Part shown: positions 1 through 64,000 of the stretch, piece after piece
Numbering within the stretch: the first letter of the stretch is position 1
Layout: every line of letters starts with the position of its first letter
Assembly: GCA_014905825.1 (NCBI GenBank)
Contig: JACGCN010000002.1
Location: 558,001-622,000, forward strand
Source: Lyophyllum atratum
Lineage: Eukaryota > Basidiomycota > Agaricomycetes > Agaricales > Lyophyllaceae
Reading direction: 5' to 3'
DNA: 64,000 bases
The notes under the pieces: model-generated
What the model was told of the DNA's origin: nothing
Seen by the model: only the letters and a program-made list of their open reading frames with translations
The model's database searches: none
Made by a program: the position numbers and the translations under genes

Positions 1-243
1 ATATGTCAGGAGGTGGGAAACAGGGACGACCAGGGTGATAAGACATGTAGATCCATGTAGATAGCGTAAGGTAGGGCGAGTAGGGTACAATCTAAGCACA
101 TAAGCACACAAAAAAGAGAAGGACAAGGGGTTGGGTTGGGGGTGGGGCACCGGACAATGCATATGCACACAATGGAAGATAGATATTATAGATCCGAAAA
201 TGAGAGTGAGAGGGAAGACAGGTTGGGGAGGGGGGGACGCGTC

Positions 244-3200
244 CTATCCCCCGCCCCCACCCGCACCAGCGGCACCTGTTGTCCTTCGTCGTCGTGTCTG
301 ACGTTTTGCCGGGGGCTGCTGTTCCGAATTGGCCGTGGTTGGCGAGGCGGTGTCTGCGGCCTGTTTGCGCTTGAGTGATGCGCTTGCCAGCGCCGGCGTG
401 TTGTTCGCACCGGACGAGACGGCAGGGGAGGAGCCAGGCGCAGAGGATGACGAGGCACCAGCTGTCTGCTGGGGTATCGTTTTATGCTGCTTTTGGGGCG
501 AGTTGCCCGCGGAGGGGGGTAGATTTTTTGGAGAGACCATGTGCATGGGGGCGGAATTGCCAGAGGGGTTTGTGACAGAGGGTGGGGCGCTTGAGTATAA
601 TGTTACAGCGGGGGTGGTAGGAACGTTGCTGGGATTACTGTGCATCGGGGCGTACGGATTGGGAAGCATGTTGGGGTTTGATTGGTTGTTGAGATTAGGT
701 GGGTTGAACGGTTGCATCTCTCGAATTTTCGATGCGAATTGTTTGAGAGCCTCTACAAAACGAAGAACAAAACATTGTCAGCATCCCAGAGGCGTGGTAA
801 AGAAGAAAATGCATACCAAGCGGGCCCATATTTTGCTCAGTCGAGTACGAAATGAGATCAGTCATAGCCGAGACACTCTCCGCCAGCTCCAAACATCGCA
901 TCGTCGCCTGCGGGATGCCAAAGGCATTCACCGGCTCCCCAGGTATAGTTGCCGCATCGATCGTTACCCTCGGCTCTTCCCACTTCTTATCCTCCTCCAA
1001 CTGCAGCTGCTGCTGCTGGCTCGTCGATGACGTCCCATTCGCCATCGGCGTCGCCGTATTCCGCACCCGTGGCGTTTTAGGCGAGCCCATCGTCCGCGGG
1101 CCCACGATCGACTCCAACGCAATATACTTGTCATGGAAGTTTGCGTCGAATTGAAAATCCTCAAACTTGAGCACGAAGTCTCGTGGGGCCGCGTTCCGTG
1201 CTGCGCCTGGCGGGTTGGCTGATGTCACTACGACATGCACGGTTAGTGGCCCTCGCAGCGTCACCGTGTATCCATTGTTGTACTTGTACGTCCAGATTGC
1301 GGTGACACACTCGACGACTGAATGTCCGGGGCCGTACTGTCGTTCTCGAGCGCCGTCTAGGGAGAGTGTCATTGATTTGACGCCGGACTGGGTTGTCACG
1401 AGAAAGAAGCGGGGGAGGATGGGGACGCCTATTTCTGATAAGATGGGAGACATGATCTGTCAGAGGGGTGTGGGCAGTTAAGGAGAGGAGTGACTCACCA
1501 AATGGTTTCGCTTCATTCCGCTGGTTGTCCTTCCATAAGGTGAATTTCAGCATGGCTTTTGGTGTGAAGTACTCCTTGATCGTCTCGCTCCACCAGGAAA
1601 GTTGCAGTTTATTCTGGAAATACAGGAGACGGTTAGGGCGCTGTTCAAAAGAGAGGAATAAGAAGTAGATTCGGACCTGTTTATCCTCTGCGGCTAGTAC
1701 TCCACTGAAATTCAGCAACCGAATAAGCCCTTGTCCGTTCCCAACATGTGCAAAAGGTCTGGAAAACACTCATTTATCAGTATCGCATCCAAAAATGACA
1801 AGGAAAGAGGACATACGAGGCTTGTTGGCGCGGTATCGCAGCAGCAGCAGATGGTGGCGTATCAGAAGGTGCCTGTGTCGGGGGTGCAACGTTCGACGGC
1901 ACCGGTCCCGGAAGAGGTACTTGGGTGGGTGGTGGTCTCGGTGCGATCGATAGATGCTGCGGGCCGGATCCCGGGACGGGTATCTGCATCTGTGACGTTG
2001 GCTGCTGGCCATGATGTGGTAGACCCATCCTGTTATTGGGAGGTGGCCCACTGGGCGGTATTTGTGGATGTGCTGAGCGTGGAGTGTGTGCCTGCTGGGA
2101 GGAGAGAGGCCTGGCTATGGCCTGGGGCTGCGATTGCGGTCGCTGGGGGTGCGAGTTCATGTGCGAGTCGGAGGAATGGGGAGAATGGTGGGAGATTTGT
2201 TGTTGCGGGAGGGGAGCATGGGGGTTGAGTTGAGAGGGCGGACGTGGGGGGACGTGCGAGGGTGGGGGCATGTTGAAGTGTGGTGTGAAGCCCTCCGGCG
2301 AGTTGTTGCTCATCTGCTCCAACTGCTGCGCAGGGGTCAGAGGGAAGCCCATTCGACCGCCGCTGCTCCCTGGCGTACCAAGGCCAGCCGACATGGGTTG
2401 GGGCACGTCTGTCATCGAGATGGGAGGAGTGGAGGACGGAACAAACGGGGTGTACTGACCATTCGCGCCGGGTTGCATCCGCGGCGTATGCTGCGCCTGG
2501 TTGAACTGGGGGTTGGAATAGTTCATGAAGGACATTGTTGGGTCATCCGTGTTCATCTGCGGACGATTAACGGGAGTGTGTGAGGGCCCTGGAGTTGACA
2601 TCGTCATGCTCGGCGTATGCGTTTGCGAGTGTGATCCGGGCCGGGGGGAGGGTACTTGTTGTGGATGCTGCGACGGGATTTGCACAGGGGATTGGAATTG
2701 GTTCTGATGCGGTCCAAGGGCATGCTGCATTGATGGTGGGTGCGACAGGCTGTTCATGAGCTGGGATTGCGCAGAACCCGTACGTCCTGGCATGCCGGGG
2801 TTGCCGCCTTGCCTATTCATCGGCATGGGCATATCTGGCGACATCTGGTTTTGCATATGTCCCTGACCCATCCTAAGTGGGTGCTGCATCCCTTGAGGTA
2901 TTTGACGCATTTGCGGCATATTGCCTTGTGCGGACATTCCCATGGCAAGGTTGTTGTTGACAACGTTCGGTGACATTCCACCCATTGGACCCGAACCCTG
3001 ATTCATCTGAGGTTGCGAAGACACCCGTCGAACCCCTACGTTTCCTGGCTGCTGGGTCATCATATTGGGGTTGAAGTTCATAGTCTGCCCGGACGGCATT
3101 CCGACCATGTGTGGGCCGCCGCCACCACCTGACATGGGGGCTCCCGAGGGGCCCATCATAGGTTGACCTGGTTGACTCTGTCGCATCTGCACTTGTCGTT

Positions 3201-3456
3201 GGTGGCGTCCGTCGCCGGCCTGCTGCATTTGAAGTCGGAATTGCTGCTGCTGCACGGAGTTCATGGGTCCAGGAGGGTTGTTGTGCATCATTGCAGGATT
3301 AGGTGGGTTCGAGGACGAGGAAAGACCGAGGTGAGCCGAAGACATTTGCTGCTGCCCAGATTGTGACATATTCTGCATGAACGGGGCGTTCATGCTCATC
3401 ATCGCTTGTGGTGGTAAACCCTGCCTGAGCATATCCGGGTGAACGTTACCGTTCAT
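244..3456 (-). CDS. LIM-domain-binding (LDB/PtaB-like) transcriptional co-regulator
   Basis: Five exons on the minus strand (1817-3456, 1677-1758, 1499-1613, 817-1434, 244-752) join in frame to 987 residues. Residues 1-546 are low-complexity, rich in Met, Gln, Pro, Gly and Ser. Residues about 547-830 form the LIM-bind region, with blocks such as GLIRLLNFSGVL, LQLSWWSETIKEYF and MLKFTLWK, as in animal LDB1/CLIM and fungal PtaB/Mfg1-type proteins. The tail is Ser/Ala-rich and ends near a basic stretch (KRQTRRRR) that could be a nuclear localisation signal. Family members dimerise and bridge DNA-bound factors; fungal relatives act with Som1/Mss11/Flo8-type regulators in adhesion and development. 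The ATG directly follows a TTCTTGTAG acceptor-like site, which suggests a 5'UTR intron. Family assignment is strong; the ligand and role here are inferred. Confidence 0.85.
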
Positions 3457-4217
3457 CTACAAGAAGCAAGGACAAGCCGAGAGGCGTCAGAACGAGCTTT
3501 TTTTGCGGCTAAGGTAGATAGAAGGACGAAAAAGATGACTAGGGACATAGAATGGGGGTATAATATTCACCAAGTAGCCAGAGTACGGACTTGCTCGAAA
3601 TCTCCGACGATCGGCGAGAATTCTTCCTGGGAAAGCAGATAAAAAGAGGTGGACACTGGAGAAGAATGTGCAGTGGAGTGGTTGTGCCGAGGAGAACGCC
3701 CGGGACAGCGAGGGGGGCGGGGGAAGGACGTTGCAGAGGGTGTGAGCGCTCTGTTGAACGGTTGTGTTCTACACGTGGCTTGACCCGCCCACCAGCCCCA
3801 ATGGGGAAATTATAACAACCACTCGATCCGATGACCTCCTGCTCACTCCTACCCACATATCTCTGCCCACACCTGCCCACACCAGGACATATTGAATTCC
3901 GAGCGAAGAGCCCTCGCCCGAGGCAATTTCATTATTGCTGAACCGAACAATCCTCTCTTGAGTATATATTGCGAGCTTGCTGTCATGTCGAAAAAGTTTT
4001 CCTCGGAAGAACGTTTGTAAGTACGAAACCTGCAGTCGCAGCAGCTGCAGCACATACTTCTAGGATCTACATCTATCTACGTCGTATGTAGTATGGCTAT
4101 AGCAGTCGACGCCTCCGGAATGCGCGGGCCGGGTATTAAGTTGCACGTGACCGTACAAATTTCTGAATCTTCGATTGATTCTCCAAGTTCTTCAGACCCT
4201 TTCGCCGCTGCGTCAAG
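3457..4217. other. divergent intergenic region
   Basis: About 760 bp between two divergently transcribed genes (the LDB-like gene leftward, IMP3 rightward). It should hold both promoters and the 5'UTRs. I see no conserved protein-coding segment or clear repeat. Short open frames here have no recognisable homology. Confidence 0.6.
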
Positions 4218-5068
4218 ATGGTCCGCAAACTCAAGTATCATGAGCAGAAGTTGCTCAAGAAGGTCGACTTTCTCAACGTACGTCTCCCTTTTCTCGTTCA
4301 TAGTGCTCGGTTGACTGTTCGTGCAGTGGAAACAAGATGCCAACCTTCGAGAAATCAAGGTAATGCGTCGCTATCACATTCAGGACAGAGAGGATTACCA
4401 TAAGTGAGCAGTCAATGTCACTTTATGTCGCAGGACTTATTTAGAATGCAGGTACAACAAACTATGTGGTTCACTCCGTGGATACGCCCACCGCCTCTCC
4501 CTGCTGCCTGCCCAGGACCCATTTCGCTCGCGCATGGAAGGCCAGCTCCTCTCCAAACTCTACGACATGGGCGTAATCAACACCTCTGCAAAGCTCAGTG
4601 ACGTCGACAACAAGCTTACCGTAGCAGCTTTCTGCCGGCGGCGACTCGCCGTATTCATGTGCATGACCAAGATGTCTGAAACCGTCAGCGCTGTGCGTCC
4701 TCGTTCCATTTTTGTTATGTTTTGTCGGATCACTCCCAGATTCTGAGCATCGTATCCTATCCCATGTGCAGGCTGTCAAGTTCATCGAACAAGGTCACGT
4801 CCGCGTGGGGCCTGACACCGTCACCGACCCTGCCTTCCTGGTCACCAGGTGCGCTGCCACCTAGCTTGATATCATACCTGAGGGTTATCTGATTCGTTGC
4901 TTTTAAGGCATATGGAAGACTTCGTCACCTGGGTCGACACCTCCAAGCTGAAGAGGACTATCATGTCTTACAACGACGAGGTACGCACTATATATACCTT
5001 TCGCGGCGGCCTGGACTGACCCATGCGTCTCTCTTTCAACTCAGCTGGACGATTTTGATCTGTTGTGA
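4218..5068 (+). CDS. IMP3: U3 small nucleolar RNP protein IMP3
   Basis: Six exons (4218-4277, 4327-4403, 4452-4692, 4772-4848, 4908-4980, 5045-5068) give 183 residues, almost the length of human IMP3 (184). The N-terminus [20 protein letters not shown], the block [14 protein letters not shown] followed by [10 protein letters not shown], and the end [15 protein letters not shown] are hallmarks of the family. The middle-to-C-terminal part is the S4-type RNA-binding fold. IMP3 binds the U3 snoRNA / pre-rRNA hinge duplex in the SSU processome with IMP4 and MPP10, and acts in the nucleolus in 18S rRNA maturation. All introns are GT-AG and no frame break is needed. Confidence 0.96.
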
Positions 5069-6561
5069 TCAATTTGACCCTCAAAAGTTGACAATGACAT
5101 GGCTGCAATCATATGAGCAGCCCGACTTACTGCCGCGCCAAGATTTCACCATCAGGGTCGGGGCAGGTGAGAGGGGATCGGGTACATTTGGGGCAAAAGA
5201 GATACCATAGTGCCAGCCCAGCACCACCTGGATCGCCCAGAGGGCCTGGATTTCACTGGGATTATACAACGTACATACTCCATGGGTACAGATAGATGGG
5301 AAGCTTTTCGTTGATCTAGGACGTAGATATGGACCTGCCCATCGGCTTTTCCGAGAGCCAGCACGGCGCCCAGGATATCATCTCTTCGACAGTATAACGA
5401 AGTATCAGGCCTGCTGGGATCTTAATTTGTGCCAGTGTGATCCCTTGCCCAAGCCTCCCCAGCAGAGCACATAACAAGCTCGGCTATGTTGTCCATTGCC
5501 CGAAGGAGTTGGCTGCTGCTATTGTACAACCATTACCAAAGTGCAACGACCGAACCTGAGCAATCATGAAACCCACTGAGCAGCGGTGCAATCTGTGTTC
5601 AGACTCCCTAGATACGGTCAGGTTTCACAAGTAAGGCTGCCCAGGATTCGCCTGAGCGAAGATATAAGCTCGAGAGCCACGGCACGTTGCTGGATATGTA
5701 CGAAATTTTCGAAAGCCTCTCGCATGCGATTGACAGGAGATGCCGGGCATCGCAAGGAAACGTTCGGGCCCTCCTGTCCTCTTTGCTAGCACGATTGCCT
5801 ATCGACGTCGTGAACGTTGCCCGTCATGTACATTAAATCCCCAGGATATCTTCTGCAAAGCCGTCTGCTTGAGAGATTCGGATCCAAATGCGCCGAAATC
5901 CTCCGCTGACCGTGTTCACGAATCCGGGTTCGTCAGCTCCCTCACGATTTCATTAAGTCATGAGATACAGTGGTCGATGCGTGCATCCTGTCAAAGGGTC
6001 ATCATGAATACACATGGCGTGGTGATATACATATCTTGATGACCTGCCTTGGACCCAACACTAGTAGGAGCTGTAGGATATCGGGGCGAGACCGCAATGC
6101 CGGCTGATTGGAGGGATTATCCTGGAGTATCCCAAAACGCCGTATCCTGAAGAGATTGTGCATGCTCCGGAGCGAAGGATGTGTCATAGCTGGGAACTAC
6201 TGGGAAGGTTCAGCATGATCATCGCTGTCAAGAGTACCGTAGACCCCTAAAATGAAGAACTTAGGCACCGAGATCTCATCCAAGCGATTGTCCAGGAATT
6301 GCTATCCACGATAGTTCGAAAGATGAAGTTCTTTACTAAGAGAGCATCGACTAGAAATAATAACATGGTGGTGGTGAAGAGAGAAAGGCATAGTGTGATC
6401 AACAATCATTTCCCCATTCAACTTCAAGGCGCGTGGAACCTGTTCACCGCGCTTGCTTGACAACCACTTCCTCCGCACTTTTTCTCTCCAAGATACCCTT
6501 TCCACTGGCACAACTCGCATCTAGAGCGTGTTTCTCGCCGCTCAATCCTACTGTATAGACA
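5069..6561. other. intergenic region with possible decayed coding sequence
   Basis: About 1.5 kb between IMP3 and the kinesin gene. On the minus strand at about 5150-5364 a frame reads LALGKADGQVHIYVLD, which resembles one WD40-type strand, but no further repeat follows and the frame is quickly closed. Other minus-strand frames near 5600-5900 and 6002-6187 are open but unrecognised. No start, intron set or full domain can be assembled, so any gene here is dead or not real. The 3' part must contain the kinesin promoter. Confidence 0.4.
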
Positions 6562-9500
6562 ATGGCCGAGGCAGGAGACGGTAACATCAAAGTCGTCGTC
6601 CGATGTCGGCCACTCAACTCTCGCGGTACGTGCCTAATCTGGGTGCCACCCTCATCGTCGCGCGTAGGGCGTATTATGGCACTGACGCAAGACATGCATA
6701 GAGCTCGCGCGGGGCGCAAAGCCCCTCATTCGAATGACGGGAAACCAGACGATCATCGACCCGCCCGAGGCGGGGTCTGCGCAGGACTCGAAGCGCGCGA
6801 CGGAGCGGAAGCAGCTAGCGTTCAGTTTTGACAAGAGTTATTGGTCTGCGGGCCCAAGGGACGAGCCGGAGTACTGCTCGCAGCAGACGTTGTACGATGA
6901 CTTGGGGAAGGAACTTTTGGATCATGGGTTTTCGGGATTTAATGCGTGTATTTTGGCTTGTGAGTTGCCATCCTTATTGTATATTGGTTTATGAATTAAC
7001 ACTAGGGTGGTGAAGATGGACAGACTGGTATGGGCGGCTTGTTGTTCATTGCGCGTTATAGCTAATTTGTCTGGTGAAGGATCCGGAAAATCTTACAGGT
7101 GAGTAGCACCACATGTATCTCCTTGGCGAAAGCTAATGTCATGACACAGTATGATGGGCTGTACGTAGTTGAATACCGTGGACCCGTTCAGTCACTTACA
7201 ATTCTCTAGACGGCCCGGACAAGGGTATTATCCCACTCACATGTCAAGAATTGTTTGATCGGGTAGAGACCAAACGGACGGCCGACCCGAACCTCTCCTT
7301 CACGGTCGAAGTCTCGTATATTGAGGTACACTCACGCGTCGAGATCCCAGAAGCAGCAACTTACAACCCTCCAGATCTACAACGAGAAAGTGCGGGATCT
7401 GCTGAATCCCAAGAATACTGGGAATCTCAGGGTTCGCGAGCATCCCAGCCTAGGACCTTACGTTGAGGATCTCTCCAAGCTAGTTGTAAATAGCTATGAA
7501 GAAATGATGACTCTTATGGACGAGGGTAACAAGGCGCGGACGGTCGCTGCCACGAACATGAACGAAACGTGCGTTCTACTTCCACATCGCGTGTTACATG
7601 CCACTCATGGGCACTGATTCTTTGAAGGTCGTCTCGTTCGCATGCCGTGTTTACCCTCCTCCTGACCATGAAGCGACACGATGTCGACACGAACATGGAC
7701 ACCGAGAAGGTGTCACGCATCAGGTGCGGCCTACTCGGCCTACATTGCCTACTCTTTTCTTATTTATGTGCAGCTTGGTCGATTTGGCCGGATCAGAACG
7801 TGCGAATTCGACAGGAGCGACGGGTCAGCGACTGAAGGAAGGCGCGAACATCAATAAATCACTCACGACGCTCGGCAAAGTCATCTCAGCGCTTGCGGTA
7901 GCCAGTTCAGTAGATCCTAGCAAGAAGGGCAAGAAGGGCAAGGCCGAAGAGTTCGTCCCTTACCGTGATTCGGTGTGTCCTTCTTCTCGATTTTCCGATC
8001 GCGCGAGCTCATTGGGGCACGTAGGTCCTCACCTGGTTGCTCAAGGACAGCTTGGGCGGCAACTCAAAAACGGCCATGATTGCTGCTATCGCACCTGCTG
8101 ATTACGAAGGAGACGCTCAGTACCTTGCGGTATGCCGATCAGGCCAAGAAGATCAAGAACAAGGCAGTTGTGAACGAGGATCCGAACGCGAAGCTAGTCC
8201 GAGAGCTCAAAGAAGAGCTGGAGATGCTCAGAGGTACGCTCGCATCGCACTTTTTGTGTTTTCTGATATGTGTGGATTTCATTAATGATCGGATGCTTGT
8301 TCTTCCTTCGTGCCAGCTCGCGTATCGGGACCAAGTGAAGATGTGTATGACCCCAAGGTGCCGCCCGAGAAGCAGAAGGTCACATACCAGACAAAGGATG
8401 GTCGCATCAAGACTGTGACCAAAGCAGAGCTGCAGGAGCAGATGGAGACGAGTGAAAAGCTGATGCAGAGCCTGAACGAGACATGGGAGCAGAAGATGGA
8501 GAGGACACAGGAGGTGCAGAAGGAGCGGGAGAAGGCCCTGGAGGAGCTGGGTATCACAGTGGAGAAGAATCTTGTGGGTGTTCATACACCCAAGAAGGTG
8601 TGGCGAACTTTCCTTGGTGCCTAGCTTGGGTGTATTGACCCGTTCATTCTTATGCGATCAGATGCCACATCTTGTGAACCTGGTGCGTATTCTTTCCCCC
8701 TTGTGCATCATCAGTTGGTGTGGCCGTACAGCTGACTCTGCAAATGCCTTCTGTGTAGAATGAAGGTTCGTTTGATGACGCAGCTAGATGCTTCAGGTGT
8801 AGCATGTACTAATTTGGGATACTTCGCAGATCCGCTCATGAGCGAATGCCTAATATACCAAATCAAGCCTGGAAAGACTATCGTACGTGGTGCTTGCTAC
8901 TTGTACCCGCGATTTCACTACAACAGACGCGTCATCTTGTCAGGTCGGTCGGCTGGATAGCGATAAGCCTGCTGCGATTCGCTTGAGTGGTGATAATATC
9001 TTGGAAGAACACTGCTATTTCGATAATAATGAAGGGAGGGTCGTCATCCAGTCTATGCCTGACAGCGTCACCGTAAGTTGTTTCTAATTGAACGGAAGGT
9101 GCATTATTGAAGCGAGCCTTGACTGTTTTCTAGTTCTTGAACGGTAAACAACTCGTCCCTGGACAGGTAATTGTATCAACGCCTTCTAAACCCTTCATCT
9201 GATGTATGTATGGTATCCCAGTCGCACAAACTTCGCTCTGGTTTCCGCATCATTCTTGGTAGGTGCATTCCGATAGTATCCTTCCACTTGTGTAACATTA
9301 TTTTATTTAGGCGACAATCATGTCTTCCGATTTAACAATCCAGAGGAGGTCCGCAAGCAAAGGGATCGCGCGACGGCCAAATCCAATCTCCATCTAGCTA
9401 TCTCTGCAGGCGATATAGATGGGGAAACGTCGACACGCCCAGACTCTCCAACCTCCTCTGCTGAGGAAGCTGACGTGGATTGGAACTTTGCTAAGCGTGA

Positions 9501-12500
9501 AGCAGCCTTTGCTCGCCTTGGTTTGGATCCTGCGCTCGATAACCTGCCAGACGATGATCTCAACAAGCTTTACGAGAAGATCACGAAGGTGAAGACTATG
9601 CGTGACCACAATACCAACTCGAAGTCGCGGCCGGAGAGCAGTCTCAGCCAGGCGGACGATGTATGGAGCGAAACAGGCCGACAGTTTTCTAGCGATGCCA
9701 CTACTACGGACGATACAAGTCTGCACGGCAGCCCTGCGGTCTTCGATGGCTCCCTCAAGGATGTCCAGCACCAATTGGAACACAGACTGCAGGAAATGAC
9801 CGAGTCCTCGGCAGAGGCAGAGGACCTGAAGGTCGAGAAGGAGCACATGGAGCACCAGCTGAGGCTTGTTCGCAACCAGATGAGGCGCCTCATTGACGCA
9901 CGTTCGAGAGGGGAATCATTGGAAGGAGCAGACTTTGAACCCGTTATTTACTCGGCAAAGCAACTAAGGTTGATTCATAAAGTCCTCGATCGGTGGAGAG
10001 CTCATCGTTCGTTTTCGATGGCGGAGATGGTCTTGTCAAGTGCGGTGATGATCAAGGAAGCCAACATCATCAGGTACGTGCTTGATATATGTTGCAAGCC
10101 GTAAATCTAAATGAAAACAGCAAGGAACTTGGCAAAGACGTTTCCTACAACTTCACCATCTCTTCCGGCGGTTCACTTGGCGCCCCTACCTCTGCAGTTG
10201 ACACCATTGCAGGGTTGGACGAATTTGGCGATGTCGCCGATCCTATTCTCGCCTCTTCCACACAACCTTCTGTTGCCGTTAAAGTCCTAGACAAGCGACA
10301 CAACGCCATATATTCCTGGTCACTAGATCGCATGCAGCAACAATTGCAACGGATGCGGAACTTGACAACATACATTGACCGTCCATCCTACACGCAGCAT
10401 TTCTCTTCCGACGAACCCTTCTACGACTCACCTCCTCCGGAATATTCCTTTATCGGCAACAGCTTGATATCACTTGCTCCGCTTGCCCGCCGATTGTCTT
10501 CTTCGTCAACAGTTCCCATATTCTGTCGATATACGTCAGAGGCAATTGGCTCGTGTCGCGTTGACATCAAAATTGTCAGCGTGGTGCTGTCCGCTAAACA
10601 TATGAACGGCTCCAGCGCTTCTACCCGAGCTTCTTCACCTATTCCTGGGACTATCCTCCCTGGAAGCAAACTGATATTCTTCCTGACCGTTGACACTGTC
10701 AAGGGCTTATCCTCCCACGACTTCTCAGCAATCCATCTTCAGGTTCGCCTCTCATCAATTGTGGGGCCCAATGTACCGTCGGAGGAAGTGTTTCCATCTA
10801 CCGCGCTCGATATGGAGGCTTCGTCCCTGTCGGAACTGAAGTTCAGACGCAGCTTCTCGATTGTCGCATCCACCAAAGTGTTGAATCACTTACGCCAAGG
10901 ATATGCTCCCATCGAATTCTTCGCCGCGGTGCGGCCCACATACCTCGAACGGCTTGAAAGATGGGATGAATTACGAGAGCAGAAACACTATCCTCAACTC
11001 AGTACAGGAAATCGTACGCCTGACAGCCGCCCAACTCTGCCGCCGATGCGAAGATCAGAGACTGACTTCGTGGTAGAACAGACGCACGACGTTGTTGCGT
11101 GGTTACAGATCTGCGAGCTAGGGCCAGACGGGTCGTATGTCCCCGTCCCAGTGATTTCGCAAGGCAGCCTCGACCCGGGCTCGTTCTCGTTACACCAAGG
11201 ACTTCAGCGGCGTCTCATTCTGTCACTTTCGTCCAACTCGGGACAACAGCTGCCGTGGTTGGAAGTAACGAAGGTCCGCATTGGCAACATTCGTCTACTA
11301 GACGCCAAGGGCCGCACGCACGAATCCATGTCGAAGGTGTTGATCACGCTACCGCTGATGAAGGACCAGACGATCGAGTTTAAACCTGATGGAACAGGGC
11401 TGCTGGAAGCTACGACATTGTGGGACTCAAGCATCCACGACTCCGTGCTGCTAAACAGAGTGACCGCGGCAAATCAGAGGGTGCTGCTCCAGGTCAGTTT
11501 CGGCGTGGCAGTAGAGACCTGTGGCGATCCTATCCAGTTCAATATGGACGCTGCTGTCACGATGGGAACTCGTGACGCGAGCCCACCATCGAAGATACTG
11601 ACTTTCTTCGGGTCTACTAAAATTCTGTCGAAGACAAGCAACCTGTTCAGTGTTCGGCTATCGCCCCCACTCACTCGTTCGCCAAGAGACCTCTGGCGGC
11701 TGGATACCTCGGAGAAGTACGTCCGAGGCGAGGAGGCATTGGGAGTGTGGAAGCCTCGTGGAGTATCAGTCGTTGAGGACTACGACCGTCTGGTATCAAC
11801 GGAACGTCGGGCAGCTGATGTGCAAGCTATTCGTGTCATCCTTTCAAATCATCCGCCCCGTCCGCTTGCAGTAGACGCACTTGCCTGGCGTGCCGACGCT
11901 ATCCTTGCTAAGTCTCTAGCATTGTGGCAGAAGCAGTTTGGGCACCGCGGTAAAGTGTGTTTCTTTTTGCGTTATCAGATAAGAGAATTTCCTTTCATGA
12001 TTTCTGACAACCCCCGTTTCCTAGATCGTTCTGACACAAGATCCTTCCGACCCTGACGAACAGGCGTCCCCAAAGAAGCTGACGACAGATTTCGGATCAC
12101 TCGAAGGGTTAAAGCTCATCTCTGACACTAAGCTGATACCTCGGAGGTACGATTCCTTCATCTCATCCCAGAATACTAATTCACTGCCCGCTAGTGATGG
12201 CGCAACTAAGAAAGGGCACCTGATGATTCTGACTGACGCCAGTCAAGATACCTGGGAACGGCGCTGGTTTGTGCTAAGAAGGTGTGTTCACAACCGTCCA
12301 AATGATATCATACTGAGGATGAATACGTAGACCTTACCTGCATATCTACGCCCACTCCAACGAGCTCGAAGAGATGGGCATCGTCAGCCTTAGCGGAGTC
12401 AACGTCGAGAGTGATCCGCATAAGGAATCTCTGCTCGGGGTAAGTCGTCCCTGCATACTTCATAAGCCTCACAACTCACTGACCAATGATCCCGCGTAGA

Positions 12501-12616
12501 AGCCCTTCTGTTTCACTCTCTTTACCGCTTCAAATTCCCATGCCCTCGCTGCCCCTAATGTGAAGGAGCTCCACGCCTGGATATCGAAGCTCGATCCCAC
12601 CCGTTTACCCTCTTGA
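6562..12616 (+). CDS. kin3: kinesin-3 (UNC-104/KIF1-type) microtubule motor
   Basis: I could join 23 exons: 6562-6625, 6702-6959, 7016-7027, 7080-7098, 7150-7160, 7210-7325, 7375-7568, 7628-7723, 7774-7972, 8025-8233, 8317-8597, 8662-8682, 8759-8765, 8830-8882, 8944-9072, 9134-9166, 9222-9258, 9311-10073, 10121-11954, 12025-12146, 12195-12281, 12331-12439, 12500-12616. They give about 1,589 residues. The motor has P-loop GQTGSGKS (109-116), switch II DLAGSE (about 260-265) and a lysine-rich loop 12 ([12 protein letters not shown]) before [12 protein letters not shown], the kinesin-3 K-loop. An FHA domain follows the neck (about 495-600), then coiled coil, a KIF1B-like region and a C-terminal PH domain (about 1,480-1,585). 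Family members move early endosomes or vesicles to microtubule plus ends in hyphae. One surplus base at 8109-8110 breaks the frame between APADYE and [10 protein letters not shown]. Confidence 0.95.
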
Positions 12617-15510
12617 CGACTTAATGACTTCTACGACTTCAACACACGTCCCCCGAGCTCGACCACACACCGACGGTCCGGATCAATTATTATATCCTAC
12701 ATGGGCTGTTACTGCCCGCCATACCCCTCACACACTATCGCTCTCTTTTTTTTATCTCTAGATGTCTGCATCACAGGGGTTCTTCTATGTATGGTTTTAT
12801 CTATCTGGCACCACCGCGCTTTCTGTGACATTCACTTATTCTGTCCACTGTTCAGCCACTATACCTCATCCTCAAGTAATAGTAATCAATCCATGTCATA
12901 TTATCCGAGACCCGTGTTACATGTCCTGGAAGAAGTGCGATCCGGGACGCTTGATTTCCTTTCCGCACGCACAGGCATCTTTGTTCACGGGCCATCGTCA
13001 GCACCATATAACACCATATGTTTCGGAATCTTATCTCCTATCACCCGGTACATCTGTACAGGATCGAGGCGTTGTAGCCCTGAATTTGGGGCATGCACAC
13101 CTAAAGGAGAATATGAGCTGCCTCGAGGTCCATTGGAGACGGAAGCATGCATGATACAGCCATGCCAGCTGCCGAATTTCGGCAGTGTCTGGGCTACACA
13201 GATGCACTTCTGTCTCCTGACAAATGGGTGTGATCAAGAAACTGACAAACGCAGTTGCGCAGGAGAAAAGGGGTTATCACCTCCTCGACATCGTATCACC
13301 CCATGATCTCAGCTCTTTACTTGATAATTCGCGATGGCTGGTGACGAAGCACACATGCGCGCCAGATACGCTTTCTGTCCTCGGTGTGCACGCTATGCAT
13401 GCGTGATCGTCGCGTTGTCTGATCTAGTATGATATCTGGATGTCGCTGGATCCTTGAAACCCCGGCAAGCGGGGGCCGAGTGCTTCCCCGACCTGGCTTC
13501 AGATTCCGAAATGCTTTCACTAAGACCAAGAGAGCTCCTGGATTTAACCCATTACGAAAAAAAGAAAATAACGAAGAGGGCAACCAAGCTACGCAGGTCG
13601 CATTCTCGCTCTTTAAGGGGTGCAGATCAGGAACAGGGAATTTAACGACCCTCCGGATTATGCGTCGCAGCCTGTTCATTAAAGGTTCTAGTGAATGCAG
13701 GTTAAGCCCGATTGTCCGCCGTTACGGCATATGCTCGCGTCGAGGGTCGAATGGTCTGCAGGGTCAGCTTCAGGTCCGTCTCTACATTTAAGATCTTTAT
13801 CGAGCTGGTGATCATGACTCGTTCCCAGGTCACGATAGGCTGAGTTTTGAGGCTGATTCCGTGACAACACGAGCGCGAGAGTCGCACTGGTACATGCAGG
13901 GTCCTGCCTAGTCTCGGTAGACTCTAAGACTATGCGCGTAAGCGGGTGTTCGATGCATAAGATACATTTGTTCTTCGAGAGTTGAGTGGATACCACGGTC
14001 TTTGTGGCGTCGATATCCAAGGTCGCGGTCACCCAGAGTTTTCTTTCAATTTGGATGGCTCTTGAGTTGGACCCGTTTCAGTCTGATGTCGCGTGCGCAA
14101 TACACTGTCTCTCGAGTTCATGACTAGGGAATTAATTTTCATGTGGATAGGAAGTGACGGACTTGATCTAAACGCCTCCAGATGATGCGTCCCCTCCGGG
14201 AGAAAGCCTTTGCGATTTTTTGTTTCCCAGTTGGAGCTCCAGGCTCGTCATTGAGGAACGATTGTCCTTGATACTCGCAATCGTTTTTTGAACGGCTCCT
14301 AAAATTCATGGACAGGTGATTCGGTGCCCAGAATATTTTTCGGCGGTCCAGCTACTGCTGAACGGCGTCATGTACTTCTATCCAATGATCGAGCAGAGTC
14401 TTAGCAGTCATGAGGCAGCGCCTCCTTACAATGCACCCATTCGCATTTATAGAGTCCCCGCTGTCCCGAGGCAAGCGAAGACGACGATTTTTCTTGGCAC
14501 GATCGTCGATGCCAACTGGAGGTACAGTTGTAGGCTGACACATAACTTGTGGATGCATAATACGGACGGGGTGTACCGAATCCAGCGGGAGCGCGCGATG
14601 ATTGACGTGATGTCAACAAGAGTGGAGGGACAACATCATGACTGAGGAGCAGATCTCAACATGAAGACGCCGACCTGGCTATTGTGGTAGCCTTGACGTG
14701 ATATCGACAGCAGTGGACTTAGGGCCCGGGAGCGCTGGGGAGTAGGACCAGGAGCAGGATCCAGAACGATGACAGCGACCTGGAGATTATAAAGCTCGGA
14801 TAGATCCCGAGGCACTTTGAGTTATTTATCCTTGAGTTGAACACTTTGATGGCAGAACTTCTCCACACCCAAGTTAACTAGAACATATGACCAACCTGTC
14901 AACTGGAGATTCGAGCATGGTGCATGAAGGCGGAAATATCATCCTGACAGTGATGTGAGTGGTGACATTGACGTGAAGCTGTCAGTGTGAGGGAGGCCCA
15001 GAGTACGCGGCGTGATCATCCATGACGGTGCCAGCACGTAGGAATGCATTGGGGAGCCTATGCCGGAGGAGACGTCCTGATATGAACTCGAGGATAACTT
15101 TGAATGATGGTGGCGTTGTCCTGCGTCACTGATCGTCTAGCCAAGAATAATGACCGAGGAGGCATCATTGAGCCCGTGTCAATCCCCAAGGCGCTGCACA
15201 TGCGTAGGTCAAGTCCATCACCTTCGGCTGTGACTGTTGATGCTTGGGGCGCAGAGGAGCCAGTTTGTCAAGAGCGTCGCGCTGATGTCGACATGAGGTA
15301 AGGTAAGGTAAGGTAAGGTAAAATTACACGGCACGGTCCCACTGAGGAACGCCGGGTCCAGGGAGTATCCCGATGTACGCAGGTAATATACATCATCGCC
15401 CCTGGGCCTCTAAATACTTTCTAAGCCGAGCTCACAAGTCTAGTTAGCTAACTTAGCCTGCGGTAGAACCTAGGAAAGTACCAAGAGACAAAAACAGAGA
15501 TAGGGTTTCC
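12617..15510. other. gene-poor intergenic region
   Basis: About 2.9 kb follow the kinesin stop. Short overlapping open frames occur on both strands (for example 13429-13791 and 14316-14645), but none has recognisable domains or an exon structure. A small tandem array at 15296-15320 is annotated separately. I see no tRNA, rRNA or intact transposon. Confidence 0.55.
15296..15320. repeat. (AGGTA)5 microsatellite
   Basis: Five perfect copies of the pentamer AGGTA followed by AA. It is a simple microsatellite in a non-coding region. Confidence 0.95.
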
Positions 15511-15915
15511 TTACGACCGTGTAGGAGGTACATCTACTTGACTCTGTAGCCATTTCTCTACTCCAGTCTCGACATCCTTAATGCATAGTGCGACAGACTC
15601 ACCAGTGGCACGGATAAGGGCGAGGAAAGAAACCGGAAACGGCAATTTCTGCGTGGCTGACATGATATCTCCAGCCCAAGATTTTTTGCCTTGCCCAGCC
15701 AGGTCAATGGAATTGCATAGTGCAATGCGGGCACAGCTTTGAAAGTTGAGGCTGATTAGATATTGTAGATAGCGCAGAGCGAGTAAGAGACGACGAGCGC
15801 ACAGGGGCATAATTCTAGTCTCCGTGTACAGAGGCGCGAGCATGGACTTCTTGCATAGGTTGAGCATTCGGCGGAGAAAGCTGACTTGTACTTCCCAAAG
15901 CTTTTTAACATGCAC
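15511..15915 (-). pseudogene. non-LTR retrotransposon (LINE) reverse-transcriptase fragment
   Basis: The minus-strand frame (about 134 residues) contains FLRRMLNLCKKSMLAPLYTE, followed by TRIMPLCARRLLLALRYLQY, then LAGQGKKSWAGDI. This matches the region downstream of the reverse transcriptase in basidiomycete LINE polyproteins, which commonly read RRLLGL...S.LA.LFTETGI.P...RR..LALRYL. The catalytic RT core, endonuclease and RNase H are absent, and I find no 5' or poly(A) end. It is therefore a decayed fragment. Confidence 0.6.
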
Positions 15916-15969
15916 ATCTTCGACGTCCGGGGAGATTTCGCACCCTTAAATAAGGTGGCAGTCAACACG

Positions 15970-17313
15970 GGTCATGTACAGTTGCTTTAGCTCTTTGGTG
16001 TCAGGCTGCCGTTTTTGTCCTCAATGGCGAAGATTCAATGTCCACAGTATCGGGCCATGCCTGCTTTTAGAATGTATGTAGTGTCCTTCAAAGGTGAGGA
16101 GGTGCAGAGAGCATGTGGACCCAGTCAATGAGGGGGCCTCCCTGCGGGAGCGGGACGATGGGATGAGTCACAAATAGGTATAATTATCGGATTTCTCGGT
16201 AAGTTGCCGACGCCCACCCTTGGTAAGAGCTCCCTGCATCAAGCGCCGATTTCAAGCAGGCTGGTCAATGGCAGAGGAGGGTTCTCAAGGGGTTTGGGGC
16301 TGTATCTGAGCGAGGAATGCGTATTTTTTGAAATTTTTGGTATTTGATGATGGTGGGAAGAAGCAAGAGGTGAGAGTCTCACTCAAGCGCTCAGATTGAT
16401 GATGGTGGCGTTGGCTTCAAGTTGTTCCTGTGGCAGTGATCTCAACGACACTATGTAAATAACTATTGCAAATTCATGACCGAGGGATCCTGCTCGCGTC
16501 GATCCTTCAAGGGACGATGTAGGCGCTATCCATTGAATATACTTACACATGCACATGCCCAACTGGAATCAAAAACAAGCTGTTGCCATCTTTGCGACAG
16601 TCAAAGAGATTAATCGATTACACCTCATCCTCAGGGCAACAACTCGACATCTCTGCAAGCGCGCGTACGTCACTTTCAGACCTTTCGCTGCGCACCGATT
16701 CTCATAAGCCCCGAGCTCGAGTCACTTACCCTTACCGATGGCAAAGGCAATAGCCAATCTAGCAATCTAGATCTCGGTCTATTCCCCTCCCCAATCGATC
16801 CATGGTCCCTGAACTCTAAGCTTCAAACCTTATAACTATAAGAAATCCAAACCTTCGCGGGTAGTCACAGCCACTCATATGCACGATCCCCCCAGTGTGG
16901 TGTAAAAAATGAGATTAAATCCGTTGAGCATGAAGTTCGAGATACGTGTACAATTGGTATTTGCAGCCTTGTATGAAAAAGTAGAAGGAAAAAGATAGAG
17001 GGAGAAATATGCTGTCTAGTGCGGAACCATGCCATGCAAATGCGGTGGATAGTGATGAAAAGAAATGAGGAAGTCGAAGAGGGAAGGGAGGTCTAATTAA
17101 TAGCGGGGCCCTGCATGCAGGGATGTCCAAGAAGGAAGGAAGGATAATGATAAGCGGGGTGTGAGCATATACGTGGGGACGGGAGGCGTTTTAGTGTCCA
17201 GTGTTCATAATGTGCGCTTCGGAGCCTCATTGACGAAGGGGCGGGGTATAGGCGTAGGGTAGTGGATATATATATCAGATCGCTGGCGGAACTTAGTCGA
17301 CCCGAGGACACTT
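15970..17313. other. intergenic region, no gene seen
   Basis: About 1.3 kb between the LINE fragment and the 3' end of the cyclopropane-synthase-type gene. There are no convincing open frames, repeats or RNA genes. The right end should include the 3'UTR of the minus-strand gene that follows. Confidence 0.55.
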
Positions 17314-18870
17314 TCAGTCGCACCGCTGCGTCGGGCAATCCGTTGGCCGTACGAAGGTGAGCATGTGGCAGGTGATGTAGCCCTTGGCGAAGCCGGCACC
17401 GGCGTAGGCGAAGAGGTAGTGCCACTTGCGCTTGAAGGCGTCGTAGTCGGCGCGCTCGCGGAGGGCGGGGTAGTCCTTGGCGATGAGGTCTTGGGAGAGG
17501 TTGCGGTCGAGGCGGCGGCCCCACTCGCGGAGGGTGCGCGGGTAGTGTGCGGCGTGGTTCTCGACGCCCTCGAGGGTGAATTTCCGGAGCTGCCGGTCTG
17601 CGCGGCGGTGATGAGGGCGGTGGCGGAGGGGAGGCAGGAGTTGGGCCACATGTAGCGGCGCATGAAGTCCTCGGCTTGGTAGCCGGAGTACCGCGACTCG
17701 GGGAAGGTGGAGGCGGTGCAGACGGCGGCGGCGTCGTGGGATTTGAGGGCAAAGTCGACGAGCTTGAAGTAGGTGTTGTAGTGCTTGGCGCCGACGTGCT
17801 CGAGCATCTCGATGCTCACGAAGGCGTCGAAGGCTTTTTCCCACTCGGCGGGGATCTCGCGGTAGTCCATGAGGTGCACGCGGACGCGGCCTTCGAGGCC
17901 GGCGGCCCGGACGCGCTCCTCTGCGAGGGTCTTTTGCTCGATGGAGAGGGTGAGGGTGTCGACTTCGGCACCGTAGGTGCGGGCAGCCTCGATTGCCAGG
18001 CCTCCCCAGCCCGAGCCGAACTCGAGGATGCGGTGACCGGGCTTGACGCGTGCCTTGTCGAGGACGTGGCGGATCTTGCGGAGCTGGGCAGCCTCGAGGT
18101 CACCGGGGCGGGGACCGTCTTCGAGGTCGCCACGGACGCCGCCTTCGGCATCGGTCCAGAGAGCACAAGAGTACATCATCTCTTGGGAGAGGAAGGCTTT
18201 GAAGAGCTCGTTGGACTGGTCGTAGGAGGCGATGGCGTTGAGACGGGCTTGGGAGCGGGTTTGGCCGAGGAAGGAGTTGTAGAGGCTGGAGAGGGCAGAA
18301 GAGACACGAGCGACGGTGGATGAGAGGGTATCTTCCATGCCGGCTTGGTTTTCGAGCCAGAGCTGGAGGAGGATGGGTAAGGCACTGAGAAGGTGAAATT
18401 GTGAAGAGGGACACTCACGTTCATGCTGGACTTGAGTGAGGAGACTTCGACGTCACCGATCATGTACGCTTCACTGACTGGAGAGATGTTAGATTGTTTT
18501 TATAGAGTTGAGGAGTTAGGGTGACTTACAGCCGAGATCTCCAGAAAGAAGGATGCGAAGCCAAAAGTTGTCGTTCACAATTTTTAGATGGACGTCATTG
18601 CATCCGTTTTGGTACCGCCCATAATAGTGCGTCCCTTCAGAGTCGGAGATTGTGAGGTGGCCGATAGTTATTGCGTCGCCAAGGACAGACAGGATGGAGT
18701 TGCGTGCTGAGAGGACATGAGCGGACGGTAGGGTGCAAGCGAGACGCGTGCTTACCAAAAGAGACGACCCATGAGCGGGGGCTGAGGAGGGACGAGGAGA
18801 AGAGGGAGGAAGACTGGAGAGTCTTTGAGTTGGGGACGAACTTCACACAGGGCTGGGAGGAGGAGGCCAT
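17314..18870 (-). CDS. cyclopropane-fatty-acyl-phospholipid synthase-type SAM methyltransferase
   Basis: Four minus-strand exons (18756-18870, 18530-18706, 18419-18477, 17314-18362) give about 466 residues if one missing base is allowed. The N-terminal half has the family pattern leading to LGFSEAYMIGDVEVSSLKSS. The methyltransferase core shows ILEFGSGWGGLAIEAA (SAM motif I), then LSIEQKTLAEER, MDYREIP and SIEMLEHVG. The C-terminal block VENHAAHYPRTLREWGRR and FKRKWHYLFAYAGAGF is diagnostic. The enzyme class transfers a methyl or methylene group from SAM to unsaturated acyl chains of membrane lipids. The last exon is very GC-rich and has long antisense open frames. The frame breaks at about 17581-17583, where GSSG should run directly into KFTLEGVEN; an AAA run has apparently lost one A. 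The substrate is inferred. Confidence 0.88.
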
Positions 18871-20148
18871 TTGAGCAGAAGTAGCGATGCGAGGAGGATA
18901 AGTTAGAAACAGACCTGGATTTTGCTGTCCTTATAACGCGCAAGGGTTCCCGGTAGAAAAATACATTCCCGTGGTCGAACAACACTGACGACCAGATGCA
19001 ACTTCAGATCGGACGCGGATTCGCAGAACCCCATTCGGGCATCACACGTGCCATCAGGATTCTCTCCCGCGATTTTCCAAGATTCCACCCAGGATTCTGG
19101 GCTCGGATTCTCCCCCAACTGCCTCCGCCTCGATCGTCATCCCCTCACGCCCGTGTCATCCTCTTTCCAACCCAGCGACCTCTGACCGCGGGATCACCGC
19201 CGAGGGAAACCGACCCTGCACGATGTTCACGACGCCGAGGATGTCTCTTCCACGGATGTCTCCTGCGACGACGAGCTCTCCACCTTATCTGATGGCCTTG
19301 TGTCTCGCCGACACCTGCCCAGTTAGCATAAGCCAAGTATGACGCGACTGCCGCCTTTGCCTAATTATAGCGACGGCTACCACCTCGAGTAACCTGCTAT
19401 CCCGCTCTGTCACTGACTTCAGTCTCCCAGCTCCTCTTCCCATCGCAACATATCTTATTCATCCTACACTCCATGTCCTGTAGTTCCACGGCGTTTCGCC
19501 ATCGATATGTTTTTCCATCTTGATGATCGCTACCACCGAACACATCGATGGCGCAATCGTTCTTTCAACCAAAAAAAACATATGCACATGTATGTTTCGA
19601 CGCACGATGCATACCAGATGACCCTGCTGTATCAACTCCCCCGGCCTCGATCAGGAATCCGTGGATCAAAGCCTTCGCCAGACGTTCACGTCCGACCTGC
19701 TGCATATGTACAGGACACACACAACAGCATCACTCCCAGATCATCAAGCCGTGAACACTCGGTTACCGGAAGATCTCCTCCCCCCCGGCGCTCAACCAAA
19801 ATCTCACCGTCAACTTGCTCCACGGCGATGGTCAACAGTTCAAGTGGCTCAAAGCTGCGAGTGATCATGAGCTTCAGACGATGTGTTGTAAAATCGGAAA
19901 CATCAGCTTTCCGAGATCGGCGGTCGCGACGCAGTCCGACGGGGCACTTACAGACTCAGCCGTTCCTTCAAGGCAACGATCGCGACTCTGCATATTATCG
20001 ACCACTGGCCCTGAACCAAAAGCTTGAAGATCGTGCTCGAACTTGGTCTGTAATCCCGCCTTTGTTTTTTTTCGGGGGTACAGTCAGCTCATCGCGCGAC
20101 TGATGATTGGCGGAATGGATGCCTAAGACGATGTGAAGCATAACACTA
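18871..20148. other. intergenic region upstream of the methyltransferase gene
   Basis: About 1.3 kb including the promoter of the minus-strand methyltransferase gene. A plus-strand frame at 19507-20103 is open but has no recognisable motif, no intron pattern and an Arg/Ser-rich composition typical of chance frames. I support no gene here. Confidence 0.5.
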
Positions 20149-20372
20149 CACCGAATCTCCCGAGAATGTTAGGTTTCGTCTTTCTCTTCTTTTCTTGCTG
20201 TTTTGACTTCACACTGGGCCGACATGGAGCCAATCGACCATATTCTGTCATGATCACTTACACCGAATCTTCCGAGAACGCCCTGTTTCCTCTTTCTCTT
20301 CTTCCGTTGCTGTTTTAACTTCACCCTGGGCCGACATGGAGTCCATCGACCATGTTCTGTCGTGATCACTTC
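20149..20372. repeat. two-copy 112-bp tandem repeat
   Basis: Two head-to-tail units of about 112 bp (20149-20260 and 20261-20372). Both start CACCGAATCT, share a CTTTCTCTTCTT tract and a GGGCCGACATGGAG block, and end TGATCACTT. The copies differ at about 15-20 positions, so the duplication is not recent. No coding role is visible. Confidence 0.85.
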
Positions 20373-20704
20373 CATTCGATCTTTAAGTTGTGCGTCCATA
20401 ATAAGGATGTGGGAGATGCGGCGCAGAAGCAGAGATCTTGTCCTGTTTGGGTGCCTGTTGAATAGGGCGTGCCCGCCGGCTTTTCAGCGGCTTGTTCAAA
20501 GTGTAATCCGTCCCGTGTGACAGTGTACGAGTGTACAAGGTATATCCTGAACAATGGACGAGTCAATACACTCGAGAATAGTCGAATAGAGGACCCTGCG
20601 ATGTATGTCAAAGTCTGTACATGGGAGCGACAAAGCCAATCGGGCACGTCATGTCAATATCAAGCCAACCCCTACTAAAGCAACGATCATGAACACACAT
20701 CCCG

Positions 20705-21286
20705 TTATAGGAGGCCCTGCGGCGCAGAAGCGCGTGTAGAGCTCGATGGGCCAGTCTCGTGCGATGAGAATATGCACGTCCCGAACCTCGTTGGGATAAA
20801 AGAACTTACGGGAAATGCAGAAGGCCATATCTCACATTCGAGGCCCGACGTGGCGGTACGTACCCTAAAGCTTGTCGAGGACCCTGACAGTGACACTGTA
20901 AAGCTTGAGTTTAGCGGACGCGGCACGTGGGTGGCGTTGGATGGGATCGCCACTGTTCCAGGCGCGGGGATGCTCAATGCGTGGCACTCGATTTGCGGCG
21001 GTACAGTTGTACGATACGCGAGAGTCGGGTGTGCCCGAGTCCGTGTGATCATGACGCGCTCGAGATGAAGAGACCCACACACTGGCTCGAAAGACATGGG
21101 TGACGGAGGCGAGGGCACGGGTGTCGGTGTCGCATGGTGATGTGTGTCGGGTTCCATTCCGCTAGCGTAAGGAGGTTGGATTTCTACAAAGAACATGTCA
21201 GCCAGCTGTTTAGAAACAGGGAAAAGAAATTTAGAAATTAGAATAGTGGAAAAGAAGTTGAGAAGCTTTGCCGTAACCCGATCCAC
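20705..21286 (-). CDS. hypothetical protein, doubtful
   Basis: A single minus-strand open frame of 193 residues, rich in Pro, Ser and Thr, without any domain I recognise. The opposite strand is also open (20772-21068), so coding status and strand are both uncertain. It has no intron signature and no conserved neighbour. I list it because it is the only long frame between 18.9 and 22.6 kb. Confidence 0.25.
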   Translation of the reverse strand: MDRVTAKLLNFFSTILISKFLFPVSKQLADMFFVEIQPPYASGMEPDTHHHATPTPVPSPPSPMSFEPVCGSLHLERVMITRTRAHPTLAYRTTVPPQIECHALSIPAPGTVAIPSNATHVPRPLNSSFTVSLSGSSTSFRVRTATSGLECEIWPSAFPVSSFIPTRFGTCIFSSHETGPSSSTRASAPQGLL

Positions 21287-22648
21287 TGTTCGTTCACTTG
21301 GTACTTATAGATCCCAAAGGGCGAAGAAGTAGAAGGCGCCGAGCCAGAGACGGCGAGGTAATCTGGGGTGGCCACTGGCATTTTGTGTCACTCAGCATCA
21401 GCATCAATGTTAATCTGAAGTCTAGATTGAGAATGAAGGGGCTAGGGCAGGACCATTTCCTATATGAATAATACATACGAACCGGGAACCAGAGCGGGGG
21501 ACGATCTTGGGCCAGGAGAGGGGTAATCGAGGATGCACCGGATGCAGCACGCGACTTGGGATTTGCAAATCGAGAAGGCGGTGGTGAATGTACGGGACGA
21601 CGGAGAAGGGAGGTACTAGAGATTGGAGCGGATGGCGAGGCTCAGGCGTGGGCGCGGAAGCCATTACGGGGTGGCTGCGCATTCCTCCTCCTTACCGCCT
21701 CTTCCTTAAGCGAGTACTACGCGCAATGCGCTGGGAGTTCGCACACGTAAGTAAGCACGCGCTGTGTCGATAGATGGTGTGTGCGTGTGCGTGCAGATAG
21801 GAAAATGTGGGAGGGGTGGTCCTTGGAAATCGCATAAACGTTCAGTGTTAGCAGCTTTCTACTGAACGGTAGCAGTCGTGAGGCCTAGGAGACTGAGCAG
21901 GATTCTGCATGTCCATCTCGTGCACAAAGCACGCTGCTGAGATCCACGCCTGAATATCTACACCCCCACGCCACCGTTCATGGCATCGATCGAGGGAGGC
22001 CCACTGTACTCCGCCCCCCTATGCACGATTGATCTCAGCTAGGCGGTGTGCATGGCGGAGATGAAGAATAAAAAAGAATGAAGAATAGACGGAGAGAACG
22101 GAAAGAGGCTTTACGGTGTCTCCGCTGATCAGAAAAGAGCCCTTGAAAGACCGAACGATGCAGCGATAGCGGCCGAAGGACGTAAGCGGGGTCCTTGCCA
22201 AACATTTGGAGATGCATTCGAGACGCACATGATCATGTAGGAGATCTCGGTCCGGGTGAGGTAAGTTCTTGCTCGCTTTGAAAATCAAGTGGTGACTGTG
22301 GCGACGGAGACGCATGACGTGCAATGGCGGTCTTGAAAGCGAATGCAATGGACGATGAAATGTAAAAGGTCCATACGATGCATCGTTACCGTTCCATTGT
22401 CAATGCGCGACGAGAGCGGTGGGGCCATACGCGCAATAATGGTCTCTCCACGTAGAACCTATCCCCAATAGATGTCAAACCCTTACATATCCAATTATTA
22501 CAATGTTATACATGTTGTTTTGTAGGATCTCTCTGTTTCCGGAGCTGCATCGGCGCCACGGACATGAGCACATTTTCAAAGCGTTGTGAAAAGAACGAAT
22601 AGACAAACCGGGCAGCTGTTATAGGAGCATTTTCGCACGTCCTCGAAC
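21287..22648. other. intergenic region, no gene seen
   Basis: About 1.4 kb upstream of the 3' end of the ARL2 gene. Open frames are short and overlap each other, and none shows a domain, tRNA fold or repeat that I can support. Confidence 0.5.
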
Positions 22649-23659
22649 TCACACAGCCACCTCTGACCCGCCGTGTCTCTGCTCTTCCCATGCGCGCTCT
22701 GCCGCACGTTCTGCCGCCGGCGCCGTGGAGCTGTAATAAAGCCTCCCTGCGACGTCGCCCACGACCCAATCCAAGCCCTCGACGAGGTTAGCGCCGGTGA
22801 CGGCGCTACACGGCCATATCCTCCAATGGTGCGTCGTTATTGCTCCGAGGTCGAGTGCCTAGAGCAAAATCACACAGGGTGAGTTCGGACGGGCTCGGAG
22901 ACGGACATAACGGCAACTGAGAAAAGGACACAGTGTCCTAGGCCTAAGCGGCCGGAGAAATAGGGCAAGCATGCAGATGGACACGGGGGGACGCACCTGT
23001 TGGATCTCGGCATCGCTCAGTGAGCCCTGCAAATCCTGCTTATTAGCGAAGACCAACAGGGAAGCGCCTGCAAGCCGCTGTCAAGCATAATGAAATAGTG
23101 AGCCGCGGTACGCGCCCTGAGCGGGAATACAACGGGGAAACCTACGTCTTCAGTGAGGAGTGCGTGGAGTTCATGTTTACAGTCGGTCATGCGCATGCGG
23201 TCGCTGGAGTCGACGACCCAGACGAGCGCGTCGGTTTGCTCGAAGTAGTTCCTCCAGTAGGGTCGGAGCGTGCGCTGGCCGCCAACGTCCCCTGATTCGA
23301 TTTGAGTTCATGTCTTTTTGTGAAGGGATGGAAGAGAAGTTCGTACAAATGTTAAGGGTGTACCTTTTGCGTCGGTTAGGGTCGGTTGCTGGGCGGAAAT
23401 GTGTATGATGCGCTCACTTGCCGTGTGCGAAAGTCTTGATGTTGAACCCAAGCGTAGGGCTGATGCTCTGGATGTCTTCGCCATTGAGTTTCTTCAGGAT
23501 TGTCGTCTTGCCTGCATTGTCTAGACCACTAGTCGCGATCTTTGTTATCACCGCATATTAAGACTGAGAGAGACAAGAGGGAGTTCTAGCGTACAGAAAG
23601 AGGATACGCATCTCCTTCTCCTTCTGTCGATTCTTTCTGATGATGGTGAGAAGGCCCAT
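22649..23659 (-). CDS. ARL2: ARL2-type small GTPase
   Basis: Six minus-strand exons (23595-23659, 23418-23528, 23347-23363, 23146-23291, 22997-23077, 22649-22858) join in frame to 209 residues. The start [21 protein letters not shown]-loop GLDNAGKTT, switch [26 protein letters not shown] and CSAVTGANL are characteristic of ARL2 (Alp41/Cin4 in yeasts). ARL2 works with tubulin cofactors in beta-tubulin folding and microtubule formation. Exon 3 is only 17 nt and encodes YTLNI with the first base of the Trp codon of WDVGG. The C-terminus runs about 25 residues past human ARL2 with an Ala/Glu-rich tail. The gene is divergent from eIF5B, and no frame break is needed. Confidence 0.95.
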
Positions 23660-23880
23660 CGTGATGCCGTAGTTGTGGTTGTGGTCGTCGGTGTCCCCGA
23701 GTCGGCGTCGGCGGTGGTGGCAGTGGCGAGTGGATCAGAAATTGCACGTGAGCGGGTCATCCGGATTCCGATTCCGGGGCCGATAACTTTACGACAAGTC
23801 AGTGTTACAAACTTCCAATCTCTTCCAACTAGAGTCACTACACACCACCCTCTCCCGCTTTACGACAGAATCACGACCAG
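23660..23880. promoter_or_regulatory. shared divergent promoter of ARL2 and eIF5B
   Basis: Only 221 bp separate the two start codons, which point away from each other, so both 5'UTRs and promoters must lie here. The segment contains TGG/TCG-rich low-complexity sequence on the ARL2 side. I see no clear TATA box. Confidence 0.7.
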
Positions 23881-26800
23881 ATGGCACCGAAAAACAAGGG
23901 AAAGAAAGGAAAGAAGGGCGATGACGACTTCTGGTACGCTGATCTCGAGCTATATCTTGATATTGATTTCTGATTTCGTGGAATCTATAGGGACAAGGCG
24001 GGAGAGGCTGTCGAACCCAACACAACCACTGCTGCTGCACCCACAGCAGATGATGAGGACACGAATACTCGGTCCAAGGGCGCGTTTTCGGGATATTCAG
24101 CGCTGAGCATGATGGATGACGGCCCAGCTGCTGAGGACGAGGATGAAGATTACGGTGGGCTCATGGTGCGTTGTCATCATCGGATCGCATCACCTAACAT
24201 CCGTCTTATTTCATGGCACTTCTTTTCATAGTCTACACTGAAAGCGTCGGCGAACAAGGGCAAAAAGGATAAGAAGAAGCCGAAAAAAGGTATCGTGGAA
24301 CTAGAGCCTGATCTGGAGGAAGGCGAGAATGGGGAGATCCCTAGCGAATCTAAGGCTCCAATAACCGTTACTGCTGATGATCTGGACGATGAATGGGGTC
24401 CCGTGAAGGATAAGAAGAAGGACAAGAAGGGCAAGGGCAAGAAGGGTAAGGCCCATGATGATGACGACGAGAAGAAGGAGAAGGAAGGTGCGTATACAGC
24501 AACGTTCGCCCTTGGGGAGCGATCTGACGACCTAATGATCCAGATGAGGGAAAGTCGACGCTTGCACCTTCAGAACCTGCTGACCTGGCAAAGGAGGATG
24601 ATGCGGAAAAGGACGAAGATGGAGGCCCTAAAATTCTTTCGAAGAAGGAGAAGGAGAAGCTCAAGAAGGAGCGCGAAAAAGTGTGTCATTGTCCTATGTC
24701 TCTATTGCGTTATACCTGACTCTGATCATCTCACAGGCGAAAAAGAAGGCTCAAGCCGCCGCCAAAAAGGCAGAAACTGGGGATGAGCCCGTCTCACCTG
24801 CTGTGGAGATATCTACGCCTACAGCTGCAAAAGAAGACGCCGAGGATGAGGATGATGAGGCTGCTGGTGACAAAGCTGACTCCAAGAAGAAGAAAAAGAA
24901 AAAGGGCAAGAAGGACGAGGAGCCCGCCCCCGCCGCACCTGCGCCTGCCCCAGCGGCAGGAAAGAAGAAGACTGGTATTAGTGCGCTGAAGGCGATGATG
25001 GATGAAAAGAAGAGATTGGAGGAGGAGGCGAGACGGAAACTGGAGGAAGAGCAGCGGAAGATTGAGGAGGAGGAGAGGAGGTTGGAGGAAGAGGAGCGCA
25101 AGAAGGAGGAAGAGAGACAGAGGCGGAAAGACAAGGAGAAGGCACGTCTTTATTTCTGTTGCATTTTATTCATGTCTGACCGTTTACTTGTCAAATTCAG
25201 GCCAAGAAAGAGCTCGCGAAGAAGGAGGGTCGTCTTCTTACTAAGAAGCAAAAGGAAGAGAACAAGATGGCCGAGATCCGTAAACAGGCGCTCCTTGCCT
25301 CGGCGCGCAAATCGAGGGCCTTCAGGCGCCTGCAGGAAACGGCGCGCCGAAGAAGGTCGTGTATGGCAGCCGCAAAAAGAAGGGACCTGTCGTCAAGGGT
25401 ACTTCGAAAGACGCATCCCCAGCCCCTGAATCCCGACCACGCACGCCGGAGCCCCCCAAAGAGGAACCCAAGGCTGTGGAGGAAGAGAAGGACGAATGGG
25501 ACGCGACAAGCGAGGAGGAAGAGGAAGCGAAGCCTGCAGAGCCAGTGGCGGTTCCTGAAGGCATCAAAGATGATTGGGACGCGTCAAGCGGGGAGGAGGA
25601 AGAGGTTAAGCCGGCTGCCCCTGCGCCAACACCAAAGGCCCAGCCAAAACGTGAGTGATCTTAGTATTCGAATTTATCATTCTATTATTTATTTGTTCCT
25701 TTTTGTTCAGCGCCAGCTAAGAAACCAGCTGCGAAACCCACGGCAGCTAAAGCAGCTCCGTCCGCCAAGGGCGCACCTGCGAAAGCCGCCCCCGTCAAGG
25801 GTGCCACACCGGCCGCAAAGAAGGTCGAAGAATCAGAAGACGAATCATCCTCTGAAGAAGATTCAGATGAGGACTCCGGCTCGGAGGATTCGGACGATGA
25901 GAGCTCGTCAGATGAGTCATCTTCAGAGGAAGAGCTGACACAGGCGCAGAAGATGGTGCTGCAAAGAAAGGCGGAGGCAGCAGAGCGAAAGAAAAAGCAG
26001 CATGAGGCAGCCCTGGCAGCAAGGAGTAAGGACGATCTTCGGAGTCCGATTTGCTGTATCCTTGGACATGTCGACACAGGGAAAGACGAAGCTTTTGGAC
26101 AAGGTGCGTAAACGGGTTTCTACTTTGGCATTTGTAGTAGGAGATTAATACGAACAACACTTTTAGATTCGGCAAACCAATGTTCAGGAAGGTGAAGCAG
26201 GCGGTATCACTCAGCAGATTGGTGCAACCTACTTCCCTGTGGATGCGATCAAGACCAAGACTGCTGTCATGAACAAGGTGTGTGCACATTTCATCTCTCT
26301 AATTGTCTTACCGACGCAATATATAGGATGGCACGCAAGAATACAAGATCCCTGGGCTCCTGGTTATTGATACCCCCGGACACGAGTCTTTCACTAATTT
26401 GCGTTCTCGTGGAAGCTCGCTTTGTAATATTGCTATTCTTGTTGTAGATATCATGGTAAGTCCCATTAAACCCATTTGCCAAGCTACAGCTAATACCTCG
26501 CCCACAGCACGGACTTGAAGCTCAGACCCTGGAATCTCTCCGCCTTCTCCGCGACCGCAAAACACCGTTCATCGTCGCGTTGAACAAGGTATGAGTTCTT
26601 ACTCCACAGACCCTCTTTCAATGCTGATACAAGTTCAATTTACAGATCGATCGTATATACAGCTGGGACCCCACGCCTGACGGTGCTTTCGTTGAGTCAC
26701 TCGCCAAACAGACCAAGGCCGTACAGCGTGAGTTCGAGGATCGCGTCTCCAAGACCATTCTTGCCTTTGCAGAGGAAGGTCTCAACGCCTGTCTCTACTA

Positions 26801-28406
26801 CGACAACAAGAACTTGGGACGAAATGTCTCTCTTGTCCCTACATCCGCCATCACCGGCGAGGGTATCCCCGACATGATCATGCTCCTCGTGAACCTCACG
26901 CAGCAGCGTATGAGCGATCGCTTGATGTATCTGTCTGAGCTGGAGTGCACAGTACTGGAAGTGAAGGTCATTGAGGGATTGGGCACGACCATCGATGTCG
27001 TGCTGTCGAATGGTATTTTGAGGGAGGGTGATAGGATCGTGGTCTGTGGCTTAAACGGCCCTATTGTCACGCAAGTGCGCGCGCTGTTGACACCGCAGCC
27101 GCTACGCGAACTGCGTATAAAGGTTCGTACAGCCTTTTCTTTCTAATCGAACAGTGGAAGTCATCTGACCCGGTCGGTTCTTATGTAGTCGGCATACGTC
27201 CACCACAAAGAGGTCAAGGCCGCGCTTGGAGTCAAAATTACCGCTCCGGACCTCGAAAAGGCCATTGCAGGTTCGCGCCTATTGGTGGTAGGACCGGATG
27301 ACGACGAGGATGACCTGAAGGAGGAAATTATGTCCGATCTCACGACCCTGCTCAACAATATCGATAAATCGGGACGCGGCGTCTGCGTGCAGGCATCCAC
27401 CCTTGGATCCCTCGAGGCATTGCTTGACTTCCTCAAGGCCAGCAAGATCCCCGTGTCGGGTATCAACATCGGTCCTGTGCATAAGAGGGATATCATGCGT
27501 GCTGCAACGATGTTGGAGAAGGCGAAGGAGCTCGCATGTATTCTTTGTTTCGACGTGCCTGTCGATAAGGAGGCTGAGCGCCTCGCAGAGGAGATGGGCA
27601 TCCGCTTGTTCAAAGGTATTACTTATTATATCACGTAAAATACACCCAGCTAACCAAGGAATCCTTATAGCTGATATTATTTACCATCTGTTCGACGCGT
27701 TTAAGGCGTACAACGAGGAGATTACAGAAGCCAAGCGGAAGGACGCTGCGCCTCAGGCTGTCTGGCCTTGCCGCCTGAAGGTCATTGCGGCGTTCTGTAA
27801 ACGTGACCCAATTATCCTAGGCGTGGATATTCTGGATGGCACATTGCGTGTGGGGACGCCGTTGGCTGTTGTAAAGACAGACCCGGCCACGGGCAAGAAG
27901 GAAATCATTCCTCTTGGAAAGATGTATGCTTAACTCGGCCCCTTCACCTCCGTAATTGTACTAATCAATCCCTCACAGAACCTCGCTGGAAATCAACCAC
28001 AAGACCCAGGATGTAAGCCACCTCTTCGTTATCTATGAGACGATGCCAACATTTCCTTTCTCTAGATTGTCAAGAAGTCACAGGCAGGTGCGGGTGTGGC
28101 GGTCAAGATTGAACATGCCGTCTACCAGTCTGCAAAGATGTTCGGCCGACACTTTGACGACAAGGATGAGATACTTAGTCATATCAGCCGTCAAAGCATC
28201 GACGTGCTCAAGGTATGGTGTTGCGTGATTCGTGCCTTGCGATCTCTCATGCGTGCCTGCTTTTTTTTCAAGGAATCATTCAAAGCCGATGTAAGCATGG
28301 AGGAGTGGCATCTTATAAAAGCACTCAAACCGGTACGTCGCGTCTGCTGTCTTTTATTTGCCCTTCCAGCTAATAGATGAATACACAGTGGTTCGGCATC
28401 TCATAA
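23881..28406 (+). CDS. FUN12: translation initiation factor eIF5B
   Basis: Seventeen exons (23881-23933, 23991-24165, 24232-24487, 24544-24680, 24737-25141, 25201-25650, 25711-26103, 26167-26277, 26327-26455, 26508-26588, 26646-27122, 27189-27615, 27671-27923, 27979-28012, 28066-28212, 28273-28332, 28389-28406) give about 1,201 residues. The first half is a Lys/Glu-rich charged extension with the conserved [11 protein letters not shown] block. The G domain has G1 GHVDTGK(T), [14 protein letters not shown]3 DTPGHE and G4 NKID, followed by the beta-barrels, domain III and the C-terminal eIF1A-binding end [11 protein letters not shown]. The GTPase joins the 60S subunit to the initiation complex. 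The intron at 25142-25200 is GC-AG. Two single-base lesions break the frame: a missing base at about 25302-25303 and a surplus A at 26082-26084 inside the P-loop. Confidence 0.96.
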
Positions 28407-28566
28407 GCGATCTTGTACAGTGTGTAGTATATCTCTGGTCTGCCTTTTGGATGCCAGTCGCGGAATACAATCGGAAGTGTAGATTATATAAGCAGCCTGA
28501 TAAGCGGTATTTCAGTGGATGGAATTTTTTGGATCATCCTCAAGCAAGTTCTTCTTTCTCTGCACC

Positions 28567-30938
28567 ATGTCCTCCGAGTCCGCACGCAAGAACGATATCG
28601 ATGAGGCCGCCTCCCTAGACCAAGACGAGTTGCAGCTGGTAATGACCCTATGGGCATGAGCTGGGATCCACCTACGCGACCTTGCGCTGTTATCGGTAAC
28701 GTCCATTATGTTCCCGGCTACTGGCATACATGGCTGCGGGTATCCTCTTTGCATTTCATGGGCTTTTCCTCCACCATGCACTATCATGTCGAGCGGAAAG
28801 TCGCTGAAATCAAAGGGGATTGAGATCATACCGCTTGAACCTGAACAGCGCTCATACCTGCGTAGGGAAGCCCCCAGTATCGCCATGTTTTCACCCCGCA
28901 AGGGGTACTGACTATGGAAAGACTAACGCTTCTATTTCATTCAGCACGACCTTGGCTACAAACAAGTATGTCTTATTTTGATTATGTGCATTGTTGCTGA
29001 TAGTCTCCGCCAGCAACTTCACCGGAGTTGGCACCTGATCGAAAGCTTTTGCGCTAGTTTTTGCGCCATGAATTTTATCGGAGGCGTCAGGTGCGTGGAG
29101 TCATCCTTTTATGGACGTCATAGCTGAAGAGAAATGTTACTAGGTCTTTTCTTTTTCTAGGTATCCTAGCGGGCGGACCAGCCGCTATGTGGTAAGTTTC
29201 ACTTCCTTATACACCGACCTGCGAATAATATCGTTGCAGGTCATCATACCTCATAACCATCGTGTTCATGACGATCACGGCGATGGTGCTTGCAGAAATC
29301 TGCTCTGCTTTGCCTGTCAGTGGATCGATCTACATCTGGGCAGCTGAAAGCGCGGGTCCGAAATATGCACGTTTCTTTGGCTTCATCGTGGCTTGGTGGT
29401 CATGTACCGCATGGATGACCTTCACTGCAGGAAACTGCCAAGTGAGCAACCTTCCTACAGTTGTCCTTCAGGTTAAGCTGACGGTTGGTCTAGACGACTG
29501 CCAACTACATCGTGTCCCAGCTGGCTGTTTGGGAGGTCGACTTCCCTGGTGGTATCAGCAACGAAAATGTCAAATGGAGAGCATTCATTTGGGCAATATC
29601 CGAGGGAATATTGCTTCTCGCCGTGGCGATCAATTACCTGCCACCGCGACTGTATTCCGGCGTCTTCAAATTCTCCCTTGGCCTTATGATGCTGGACTTT
29701 TTCCTCTGCGTCATCTGGCTCCCCATCGGCGTATCTAAAACCTACGGTTTCCGTAGCGCAGGAGAAGTATTTACTCAGACCTGTAGGTTATAACCTTCGT
29801 CTGCATGTATTTCGCTAATATATTACCGCTTCAGACAATGGAACAGGAGCACCAGCTGGATGGAACTGGATACTGTCTTTGTATGCACTACTCCTTACGA
29901 TATGCCAAGTTAGACCTTTGACGCGTCCCATTTAGCTTGTTCACGGCAGGGACAATGACCGGCTTTGATGCTTCTGGGCACATTGCCGAGGAGACGAAGA
30001 ACGCCAGAGTTATCGCAGGTAAAGGCATTCTCAGCAGCGCGTTCGCCACAGGTGTCATGGGCTTCATCACTACAATCCTCTTCTTGTTCTGCACGCCGGA
30101 TTTCGACACATTGTTCTCGCTCGGTGCTCCACAGCCCTTCGTCCAGGTCTATGCCCTGGCATTAGGGAAAGGAGGTAGCGTGTTCATGACTGTAATTGCG
30201 GCCCTTGGTCTTCTCATGGTGGGTCCGCATCCTCGCCTTACAGAATCACCTTGCTTACCTCAATGGCCTTAGAACACCAGCATTGCGATCGTCGCATCCT
30301 CGCGCCTCGTGTTTGCTGTTGCCCGCGACGGCGTCTTGCCTATGTCCGGGTGGATTGGCAGTGTCGATTCTTCTGGCCAGCCCAAAAATGCGATCACCGT
30401 CATCTATATCTTCGGCGCTTGCATCCTCTGCACTATCCTACCCAGTCAAGTAGCGTTCACTTCGTTGGTCTCGGCGGGTGGAATACCCACCATCGCGGCC
30501 TATGGTCTCATCGCTTTACTTCGCCTGACCATGACGCCCGGTCGGTTCAAGTCATCGTACTTCTACCTCGGGAAGTTTGCCATCCCCTTCTACGTGTCCG
30601 CGGTTATCTTCAATGGCATCGTCTTTTCGGTAAGTTCATCAAGGTCCCTGATCACCAAGTACTCATTTCTTCGCAGGTCATGCTTTCGCCCTTTGTCTTC
30701 CCCGTCGAGGCTGAAAACTTCAATTTCGTAAGTCTAATTTTGCCTTACTTGCCATCCTAATTCCAATGTGCGTTTTCCATAGGCGTGTGTCATCTTCGGC
30801 AGCGTTACCATCTTCGGTGTCATCAGTTGGTGGCTCACACCTGAGGAGAAGTGGTTGCGCGGGGAAATCGTCGTCCAGGGCTATGAGAATGCTGATGTTC
30901 CGGACCAAGCTACAGTCCCCCGTTCCAGGGATGACTGA
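28567..30938 (+). CDS. APC-superfamily amino-acid / GABA-type permease
   Basis: Eleven exons (28567-28638, 28945-28965, 29014-29090, 29144-29191, 29240-29441, 29494-29782, 29835-29880, 29936-30218, 30273-30629, 30677-30727, 30783-30938) join in frame to 533 residues. The block FLGILAGGPAAMWSSYLIT, then LAEICSALPVSGSIYIWAAE, and later GFDASGHIAEETKNA and VSAGGIPTIAAYG are typical of fungal GABA/choline/amino-acid permeases of the APC family, with about 12 membrane helices. The N-terminus is short, hydrophilic and cytosolic. Substrate cannot be read from sequence; GABA or another amino acid is the family expectation. It starts 160 bp after the eIF5B stop, on the same strand. Confidence 0.9.
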
Positions 30939-31631
30939 GCACATGCTTTGATGGTTTGGTTGCTAGTGTCTTTCTTTCTTTTTCCTTCCTTTTTCGAATA
31001 CATAGAACCACGGTAGATACCGAACGCTGCTATATCCTTCTACATTATGATCAGTATGTCTATGTCCACAACTCGATTCTTTTACGCATTGTTATACTTC
31101 ACCGACTTCGATTCAGCCATACATGCAAGTCAAGATCAGCTCATGGATCGTCTATTTGCGACCAGCCTTCTAAGCAGGAGGTACTCGATGTATTCAAGGA
31201 CATGCAGAGGTCCCTAATCCGCCATATCAGGGGGTGTATAGAAAAACTGACAGTGCCTTTCGGAGATGTACACTTGCAAAATGGCTGGATATATCATAGC
31301 ACCATCAACAGCTTCGCGACCTTTCGGGCTGGTTCATGCATGTGCAAGCAAGGTACCAAGATATCAAGTCACTGTATCGACTGTCGCGTCCCTCGGAGCA
31401 CAGTGTCAGTAACAGCGAGGCACAGCAGTGCATCACTTCGCCCACTATCGCTGGCTGTCATAGCCTATATTATATAGCCTCTCCCGCTCTTGTTTCTTTT
31501 GAACTAGTGCCTTTTCGGCGTGACGGGCTCAGGGATCAAGCAGGTAAGAATGGTATAGCGTGCAATGGGTAGAGTGTCTGTGTGTACCGTCCAATATAAA
31601 CAAACCTGCATACAAAATTGATAGCGCAAGT
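30939..31631. other. convergent intergenic region
   Basis: About 690 bp between the 3' ends of the permease (+) and the acyl-CoA dehydrogenase (-). It should contain both terminators. A 173-residue plus-strand frame at 30956-31477 has no recognisable feature, and I do not call it. Confidence 0.55.
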
Positions 31632-33358
31632 CTATGAGTACTCCTTCTGGATGAACCTGGCGATCGTCTGCAGCTGGATATTCGACGTGCCCTCGTATAT
31701 TGCACCCTGAAATGCGTAACGTTATTAGCATACCCCAGCCAAACGTCGAAAAAGCTCACAATCTTCGAGTCCCTCCAGAACTTCTCGATCCCCGTCTCCC
31801 GCGTGAAGCCAACTCCGCCAGCCCACTCAATAGCTTGCCCACTGACACGCTGCGCTACCTGACTTGCCCAGTACTTCGCCATCGCCGCTTCCTTCGTAAA
31901 CGGCTTCCCCTCCTCCTTGAGCCGCGCGGCATTATATGTCAGCAAACGTGCACTCTCAAGCTCGATCGCGGCCTGGGCAATCTGGAAGGCCATTCCTTGG
32001 AACGTGCCGATAGGTTGCCCGAATTGCTGCCGCTGGTAGGTGTAAGGCACGGCTTTGTCGAATGCGCCTTGGGCAAGGCCGAGCATTTGTGCCGCAATAC
32101 CAATGCGACCTATAAAAAAAAGGAGGTTTAATATTGGCTTAAGGTTGGGAACATTGGAAGGAGGTTGACCTTCGTTGAGGATTTCAATGGCAAGCTAGAA
32201 GTAGAATAATTAGTTGGGCTGGGCATGAATCGCTAAGCGTCCTTGGGATGAGCGTACCTTGTAACCCTTGCCTTCTCCGCCAATGATGTTCTCCGCTGGG
32301 ACCTTCAGGTTGTCGAAGTTGAGTGTACAAGTTGAAGAAGCGCGGATGCCTAGTTTTTGCTCCTTCTTCATGATTTCGATGCCCATGTCCTTAGTTGCGA
32401 CGAAGCAAGTGATGCCTTTATATCCCTTGCTTGGGTCAACCTATGCACGGATCGTATTTTGAGACCGCGGACACAAAAGAGAAAATAGGACGCGACGCAC
32501 ATTGGCAAATATGAGGAATATCTCAGCTTCATGCGAGTTGGTGATCCACATTTTGGAACCGTTGATGATCCAGTTGTCTCCGTCCTTTTTGGCCCGTGTC
32601 TGCAGTGCAAAGGCGTCCGAACCCGAGGCGGGCTCGGAAAGGCAGAATGAACCAAGCTGAATTGTAAGTCAGTACGTGTAAGGCAGATGCGAACATGAAG
32701 GTGTCTAACGGGCGGACCTTAGACTCGGCTAGCTGGGGCAACCACTTCTCCTGCTGCTCCTTCGTCCATACTTGCGGAAAATGGTATTGACCAAGGTATT
32801 GTGCACGTCACACATGACGGACACGGAGGGGTCAACCTTGGCTAGTTCTTCTATTGCAATAATAGCCGAGGTAAATGAGGATTCAGCACCGCCGTGGTCG
32901 GCACTGGTCTCAATACCCATTAACTAGATGTGGGGGTTGCGTGAGCTTGAAGGAATACAGTACTGAGTGTGGAACCACTCACCCCTTGGTCAAAGAGACC
33001 CTTGATTATTGAAGGATCCATACTTTCGTTCTCATCCATCTCCCGGACCTTGGGACCTACAACGTCCACCTGCAAACCGCCTAACTGAATTTACAAGACT
33101 TTAGATAACCTGCAAGATGTTCAGGTAATTATAGTACGCGTACCTGCTTCACGCAATATGGTCTCCTCGTCTGTGAAGTTGTCTAGTGAACATGGGATGG
33201 TATTTTCGGAATGTGTGGGACGCGAAGAAGTGAATGTCCTGAATGGCGGGTTTAAGTTGGGGCTGTTCTGCAGATATCAGGCTGCAACTGACCTTGCGGC
33301 TCGCAGATAGCGGGGCTTGGCGGCTAGTCCTTACGGACGACCTGAGGAGTGAGGCCAT
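31632..33358 (-). CDS. ACADSB: short/branched-chain acyl-CoA dehydrogenase, mitochondrial
   Basis: Nine minus-strand exons (33335-33358, 33144-33267, 32983-33084, 32718-32923, 32501-32656, 32258-32440, 32170-32194, 31760-32109, 31632-31706) give about 414 residues. The N-terminus (MASLLRSS, then an Arg/Ser-rich stretch) looks like a mitochondrial presequence. The body has LGSFCLSEPASGSDAFALQT, KMWITNSHEAEIF, QRQQFGQPIG and the catalytic-glutamate region AIYEGTSNIQLQTIARF. The enzyme would oxidise 2-methyl-branched or short acyl-CoA in isoleucine/valine or fatty-acid breakdown, using FAD and ETF. Two single-base lesions are needed: a surplus base at 33069-33070 (between RRFA and VDVVG) and a missing base at 32766-32767 (between RKYG and TKEQQ). 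An alternative first exon would leave only a 25-nt intron and was rejected. Confidence 0.92.
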
Positions 33359-33492
33359 GGTGGTTGAAGAAAAGAGAGGGGTGTGGGGTGGTCGACCTCC
33401 CAAGTCCGGACCTTGGATGCGGAGAGTCACATGTTATTCGCACCAGATTCCCGGGTCATGTGTTTCAACGAACCAGCTCGTCATCTACCTCC
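33359..33492. promoter_or_regulatory. divergent promoter of acyl-CoA dehydrogenase and Big1/Voa1-like genes
   Basis: Only 134 bp lie between two start codons facing away from each other, so both transcripts must start here. I cannot identify individual elements. Confidence 0.65.
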
Positions 33493-34522
33493 ATGGCTGG
33501 CAGACTCCTCATCGCTGCCACCCTCTTTCCTCTCGCCCTTGCGTTCTCAGACACTGTACCCTTGCTGGCATGGTCCTCGTACCCGTAATTATATTCTCAT
33601 CTGTTCGAAGAGTACAACTCTCATCATTGCTCAGGTCAAAAACACTTGATCGGTTGCCTTCGAATGCTGGACAGTCACATTCTCTCCTGGAGAGCATCCT
33701 ATTCAATGAGGATGTATGTTCCCTCGATGCTGTAATACTGGTTGAGCAGGAAGGGGTAAGTTCTGGCAGCGTTCGATATGTTGTGACGAATTTGACTGAC
33801 GAATGACACAGCTACATGCCTCGGACCTGCGTACCCTTTCGCCCTCATCGAAGCTTGTCCAGATACTCTCAGATTCTCCTTCTCAGAAGCAATTTCAATA
33901 CCTCAATGCTCAGTCAGATTCGGACCTCGCAGCCACAGCCGAAGCTATTTCCACGCGCTGCGGAACACAACACATCATCCTTACTCTCAGTTCTGTGCCA
34001 GGACACTTCACTCATGATTCCAAGAACGTCGTGAGCATCAAGTTACCCTCCTTGGCGAGTCAAATTGGAGGGATGCGGAAAGATACGGTCTCGTTATACA
34101 GTGCGTAGTCCCAGCATCCCAATTGTCACACAACTAACCGCTTGAATGTAGCCTCCCAGCTCGCAGACGAGCTCGCTTACCTCTCCACCACCTACCCCCG
34201 GCACCTCGTCGTGTATACTGGATCCTCCCCTCTCAGCTTCGCTGCGCAGCACAGCATCCGACAGTCGCCTAACCTTGACGACACCCCCACGCGTCCTGTC
34301 TTCGACTCCGCCTACGCACCGATCAACACGACACTTCCTGAAGGTGGCATCCTCAAACGTTACCAGTTGCTCACGCCTGGTCTCATTATCGTTCTGCTCA
34401 TCACCTTCTTTATCCTGGTCCCGATAGTCATGATGGGCTTCAAGGCGTTGGCGGGTATCCAGAGCCCACTGCGAGCGGAGGTGCCGAAGGGGTACAGTGC
34501 GGCGGATAAAAAGATGCAATAG
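33493..34522 (+). CDS. Big1/Voa1-like ER membrane protein (V-ATPase assembly)
   Basis: Four exons (33493-33584, 33635-33755, 33812-34100, 34152-34522) give 290 residues. A signal peptide (MAGRLLIAATLFPLALAF) precedes a poorly conserved luminal domain. Near the C-terminus one membrane helix (LLTPGLIIVLLITFFILVP) is followed by GFKALAGIQSPLRAEVPKGY and a lysine-rich tail (ADKKMQ). This topology and the tail pattern match fungal Big1/Voa1 proteins, relatives of the V-ATPase accessory subunit Ac45. Family members help V0 assembly, and in yeast Big1 is needed for beta-1,6-glucan synthesis. Assignment rests mainly on the C-terminal block; the luminal domain is only weakly recognisable. Confidence 0.7.
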
Positions 34523-35130
34523 AGCTGTCGAATTTTTTCTCTTCGCTGTGTTCTACTCTGCCTCGAGTAGATATGACTTGCATTTCACGCACCATCTTAT
34601 GTGGTCCCGAAGCGACGGTGTGGCTTACTATCACTGATTCTTAGCGTGAGGGCCGCAAACAATCAGAGCAAATTGCAAGCTGAAGGTTGTGCATTACGGA
34701 GGACATCTGGGAAATGGAAATTCCGGCATTTGTAGTCCGGCGATCACTCCGGCGATGGGAGCCGCCGTAGTGGTGCCACAGATCCTAACATCCGCCAACA
34801 GACACGTTCACCAGGAAAAAGTCTTCGGGCTGTACTGTGTACACTGTACAGCCCCCTGCCATGGCTCTGATGTGACCCGTTGCATGATGTAGTCTTTGTA
34901 GTATTTGCCTGCCGCCGCACAGCACTGCAATGCCCTAGTATACTCTGTAGGGATCGCTGGATGTAACATAGTGTACAGTATCTCAGCTAGTGGCTATCTA
35001 GGTAGTGTAGGTTTGTTTCAAGTCTGTTTGGACTACAAACGCGTCTTTGATGCCAAGTCTACGCGTTGTGTCTCAAGACACGACACGCTCTGTTGAAATC
35101 AACAAACAGGGACCTACAACCGCCTCTACC
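34523..35130. other. intergenic boundary between conserved and accessory DNA
   Basis: About 600 bp without a supported gene. It marks the change from housekeeping genes on the left to transposon-related genes on the right. Confidence 0.5.
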
Positions 35131-37414
35131 ATGCACGCGCTACCAGAAAGTCACGCGACCACAGCCATCATGTTTTCCGCCAACAGCTCGAGCGACGACG
35201 AAGATATCATACGGCCTCTGTCTATTACCCAGCTTATTACCTTTGTCAGACTAGCTTCTCGTTTGAAGAATGATATCATTCTTTGCCAGCCCATCACTAT
35301 CTCTACGATATCAGCTCCAGCAATCTTGCCACCAACAGTGACAGATTTTCTTGCAGATTCAGTCGGGATTCCTACAAAAGACGTCCCTCATCATTGGATG
35401 CAGTACAGGGATGAAATATGGATCATGGGAAGTAGTCATGAGACACATGAGGAGGACGAGCAGGCTTTTCGTGTTCATGGCTGGAAGCGGGGCCTCGGTA
35501 TGTCAAACGAGTCTTGATACCTGGGTGCTTCTCTGATACAACTGCTTTTCAAGGCTCATTGACATTATATCCACCCAGTCAATGTTGCACAAATGCAAAT
35601 TGCTCTCGTACTAAGCCTTTGAAGAAGGAAGAGTCTCGACAGGTGGTAGTGTACACCCTTGGGACCGGAGTACGGCCTGCGTGGTCTGTCCACCTGTCAT
35701 GCCCAGGTGATTTTACAGGTTATTCATGGTGTTTCTCAGGTACTAACCATTTCACTACACGTCAGAATGCCGAACGAACTATCAGCACAACTATAGTGTC
35801 CAAAATGGTACACGAACATATTATCCGGACACTCCGAGGTATGTACAGGTCGGGGATCACCAGTTTGTGGAGGAAAGGGTTATCAAAATGTGGGTTACCA
35901 TGATGCTTGTTGGCTGGTAAGAGCCGTCCTCATAATAATATATATAGAGTAACCACTGATTCACTTGCAGGTTCTCGGCCACAAACTGCGCGCTTTCGTA
36001 CGATAAGGCCCTGTCGCAACGCGAGGTCAACAATTTAGAAGACGCTGGATGGCAATTCGGGATGTCGCTGACCACCGAACATGTGTGGGACGCCTTCGTG
36101 ATATGGACACTCTGGTCTGATCACCGAAAACGCAACATCGAGCTCAGCGTACCGCACACAGGGCTCCAGAAGGACCGGTTCACAGTGCTGATGGATTCAC
36201 GCAACGAGCACGTCATCCTTTACGGGCAGGAGGAGGTGCCGCACTATTGCAACAAGTGCATGCGAGTATTCACGGGGCCGGATGGGGAACTTCGTACGTC
36301 AATCGCGCATAGTGTTCATGACCGTGTCAGCTAACGGAAGATCCAGGAAAATGTCAAATCATAGTCTCTGACGGACTCACGCTCGGTCACTGCTGCTGTG
36401 GTGTTTTTCGCTGCACCACATCACTCAGCAACAACCGCCATAGATTCTGTCCGATCCATCACGCCCTCCACGAAACCTGCGCAATTGTGGACTGCGATGC
36501 CCCGAACCTCCCTGGCTTGAAGGCCTGTGCGAACAAGGAGCATCAAGAGATGGAGCGGCTGCATTTTCAGAAGGGGGCGGCATCGTTCATACTCAAGGAG
36601 CGGCTTCAGAGACAACGCGTCGCGAATCCAAACAATGCGGTGGCTGATGACCAGGCTGGCCCCGATGATCTCGAAGAAAATATAGAATGGTTCGAGACCG
36701 CAGGCGGCCGAGTGCAGATGCATAACGAGCGGAACTCAGGCTCGGTCGGTGTGGTGGATAACGACGACGAGGCTCCCTGCGAGGCAGTCAAATCACCCAC
36801 CGGCAACAAAAAGGTCAAGGCTCTTTTCGGGCGCCGCAGGACTCACAACGAGCAGACACTCGTTCGTCCCTGTGGTGTCATCTACGCGCGTGCGACTTTT
36901 TTTGGTGCCGAGGCCGTTTCGAATGTCCTTGTAGGTCTCGATACCACTCACCATCAACCTAATAGATTAAACCATACAGTAGATATTTGTAAAGAACGCA
37001 TTCTCTGTCCCTGGTGCCTACAAGCCGGAACACCTCATCTACGACACCAACTGCGATGCGAAACAACAAGTCCTCAAAAACAATGATCTTTGGTTTGATG
37101 GGGTAGGGATGTGTGTCGACGTGTGGCATTTCCTCAACAAGCACAAGGCTACGCATGAATTCTGCCAGGAACACTGCAACCCGGCGGACTACCCTGAGCT
37201 CGAGGGGGAAAATGGTAAATGGTTTTTTAATACTTCTATTGCTGAGCAAGTCAACGTCTGGCTTGGGGGCTATCACGCGATATGCCGCGAAATGCTTCCA
37301 GTAAAGTATAACTTCTTCTTGAACGAGATGATTCGCCTTCGTAACGAGATGGTCATTGCTAAGCTACATGCTGACGGACATAATCCCACTCATGCCCCTC
37401 CCCCTACCTCATAG
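35131..37414 (+). CDS. CxC5/CxC6 cysteine-cluster protein of the KDZ transposase family
   Basis: Six exons (35131-35497, 35554-35706, 35766-35916, 35971-36293, 36347-36930, 36983-37414) join in frame to 669 residues. Cysteine pairs in QCCTNANC and SCPECRTNYQHNY mark the CxC5-type cluster, and CNKCMR with the later Cys/His-rich GHCCCGVFRC stretch marks the CxC6-type cluster, both described with Kyakuja-Dileera-Zisupton (KDZ) transposases. The C-terminal RNase-H-like part offers a DDE candidate set: D547 (LIYDTNC), D572 (GMCVDVWHF) and E614 (NTSIAEQVNVW). Such proteins are numerous in Agaricomycetes and belong to transposons or domesticated derivatives. The ATG at 35131 is preferred, but an in-frame start at 35047 is possible. 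I found no terminal repeats around it. Confidence 0.85.
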
Positions 37415-37486
37415 TTCTTTATGTATCACACGTTTTCAATCAGAACAAAGCAATAGAATTGACAAATCGAGTACACTAGAGCATGC

Positions 37487-39431
37487 CTAGCGACGTAATG
37501 GAACAGCTTTCACAACCACAGACCACAGACCATCGGGAGTGCGTCCGGCCTTCTCGACCTTCCTACGGAGAGCGCCACTGGCGTATTTCCAGCGCTTCTT
37601 CTGATCAAAATAGGTGGATGGATGGAACTTGCAATGGAAGATGTTTTCGAATCGGTCGCTTGGGTCGGGAAACTTGGTTTTGAATGTGGGATCATCCATC
37701 TTGATGAAGCCGTCAATGATATCCACAGCAAACATTCCGTGTGGCCATCGAGAGCTGGCTTGAGGCAGTGTGGGAGAGGAGCCTGTGATAGACAATGACA
37801 GGGCAGGGGAGGACCGCGAGCTTTCATGATTGAGGCTGCGTGTTGCTTGAACAGGAGAGGAGCCCGTGACAGAGAATGATAGAGTGGGAGAGGGTGAAGA
37901 CAAGTCCAGGATAGCGGGTGAGCTTGTTATATTGATAGGAGGGGCCGTCGAACGTGAGGGGGTTGAAGGAAGCCGGTGAGCTTGACGACAGTGACGGTGG
38001 GTAGGGTGATCTTGTTCAGGGTCAGCTTTCATGCGTCGCTTCTTTGCTTGAGCTGGTGTTTTGACAAACTCGACCTCGGAGTCTGATTCATCCATGACAA
38101 TGACTTTGGATGATTTTAGTTTCTTGTATCCATCTCGGACGGCTGCGCGCTCAGCAGGAAGATTGTAGCGCAGATGTTGAACAGTCGGGGGTGAAAGGAA
38201 GCGGCGGATTTGTTCGTCTTCATCAACACTCGTAACCCCGAGTCGGCGCAGCAAGATCACTCGGTCTTTTGTGAGGACGTGGGTGTAATCGAGACTGACT
38301 TGCATCCAGATATTGAATGTCTCTGAATAGGATTCTATGCTAGTGATATCTGTACCGAGACTCTGTAGTGTTTCGGGCGCATTGGACAACCGCCAGTTCG
38401 GCCATTCTGGGCATTCTTGTATGCACATAATACGCGCCTTTGAATTATTCTGTGATGACATCAGTCTATGCACGGGCTTGAGTGATATGATAGTATACAT
38501 ACCTCGTTCCAATATACCAATGTGAAACGACGTACAACAGCAAGATCAACAAATGCTCGCCGGCTTCCCTTGTCAGGTGACTTTGCCTTGGTCCTGTCCT
38601 CGTACTGCCTCATCCACGTGTCCGACATCTGTGTAGTTATCTTCATTGGCACTGGGTGCGGTCGTTTTGCAGCTGTGCTCAGAGCAGGCACCCGGGCACG
38701 CAAATCTGTTGAGCTCGAAGCATGAGAAGAAGCTGGGGTCCGCGAAGTAGAAGCTATCGAAGCCTGAGATAAATCGGGCATTGCTCTGGGTTGCATGACA
38801 GGGGAAGCTGATCGAAAAGAAGGAGAATAGATAAAGGGACTAGGGGAAGGTGAAGGAGATCGCCCAATGTTTTGATCAAATTCCCTTTCCTCACGTTCTC
38901 TTAGCAATGTGATTGAATGCTGGCTCTCTGCTGGGCTCGGAAAGTCGCCAAGAAGCTTGTCAATGAAAAGATTAGCCTCAGAATTCAATGGCTTGAGTGA
39001 TTCAGTTGTCGCAGTTGTGTGTGATGGGATCAGGCATGCATTCGGAATCTCCAGCCGGCAATGGCGGGCACACATCCGGTTCTTGCAGGATTTGTGGACA
39101 TGCATAATGTTGCAGGGGTGCTTGGCACAGGCTCCGGATGCGGCGGGGACTTGAGCCAGCAAAAGTGGACGTGTCACGTGGGGCAGCTGACCTTGGTGGG
39201 GTGGATGCTCCAGGAGGAAAAAAGTACCAATAGGGCTTGCCATCCACATGAGAGCCTGTATTAAAACACTAACAAAGACTATTAGCAAAAGCGAGCAAGG
39301 CGGGTTGAGCGAAGGCTTACATGCAGATAATGTTGCCCCGTATGGGTGCCGCTAGCTGCTTTAGGATTGATGGGAAGATGAGAGTGACAGCAGGGACAGG
39401 AGTTCTGATCTGATTCGAGGGAAGGCGTCAT
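37487..39431 (-). CDS. agaricomycete-specific unknown protein with Cys/His cluster
   Basis: Three minus-strand exons (39321-39431, 38503-39255, 37487-38449) join in frame to 608 residues. The N-terminus has CPCCHSH and, further on, HKSCKNRMCARHCRL, which could bind zinc. The middle is Ser/Pro-rich with two similar stretches around SLSITGSSP and SFSVTGSSP. The C-terminal part (FAVDIIDGFIKM, then FENIFHCKFHPSTYFDQKKR) looks folded. I do not recognise a named domain. Such unknown proteins recur in mushroom genomes near transposase-like genes, and it is convergent with the KDZ-type gene only 72 bp away. Confidence 0.65.
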
Positions 39432-39742
39432 TCTGGGAAGCACTGGGAGTTCAAAAAGTTGGTCACGCAATGGAGAGGGAGAAGGGCAAGGACTCGGAGG
39501 GAACTAGGAGGACCACTCAACGTGACCGCGACACTGACGCGTGCCGGTCCGGCAAACGGCAAAATGACTCCGGCAAATGGCGAATATGCCGGATTATCCA
39601 ATTCCCAGACTTTCTGGCATTACGAGTCCTGAAGTTTACGTAAGGACTCGTTTGTAACATCCACGAATTGTTAGGCATCAGTTTGTATCTTCAGGTGCTG
39701 TGCCAAGCCGCTCCGCTACATGAGAAACAAGATCTTCATACA

Positions 39743-40013
39743 ATCATCTTCACCGCCTTCTTTGACTCTGTATGATCCATTGGATGCAGAACGTACGCAA
39801 GTGTGCAGTGCCAGAAGGAGCTCGTCACCTTATGCGCAGCTTATCATGCATCACACATCGCCCCATCGAATCCTCAGTGAACTCTCCCCCCACGATCATC
39901 TTCACTGCCTTTTTCGACTCTGTATGGTCAATGGGATGCAGAACGTACACAAGTGTGCAGTGCCAGAAGGAACTTGCCACCTTATGCGCAGCTTATCATG
40001 CATCACACATCCA
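39743..40013. repeat. two direct copies of a ~119-bp sequence
   Basis: Copy 1 (about 39743-39862) and copy 2 (about 39895-40013) share ATCATCTTCAC, GACTCTGTATG, GATGCAGAACGTAC and GCGCAGCTTATCATGCATCA, with about ten differences. A 32-bp spacer lies between them. No open frame is conserved across both copies. Confidence 0.85.
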
Positions 40014-40082
40014 GACTAGGAGGCTGCATTAGACGCGATCACTGAAATAGGAGGGAAGGCCGGACAAGGTGAGCAAATTCAT

Positions 40083-40936
40083 ATTAGGAACAATCAAAGC
40101 TGGGTGCGCCTCGCAGATGAAGCTCACAGCATGCTTAGCCATCAGCTGACATAAGATAGATTTAGAGTCCGCACTGTGACCCGTTTGTGACGAACGTGTC
40201 CCATGCGTTGTCCGTTTGTACACTGCCGTTAAAGTCGTTTGAAGCCACTTCCACGCACTTTGAAAATTCCCAAGCCAAGTCTATGTTACCCTGTTTTTGG
40301 GACAGGCGGGCGTCCATGAAGATAACGAGTTTCCTCGAGGAGAGCAATGGTCTCCAGGCCTTAGGGTTAGGGTTGGCAAGCATTTCTCGAGGTTTTGAAC
40401 TGGTGAAAATGTGTTACAAGTAGCCATAGATAGTATGAACTAGTCTACGAGGTTTTTCCTGTGTGTCTTCGAGGCCATATTGAAGATAATCAATGAGGAG
40501 AGAGTCCAGATCTATCACAGATTAAAGATTTGAACCAGGCGTGACATTCGCTCTCAGCAGAGATCAAAACTTATGTTATGTCAGCTGATGGCTAAGCGTG
40601 CTGCGAGCTGCGTCTGTGAGCTGCGCCCAGCTTTGAACGTTCCTATTGCTTCGATGCATATCTCAGATTCTATTAATAGATTGGCTTCAGGATAAAGTAC
40701 GAAGCGGATTTGCCTTCCAGGCAATCTGCTGGAAAAAGAGCTACATCCCTCTGGCTGTATGGAGGGCAGAGAGTGCTACTAGCAATGTTGTGGAAAGTGT
40801 GCACTTGGACGTGAATTGTGAAGGTGTCCAGTGTATACTGGTTGGGGATGTATACAAAGGTCAGCTTTTCGACCTTATGAAGTTGAGAGCATTGGAGGTA
40901 AGCCTCGCATCACACCATACAGAGCCTGTATACTGA
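40083..40936. repeat. inverted fragments of one agaricomycete gene family
   Basis: Two arms of about 75 bp (about 40083-40160 and 40571-40655) are inverted copies, both containing TTAGCCATCAGCTGACATAA. Read outward, each encodes a similar peptide: AKHAVSFICEAHPALIVPN from the minus strand and AKRAASCVCELRPALNVP from the plus strand. The plus-strand copy continues to about 40936 with IPLAVWRAESATSNVVESVH and GVQCILVGDVYKGQLFD, a pattern I know only from uncharacterised multicopy mushroom proteins. These are therefore two oppositely oriented fragments of one repetitive family, not a hairpin MITE with clean ends. Confidence 0.5.
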
Positions 40937-41532
40937 AACAAGCCTAATACTAGATCCGCGAGAAGGCAGGTATCTACATCATAATATTCGAGCCACAGAC
41001 AGAGAATGTCACAAAGGGTGTCAAACAAAAATGTGAGTCGTATACTTCTTGATGTGCCGTCTTAAACATGTGGTCCAAAATTGAACGTCGTGCAACAGTA
41101 GGCGCTTTTAGCAAAGTTTTGTTGGAGGTTGGGTTTCCACTCCAGCAATCGGGAAAGGATGTTGTCAGAAGCCTCATAAAGGCAGGGCATCCAGGCACAA
41201 TAGCATTGTAGAAAGTGGTCGATCTCATAACAGTCGAACTCACTGCTCTGGAACGCCGTGGTATGCTTCACTGCAGGAGTCTCCAAAAGTATGTCGAGAA
41301 CATCTTGATTGTTTACGACATGGACCAAATATCCAGGCTCCTGTATTGTTAGCGTGAGATGTAGGATAGGATTATCATGAATCTATAGCCTTACCAGTTG
41401 TCCACTGATATAGGTTATCCCAATGGAGATGCTGGGAAAGTCTCCACACCTTGACCCTCGTAGGCAGAGCACAGTTCTTCATTCACCCCCAAAATTGCAG
41501 TGGGGCAGTCAATAAATACGGTGAAGACCCGA

Positions 41533-43795
41533 TTACGCTTGTCTGAAAACGCGCAAGACCTCCTGATAACTTGGTGAGCTCAATTCAAAGAAAGATGGCA
41601 GTAAAGTTATACTTTTCATACTTGATGAGCTCGTAACCTTTCCCCAAGAGCTTATCAATGTCACCGAAGTCGTTGGTGGGAACACAGAGACCAATCCAAG
41701 GGGTTTAGAATGTCCGATATCGCTATGATCAATCAGGGCTGCATGGCTATTGGCGCATTCAATGTTCAAAAGGTTCAACCATACCTCACGATTGCACATG
41801 TGGATTATCAGCCGCTTGTATTGGCATTTCATTTTGCGAGCCATTTTGTGACATCACGGCACTGTGAAAGTCGGACAAAGCTGACACGTCAATGAGAGGA
41901 GAGGTGTCGACAGGCGGTGCATTCAAGCCTGGAGGTGTGTTTGAGGCTGGGGGCGCATTCAGGTGTGTTCGAGGCTGGATGTTGGATCGAAGCAGGATAT
42001 GCTACAAGGTTTTTGATGTATCAAGGGGGGGAGAGATGTGAGGAAGCAGGGGCTCGTACCTGACTGCTGTGCAGACGCACTATTTGCGTCACCACATATT
42101 GCTTCCATCTCTTTCTGCAGAGCTGCGTCAAGTAGTGTGGATAGTTCGAGTTCAGGTACAGTGTAGCATTTGAAGTCAAGGCCCAAAGGATCCTGGTCCT
42201 GTGTTTTTAGTGACACCACATTTGGAATTAGAAAGTTGCAACATACGACAGATATCTCAGAATTCATTTGAAGGAGGCCACCTGTGTTGCAGCGGTTTAG
42301 CAACACATCGTTCATCTATGCAACGGGAAAACTATGTTTGAAGGAAGGTACCTACATATTAATCGAGTTCGATGCCACAGCATTCCTCAGGGTGCACTGC
42401 AAACTACTGGTAAGAAAGACATCTCCACATAACCCGCACTTCTTCTACATTGCCTCCCACTCCCAGAACAGGATACTCCACCCCGACATGAAGTCCTGCA
42501 TGAGCTTCTTCTCCTGCAGAGGCAAGTCAGAGAATTTGGCAGTCGCGGTCGAGGTCAAGGCTGATGCTGTTGTCGCAGAGGTCAAGGTTGATCGTAAGCT
42601 TGTTGTTCGATTCGGATCCGAGGACGTGGCGGGTGATAGACATCGATCGATATATGCTGGTAGCAGCCAGCAAAGAGGCCACTGCCTTTTGAGCAGCATA
42701 CAGTGCTGCGTACTTCGCAGCAAGAGAGTTGAAGGTGGGCACGTACAGTGTGGCGGCTGTGGTACAGATGTAGGAAATGTGAGGACGATGGTAGGGGCCT
42801 TGTACAATCAATGCCAAAGCTTCGGCCAGTGAGACAATGCTGATACAATAAACGGAAGCTATAGAGCATGTTAGAGTGCTATGCATATGAAGATAAAATA
42901 CTTACTGAGGTTCCCAGAGTGCTGTTCAACCTGTGGGAAGTGGAACATATGCTTGCCGGCGTAGCGGCAAAAATATTCGCCAAGCACGACCTTATTGACG
43001 TGATCCACTTTTTCTTGGAACTCATGGAGTATGTTCTGTAGGTGAGGCTCGACACCAGAAACTAAAAGCATACATTCGTTGTGAGTCGGGAGTGAATGAA
43101 AACAGATAGTGATACTTACCTTGCAGTAGGTAGCTCAGAGTATGGATGAGAATAGTATCATCGTCTAGTTGGTTGTTTAGAATCACTACTGTAGTAGTAT
43201 TTCAACCAAGTGTTTACAGGGTGTGACACATGATCTATAGTGTTCACTGGGCCAACTGTTTACCAGTAGGAGTAATCCGTGACAAGGTTAAAGATGTTCA
43301 TTTTGCATGAGTGTTCTACGATTTTTATCTAAGGGTCAGAGGCTTAGTGTAGCCAATTGTCAGCTCATTACATGCATTTCCAAATATCAGGATTTCCGAG
43401 GTAGGAAAATCCATAATTGGTATGTGACTGGTGGTCTAAAAATATTAGCCTTGAGTCATGTAAGCTATTGTAGCGCCTGTGGCCAGATTATTGATTCTTC
43501 TGTCTGAAATATTTAAGTGTTCACAAATGACCGTGAGCTGTGACATGTACCAGAAGTAATGGGCCTCCGTGATGCGTGACCTGAACACTTGGTCAAAATA
43601 CTACAGTAATACAGCTCTGTTCAGTAGGATTCAGGTCATAGTACTTTACGAGCTCGTAGAATATGTCCCCTGGCAGGAGCATTCTTAATGAAACCAGGAG
43701 TCAGAAGATATGTCGTTAAAGACAAGCTGGACTTACCTGCAAAGTCCCTACTACTAGTGAGCAGAGAATGGCAAGGAAAAAAGACATCTCAAGAG
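41533..43795 (-). pseudogene. unresolved coding debris, minus strand
   Basis: Several minus-strand blocks look coding but cannot be joined to one frame. These are MLLPGDIFYEL (43650-43682, F-box-like) with FDQVFRSRITEAHYF (43551-43600), LDDDTILIHTLSYLLQ spliced to VSGVEPHLQNILHEF (about 42930-43165), a long Ala/Leu-rich block (about 42527-42840), DPLGLDFKCYTVPELELSTLL (about 42055-42315), and VPTNDFGDIDKLLGKGYELI (about 41590-41690). Plausible GT-AG junctions link some neighbours, but in-frame stops remain. They may be one or two decayed agaricomycete-specific genes. Function is unknown. Confidence 0.35.
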
Positions 43796-43974
43796 AGATG
43801 CATGTCACATCATGTCACGTCATGGAGGCACATGAAGTGTTAAGAAAGAATATGGGCGGATAAGATATATTGAACAGATATATAATAATAATGGGCTGTC
43901 CAACTGAAAACTGTCAAGACCCATTCTGGTTTTTCTTTGATGGGATCAAGTTAGACTGATCGACTATTTACTCA

Positions 43975-44472
43975 GGGCCCGTTCGGGTCCCCGGCCTTGA
44001 GCGAGACCTACGCTCTGGCTCACGTTTTGATGATCAGTCACATCAACGTCACGCTGACAGATCAAATGATATCAAAGTTCCAACATGTTCCTCGTCGTCC
44101 AAACTAGCGGCGCCGCTCGTTGACGCATCCCGCCGTCATGCGTCGGGGTCAGATGCTGTGGCGAAAAGCTGTCTAAATCTGCTATAAACGTGGCAAAAAT
44201 GAATCTAATGTGTTCTCTATGATGCCCCAAAGAAGTGCGCCCTCGAAAAGTGCCTGCAGATGATGTTCTCTGAGCTCGCTGCTGCGAACGATGAGCAGAA
44301 GCAATTGAAAATTTGTTCAAGGCAACGAGCATCAAAGTTGCCAAATTCATCGACGTGACAACGAAAAAAAAAGTGTACGTAATGCCGATAAGTGTCCGAA
44401 GCTGGAGACCTAAGCGTAAGCCTTCAATTTGGCAGGCAGGTCTCGATCAGAGCCGGGGACCCGAACGGGCCC
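43975..44472. mobile_element. 498-bp MITE with ~35-bp terminal inverted repeats
   Basis: Both ends read GGGCCCGTTCGGGTCCCCGG when taken inward, and similarity continues to GAGACCT about 35 bp in. The element is flanked by a direct TCA (43972-43974 and 44473-44475), which fits a 3-bp target duplication. It has no coding capacity. A 3-bp duplication and GC-rich GGGCCCGTT ends suggest a PIF/Harbinger-like or CACTA-like parent, which is not present in the window. Confidence 0.88.
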
Positions 44473-44475
44473 TCA

Positions 44476-46040
44476 ATCTAGTCAATCTGTGCTATAGCAA
44501 GCCCGGAAATTTATTTATAGCCTTACTAGTATATCTCTCTTATATCATCTTTTATTTGCAGCGCAAATACAATGTAATTGATATAAGAAGGGATTTATAA
44601 TTCTCATTGCTTTCATGGCATCTGATTGCAGGCAAAGTAAACCAACTACGAAGCACACACCCTCAAGACCCAGAGTGTCATCCCAGCCTCCGAGATGCAA
44701 TAAGTGCATAAATCCCCTTGCAGGATAAATGCACTCATACAGTCAAAGGGGGAATAAATCAAGGATGTGTTTTTTGCTACTTTTCAAGCTGTGCCTATCA
44801 ATGGATTTGTTGCAGGAGTCAAATGAGGAAATCAAGAATATTGTGAGTTAGCATATGAAATATGTATCTGATTAGAGCTTGCTGAAGTTTGGAACAGTAA
44901 TTCCTGATGCAAAGCCATTATGTCCTCAGCTGACAAAAGTATCTGAAGTTAGTGCATGATTTGATTGCGAGATTTAAAGGCTTGTCTCCCATATAGGTTT
45001 CAACAAGGTTTTTTCGACAAGACTGAAACTGATTATCTTGTACTTACTAGTGTATTAGGCTCTCAGAAAAGTGCGATTTGTGGATGGTGATGGCAGTGCA
45101 GCAGTCCATAGACTCATCTACAGCCATACACCATACATCTCCTCTGCTGAGAAGGGATGCCAAAGCAGACACTGCAAAGATTCTTAATCAATTCCAAATT
45201 TTTATATTTAGGCTTCTTGCAGCAAAACAGAGTAAAGCTTTAGAAATTGCCAAAGAGCTTCCATTAGCCATGGCCGAGAAGGAGAGCTTGTAGGAACTAG
45301 GAAGAGACACAAAATGCTGTAGCAGATAAGGATGCTGAAATAATTGCTCATGCGTCTGTTATTGCTGATATACAGGCAAAGATAAAACAGCTGAAAGAGG
45401 GAAGGAGATGAAACAAGTTAATCTGGCTAGAGTACGGCCGGGATATTCCCGTGGATATCTAGGCCTCGACCCTCACCCTTATCGTCACCAACAAGCTCCA
45501 CTAGCATCCACTAGCATCCAACTTAGTCTCCTCTACCATCCACTAGCATCCAACTAGAATGCTGATAACATAAGTTGACCAAGCCATCATGCTTAATATA
45601 CTCAACATGTCAGCAAAGTATAAAAGACACAACAAATTGATTGTGGAACATGTAAAGCAGAGCAGTATGAACGAACATATAGAGGGGTAGTTGGACATCT
45701 ACTTTGATGCATAGGGAAACATTCTAAAGAGAGTAATCAGGGGAAGGCAAGTTCTAGTTATATAGTAATGAGGATTACGGTAGTAAAGCATGTGCAAGCA
45801 GAAGTAATCAATGGCACAGCAGAAGAGCAGCAGGAAAGAGCGGCATAGTGTAGTGAGTGGAGAGACATGATGTAAAGACATAAAAGTTAATCAAAAGACA
45901 GACTATATACACTTTCAGACTTTGGTCACCTTAGCCACTGCTGTATCCATCCTCAACCTCCATGTAGTATTTACCACCGTACTGATAATCATCTGTATAG
46001 CGATCACAATGACACAGGGCCTGAGGCGGGAAAGGTGCTA
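44476..46040. other. decayed sequence with coiled-coil remnant
   Basis: About 1.5 kb. On the plus strand near 45090-45420 a frame with stops reads LEIAKELPLAMAEKESL and later short Lys/Glu heptad-like pieces, probably a dead coiled-coil gene. At about 45498-45555 the hexamer-like word CCACTAGCATC occurs several times. No intact gene is supported. Confidence 0.4.
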
Positions 46041-46299
46041 TTGCATGGCTACGTGAAGATCCTTGAACGGCGCGGCTGCGTGAGTCTCGGAGGCGGGTTT
46101 GTGAGGGACTGAGATGGCGGTTGAGTGGGCATCAATAGGGATAGGACTGGGGACCTTCGGGCGAGGTCGAGTGTGGTTGCGTAAGGGCTGCAGATCCTCC
46201 CTTACACATCCACGAGGTAAGGTCAAAACCGACCGGCCTGGCGCAGTCACTACCTCATCACCAATGTGATAGAGTAGACCGAGCATATAGTCAGGGTGG

Positions 46300-47160
46300 T
46301 CACAGCCTTCTGGAGCCCTGCTGGTGATGGCGGCCTGCAACACAAATTTCAGACATGGAAGTACCAACACTCATCTCATATGGTGTGGACCACTGAGGTT
46401 GAACAGTGAGGTAGGGCCTTGAGCGAGAGTTGGTGTCAGTCTTGGAATGAGGTCTGTCTTCAAATATTACGTGGCGATTACTATCATCATACAATGCATC
46501 ATCCTCTTGTCGCCAGGGCTTCTTCGGAGTCGGATTATCGTCGGTGCTATGATCAGTCCGCGAGTGTTTGTTCAGGCGATATGGGTGCGATGGTTCTGGC
46601 TGCCTGCGCTTTGGGATAGGTTTAATTGGGCCGGATAGACGCACAGCAGTACCAGAGTGCCCTTGCTCTGGGGGTCCACCGTGCTGGGAGAGAGTAGATG
46701 ACGAGGCTACTGGCACCGGTACACTGGATGTTGATGACATAGAAGCCAGTGCTGGGAGGGTGGAAGATGATGCAGGAGGGCCTTGACAATGTGGAAATGT
46801 TGACGGAATATCGAGGATTTGGAGCAGGACCTGGTTGTTCTTCCCCATAATGAGGGGAATTTGATACCACTCCTAACTCCCAGTTTCATGGTCTTGTTCT
46901 TGTAAATTATTTGTTATTGAGAGAACAGACATGAAAATGATCACAACATACCTTGGGACCAGCCCTCGAAGCGAGATGGATCCTTGCGGGAATACTTCGC
47001 GAGTTGCACAGCTATGTCGGAGTGAATTTTTTGAGGAAATTGTCGCAGCGTCGGGAGTGGCATACTCGGTGGCCAGTTCATGATCCTCACCTGATGGTTG
47101 ACAAGGTCGTTGCCCAATGTCGTCCATTCCATCCACTGCCTGGACGTGCCCAAGTAGGAG
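46300..47160 (-). pseudogene. 3' part of a host gene split by the hAT-like element
   Basis: Minus-strand exon 46968-47160 reads YLGTSRQWMEW, LGNDLVNHQVRIMNWPPSMP and KYSRKDPSRFEGWSQ. After an intron starting GTATGT, a Ser/Pro-rich frame (46300-46848) with PIPKRRQPEP follows. The exon is cut at 47160 by the insertion, and its first nine bases lie at 52719-52727 on the far side. The layout resembles uncharacterised agaricomycete proteins that have a short folded block followed by a charged tail. Function is unknown. The join to the Ser/Pro-rich exon is not frame-certain. Confidence 0.6.
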
Positions 47161-47345
47161 TAGTGATTCGAGGTCCGGTCGCAGCAACCGCCAAAAACCG
47201 GCAACTCAACCGGACCACGACCGATGCCAACCGGACCTGCGGTTGCGGTTGTCGAGAATTGCTGGTGGACAACCGCGGTCCGGTCACATGGTCCAGCACC
47301 TGATGAACCGGCAACAACCGGTTGTGATCAGTCGCGACCGAGGAC
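47161..47345. repeat. left sub-terminal CCGGT-repeat arm of the hAT-type element
   Basis: About 185 bp with many CCGGT/ACCGG words in both orientations, for example AACCGGCAACAACCGGTTGT and CAGTCGCGACCGAGG. Dense short repeats next to the terminus are typical binding sites for hAT transposases. No coding sequence is seen. Confidence 0.8.
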
Positions 47346-47415
47346 CGTGCACATGGCTTTGTCACCTATCAATTTTGAACCCCACCGTGTTCAACCAGCC
47401 TGCCGTCTGCGTTGA

Positions 47416-48525
47416 CGAAGCCCCCTCCACCCCTTAGTGTGGCGAACGCATCCCACGACACCAAACAGGACGGCGCACGACCCTCCCACGTGCAGGAGCA
47501 ACCTCAGCAGAGGAGAAGCGAAGGGAACGGGGCAGGGCAAAGGGCAGACCCCAGCAGGGGAGAGCCAGCAGGTGTGTCATCTGCACACCCTCTTGCGTGG
47601 CTCCTTTGCTGGCTCCGACGTTGGTTCCATTGCCGCCTTCAACGAGGCCGATGCGGAGAGCGTACGCGACTGGAGGGACAACTCCGTCAGCGGTGGGCTC
47701 GGCTCTGCCGTTGAGGCCGCCTACAAGGACTCGACCCAGGGCACATACAAGGGTACTAGCTGCAGCGGCTCCACTCGCCAGAGCTCCATCGCGCCGTCCG
47801 TCAGCAGCGCCTCCTCTGTGCGCAGCGTGTCCTCTGTGGGCACTGTGCGCCTCAGCAGCGTTAGGCGTGCTACCATGCCTCACATCCCTGAGATCATCCG
47901 CACGTCCCCTACAGCATCCTTCCATGGCTCCGTGAGGTCTGCGAGCACAGCCGCCTCCACGAGGACTGTCGCCTCCCTCAAGGGTACGCTCAGTGGGCGC
48001 TTTGGCATCAAGGAGATCGAGGGTGTTATCGCCGACATCATCGACCCGTTGGCACCCAGGAGTGTCGTCTTCAAGGGCCTCACCTTCCCCACCGTCATGC
48101 ATTCGTGTGTGTGGTCCGTCTTGGGGTACACACGTGGCCAGAACGACACCTCCATTGCCACCCTCTCCGAGAAGGAGATGCGTCGTGCCCTCAAGGAGCA
48201 CAAGGAGTCCATCGGCCCCGACTGGCACGAGTCCAAGGTGGTCTCTGCCCTCGTCGTCCTCCTCCTCACCGTATGTTCCTTGGACCCCGAGTACGAGTCG
48301 GCTCTCACGATGTCACAGGGGTGGTCCTTCCGCTACATGAGCAAGGACCTCATCATGGGCGTCGACGAGCAGGGCAATGGCGTCAATGCCTACGGACGCG
48401 CCCTCTACATCGTGAGGGATATCTGCCGTGTTTTTGGTACAAAAGGCCTCGGCGTCTCCACGCTGCTCAACGGCCTCAATGCCCTGTACGTCAGCCGTAG
48501 CCATGGTGTCGGCAGCGTCTTCTGA
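47416..48525 (+). CDS. cargo ORF A, unknown protein
   Basis: An open frame without introns runs from 47416 (after a TGA at 47413-47415) to the TGA at 48523-48525. No ATG occurs in it before 47875, so the start is unresolved. An ATG at 47353 is in the same frame but separated by the TGA, so the gene could be truncated by one nonsense change, use a non-AUG start, or be spliced. The first part is Ser/Thr-rich (SSASSVRSVSSVGTVRLSSV). The second part looks folded (EIEGVIADIIDPLAPRSVVF, then MRRALKEHKESIG and NAYGRALYIVRDICRVFG). I recognise no domain; a structural or nucleic-acid-binding role is only a guess. Confidence 0.6.
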   Translation, partial: RSPLHPLVWRTHPTTPNRTAHDPPTCRSNLSRGEAKGTGQGKGQTPAGESQQVCHLHTLLRGSFAGSDVGSIAAFNEADAESVRDWRDNSVSGGLGSAVEAAYKDSTQGTYKGTSCSGSTRQSSIAPSVSSASSVRSVSSVGTVRLSSVRRATMPHIPEIIRTSPTASFHGSVRSASTAASTRTVASLKGTLSGRFGIKEIEGVIADIIDPLAPRSVVFKGLTFPTVMHSCVWSVLGYTRGQNDTSIATLSEKEMRRALKEHKESIGPDWHESKVVSALVVLLLTVCSLDPEYESALTMSQGWSFRYMSKDLIMGVDEQGNGVNAYGRALYIVRDICRVFGTKGLGVSTLLNGLNALYVSRSHGVGSVF

Positions 48526-49331
48526 TGCCATTGAGTGAGAGCCCTCATCCCGTCCTATGTACGCATATCGCCCCATCTGCCCGAATGTACCGCACATGCC
48601 TGTCCGCCCCCGCCCACCTCGTTTTAAAAACGCGCCATGACGGAGCCCAGGCTGCGTCAGGCACAGACATGAACAGGAAGGAGGTCCTCACACTCATCAG
48701 CACGCACCTCCGTCAGGGAGTACATGTGCGCCCATCCCTGCGCATCAGCGGCTCCTCTTATGGCGGGAGCTACCAACGGGATACGCTGCCCATCGACTTC
48801 GACGTCATCGAGGAGTATTTGCAGCGCAAGACGGCTGCTGACAAGCTGATCCAGCAGCGCCTCACGCTCCCGTCTTCGAATACATCCGGCCAACGCGTCT
48901 CCTACGAGCTCTCCCTCCCCACGTCCACGATGTGCTGCATTCTCTTGGCCAGCCCTTCGTACGTGGTCTGTAACGACCTCTTCCCCACTGTGGACAACGT
49001 CATCTTCGCCCAGCTGTGGCGTGCCCTGTACTATGCCAGCCTCAACGTAGGCTCTACGGCAGACTGGGTGCGCAAATGCCTTGCTGGATGCATGCGCACC
49101 GACTTTTGCTGCGCGCACGGCATCCCCGTCTTTGGCACAGGAGAGAACGGCTCCGCACAGGAGGGCGTGCCCTCATCCATCGTCGCCTGCATGACGGGCG
49201 ACATAGAGGTTTTAACAGCGGAGACGGGGACGCACGCAGGCATATGCTTGGCACAGGGCTCGTACAACAGCTCCTACGTGGAGGTGCAGATGGCATTGGA
49301 GATGGCGGCGGCTAGCTTGTTTCGAGGCTAG
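48525..49331 (+). CDS. cargo ORF B, unknown protein
   Basis: Intronless frame of up to 268 residues. The ATG at 48525 overlaps the stop of ORF A (TGATG). A later ATG at 48669, with TTTTAAAAA about 45 bp upstream, would give 220 residues starting MNRKEVLTLISTHLRQG and may be the true start. Recognisable traits are several cysteines (STMCCILLASPSYVVCNDLF, CMRTDFCCAHG) and a Gly/Ala-rich end. I find no known domain. The frame ends 20 bp inside the tail of leftward ORF C, so the two transcription units converge here. Confidence 0.6.
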   Translation: MPLSESPHPVLCTHIAPSARMYRTCLSAPAHLVLKTRHDGAQAASGTDMNRKEVLTLISTHLRQGVHVRPSLRISGSSYGGSYQRDTLPIDFDVIEEYLQRKTAADKLIQQRLTLPSSNTSGQRVSYELSLPTSTMCCILLASPSYVVCNDLFPTVDNVIFAQLWRALYYASLNVGSTADWVRKCLAGCMRTDFCCAHGIPVFGTGENGSAQEGVPSSIVACMTGDIEVLTAETGTHAGICLAQGSYNSSYVEVQMALEMAAASLFRG

Positions 49332-50001
49332 CCACGAACATGCGATGGTACTCTCGCGACGCGAGCACCCCACGCATCTCCTCACGTATGCATCTGAGTA
49401 CGCCGACGACTGTGTTAAAATCGCCGTTAGTGTTGATGCGGCCGCAGTAGCCGAAGGAGATGCACGAGCTAGTAGGGTTCGTCTTCATGCGGTACGAGGC
49501 GAGCTTGCTTCCCGTGGTGTTGGACTCCACGCTCAGCTGGCTCTCCGCACGGGACTCAACGTACTCATTGAAGACGGCAATGGAGTTTGCGGACATGTAG
49601 TACATTCGAGCGTAGCAGGGACGACGGCGCTCTGCCACCATGTCGTGAAGGACCGCCGTGGGGTACATTGTGCGCGGATCCTCTGAAGCGACGACGCCGA
49701 ACATGAAGGAGGAGCCATGCAGCCGTATGAGGGAGATGGTGTACGCACTCCTCAGGGCAGGGCGGCCGCTCTCTTCGACGAGGGCATCAAAGAGCTCAGG
49801 GTCGTACTTGCCACGGAGCGTGTAACCACCGCGCTTTGCCACGATGGTAGCCTTCCACTCCGTCCCCTCAGACATGCGCCCAATGGAGGCAAGGGCCCTT
49901 CCCAGGACGTCGGCGGGAATGGGTGGTGTGTTGAGCTGGATGGTGACTATGAGGGGCAGAAGGATGTTGCAGGACACGAGCACATCTCCGTACCGGCACA
50001 T
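49312..50001 (-). CDS. cargo ORF C, unknown protein
   Basis: The minus-strand frame is open from about 50106, but the first ATG is at 50001, giving 229 residues. The N-terminal half has hydrophobic strands (LVSCNILLPLIVTIQL). The C-terminal half reads MYYMSANSIAVFNEY and ISFGYCGRINTNGDFNTVVG. The last block loosely resembles the strand-turn-strand of TBP-like folds (sequence-specific factors of large DNA viruses), but this is too weak to call. It is followed on the same strand by nothing; upstream, 172 bp away, is the helicase gene, so C and D could be one leftward unit. Confidence 0.55.
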   Translation of the reverse strand: MCRYGDVLVSCNILLPLIVTIQLNTPPIPADVLGRALASIGRMSEGTEWKATIVAKRGGYTLRGKYDPELFDALVEESGRPALRSAYTISLIRLHGSSFMFGVVASEDPRTMYPTAVLHDMVAERRRPCYARMYYMSANSIAVFNEYVESRAESQLSVESNTTGSKLASYRMKTNPTSSCISFGYCGRINTNGDFNTVVGVLRCIREEMRGVLASREYHRMFVASLETS

Positions 50002-50173
50002 AGTGATGCAGCACACGGGGCGGGAGTACTCAGTGAGGGCGGCCAGTGGGACCCCAAGTGCTTCGATGACGCTCCTGCTGAGTACATGGCGAAGGCAGCG
50101 GGGCACATCACGTACATGCTGCCGATGTCGTTCGTGCCTGTGCGCACGCTCTCTCTGTCTCGAGGGCCTTGCC

Positions 50174-51589
50174 TCACGTCCCTGTAGTTGGGACGCAGGA
50201 CTCCCCCTCGAGAGCGGTAGTGCACATCCGTGGTGGTACCTGTGCTGTCCATTGAGGCTTCAGGTGCCTCACGCAGCCCTTCATGACGAAGTCGAGGCGG
50301 TCCTCGTCGGCAGATGGGATGGGCTCTGTGCTGAGGATGGGCGCCACGTTCGTGTAGAAGGGGATGGCCACAGAACGGCGGGCGACAGCACTTGTCGACC
50401 ATTGCGTCGTCACCTTCGGGTCAGGGAGCGTGTTGCATCCCAAGAGCATGGATGCCGTCGTCTTCGCGTCCCCAACCTCCGTCTCAATGTAGTCGTGGCC
50501 GAGGAGCGTCTTGAAGTTCTGGACATTCATACGGTTCTGCTCGAAGTCGACGTCAGGGCTGATCATCATGCGGTGAGAGACGCATTGGGACGCCACGGAT
50601 CGGGGGAGGCCACGGTTGCCGTAGAGGATGCTCGCGTCCACGACGAAGGCGCACTTGCCAAGGCACTCGTACACGTAGTTGCAGAGGGACGACTTGCCTG
50701 TCCCACCCTCCCCTGTGAGGAACACGCAGCGGGCAGTCGAGACGGGGTCCAGGATGCTGTTGCCAACGACCCACATGATCGTGTCGATCTCCTTGCGGAC
50801 CGTGACGAAGCGACGGAAGTACTCGTACGGCGCGCACTTGAAGCCCTTCTTGACAATGGTGGGGTACAGGGGGTTGATGACGGGCATGAGGCATAGGCTA
50901 CGCAGCTTGCCGCTCAGAAGGCCGTTCGAGAGGAGCCTTGGAGGTACGGACGCGGTCTTGAACATGATGCTCTCACCATCGCTGCTCTCAAGGACGGTGA
51001 GGCGGCTGATGCCTATACATACGCTGCGAGGGATGGGAGGAGCGCGGTTCATCGTGGCAGCACTATTGATGTGGATCATGAATGCGGACGCCGACGTGGC
51101 GAAGTTGACGGGCACATTGGTGATGCCAGCAGCAGAGCACACCATCTTGAGGGCATCAGGGTGCTGGATCGGCACCCACCAGTTGCTGCCATTGAGGAAG
51201 ACGCAAGTGCGCCCAGCTACCTCCGTGACGAGGCCTATGTCGGTGAGGTTCCTGCGAAGGCACATCTCCGCCTCACTGATGGGGATGGCGCACATGTTCT
51301 CTGTCCAGTTCTCTTCGACGTGGTACTTGCGCAGCTTGTTGCGTTGGAAGTCCATGGAGACGGAGATGCTGCTCTGCTCCGAGTAGATGGCGTCAGAGCG
51401 GAAGCTCTCCATGCTCCTACGGCGCTCCAGCGCAGTGCGTCTGAGACGGCCTGTGAGGGAGGCCACGTCCAAGTCGTACTCTGCCTGGCCTTGGGCCGCG
51501 GATGCCGAGGATACGGGAGTAGCGTCACCACTGGTGCTGTGCATGCCGTGCGCAATGTGTAGGTGCACGTGGCAATGCAATTGCCTCAT
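50174..51589 (-). CDS. cargo ORF D, D5-like superfamily-3 helicase
   Basis: Intronless 471-residue frame from an ATG at 51589; a second ATG lies 15 codons in. Residues 293-300 are a Walker A (GEGGTGKS) preceded by TARC and VFLT, 341-348 a Walker-B-like MMISPDVD, 381-389 motif C MLLGCNTLP with its conserved Asn, and 403-411 ARRSVAIPF, an arginine-finger/post-sensor block. Order and spacing fit SF3 helicases of the D5 type used in replication by DNA viruses and virus-like elements. The region before it (about 200-290, with the block SNGLLSGKLRSLCLMPVINP) is placed like a D5-N domain. I see no HUH nuclease or primase motif in the N-terminal 200 residues. The gene is intact in a region where older genes are broken, suggesting recent arrival. 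Confidence 0.8.
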   Translation of the reverse strand: MRQLHCHVHLHIAHGMHSTSGDATPVSSASAAQGQAEYDLDVASLTGRLRRTALERRRSMESFRSDAIYSEQSSISVSMDFQRNKLRKYHVEENWTENMCAIPISEAEMCLRRNLTDIGLVTEVAGRTCVFLNGSNWWVPIQHPDALKMVCSAAGITNVPVNFATSASAFMIHINSAATMNRAPPIPRSVCIGISRLTVLESSDGESIMFKTASVPPRLLSNGLLSGKLRSLCLMPVINPLYPTIVKKGFKCAPYEYFRRFVTVRKEIDTIMWVVGNSILDPVSTARCVFLTGEGGTGKSSLCNYVYECLGKCAFVVDASILYGNRGLPRSVASQCVSHRMMISPDVDFEQNRMNVQNFKTLLGHDYIETEVGDAKTTASMLLGCNTLPDPKVTTQWSTSAVARRSVAIPFYTNVAPILSTEPIPSADEDRLDFVMKGCVRHLKPQWTAQVPPRMCTTALEGESCVPTTGT

Positions 51590-51600
51590 GCACCATCGAC

Positions 51601-51870
51601 ATGAGGTACGCTAACGACATCCTTCTGGAGGACGGCGGAGAGGACAACGCGTCTCGAGCACCTGAGGGCACAGCTGAGGAGATGCCACCCTCCGTCGACT
51701 ACGACGCTGACGAAGGCACTGTCCTCAACCGCGTGGGTGCGTACGGAGGAGGCCCCTCCATGTGGGCCGTGACGGAAGGAGGGGCATGGACAGAGGCAGT
51801 GGCACCACCTGTCCTGAGTACCCTTCTCGAGGTGCGTGCGAAGGTGAGTGCGGGTGCCAGTAGTGTTTAA
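51601..51870 (+). CDS. cargo ORF E, small acidic protein, doubtful
   Basis: An 89-residue frame from an ATG only 11 bp from the divergent start of ORF D. It is acidic at the N-terminus (DILLEDGGEDN, then PSVDYDADEGTVLNRVG). Its stop lies inside the TAGTGTTTAA terminus-like sequence at 51861. The opposite strand is also open, and no domain is visible. It may be a leader gene or a chance frame. Confidence 0.3.
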   Translation: MRYANDILLEDGGEDNASRAPEGTAEEMPPSVDYDADEGTVLNRVGAYGGGPSMWAVTEGGAWTEAVAPPVLSTLLEVRAKVSAGASSV

Positions 51871-52718
51871 AAGTCCAGTCACCGTGACTGAAAATGACTG
51901 GACTGTAACTGATCTGTGACTGGTAATGACCGGACTTCCAGTCCTGTCATCCTGGAATGACTGGTGCACCAGTCCAGTTATTTTCATAATCTGGAATTCT
52001 GCGTAACTGGAAATAACCGGTCGCGACCGGTTTGTGACCGGTCATTTCTATACATACTATATATCTGATCATAGCCCCGCTATAGGGGTTCAAGATGACC
52101 CTTGGGTCAAATAAATCGGATGAGAACTGAATGTGCTATGGCCAAAACAATTTCGGAACACCGAGTTTGAGTGCAGACTGTACTAAGCATCTTAATCAGC
52201 TCATATCTCAGTCAGATCTTATTGGATTCTCACGACCCAGGGTTCATCCGAAAGGTGGAAGCATACTCCACATTATATATGACATATACAACCGGTTATC
52301 ACCGGTTATAACCGGCTTAGAACCGGTTTTCGTAAAACCACACCCTCATGCCCTTGCAGCCCATCATGCATTCCTGCAGCCCACCACTGCCGCCACGTCG
52401 CCTGCCCACGACGCCAGCTCCTGTACACAGAGGAGCCCGCAATTGCGGGTCTTCTTCGTTGCAGGAGCTATGTCCGAGGCGGGGCGAGGCTCGGTGGGCT
52501 GTGGTCTCAGCCGGTCGCGACCGGCCTACAACTGGTTGCGACCAGGTTCGGCTGCAACCGGTTCTGACCGGGTCGAAACCGAACCACGACCAACATCAAC
52601 CGGTTGGTGAAGGTCCGGTCATTGGTCGCTCACTTCCTGATGTGCGAGCGACCGGTTTCGGTCGCAGTTGGGCCAAACGATGACCGAAAACCGGACCCGA
52701 CCGGACCTCAAAACACTA
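51861..52718. repeat. right arm of the hAT-type element, with an internal terminus-like sequence
   Basis: The arm starts TAGTGTTTAAAAGTCCAGTC, which matches the outer terminus TAGTGTTTTGAGGTCCGGTC except mainly for G-to-A type changes. It then passes from CCAGTC/GACTGG words into CCGGT/ACCGG words, including the perfect palindrome ACCGGTCGCGACCGGT at 52016-52031. Further clusters lie at about 52290-52335 and 52505-52710. The 8 bp left of 51861 do not match the outer duplication. Either an 858-bp hAT MITE forms this arm, or an old terminus is buried in it. Confidence 0.7.
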
Positions 52719-53350
52719 AGTAGGAGTCTGCAAAGATCATTTAACAGGGGAGTGATGAAGAAAGAGGCCAAACTTACTAATCATAGCCAGCATGCAAGCA
52801 AATATCACGTGGCGCGACTTGTCATGGTCACTCAGATCCACTTTTTTTGACTTGTGTTTCGGAGGCTGGAGGCATGGCCGCAAATCCACCCGCAATGACT
52901 GGGACCAAATCTGTCTTGTTCTCAGAATACTTGGCAATCCTGGATAGTTTGATCAATACATGATACACAGATTTGTTCGAGATGGACTCACTTAAGCACT
53001 GTTATGATACGATCAAGCACCTTGCTGAGCTGCCACTGGGTCAGCGCTGGTACTGACAACAGCGCCAATGATGTCGAGGTCAAAGACTCAGAAAACTTTC
53101 GCTTAAGAGAAGAACATTTCACCAACGCAGGACACTACCAGATGAGGGTCAGATCTTACCAACATGCTAAACTATGTGAGGGCCCCGGATATCGACTTGC
53201 GTGGCCCATTGGTACCCACATCGCACGTGACTTCGTTGATCTCGGCCTCTATTGTGGCAGTGAGAGCATCTCTTTTTGCTTCGTTGAGGTCGTCAAATTT
53301 TTGATGATACATCTCCGTCATGGCCTGTGTTCATTGCTCGAGAGATTTGC
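52719..53350 (-). pseudogene. 5' part of the host gene split by the hAT-like element
   Basis: Minus-strand exons 52992-53046 (LTQWQLSKVLDRIITVL), 52778-52939 (IAKYSENKTDLVPVIAGGF, then DHDKSRHVIFACMLAMI) and the first nine bases of the next exon (52719-52727) lead directly into the exon at 47160 once the element is removed. An upstream block at about 53220-53330 (MTEMYHQKFDDLNEAKRDAL) probably belongs to the same gene. Exon 52778-52939 needs one A fewer in the seven-A run (52842-52848) to stay open. The family is unknown but resembles multicopy agaricomycete proteins. The gene is inactivated here by the insertion, regardless of the indel. Confidence 0.6.
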
Positions 53351-53470
53351 CCCTGACTGAAACAATATTCCCACCGTTAAGTCGTAAACTGTGTTTTAAT
53401 GAAAAGAAGTACTTACAGTCAAGGTTGCCACCACACAGTGCCACTAGTACATCCCCAGGCCCAAAAAAGC

Positions 53471-53611
53471 AAGGTGAGAAACCCCGTCACTGAAGACAGG
53501 GCTATTTCTGACTGCCATTGACAAGAATTGACACGTAGCAAAGTGAGAACTCCCAGCACTAAAGACAGGGCTCTATTCCTGACTGCCATTGAAGACAGGA
53601 ATAGACACATA
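53471..53611. repeat. two-copy ~70-bp tandem repeat
   Basis: Units at about 53471-53539 and 53540-53611 share AAGACAGGGCT and CTGACTGCCATTGA in the same order, with scattered differences. It lies in non-coding sequence between the interrupted gene and the alpha-kinase gene. Confidence 0.75.
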
Positions 53612-54182
53612 AATCCTACAGGCCCACAAAGACACCCAGTCCCACACCAATCAGACTACCCAATGGGTTTCAACCCAAAAAATATGAGCAGCCATGTCAT
53701 ATTCTCACTCAATAAAACTCTGTTTCCATGTGGCTAGCATATACTCTAGAAAATGCAGAGCCACTGCAGCGGTGGTCATAGAAGGTAGAAAAGGGCATCA
53801 AAAATCAAAGTTGAACACACCCATGCTTAAATCTTCTTTGTAAAGATGCGGAACAAACATTGCCAAATGCATTGTTATGCGGACTCAAGGATGGGATCTA
53901 TTTTGGGCTGACAGGGCAATAGAAGCCATGAAAGACTGCTCAAATTTCCGATGCCCAAGTCTGCAAGGTTACAATCTACTGTGCACATACCAGTTCAAAT
54001 GAAATGTAGTATTGTAGCTACAGTAGGTACTTTATAGATCTACAATATGGCGCCTCTTTGCTGTTTTGACCTCTTAAACTAACTTGGTGTGCATCTCCAT
54101 GAGCCCCACCAGAACATGAAGAAAGAGGCAAGGTATGGCCCTCTGAGACGAGTGATGTGGATGCACTGGCTATTAAGAACCC

Positions 54183-55069
54183 AGGTCGAGCCATGCTCAG
54201 TGACAAATTGTTTGCTGAAGGAGAAACAAAGGACGTCTACAAGGTATGTAAAATTTATCTCCTGCTCCTGTAATGTCAGTAATTGAATCACCTTCAGTTG
54301 ATGATTGATCGCACTTGTTACGTCGCCAAACGTTTCAAGAGCGGGCCAGTCCCTGAAGCAGATAACGCTAGTTATCTCAAGCAGGAATTGATCCGTCTCA
54401 GGCAGGGACAATGGTTCTGGACTCAGTTCCAGGCTCTCACTAAGCAGAAAGGAGTCGACATCTGTCACGGTATGTTTATTCCCATCTTATTAACCCAGAT
54501 TAAGATCCTCTAACACTTTGTTCTTATGCATAGACATTCAATTTTCGGACAGCTTTCTGATCCGCGTCTCCAATCCGGACGATGACGATGACTCCATTTG
54601 GCTTGTTGAGCCTTGCCACACTACATCGATCATCAAATTCAGTGGGACCCTTCAATACCCAGCCCGAGCTGACAAGATGGGGAAGACAATGTGTTCGCGC
54701 ATTTCGTTTATGAATGCAGTGGGAAGTCTCTTGTCTTTGCTGTGTTATCCAAGGTAAGCAATGTTAGCATGCCTCATTATGACTATTTAAAGTTTTCAGA
54801 ATCACCCGTCTCGATGAACAACCGAGATGGTGTTGTGCTTTACGACCTTATGTCACATTCGGTTATTGGGTACGCATTCAATTTCTATCACCCACAGATC
54901 AATGATAACTGGACAATGTCACAGTGATAGCGGAATTGGTGATCATGGAAAGGTTGGGATGAAGTCTTTCCTCGATCAGCACAAATGCAACTTCATGTGT
55001 GAAAGCCTTGGGCTAACACCCCCTGTGGTTGCTACAACATCAGATGACTCAGACGGTGACAGTTCATGA
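54183..55069 (+). pseudogene. alpha-kinase (MHCK/eEF2K-type) domain gene, probably broken
   Basis: Plus-strand exons include about 54183-54243 (GRAMLSDKLFAEGETKDVYK), 54298-54469 (LIRLRQGQWFWTQFQAL and KQKGVDIC), 54534-54752 (IQFSDSFLIRVSNP, then SIIKFSGTLQYPARADKMGK) and about 54931-55069. The last has the alpha-kinase signature GDSGIGDHGKVG, FLDQHKCNFMCESLGL, with the Gly-rich turn and zinc-coordinating His/Cys. Between MGKTM and FAHFVYECSGKSLVF the frame slips by one base near 54690, and the exon around 54800 has competing frames. Alpha-kinases are expanded in mushrooms. Whether this copy is dead or merely carries sequence errors cannot be decided here. Confidence 0.75.
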
Positions 55070-55286
55070 AGGCGGCAGTCCCATGGTCTGATAGTTCAAC
55101 GCCTGAATACTTCATAGATCTGACTTCTTTAATTCGGTATGCCTTCTTCCGAGTCTGTCGTTACTTACCCTACATTACCTGTCCTACATTACCATCCCTT
55201 TTGCCATTGCAATCCAAATTTCTAATGTCTTGCAGCTTAGTGAGCCATCCCGCCCCTCGCGCAGCATTTCCAGCAAGTGTTATTTA

Positions 55287-55385
55287 ATCAACAAAAAATC
55301 AACACAATCAACAAAAATCAACAAAAATCAACAAAATCAACGAAATCAAAGAAATTAATGAGAGTCAACTGAAAATCAATAAGAA
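55287..55385. repeat. degenerate (ATCAACAAAA)n A-rich repeat
   Basis: About 100 bp of imperfect ATCAACAAAA-type units, becoming degenerate to the right (ATCAACGAAATCAAAG, then AATCAATAAG). It is a simple sequence repeat, possibly a decayed A-rich tail. Confidence 0.85.
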
Positions 55386-55600
55386 TCTACGAGATATTCT
55401 CAAGACATTTGTGTAAAACTTGTCTGGTAGGGGCGGGTTGGAAGACCATGATTTTCACATTAATGTTTTTGTGAGTCTTGACTTTAGTAGATATAACCAT
55501 TCTGTTACAGCTTGCCAGCGGTCAGCAACTCATTTTGTGCGTACAGATTCAAATATATAGCTAAGTATAGACGGACATGGTGACCTGGTTTTCTGACTCG

Positions 55601-56866
55601 TCATGCCTCAAGTTCTGCGAGAATACTTCTGAAAACTGACCAACCGCGTGCAGGAACCAGAAGTGGTGACCCAATCCTCTCATAAGCATTCTGTGCCCGC
55701 TCTGCAAAGCTATCATCAACCCAGCGCATGGCATCCAGGCGTGAAACAGGGATTTCTGCTCGCAGTGCGTCCAAGGTGTTCTTCTCGACAGGAATCCTAC
55801 AATCCTGCCCACCTAATGATCCAGGGCATGTGAAAGCATGTCGAGGAGTCGTTCCTGAAACGTTGGGTTTGTTGTACGGTGGTTATTCCAATATTTCACA
55901 AAGGCATCCAGCTGGCATTGCAGGATTTTCGGCCACAGCCATTTGAAAAGTTTTCTATCGTAAGAGTTCAATGGTCAACTGAAACATTTGCTGGATAGAA
56001 AATTGTGACAGCTCACACATGTGTCGCATGGTTCGGATTGTAAATCCCGTCCCGATAACCTCCCTTGACAATGTCTTTAAAATCGTTCCCGTGTGTCTTG
56101 AGTAACTGCCATAGCCCTTCTATCGGAGTATTGTGGACACTCTTGATCTGAAGCACTGGAGGATAGAATTCGGGATCGATATCCGGTGCGTAGATGTATG
56201 ACAGGGATAGGTGAGACATGCCAAGGACACATTTAAATGTAAGCTTAGATGCACCTTAAAGCTGTCTGGTTTGCAAAAAGCCCAAGTTCGCTACCCTTGT
56301 CCATGACACTTGTAACGGAGACAGCTGGTATGATATCCTAGTCAGTGCATCCACTTTTCGGTGACGGAAAGGGTTATAATTACCAACAAATTTTTCGACA
56401 CAGTCAAGATGGACATGTTCGATCGTCATTGCGAGACGGTTGTCCGGGACAGTGACCAGGTGTTTGATGAAGCTCGTCCATTGGTCTTTGATGCCATAGA
56501 TTGGTAGCGAGACGTCACCCATCTGCAAGGCCTGCGCGTTGAGCTTATCATGTCCATCTTGATGATCCTGATGAAACGGCCCAATCACATGCAGAGCGGA
56601 GCGTTTTATTCTCTTCACACCGGGAAATTGTGCAGCCAGACCTTCTGGGGCATGCTCCGAAAGGACGTGACGGATAAAGTCTCTGGATGTATATACAGCA
56701 CATCTAGTATGAGGGGCAGTAGATTGACCTAGAAAAGCGAGGGTGTACCGAGGTATAGGCATTCTCTCGTTGCTAAGGAGCGTCCTGATGGTCCCCACCC
56801 CATTCCTCTGTTGTGGATCCTCTGCCACCTTTGCGAGTATCGCTTGAGTGGCAATGTGCAGTGACT
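55601..56866 (-). pseudogene. integrase-core (DDE) domain gene of agaricomycete type
   Basis: The minus-strand exon from about 56866 to 56390 reads AILAKVAEDPQQRNGVGTIR, IPRYTLAFLG, SALHVIGPFHQDHQDGHDKL and LPIYGIKDQWTSF. It splices towards SVMDKGSELGLF, then IKSVHNTPIEGLWQLL, LFKWLWPKILQCQLDAFVKY and the end FTCPGSLGGQDCRIPVEK and RGWSVFRSILAELEA. The DKGSE and SVHNTPIE blocks are the integrase-core motifs of a large mushroom family of uncharacterised, possibly domesticated integrases. A frame slip lies near 55840 between NNHRTT and the TPRHAFTCPG block. The left part abuts an LTR at 56867, so the 5' end may be cut. Confidence 0.65.
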
Positions 56867-57228
56867 TGTTAGAACAGGCAAGCGCAGGGATGTCAGGTTA
56901 GACAGCTACAAGCTGAAGTCCGAAGTTAGAAACTGGTTTATTGAGGAACTGACTGATCTACTCACCTGAAGTCCGAAGTTAGAAACTGGGGACTTCAGGT
57001 CAATCTAATCTACTATATATACTGTGCACAAGAAGGCTGTGTGCACTGGTTAGATGGTAGCTAAGGAAACTGATCTGGTCAACAGGCAGTGTAGTAAGTC
57101 ACCATCAAGATGGTGATGCAACCAACACAGCCTGCAACACAGGAATGCTGTACAGTAACAACCATCAAGATGGTTGATGGGAGATAGGTTGGGAACGAGA
57201 TTAGATAGCCCAGAAGGCGTTTCTAACA
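56867..57228 (-). mobile_element. LTR (362 bp) with adjoining polypurine tract
   Basis: On the minus strand the sequence starts TGTTAGAAACG and ends TTCTAACA, so the 8-bp ends are inverted repeats with TG...CA. It holds TATATATAG and, further on, CAATAAACC (possible poly(A) signal), in promoter-to-terminator order. Directly upstream on that strand is AGGGGGGAG, a polypurine tract, so this is the 3' LTR of a minus-strand element whose body lay at higher coordinates. A repeat TGAAGTCCGAAGTTAGAAAC occurs twice inside. The 5 bp flanks do not match, so the partner LTR is lost. Confidence 0.75.
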
Positions 57229-57770
57229 CTCCCCCCTGAACCAGCATATCTCCAAGTCAAGAAATAATAAGTAAACAAGAGGGAGATTAAACAAAAATGC
57301 CCATGTGTAGTCTACAGAATTCGACTTCTGGAAGAGGAAGGGTTATCCTTGTGATGCGAACCTGACATTTTGCCAGCGAGGACTTTCTTTTGTTGCATCC
57401 AACCGACTCCCAGGTGTTTGGAGGAAATATGTTGCTGGACTATTCAGCCGTGCAGGTGCTGAGGCAGCATTAGATGGCAGTGATGATGAATTGTATGCCT
57501 GATACACTTTATATGTTGATAATTGGTGCGAGAGCGCTGTTATATGAAGCTATGTAGCAAATTTCCGACATGACAAGATGTATGAGGAAAGGACTTTAAA
57601 CTGTTTGGGGTCTTATTACTCGCAATTTGGGAGCACTTTCTGGATGATTGTTTAGATAGACTTTTGCACATCCCAGCAGACCACTCCCTTGTTATTTACT
57701 GCATGACCTTTCCATATATTAATAGATACATGTTTCGCGCGGTAGCCCCATCTTTACTTTCTTTTAAATC
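57229..57770. other. unresolved retroelement body remnant
   Basis: Just upstream, on the minus strand, of the polypurine tract. No reverse transcriptase, integrase or protease motif can be read, so the element body is deleted or decayed beyond recognition. Confidence 0.35.
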
Positions 57771-58130
57771 CTAACACATGCAGCATTGAGGGCAGCCATT
57801 GTGCTGCGCCCCATCGTAATTCCTTATGGAAGTTTTATCCAGAGTGCGGGCTGTGAAATGATTGCTCCCAACATAGACTATGCCTCTAAGAGCAAGTTTA
57901 TGAGATCTGGTAGCTGAATATAGAGTGATTTCAGTTGTGGGATACAGAGGCACAGAGAGAGAGAAGCTTGTTTCAAATGTGATGGATGTAGGAATATCTT
58001 CGTGCACAAGGAACTGTTGTGGCGCACTAGTACAGTGCTGCTGATGTTCTCTAGTGCAATTTTGGAAAGCCAGCTTGGAATTGGAGGATGCGTGGTGCAT
58101 AGCCTTAGCAATATATAAGTCTATCCACAT
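57771..58130 (-). pseudogene. unknown fragment in the transposon-rich region
   Basis: A 119-residue minus-strand frame that includes LALRGIVYVGSNHFTARTLD and ends GAQHNGCPQCCMC. The YVGSNHFTAR pattern recalls C-terminal parts of large mushroom transposon-associated proteins (YFG..HFT.R), but I cannot name the family with confidence. It lacks a credible start and is probably partial. Confidence 0.3.
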
Positions 58131-58514
58131 CTGCGGGGTTGTGTAGGGAGTAGGTTCAATTTCTGCTTCTGAGCCCGGTTTTCAACTTGTTTTCAAATTG
58201 CATTTCCTGTTTGGTTTTAGCATTCTCTGTTGCGAGTACTCCAGTAACTCGTTTTCCCTTGAGATTTCCTCGCGGTACCTTAGGCCTTCTAGAAAATGGT
58301 TTGCACGACCCGCTATCATCTGAGTCGTCGCCGCCATCATCAGGTGGATCAGCGTGTTCTTTACCGCCTCGAGGCAGTCGGTAATGTTGATCTTCATTAT
58401 GCTTCCCCGCCTCGTTGTCCGAAGTATAACCGCTTCGCTTAGATCTTCCCGATAGGTGAGGAGGTGTCTCCCTTCCTCTCTGGTATCGCTCTCCAAACAA
58501 TTCTTGCATCCGTC

Positions 58515-58765
58515 TGTTATATGATGATGAGTCAAGTCATGTAATAGGTTAGATCCTCTGAGTGATCCAAAGATACTATCCAGTGTGCCTGCTCTCACAG
58601 TGCACCCTAGTTGATAGTTGGACACCATGATTATCCTTGGTTACAATATTGAAGTAACCAACTTCTTCTGTACTGGCTACCTAGCTCAGTGGTTAGAGCA
58701 ACCTGTCTAGTTTGCAGGAGGTCCCAGGTTCAATTCCTGGTGTAGTCACTTTTCGGTTTCTATCA
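58515..58765. repeat. TRIM LTR 1
   Basis: A 251-bp LTR, TG...CA, containing the tRNA-like gene at 58675-58748 in its last third. It is identical to LTR 2 as far as I can compare by eye. Confidence 0.92.
58675..58748 (+). tRNA. tRNA-Thr(AGT)-like gene inside LTR 1
   Basis: The sequence folds as a cloverleaf: acceptor GGCTACC with TGTAGTC (one C-T mismatch, one G-T wobble), D arm TAGCTCAGTGGTTAGAGCA, anticodon stem CCTGT/GCAGG around loop CTAGTTT (anticodon AGT at 58709-58711), and T arm CCAGG TTCAATT CCTGG. The A box TAGCTCAGTGG and B box GGTTCAATTCC are intact, so Pol III transcription is plausible. The mismatch at the base of the acceptor stem leaves doubt about aminoacylation. There is no intron. 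Confidence 0.75.
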
Positions 58766-58859
58766 GGTTATGGGCCCCGGCACTTCTGACTGTGCTTGTT
58801 TAACTTGTGATGAGATCAAAAGTGTTTAGAGTCACATGACTCACTACATCAGGGGGAAG
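58766..58859. other. TRIM interior with primer-binding site and polypurine tract
   Basis: 94 bp. It begins GGTTATGGGCCCCGG (primer-binding site next to LTR 1) and ends AGGGGGAAG (polypurine tract, 58851-58859). No open frame of note. Confidence 0.85.
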
Positions 58860-59110
58860 TGTTATATGATGATGAGTCAAGTCATGTAATAGGTTAGATC
58901 CTCTGAGTGATCCAAAGATACTATCCAGTGTGCCTGCTCTCACAGTGCACCCTAGTTGATAGTTGGACACCATGATTATCCTTGGTTACAATATTGAAGT
59001 AACCAACTTCTTCTGTACTGGCTACCTAGCTCAGTGGTTAGAGCAACCTGTCTAGTTTGCAGGAGGTCCCAGGTTCAATTCCTGGTGTAGTCACTTTTCG
59101 GTTTCTATCA
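58860..59110. repeat. TRIM LTR 2
   Basis: Second 251-bp LTR in direct orientation, followed by the target duplication CCGTC at 59111-59115. Confidence 0.92.
59020..59093 (+). tRNA. tRNA-Thr(AGT)-like gene inside LTR 2
   Basis: Identical copy of the tRNA-like gene in LTR 1, offset by 345 bp, with the same anticodon AGT and the same A and B boxes. Confidence 0.75.
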
Positions 59111-60150
59111 CCGTCGTGAGCCATTATTTTGTGTTGGCTTGTCGAAGACGGTGGCATATTGATTTTTGAACTTGCTATATTCTGAATGCATCCCAGATCT
59201 GAATGCACGCTCAATTATCCTGGATATACTTCCGGGATCTCAGCTCTCTTCAGGTATGATGTCAAGAGACCTTTCCTTATGGGTATTTGACTGATCCCGT
59301 CGCTTACCACTTCGCTTAGAATCAGTTTGATTCTTAGAAAACTGATGATGAGATCCAAGATGCGCGAGGAAAGTCTCAACATCTTGCCGATAACAAGCTC
59401 CAATGATTTCAAAATCATTCGGAATCCAACAGTTGTTGGCCTTTCCGATAAGACCCCATATCGGTAGCGGAGGTACACCTTCTCCGGTGATAATCAGTGA
59501 GTCTCTCGCCTCATCTCTTCGGCCTTTGAGTAGCTGATTTAACTTTGTTAAGATCTCTCTTCTAGCAGGTAGGATACAACATTGATTATCTTTGTATTTC
59601 TCGATCAACGTCAATACTCGATCTAACTGGAATAACTCTTCAACAAAGATATCCTTTCATTCAGTGCACGTTAGAGCACGAGGGTTATTGAAAGGTATGC
59701 TTTTTCCCATGGATCTACCGTAGGTTAAGGCCTCCCTCCATCTTAATGTAGCATTTTTACACCAGTCATCTCCGCCCATTATGAAGTTGCTTACGGGTTG
59801 GCACGCAATAAAATCGACTTCAATATTGTCGAAGTTATTTTCGTCATATTCAATCCCATGAACTGGTTCGCTCAATGAAAATAATGGAGCGTAATAATCC
59901 GAAGGACAAGTATCTGGAGGTTGAGGTTGAACTTCTTGGTCAACAGAATTCGATCAAGTATGACTGCGACTTCGAATTTCGCCATCATTTCTGTCTGACT
60001 CCGGTAGAGGAATATTCGTCGTGTTATTAGAACCTTATCGCCTCCGCTAGCGTTCTGTGAATTCTTCGTGAGTCTTGGCATTTCCGCTGAATTCGTAAAG
60101 TGTGAGCAAATATCTTGATCTTGTAAGACGTTTCCGGGTGTGTCCACCAA

Positions 60151-60720
60151 TGTTATGATCCGGTTATAATGCTGGTGTATTCTTTGAATACACGCAGTTA
60201 GATTGAAATGATTGAGTAATTTAGAGATGAATGAATTTATATCTAACTTATTCCTAATGCAATTATTTGAAAGTCATCTTAAAGATCTAAGAATTCGTAG
60301 AAGTCACTGTTGAATTGAGGATATCAGTGCGAAGCTATGATATACGTGCTCAAGTAGATTTATCAATAGCGCACAGCAATATCGGTAAATCTCAACTAAG
60401 ACTACTTAAAGAAATCGAAGTTCTTTAACCACTGAGTTCACTCAAGTGTATTTGGGATAAGAAAGAGATGTCATTCCTTGTACTACTTGTTACAATATAT
60501 ACTAAAGTCCTTCGGCCTCGGGCATGCTCTGTCCCAGGCCGAAATACCTTTATCGAACGTGGTGAGGTCGTGTTCGGTTATCTCGGCATTTGCACACGGT
60601 AATGACTGATTCCGGATCCGACTTGTTTGGCAACGCAGTGTTTGCTCGGCTTCTTCGGTGCTGCCCGACTTGTTTGACAGCATCGTGTTTGCTCGGCTTT
60701 CTCGGCGTTGTCAGTTAACA
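60151..60720 (-). mobile_element. LTR (about 570 bp) of a Gypsy-like retroelement
   Basis: On the minus strand the segment starts TGTTAACTGACAACG and ends GGATCATAACA (TG...CA, with TGTTA/TAACA inverted ends). It is followed after one base by TGGTGGACAC, complementary to a tRNA 3' end (GTGTCCACCA), that is, a primer-binding site at 60140-60149. This makes it the 5' LTR of the minus-strand Gag-like element next to it. The repeated word GCCGAGCAAACAC occurs at least twice inside. The matching 3' LTR is not in the window, so the outer boundary (60720) rests on the TG end alone. Confidence 0.65.
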
Positions 60721-60949
60721 AGTTGCATTGATTTTGCTCGGTGTTCTTGGTTTTGCTTTATGAACGCGTTCAAGTCATTGTATACAAACATAGTGCTAGT
60801 TGAATAGGTAATGAAAGGTATAGAAGGGTTTGAAGGGGTAAGGAAAGTCATAAGTCTAAAAGTACAAGATAAGGAAAAGATAAGGGTCAAGAAGGCTTAT
60901 TGATGTAAGAGTTTACTGATGTTTAGTGATGAAGCTGGAGGTAATTGAC

Positions 60950-62523
60950 TATTGTACGCTATACCATAACAGCAGGGCAACTATGAGGGAGATTCAAGGC
61001 CTGCATCTCCACCACTTGATTCCCGAGCTGAAGGGTTCTGGACAGCCACCCCATCTCAGCAGCCTGTCTTGGGGTCTGGATCCAATGCTTCTGCTATGCC
61101 TCCTCCTCTGCGCCCTGCTGTCATTGAGCCTTCCATTGCGCATCCATCCACCCTCCTGCAGCACCAATCATCGCCTGCCCATGCACATGAGGAAAGCACA
61201 GGTTTGCCATCAAATCGAGATGATAAGCCTGCAACAGCAGCAAACCTCAAGTGTTCCTGCTCGGATAGCAACCGGTACAATGCAAGGGGCAAAAGGAGAA
61301 ATGTGCGCTTCCATTTAAAGCGACGAAACAGGCTTGATGCGGATGCCCCTGTGCATGGTCACCATCCGACGCGCCCAGAGATAATCGAGGCCCATGTCAA
61401 AGCAGCAAAATCCTATAACACTGACCTCCATATAAAAGAACTGCCTGCAACCAGCTGTGGCTACGCTGCACAAAATAAATCTTCGGATGAAGGCATCTAT
61501 TTCAGGTCATTGAAAGGAGTCCTGGACTTGGGCTATCGCCTTATTGAGTGGGACGGCATGTACACTTCTTCTGTTACTCTGCTACAGCACATGGCCCATT
61601 GTTTTCTTTACAGAACTGCCATGCCTCTCGTCTGTAGTGAAGGTCGTATATTTGTGGTCCTTGCAGGCCAGATGGCTGATGATCCCATGTATGCCAAATC
61701 TTGCGAACTAGCCTACGAAGCCATGTTGTATGAGGGCCAGGAGGCTCATTTTACAGCAGCAGAATTGAACCATCATTGCGGTGACTTCTCTGCTGTCAAT
61801 GTGGGCATCACCATGGGACTTGGAGCAACATATCCCACTAACCTTGGTGTCGGCACGCATGCTGACATGCTGAAGCACTTGCTTGCAAATGAGCACATCA
61901 TTCGCCTTGCAAACTTTGCAGACAGTAGGCCATCCATTCTTTTATTTACCTGTTTATACTGATATTATCTCAGGCGCCTCCAACCTCTGGGCACCCAATG
62001 TACACCGACATTATCGCGAACACCTCGATCTACTTTTGGACAAGCTTTCCTACCTTGAACCCATATTCCCGCAATGTGTCTTTCCAGCAGCTGCATTCAA
62101 CTTTGGCGGAAATGTCTAAAATCGCACTATGATAGCATGAATGCGGTGATTGGTCTTCGGGCTTGGGAAGTACGATCCGAAGAAAAGTGGGCACCTTGTA
62201 CTTCCGGACCTGAAGCTGGTAATTGAGTTCCTCCTGGTGCCCTTATCATGATACCTTCGGCAACATTAACCCATGCAAATGTCCCTGTTGCATTTGGAGA
62301 TAGCTGAGTCTCCTTCACTCAATACTGCGGGGGAGGAATGATTCGCTATGTGGACAACGGGTACCACACAGAGGCCGAACTGTGCAAGAGAGATCAGAAG
62401 AAGTATAATGAGATGATGGCTCGCAAGGCTACGCAATGGGACAAGGATCTCAAGCTGTACGATTTATTGAAGGATTGTGTTTCATCTGTACAAGCTACGG
62501 TAAATAGCACATCTGACAACTGA
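60950..62523 (+). pseudogene. TET/JBP-like 2OG-Fe(II) dioxygenase of agaricomycete type, broken
   Basis: The plus-strand frame from about 60970 to 61924 reads RPEIIEAHVKAAKSYNTDLH and AVNVGITMGLGATYPTNLGV. A GT-AG intron (61925-61973) leads to NLWAPNVHRHYREHLDLLLD, then FPQCVFPAAAFNFGGNV. Next come SHYDSMN (an HxD-like motif), LGKYDPKKSGHLVLPDLKLV and SATLTHANVPVAFGDS, ending IRYVDNGYHTEAEL. This is the double-stranded beta-helix architecture of the TET/JBP-related dioxygenases expanded in mushrooms alongside KDZ transposons. Lesions: TAA at 62117-62119, a frame change before LGKY, a missing C in the EFPPGA block near 62230, and TGA at 62305-62307 where Arg is expected. The start is unknown. 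Confidence 0.6.
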
Positions 62524-62799
62524 CTGTTGAATTCTTGTCTGCTGGCGCATGAGGCTACTGTACTTGAGGGCATGTATGGCTTAAGAGAGCACGTAGTTTA
62601 TATTGAACAACAAGAACATGACTATCACTGTAATATCAAATGAAGATGATGGGATAAAAACTAAGGAGCCACAAGTAGGTTATGACGAAAGGAAACTGGT
62701 GCATAGTGAGTTGATACTTCAGTGAGTGGAGATTTACTATGCATGATGGCAGTCAACGTGCAACATTGGAGACACACGAAGTATCCATGGGAGCAGAAC

Positions 62800-63904
62800 C
62801 AGAAGTGGATGCAATCATTATCTGAGATGGCGGCAGGGAGTTTCGTCATTTGGGGTGAGAGGGGTAGTAGATGGCTCAAACAAAGGCCCGTGTTCGGAGT
62901 TCTCGCCAGCATCTGTGTCGGAAAGGGGAGTGAGACCATAGTACTTGCAAAACATGTTGCAACAGTGTTCCTTGCAAAAGGTGTCATAAGTAAGCATTCC
63001 CGTCAGCAAAGATGTGATTGTTGGACAGATCGCTAGAAAAGGCAGGCAATTAGGATAACACCATGATAGGTAACATGCAAAATGGAGCTTACAAGGTTAT
63101 AATCTGGGGGTCAGTGAGGAGAGTCCGACCATCTATCAATGCCTTAGCTGGAGTGAACCAAGTAAAATGGTGATGCTTACCTTAGAAGTCTGAGACAAAT
63201 ACAGTTCCTTGGGTCTTCTCAAACTCCACATGTTGAGCAAAGGCTAGAAAGCGAGCACGAATATTCTTTTCTTTGTCTTTGAAAACGCGGGGCTTGGGCG
63301 AATCATTGTTGAGGTATTTGATGAACCAGCCTTGGTTTTCCTTCTCAATCAGCTCCTCAATGAGGTAGGCCATCCTTTCCTCTGTATCTCAAACTGCAAG
63401 TCCCGTCTTGACGAAGCACAGGTGTTGGTTGCACTTCGAAGCGAGGTTTCTTACCGTAACGAGCATCTTCAATGGCGACGAGGGCATATACAGAGTCCAT
63501 GAGCGCGGCAGCCCAGCCAATGCAGTTGGTTTCCATCGTAAGAAACTGAGCCTGCTTCATAAAATGTGGGCTGAGAAGATTCCGGTGTAGGCGGATTTAA
63601 AGGAGCTGGAAGTAGGATTGGCCATGTTATATGAAAAGGTCATCCGAAATGGGGCGATGCTTTGAATGTCAAGGAAAGCAAGGGGCCTTTTAATGAGATG
63701 TTGAAAGGGGATCTGAGGTGTTTGATACAAGTGTGATTCGATTGTCTTAGCATTGACTAGCACAGATATAGAGCTGTCAATAGGAATCCTGGTACACAGA
63801 TCATGACACGCACAGAGGGAGTGCATGCTCATCCTCCTGGGGGGAGTTTGGACCACCAACGCTTGCTTGATATCATCAACACTGGGTGCCTCGAGAGCTA
63901 CCAT
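62800..63904 (-). pseudogene. second alpha-kinase-family gene, broken
   Basis: Minus-strand blocks in order: MVALEAPSVDDIKQALVVQT with PFRMTFSYNMANPTSSSFKS (from an ATG at 63904), CIGWAAALMDSVYALVAIED, MAYLIEELIEKENQGWFIKY, ARFLAFAQHVEFEKTQGTVF, LLTDPQIIT, and the zinc/end motif TFCKEHCCNMFCKYYGLTPL. The order equals that of full-length mushroom alpha-kinase proteins. Frame slips occur near 63560, 63400, 63185 and 62985, so the copy is either decayed or affected by indel errors. It points leftward, towards the TET/JBP-like gene. Confidence 0.6.
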
Positions 63905-64000
63905 GACTCGAATTTTTTTTTAAGCATCACCGAGTTGGTGCTCGGGTGTCTACATTGCTTTTGTTATAAGTAGACTAAAGCTAAGTTCTCATTGAATACT

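Follow-up and report, generated by a model that had tools for sequence, protein, structure and literature searches.

Introduction

Teratorn of teleost fish is a piggyBac-like transposon fused with an alloherpesvirus; it measures about 180 kb, encodes a transposase, contains a whole herpesvirus genome and is present in tens of copies (PMC10175614). In plants, Pack-TYPE transposons, which include hAT elements, capture chromosomal DNA (PMC8903248), and hAT MITEs have been reported in viral genomes such as those of pandoraviruses (PMC6004678). An endogenous giant-virus region of 1.5 Mb was described in the fungus Rhizophagus irregularis; that report gives the D5 primase/helicase as not detected and states, as of 2023, that fungi are not known to be infected by any double-stranded DNA virus (PMC10640383).

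The locus presented here belongs to Lyophyllum atratum and lies in a window of 64,000 nucleotides, which is the whole stretch of DNA that was analysed (C64:558001-622000 of the 64.8-Mb genome). As in Teratorn, virus-type genes are found inside the ends of a cut-and-paste transposon, but the element is only 5.6 kb long, occurs in one copy and has neither a transposase nor a recognised structural gene, whereas a Teratorn-like fusion would comprise a transposase and several mobile fusion copies. It resembles Pack-TYPE transposons in being a non-autonomous element with terminal inverted repeats (TIRs) and captured coding DNA, and differs from them in its foreign-looking cargo and its fungal host. 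As with the hAT MITEs of DNA viruses, a host hAT-like MITE (TE2) abuts virus-like DNA, although here only a genomic relic is seen. The likeness to the Rhizophagus irregularis region is that of a putative DNA virus trace in a fungal genome; the difference is that 4.3 kb are concerned, in an agaric and with a D5/P4-like helicase. A sequence-only reading of this DNA had considered the pairing of hAT ends with a viral-type module not to be described. No hAT-virus case was found among the literature matches listed, and the claim is narrowed by Teratorn and the Pack-TYPE transposons, which are in print.

Results

The outer hAT-type element and its target site

The outer element extends from 47161 to 52718 (5,558 bp) and is bounded by 20-bp TIRs and an exact 8-bp target duplication. 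The following features were assigned in and around it:

47153-47160, no strand: left copy of the target duplication, AGTAGGAG, single at three empty paralogous sites
47161-47592, plus strand: left arm of the outer hAT-type MITE, beginning with the 20-bp TIR, by homology to sibling copies
47584-47592, plus strand: left copy of a 9-bp direct repeat, CACACCCTC, which ends the left arm and borders the inner insert
47593-48525, plus strand: ORF A, of which 310 codons belong to the cargo and whose amino end is truncated at the junction; codon periodicity
48525-49331, plus strand: ORF B, 268 codons
49312-50106, minus strand: ORF C, 264 codons if read from the GTG listed as its start
50174-51589, minus strand: ORF D, 471 codons, P4/D5-type SF3 helicase with Walker A GEGGTGKSS, motif C Asn and Arg finger
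51590-51860, no strand: remaining cargo, including ORF E (51601-51860, plus strand)
51861-52339, plus strand: left 479 bp of TE2, right part missing, by genome matches
52339-52347, plus strand: right copy of the 9-bp direct repeat, CACACCCTC, where the TE2 copy stops
52340-52718, plus strand: right arm of the outer MITE with the TIR at its end; BLAST homology to siblings covers 52388-52718, and 52340-52387 was allotted by position
52719-52726, no strand: right copy of the target duplication, AGTAGGAG, single at three empty paralogous sites

The two TIRs (TAGTGATTCGAGGTCCGGTC from 47161 and TAGTGTTTTGAGGTCCGGTC, reversed from 52718) are identical at 18 of 20 positions. TAGNG-type terminal inverted repeats are an hAT motif, which the outer element fits, and hAT target duplications are 8 nt long (PMC8903248). 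The flanks of the element are themselves a low-copy repeat, and three uninterrupted paralogous flank loci were found in the same genome (C35, C62 and C60). Because each of these carries AGTAGGAG once, it is directly apparent that the outer element was inserted here and that 8 bp were duplicated. CCGGT/ACCGG words number 8 in the left arm, 12 in the right arm and 14 in the nested TE2; the 4,268-bp cargo has 1, and the remaining 58 kb of the window have 45. A transposase domain was not found in the six ORFs that were scanned. With its 8-bp duplication, multicopy ends and lack of a transposase, the outer element is a hAT-type MITE, and the sequence-only reading is borne out in its matching termini, its target duplication, its sub-terminal repeats and the non-autonomous nature of the element.

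Sibling copies of the outer MITE

When the genome was searched with the left end, 59 candidates came up and 40 places were scored, one of them the copy described here. Of the remaining 39, the surroundings of 11 were inspected, together with the helicase locus on contig C72 that is detailed below. Nine siblings were tabulated; seven are long (774-1181 bp), two are cousins of 526 bp, and all nine have perfect 8-bp duplications that differ from one another. Copies with the same ends, on which the sequence-only reading had beforehand made its case depend, do exist; none of the nine (0/9) contains cargo and each is too short to do so. An eighth long copy, L023, beyond the nine tabulated, has the same duplication word as L022, which may mean that both go back to a single insertion. 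One inspected place, L026, gave a partial match only and was left out of the table. The left arm aligns piecewise with the eight long copies L016-L023 at 73-91% identity, and seven of these eight were brought into one alignment.

These results bear on whether the locus is a composite element that is truly mobile, comparable to Teratorn but small and of hAT type, in which the replication cargo would be moved as one unit by the ends. Intact TIRs and an exact 8-bp duplication do enclose the whole 5,558 bp, and the multicopy nature of the end family indicates that such ends were mobile. Nevertheless, a single composite copy was found in the genome, cargo is absent from the nine tabulated siblings, the ends are absent from the helicase fragment elsewhere and the cargo is truncated at its edges (the start of ORF A, and TE2), which makes this explanation quite unlikely. 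The other earlier suggestion, a new class of elements with hAT ends, is not supported, given the cargo-free tabulated siblings and the DNA of ORFs A-B, which is single copy in the genome; the helicase part found elsewhere also lacks these arms.

The inner insert and its junctions

The nesting is observed directly: the MITE arms (47161-47592 and 52340-52718) enclose a 4,747-bp insert, which consists of 4,268 bp of foreign-looking coding DNA and the left 479 bp of the second common hAT-like MITE, TE2. TE2 starts with TAGTGTTTAAAAG, and a search with 51850-52410 yielded 40 genome places including its own. All other TE2 copies that were inspected (11/11) run on past the point at which the copy in the window breaks off. 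The word CACACCCTC stands at both borders between arms and insert. For random point pairs within the element, an 8-mer recurs at most 10 bases from the second point at a rate of 0.0045, and the 9-bp repeat could be due to chance.

Between the two arms, approximately 200-370 bp of the sibling interior are absent, as judged from alignment coordinates. This observation counts against a clean insertion, because such an insertion would not remove these bases unless the copy had been shorter. The lengths of the siblings (774 to 1181 bp) vary in exactly the interior part that is missing here. Two flanking MITE copies would also fit the missing interior, and a Pack-TYPE capture was considered in which two neighbouring copies around an integrated element and TE2 acted via their outermost ends. 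The mechanism has been published for plant hAT elements (PMC8903248) and the partial loss of the MITE interior at the junction would agree with it, but the same 9-bp word at both arm/insert borders is explained more simply by a single insertion. As for a source locus, only a helicase piece of ~830 bp with 20 differences was found elsewhere. Such a capture is considered unlikely.

Coding potential of the cargo

The cargo (47593-51860, 4,268 bp) has a GC content of about 60%, and ORFs A and B on the plus strand face ORFs C and D on the minus strand tail to tail. The block with four ORFs, as originally proposed, is supported by codon-position GC; it does not fill the element, as the left arm reaches to 47592 and TE2 occupies 51861-52339. 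The start first listed for ORF A (47437) falls within the MITE arm, so only 47593-48525 of this ORF can be counted as cargo. In ORF B, coding-like composition begins at M49 (48669) and is not seen in the first 48 codons, and the first 35 listed codons of ORF C are devoid of ATG, the first ATG being located at 50001. ORFs B and C are convergent and their tails overlap by 20 bp. For ORFs A-D, the GC content by codon position is 0.54-0.56, 0.48-0.52 and 0.75-0.80. Three antisense ORFs were compared, two of which lack such periodicity, while the third (50679-51383, plus strand) has it (0.46/0.50/0.82). With both strands taken together and antisense runs included, the longest stop-free run comprises 478 codons and the fourth longest 310. 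When the cargo was subjected to 300 dinucleotide shuffles, the longest run did not exceed 371 codons and the fourth longest did not exceed 205; the four longest observed runs surpass all 300 shuffles, rank for rank.

ORF E is without clear coding composition, and the only genome match of the stretch 51590-51860 is its own. In a circular genome ORF E might supply the start that ORF A lacks, but in view of this composition the notion was set aside and remains an idea.

For ORFs A-C, Pfam and PHROGs searches gave chance-level matches only (lowest E 0.078 and 0.098), and neither an NCBIfam family nor a PDB relative was found. A search of 5.8 billion proteins was carried out with ORFs C and D as queries (2258, 7999 and 2786 candidates scored), and among the candidates scored no relative of ORF C was found at E up to 10. 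Exact peptide patterns of ORFs A, B, C and D matched 13, 1, 5 and 1 stretches in IMG/VR, none of which was confirmed, by a method that misses distant relatives sharing no exact words. No Pfam family for a capsid, PolB, integrase or packaging ATPase was detected in A-D at E up to 10, in a cargo that is a fragment and with profiles that may miss orphans, and ORFs A-D do not show the hallmarks of Polintons, virophages or large DNA viruses. The predicted structure of ORF C has a mean pLDDT of 36.6, too low for use. Near 453 kb on C72, ORF C had a match (E 0.11) that was dismissed as chance, being antisense to a longer ORF and negative in a local tblastn search. A resemblance of ORF C to TBP was not supported by any Pfam match.

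ORF D, an SF3-type helicase

The best families for ORF D are phrog_1156 (E 1.8e-9) and the phage/plasmid primase P4 family TIGR01613 (E 1.1e-8), while the cellular ATPase family AAA_16 was matched at E 4.1e-4 and over residues 279-311 only. The expectation that ORF D would score better to SF3 helicases than to a cellular ATPase was confirmed. SF3 helicases are recognised by Walker A, the motif C Asn and the Arg finger. Aligned with three phage and two plasmid proteins, ORF D directly displays these motifs, with G292, G297, K298, K359, D365, N385 and R404 (numbered from codon 2) invariant in all six; the Walker B region aligns as well, with D replacing E. The motifs and the family matches uphold the proposal of an SF3 helicase cargo. 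Unlike the P4/D5-type SF3 primase-helicases, whose Walker A, motif C Asn and Arg finger it shares, ORF D has no recognised primase domain, an identity of about 25% and scores below the curated cut-offs (34.3 versus 108.7 bits for TIGR01613, 15.7 versus 27.6 for DUF5906). Judged from these scores, ORF D would be at most a distant member of the P4/D5 SF3 group.

Neither a primase nor an endonuclease family was found in the amino-terminal half of ORF D, and an HUH endonuclease beside the SF3 helicase, as in CRESS viruses and parvoviruses, was not seen. Single-sequence AlphaFold2 prediction of ORF D gave a mean pLDDT of 31.2, likewise too low for use. In the PDB, ORF D alone retrieved just two chance-level chains; a profile made of D and the five phage/plasmid proteins, which is no test of D alone, matched D5 and ASFV C962R. 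Among the candidates scored from the 5.8 billion proteins, the only relative of ORF D was the host's own piece. The Lyophyllum atratum protein FPV67DRAFT_1677020 is 96% identical to ORF D over 52% of D; this piece lies on C72.

With tblastn, ORF D matched 310 phage records at E up to 10, the best 20 of which cover D residues 245-456 at 25.0-26.5% identity (best E 8e-5). That phage P4-type primase-helicases are its nearest matches could mean that the cargo came from bacteria or phages by horizontal transfer and is not a eukaryotic virus-like element, and 18 plasmid records also match, at E 0.1 or worse and with ABC transporters among them. However, no PHROG match below E 0.09 and no NCBIfam family was obtained for ORFs A-C, a primase family is missing from the amino-terminal half of D, and neither C nor D has a prokaryote relative among the candidates scored from the 5.8-billion-protein set. 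A bacterial or phage origin appears improbable.

A second helicase copy on contig C72

C72 carries the sequence of window positions 50615-51442 (~830 bp) in two pieces (740 bp at 97.7% and 91 bp at 96.7% identity), which are separated by an insert of roughly 790 bp with CACAGGGT-type ends. This second helicase fragment is likewise a direct observation, and outer-MITE arms were not found at its edges. A 117-bp stretch that is 72% like the outer right end lies ~3.7 kb from the fragment; hAT-like DNA is present near it, as in many places. The two helicase copies differ at 20 positions, 8 synonymous and 12 nonsynonymous (pN/pS 0.44, Fisher p 0.10), and there is no firm sign of selection on the helicase, nor is purifying selection clear. 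A search of the fungal genome with TIGR01613 retrieved ORF D, the C72 piece and one match on C70 (E 0.049) that looks unrelated. The C70 match was rejected as SF3, since by eye its ORF resembles a PIF1-type helicase.

The existence of this fragment also bears on an assembly chimera, which might have arisen at repeats such as the two MITEs. The fragment lies inside another contig with its own nested insert, the empty sites carry one target copy and a direct repeat marks the inner junctions, all of which render a chimera highly improbable.

Discussion

The explanation we favour, and which appears reasonably probable, is that an ordinary hAT-type MITE copy holds a 4,747-bp insert and that a piece of an undescribed virus- or plasmid-like element was captured once, at a chromosome break. 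A single capture is the most likely cause of a hAT transposon with virus-like cargo. The original suggestion, that a MITE captured a virus-like genome, agrees best with the data, apart from the word genome, as the block is cut at its edges. Since neither a capsid nor a polymerase, an integrase or a replication endonuclease could be recognised, the term virus is used here on account of the SF3 type only.

According to this explanation, an episomal or integrated element with a D5/P4-type helicase would have existed in the fungus, where it would have been copied by the helicase together with host enzymes. The host MITE TE2 would then have jumped into that element, a step that is proposed because the intact left end of TE2 abuts the cargo. 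The outer MITE may have broken at CACACCCTC, possibly where a hAT element had earlier inserted or excised and left a staggered scar, and end-joining might have closed the break with the foreign DNA as filler, which would have left TE2 and ORF A truncated. A host hAT transposase might still move the MITE ends; no second composite copy shows movement. The cargo probably once replicated itself as a DNA element, using its own SF3 helicase, and at present it looks like a passenger.

The novelty of this locus lies in its cargo, which is a candidate for a small DNA virus or plasmid from an agaric. A farther-reaching view, which we regard as doubtful, is that it represents the first captured piece of a lineage of small nuclear DNA viruses or plasmids of mushrooms, with two convergent two-gene units and a D5/P4-like SF3 helicase, that would lodge in chromosomes via hAT breaks and ends. 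An SF3 block with ORFs in an agaric and a second, diverged helicase copy make ORFs A-D suitable as probes for such an agent in DNA from mushroom cultures, and the element would be a readable case of a transposon trapping foreign replicating DNA.

Sequence similarities among the cargo ORFs

Window 48804-49004: stretch of ORF B similar to ORF C
Window 49396-49575: stretch of ORF C similar to ORF B
Window 47626-47653 and 49557-49584: 28-nt inverted repeat, 82%

A weakly similar stretch is present in ORFs B and C and reads SNTSG...SYEL in the former and SNTTG...SYRM in the latter. The Smith-Waterman score of this pair, one of six pairs tested, was equalled or passed in 10 of 500 shuffles, and blastp comparison of the two ORFs returned an E value of 0.49. 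ORFs B and C might be diverged paralogues. Within ORF A the inverted repeat encodes the peptide SIAAFNE, and the counterpart encoded in ORF C reads SIAVFNE, a likeness that could be due to chance or to common ancestry; whole-protein similarity between ORFs A and C was not above that of shuffles.

Host flanks and tRNA genes

Window 46560-47160 and 52719-53320: host flanks of the element, low-copy repeat
Window 58675-58749 and 59020-59094: tRNA-Thr(AGT) pair

The host flanks matched three other loci (C35, C60 and C62) in pieces at 85-96% identity. The two tRNA-Thr(AGT) genes have equal scores and are spaced 345 bp apart.

The second helicase locus

L015 4349-5143: insert with CACAGGGTGCAAAG-type inverted ends
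L015 5883-5970: GC-rich stretch, approximately 80 bp

At L015, the helicase locus on contig C72, the insert lies inside the helicase fragment and is possibly flanked by a 3-bp duplication. The GC-rich stretch, which follows the fragment and had no other match genome-wide and none in the window cargo, may represent a further piece of the same element as the helicase fragment.
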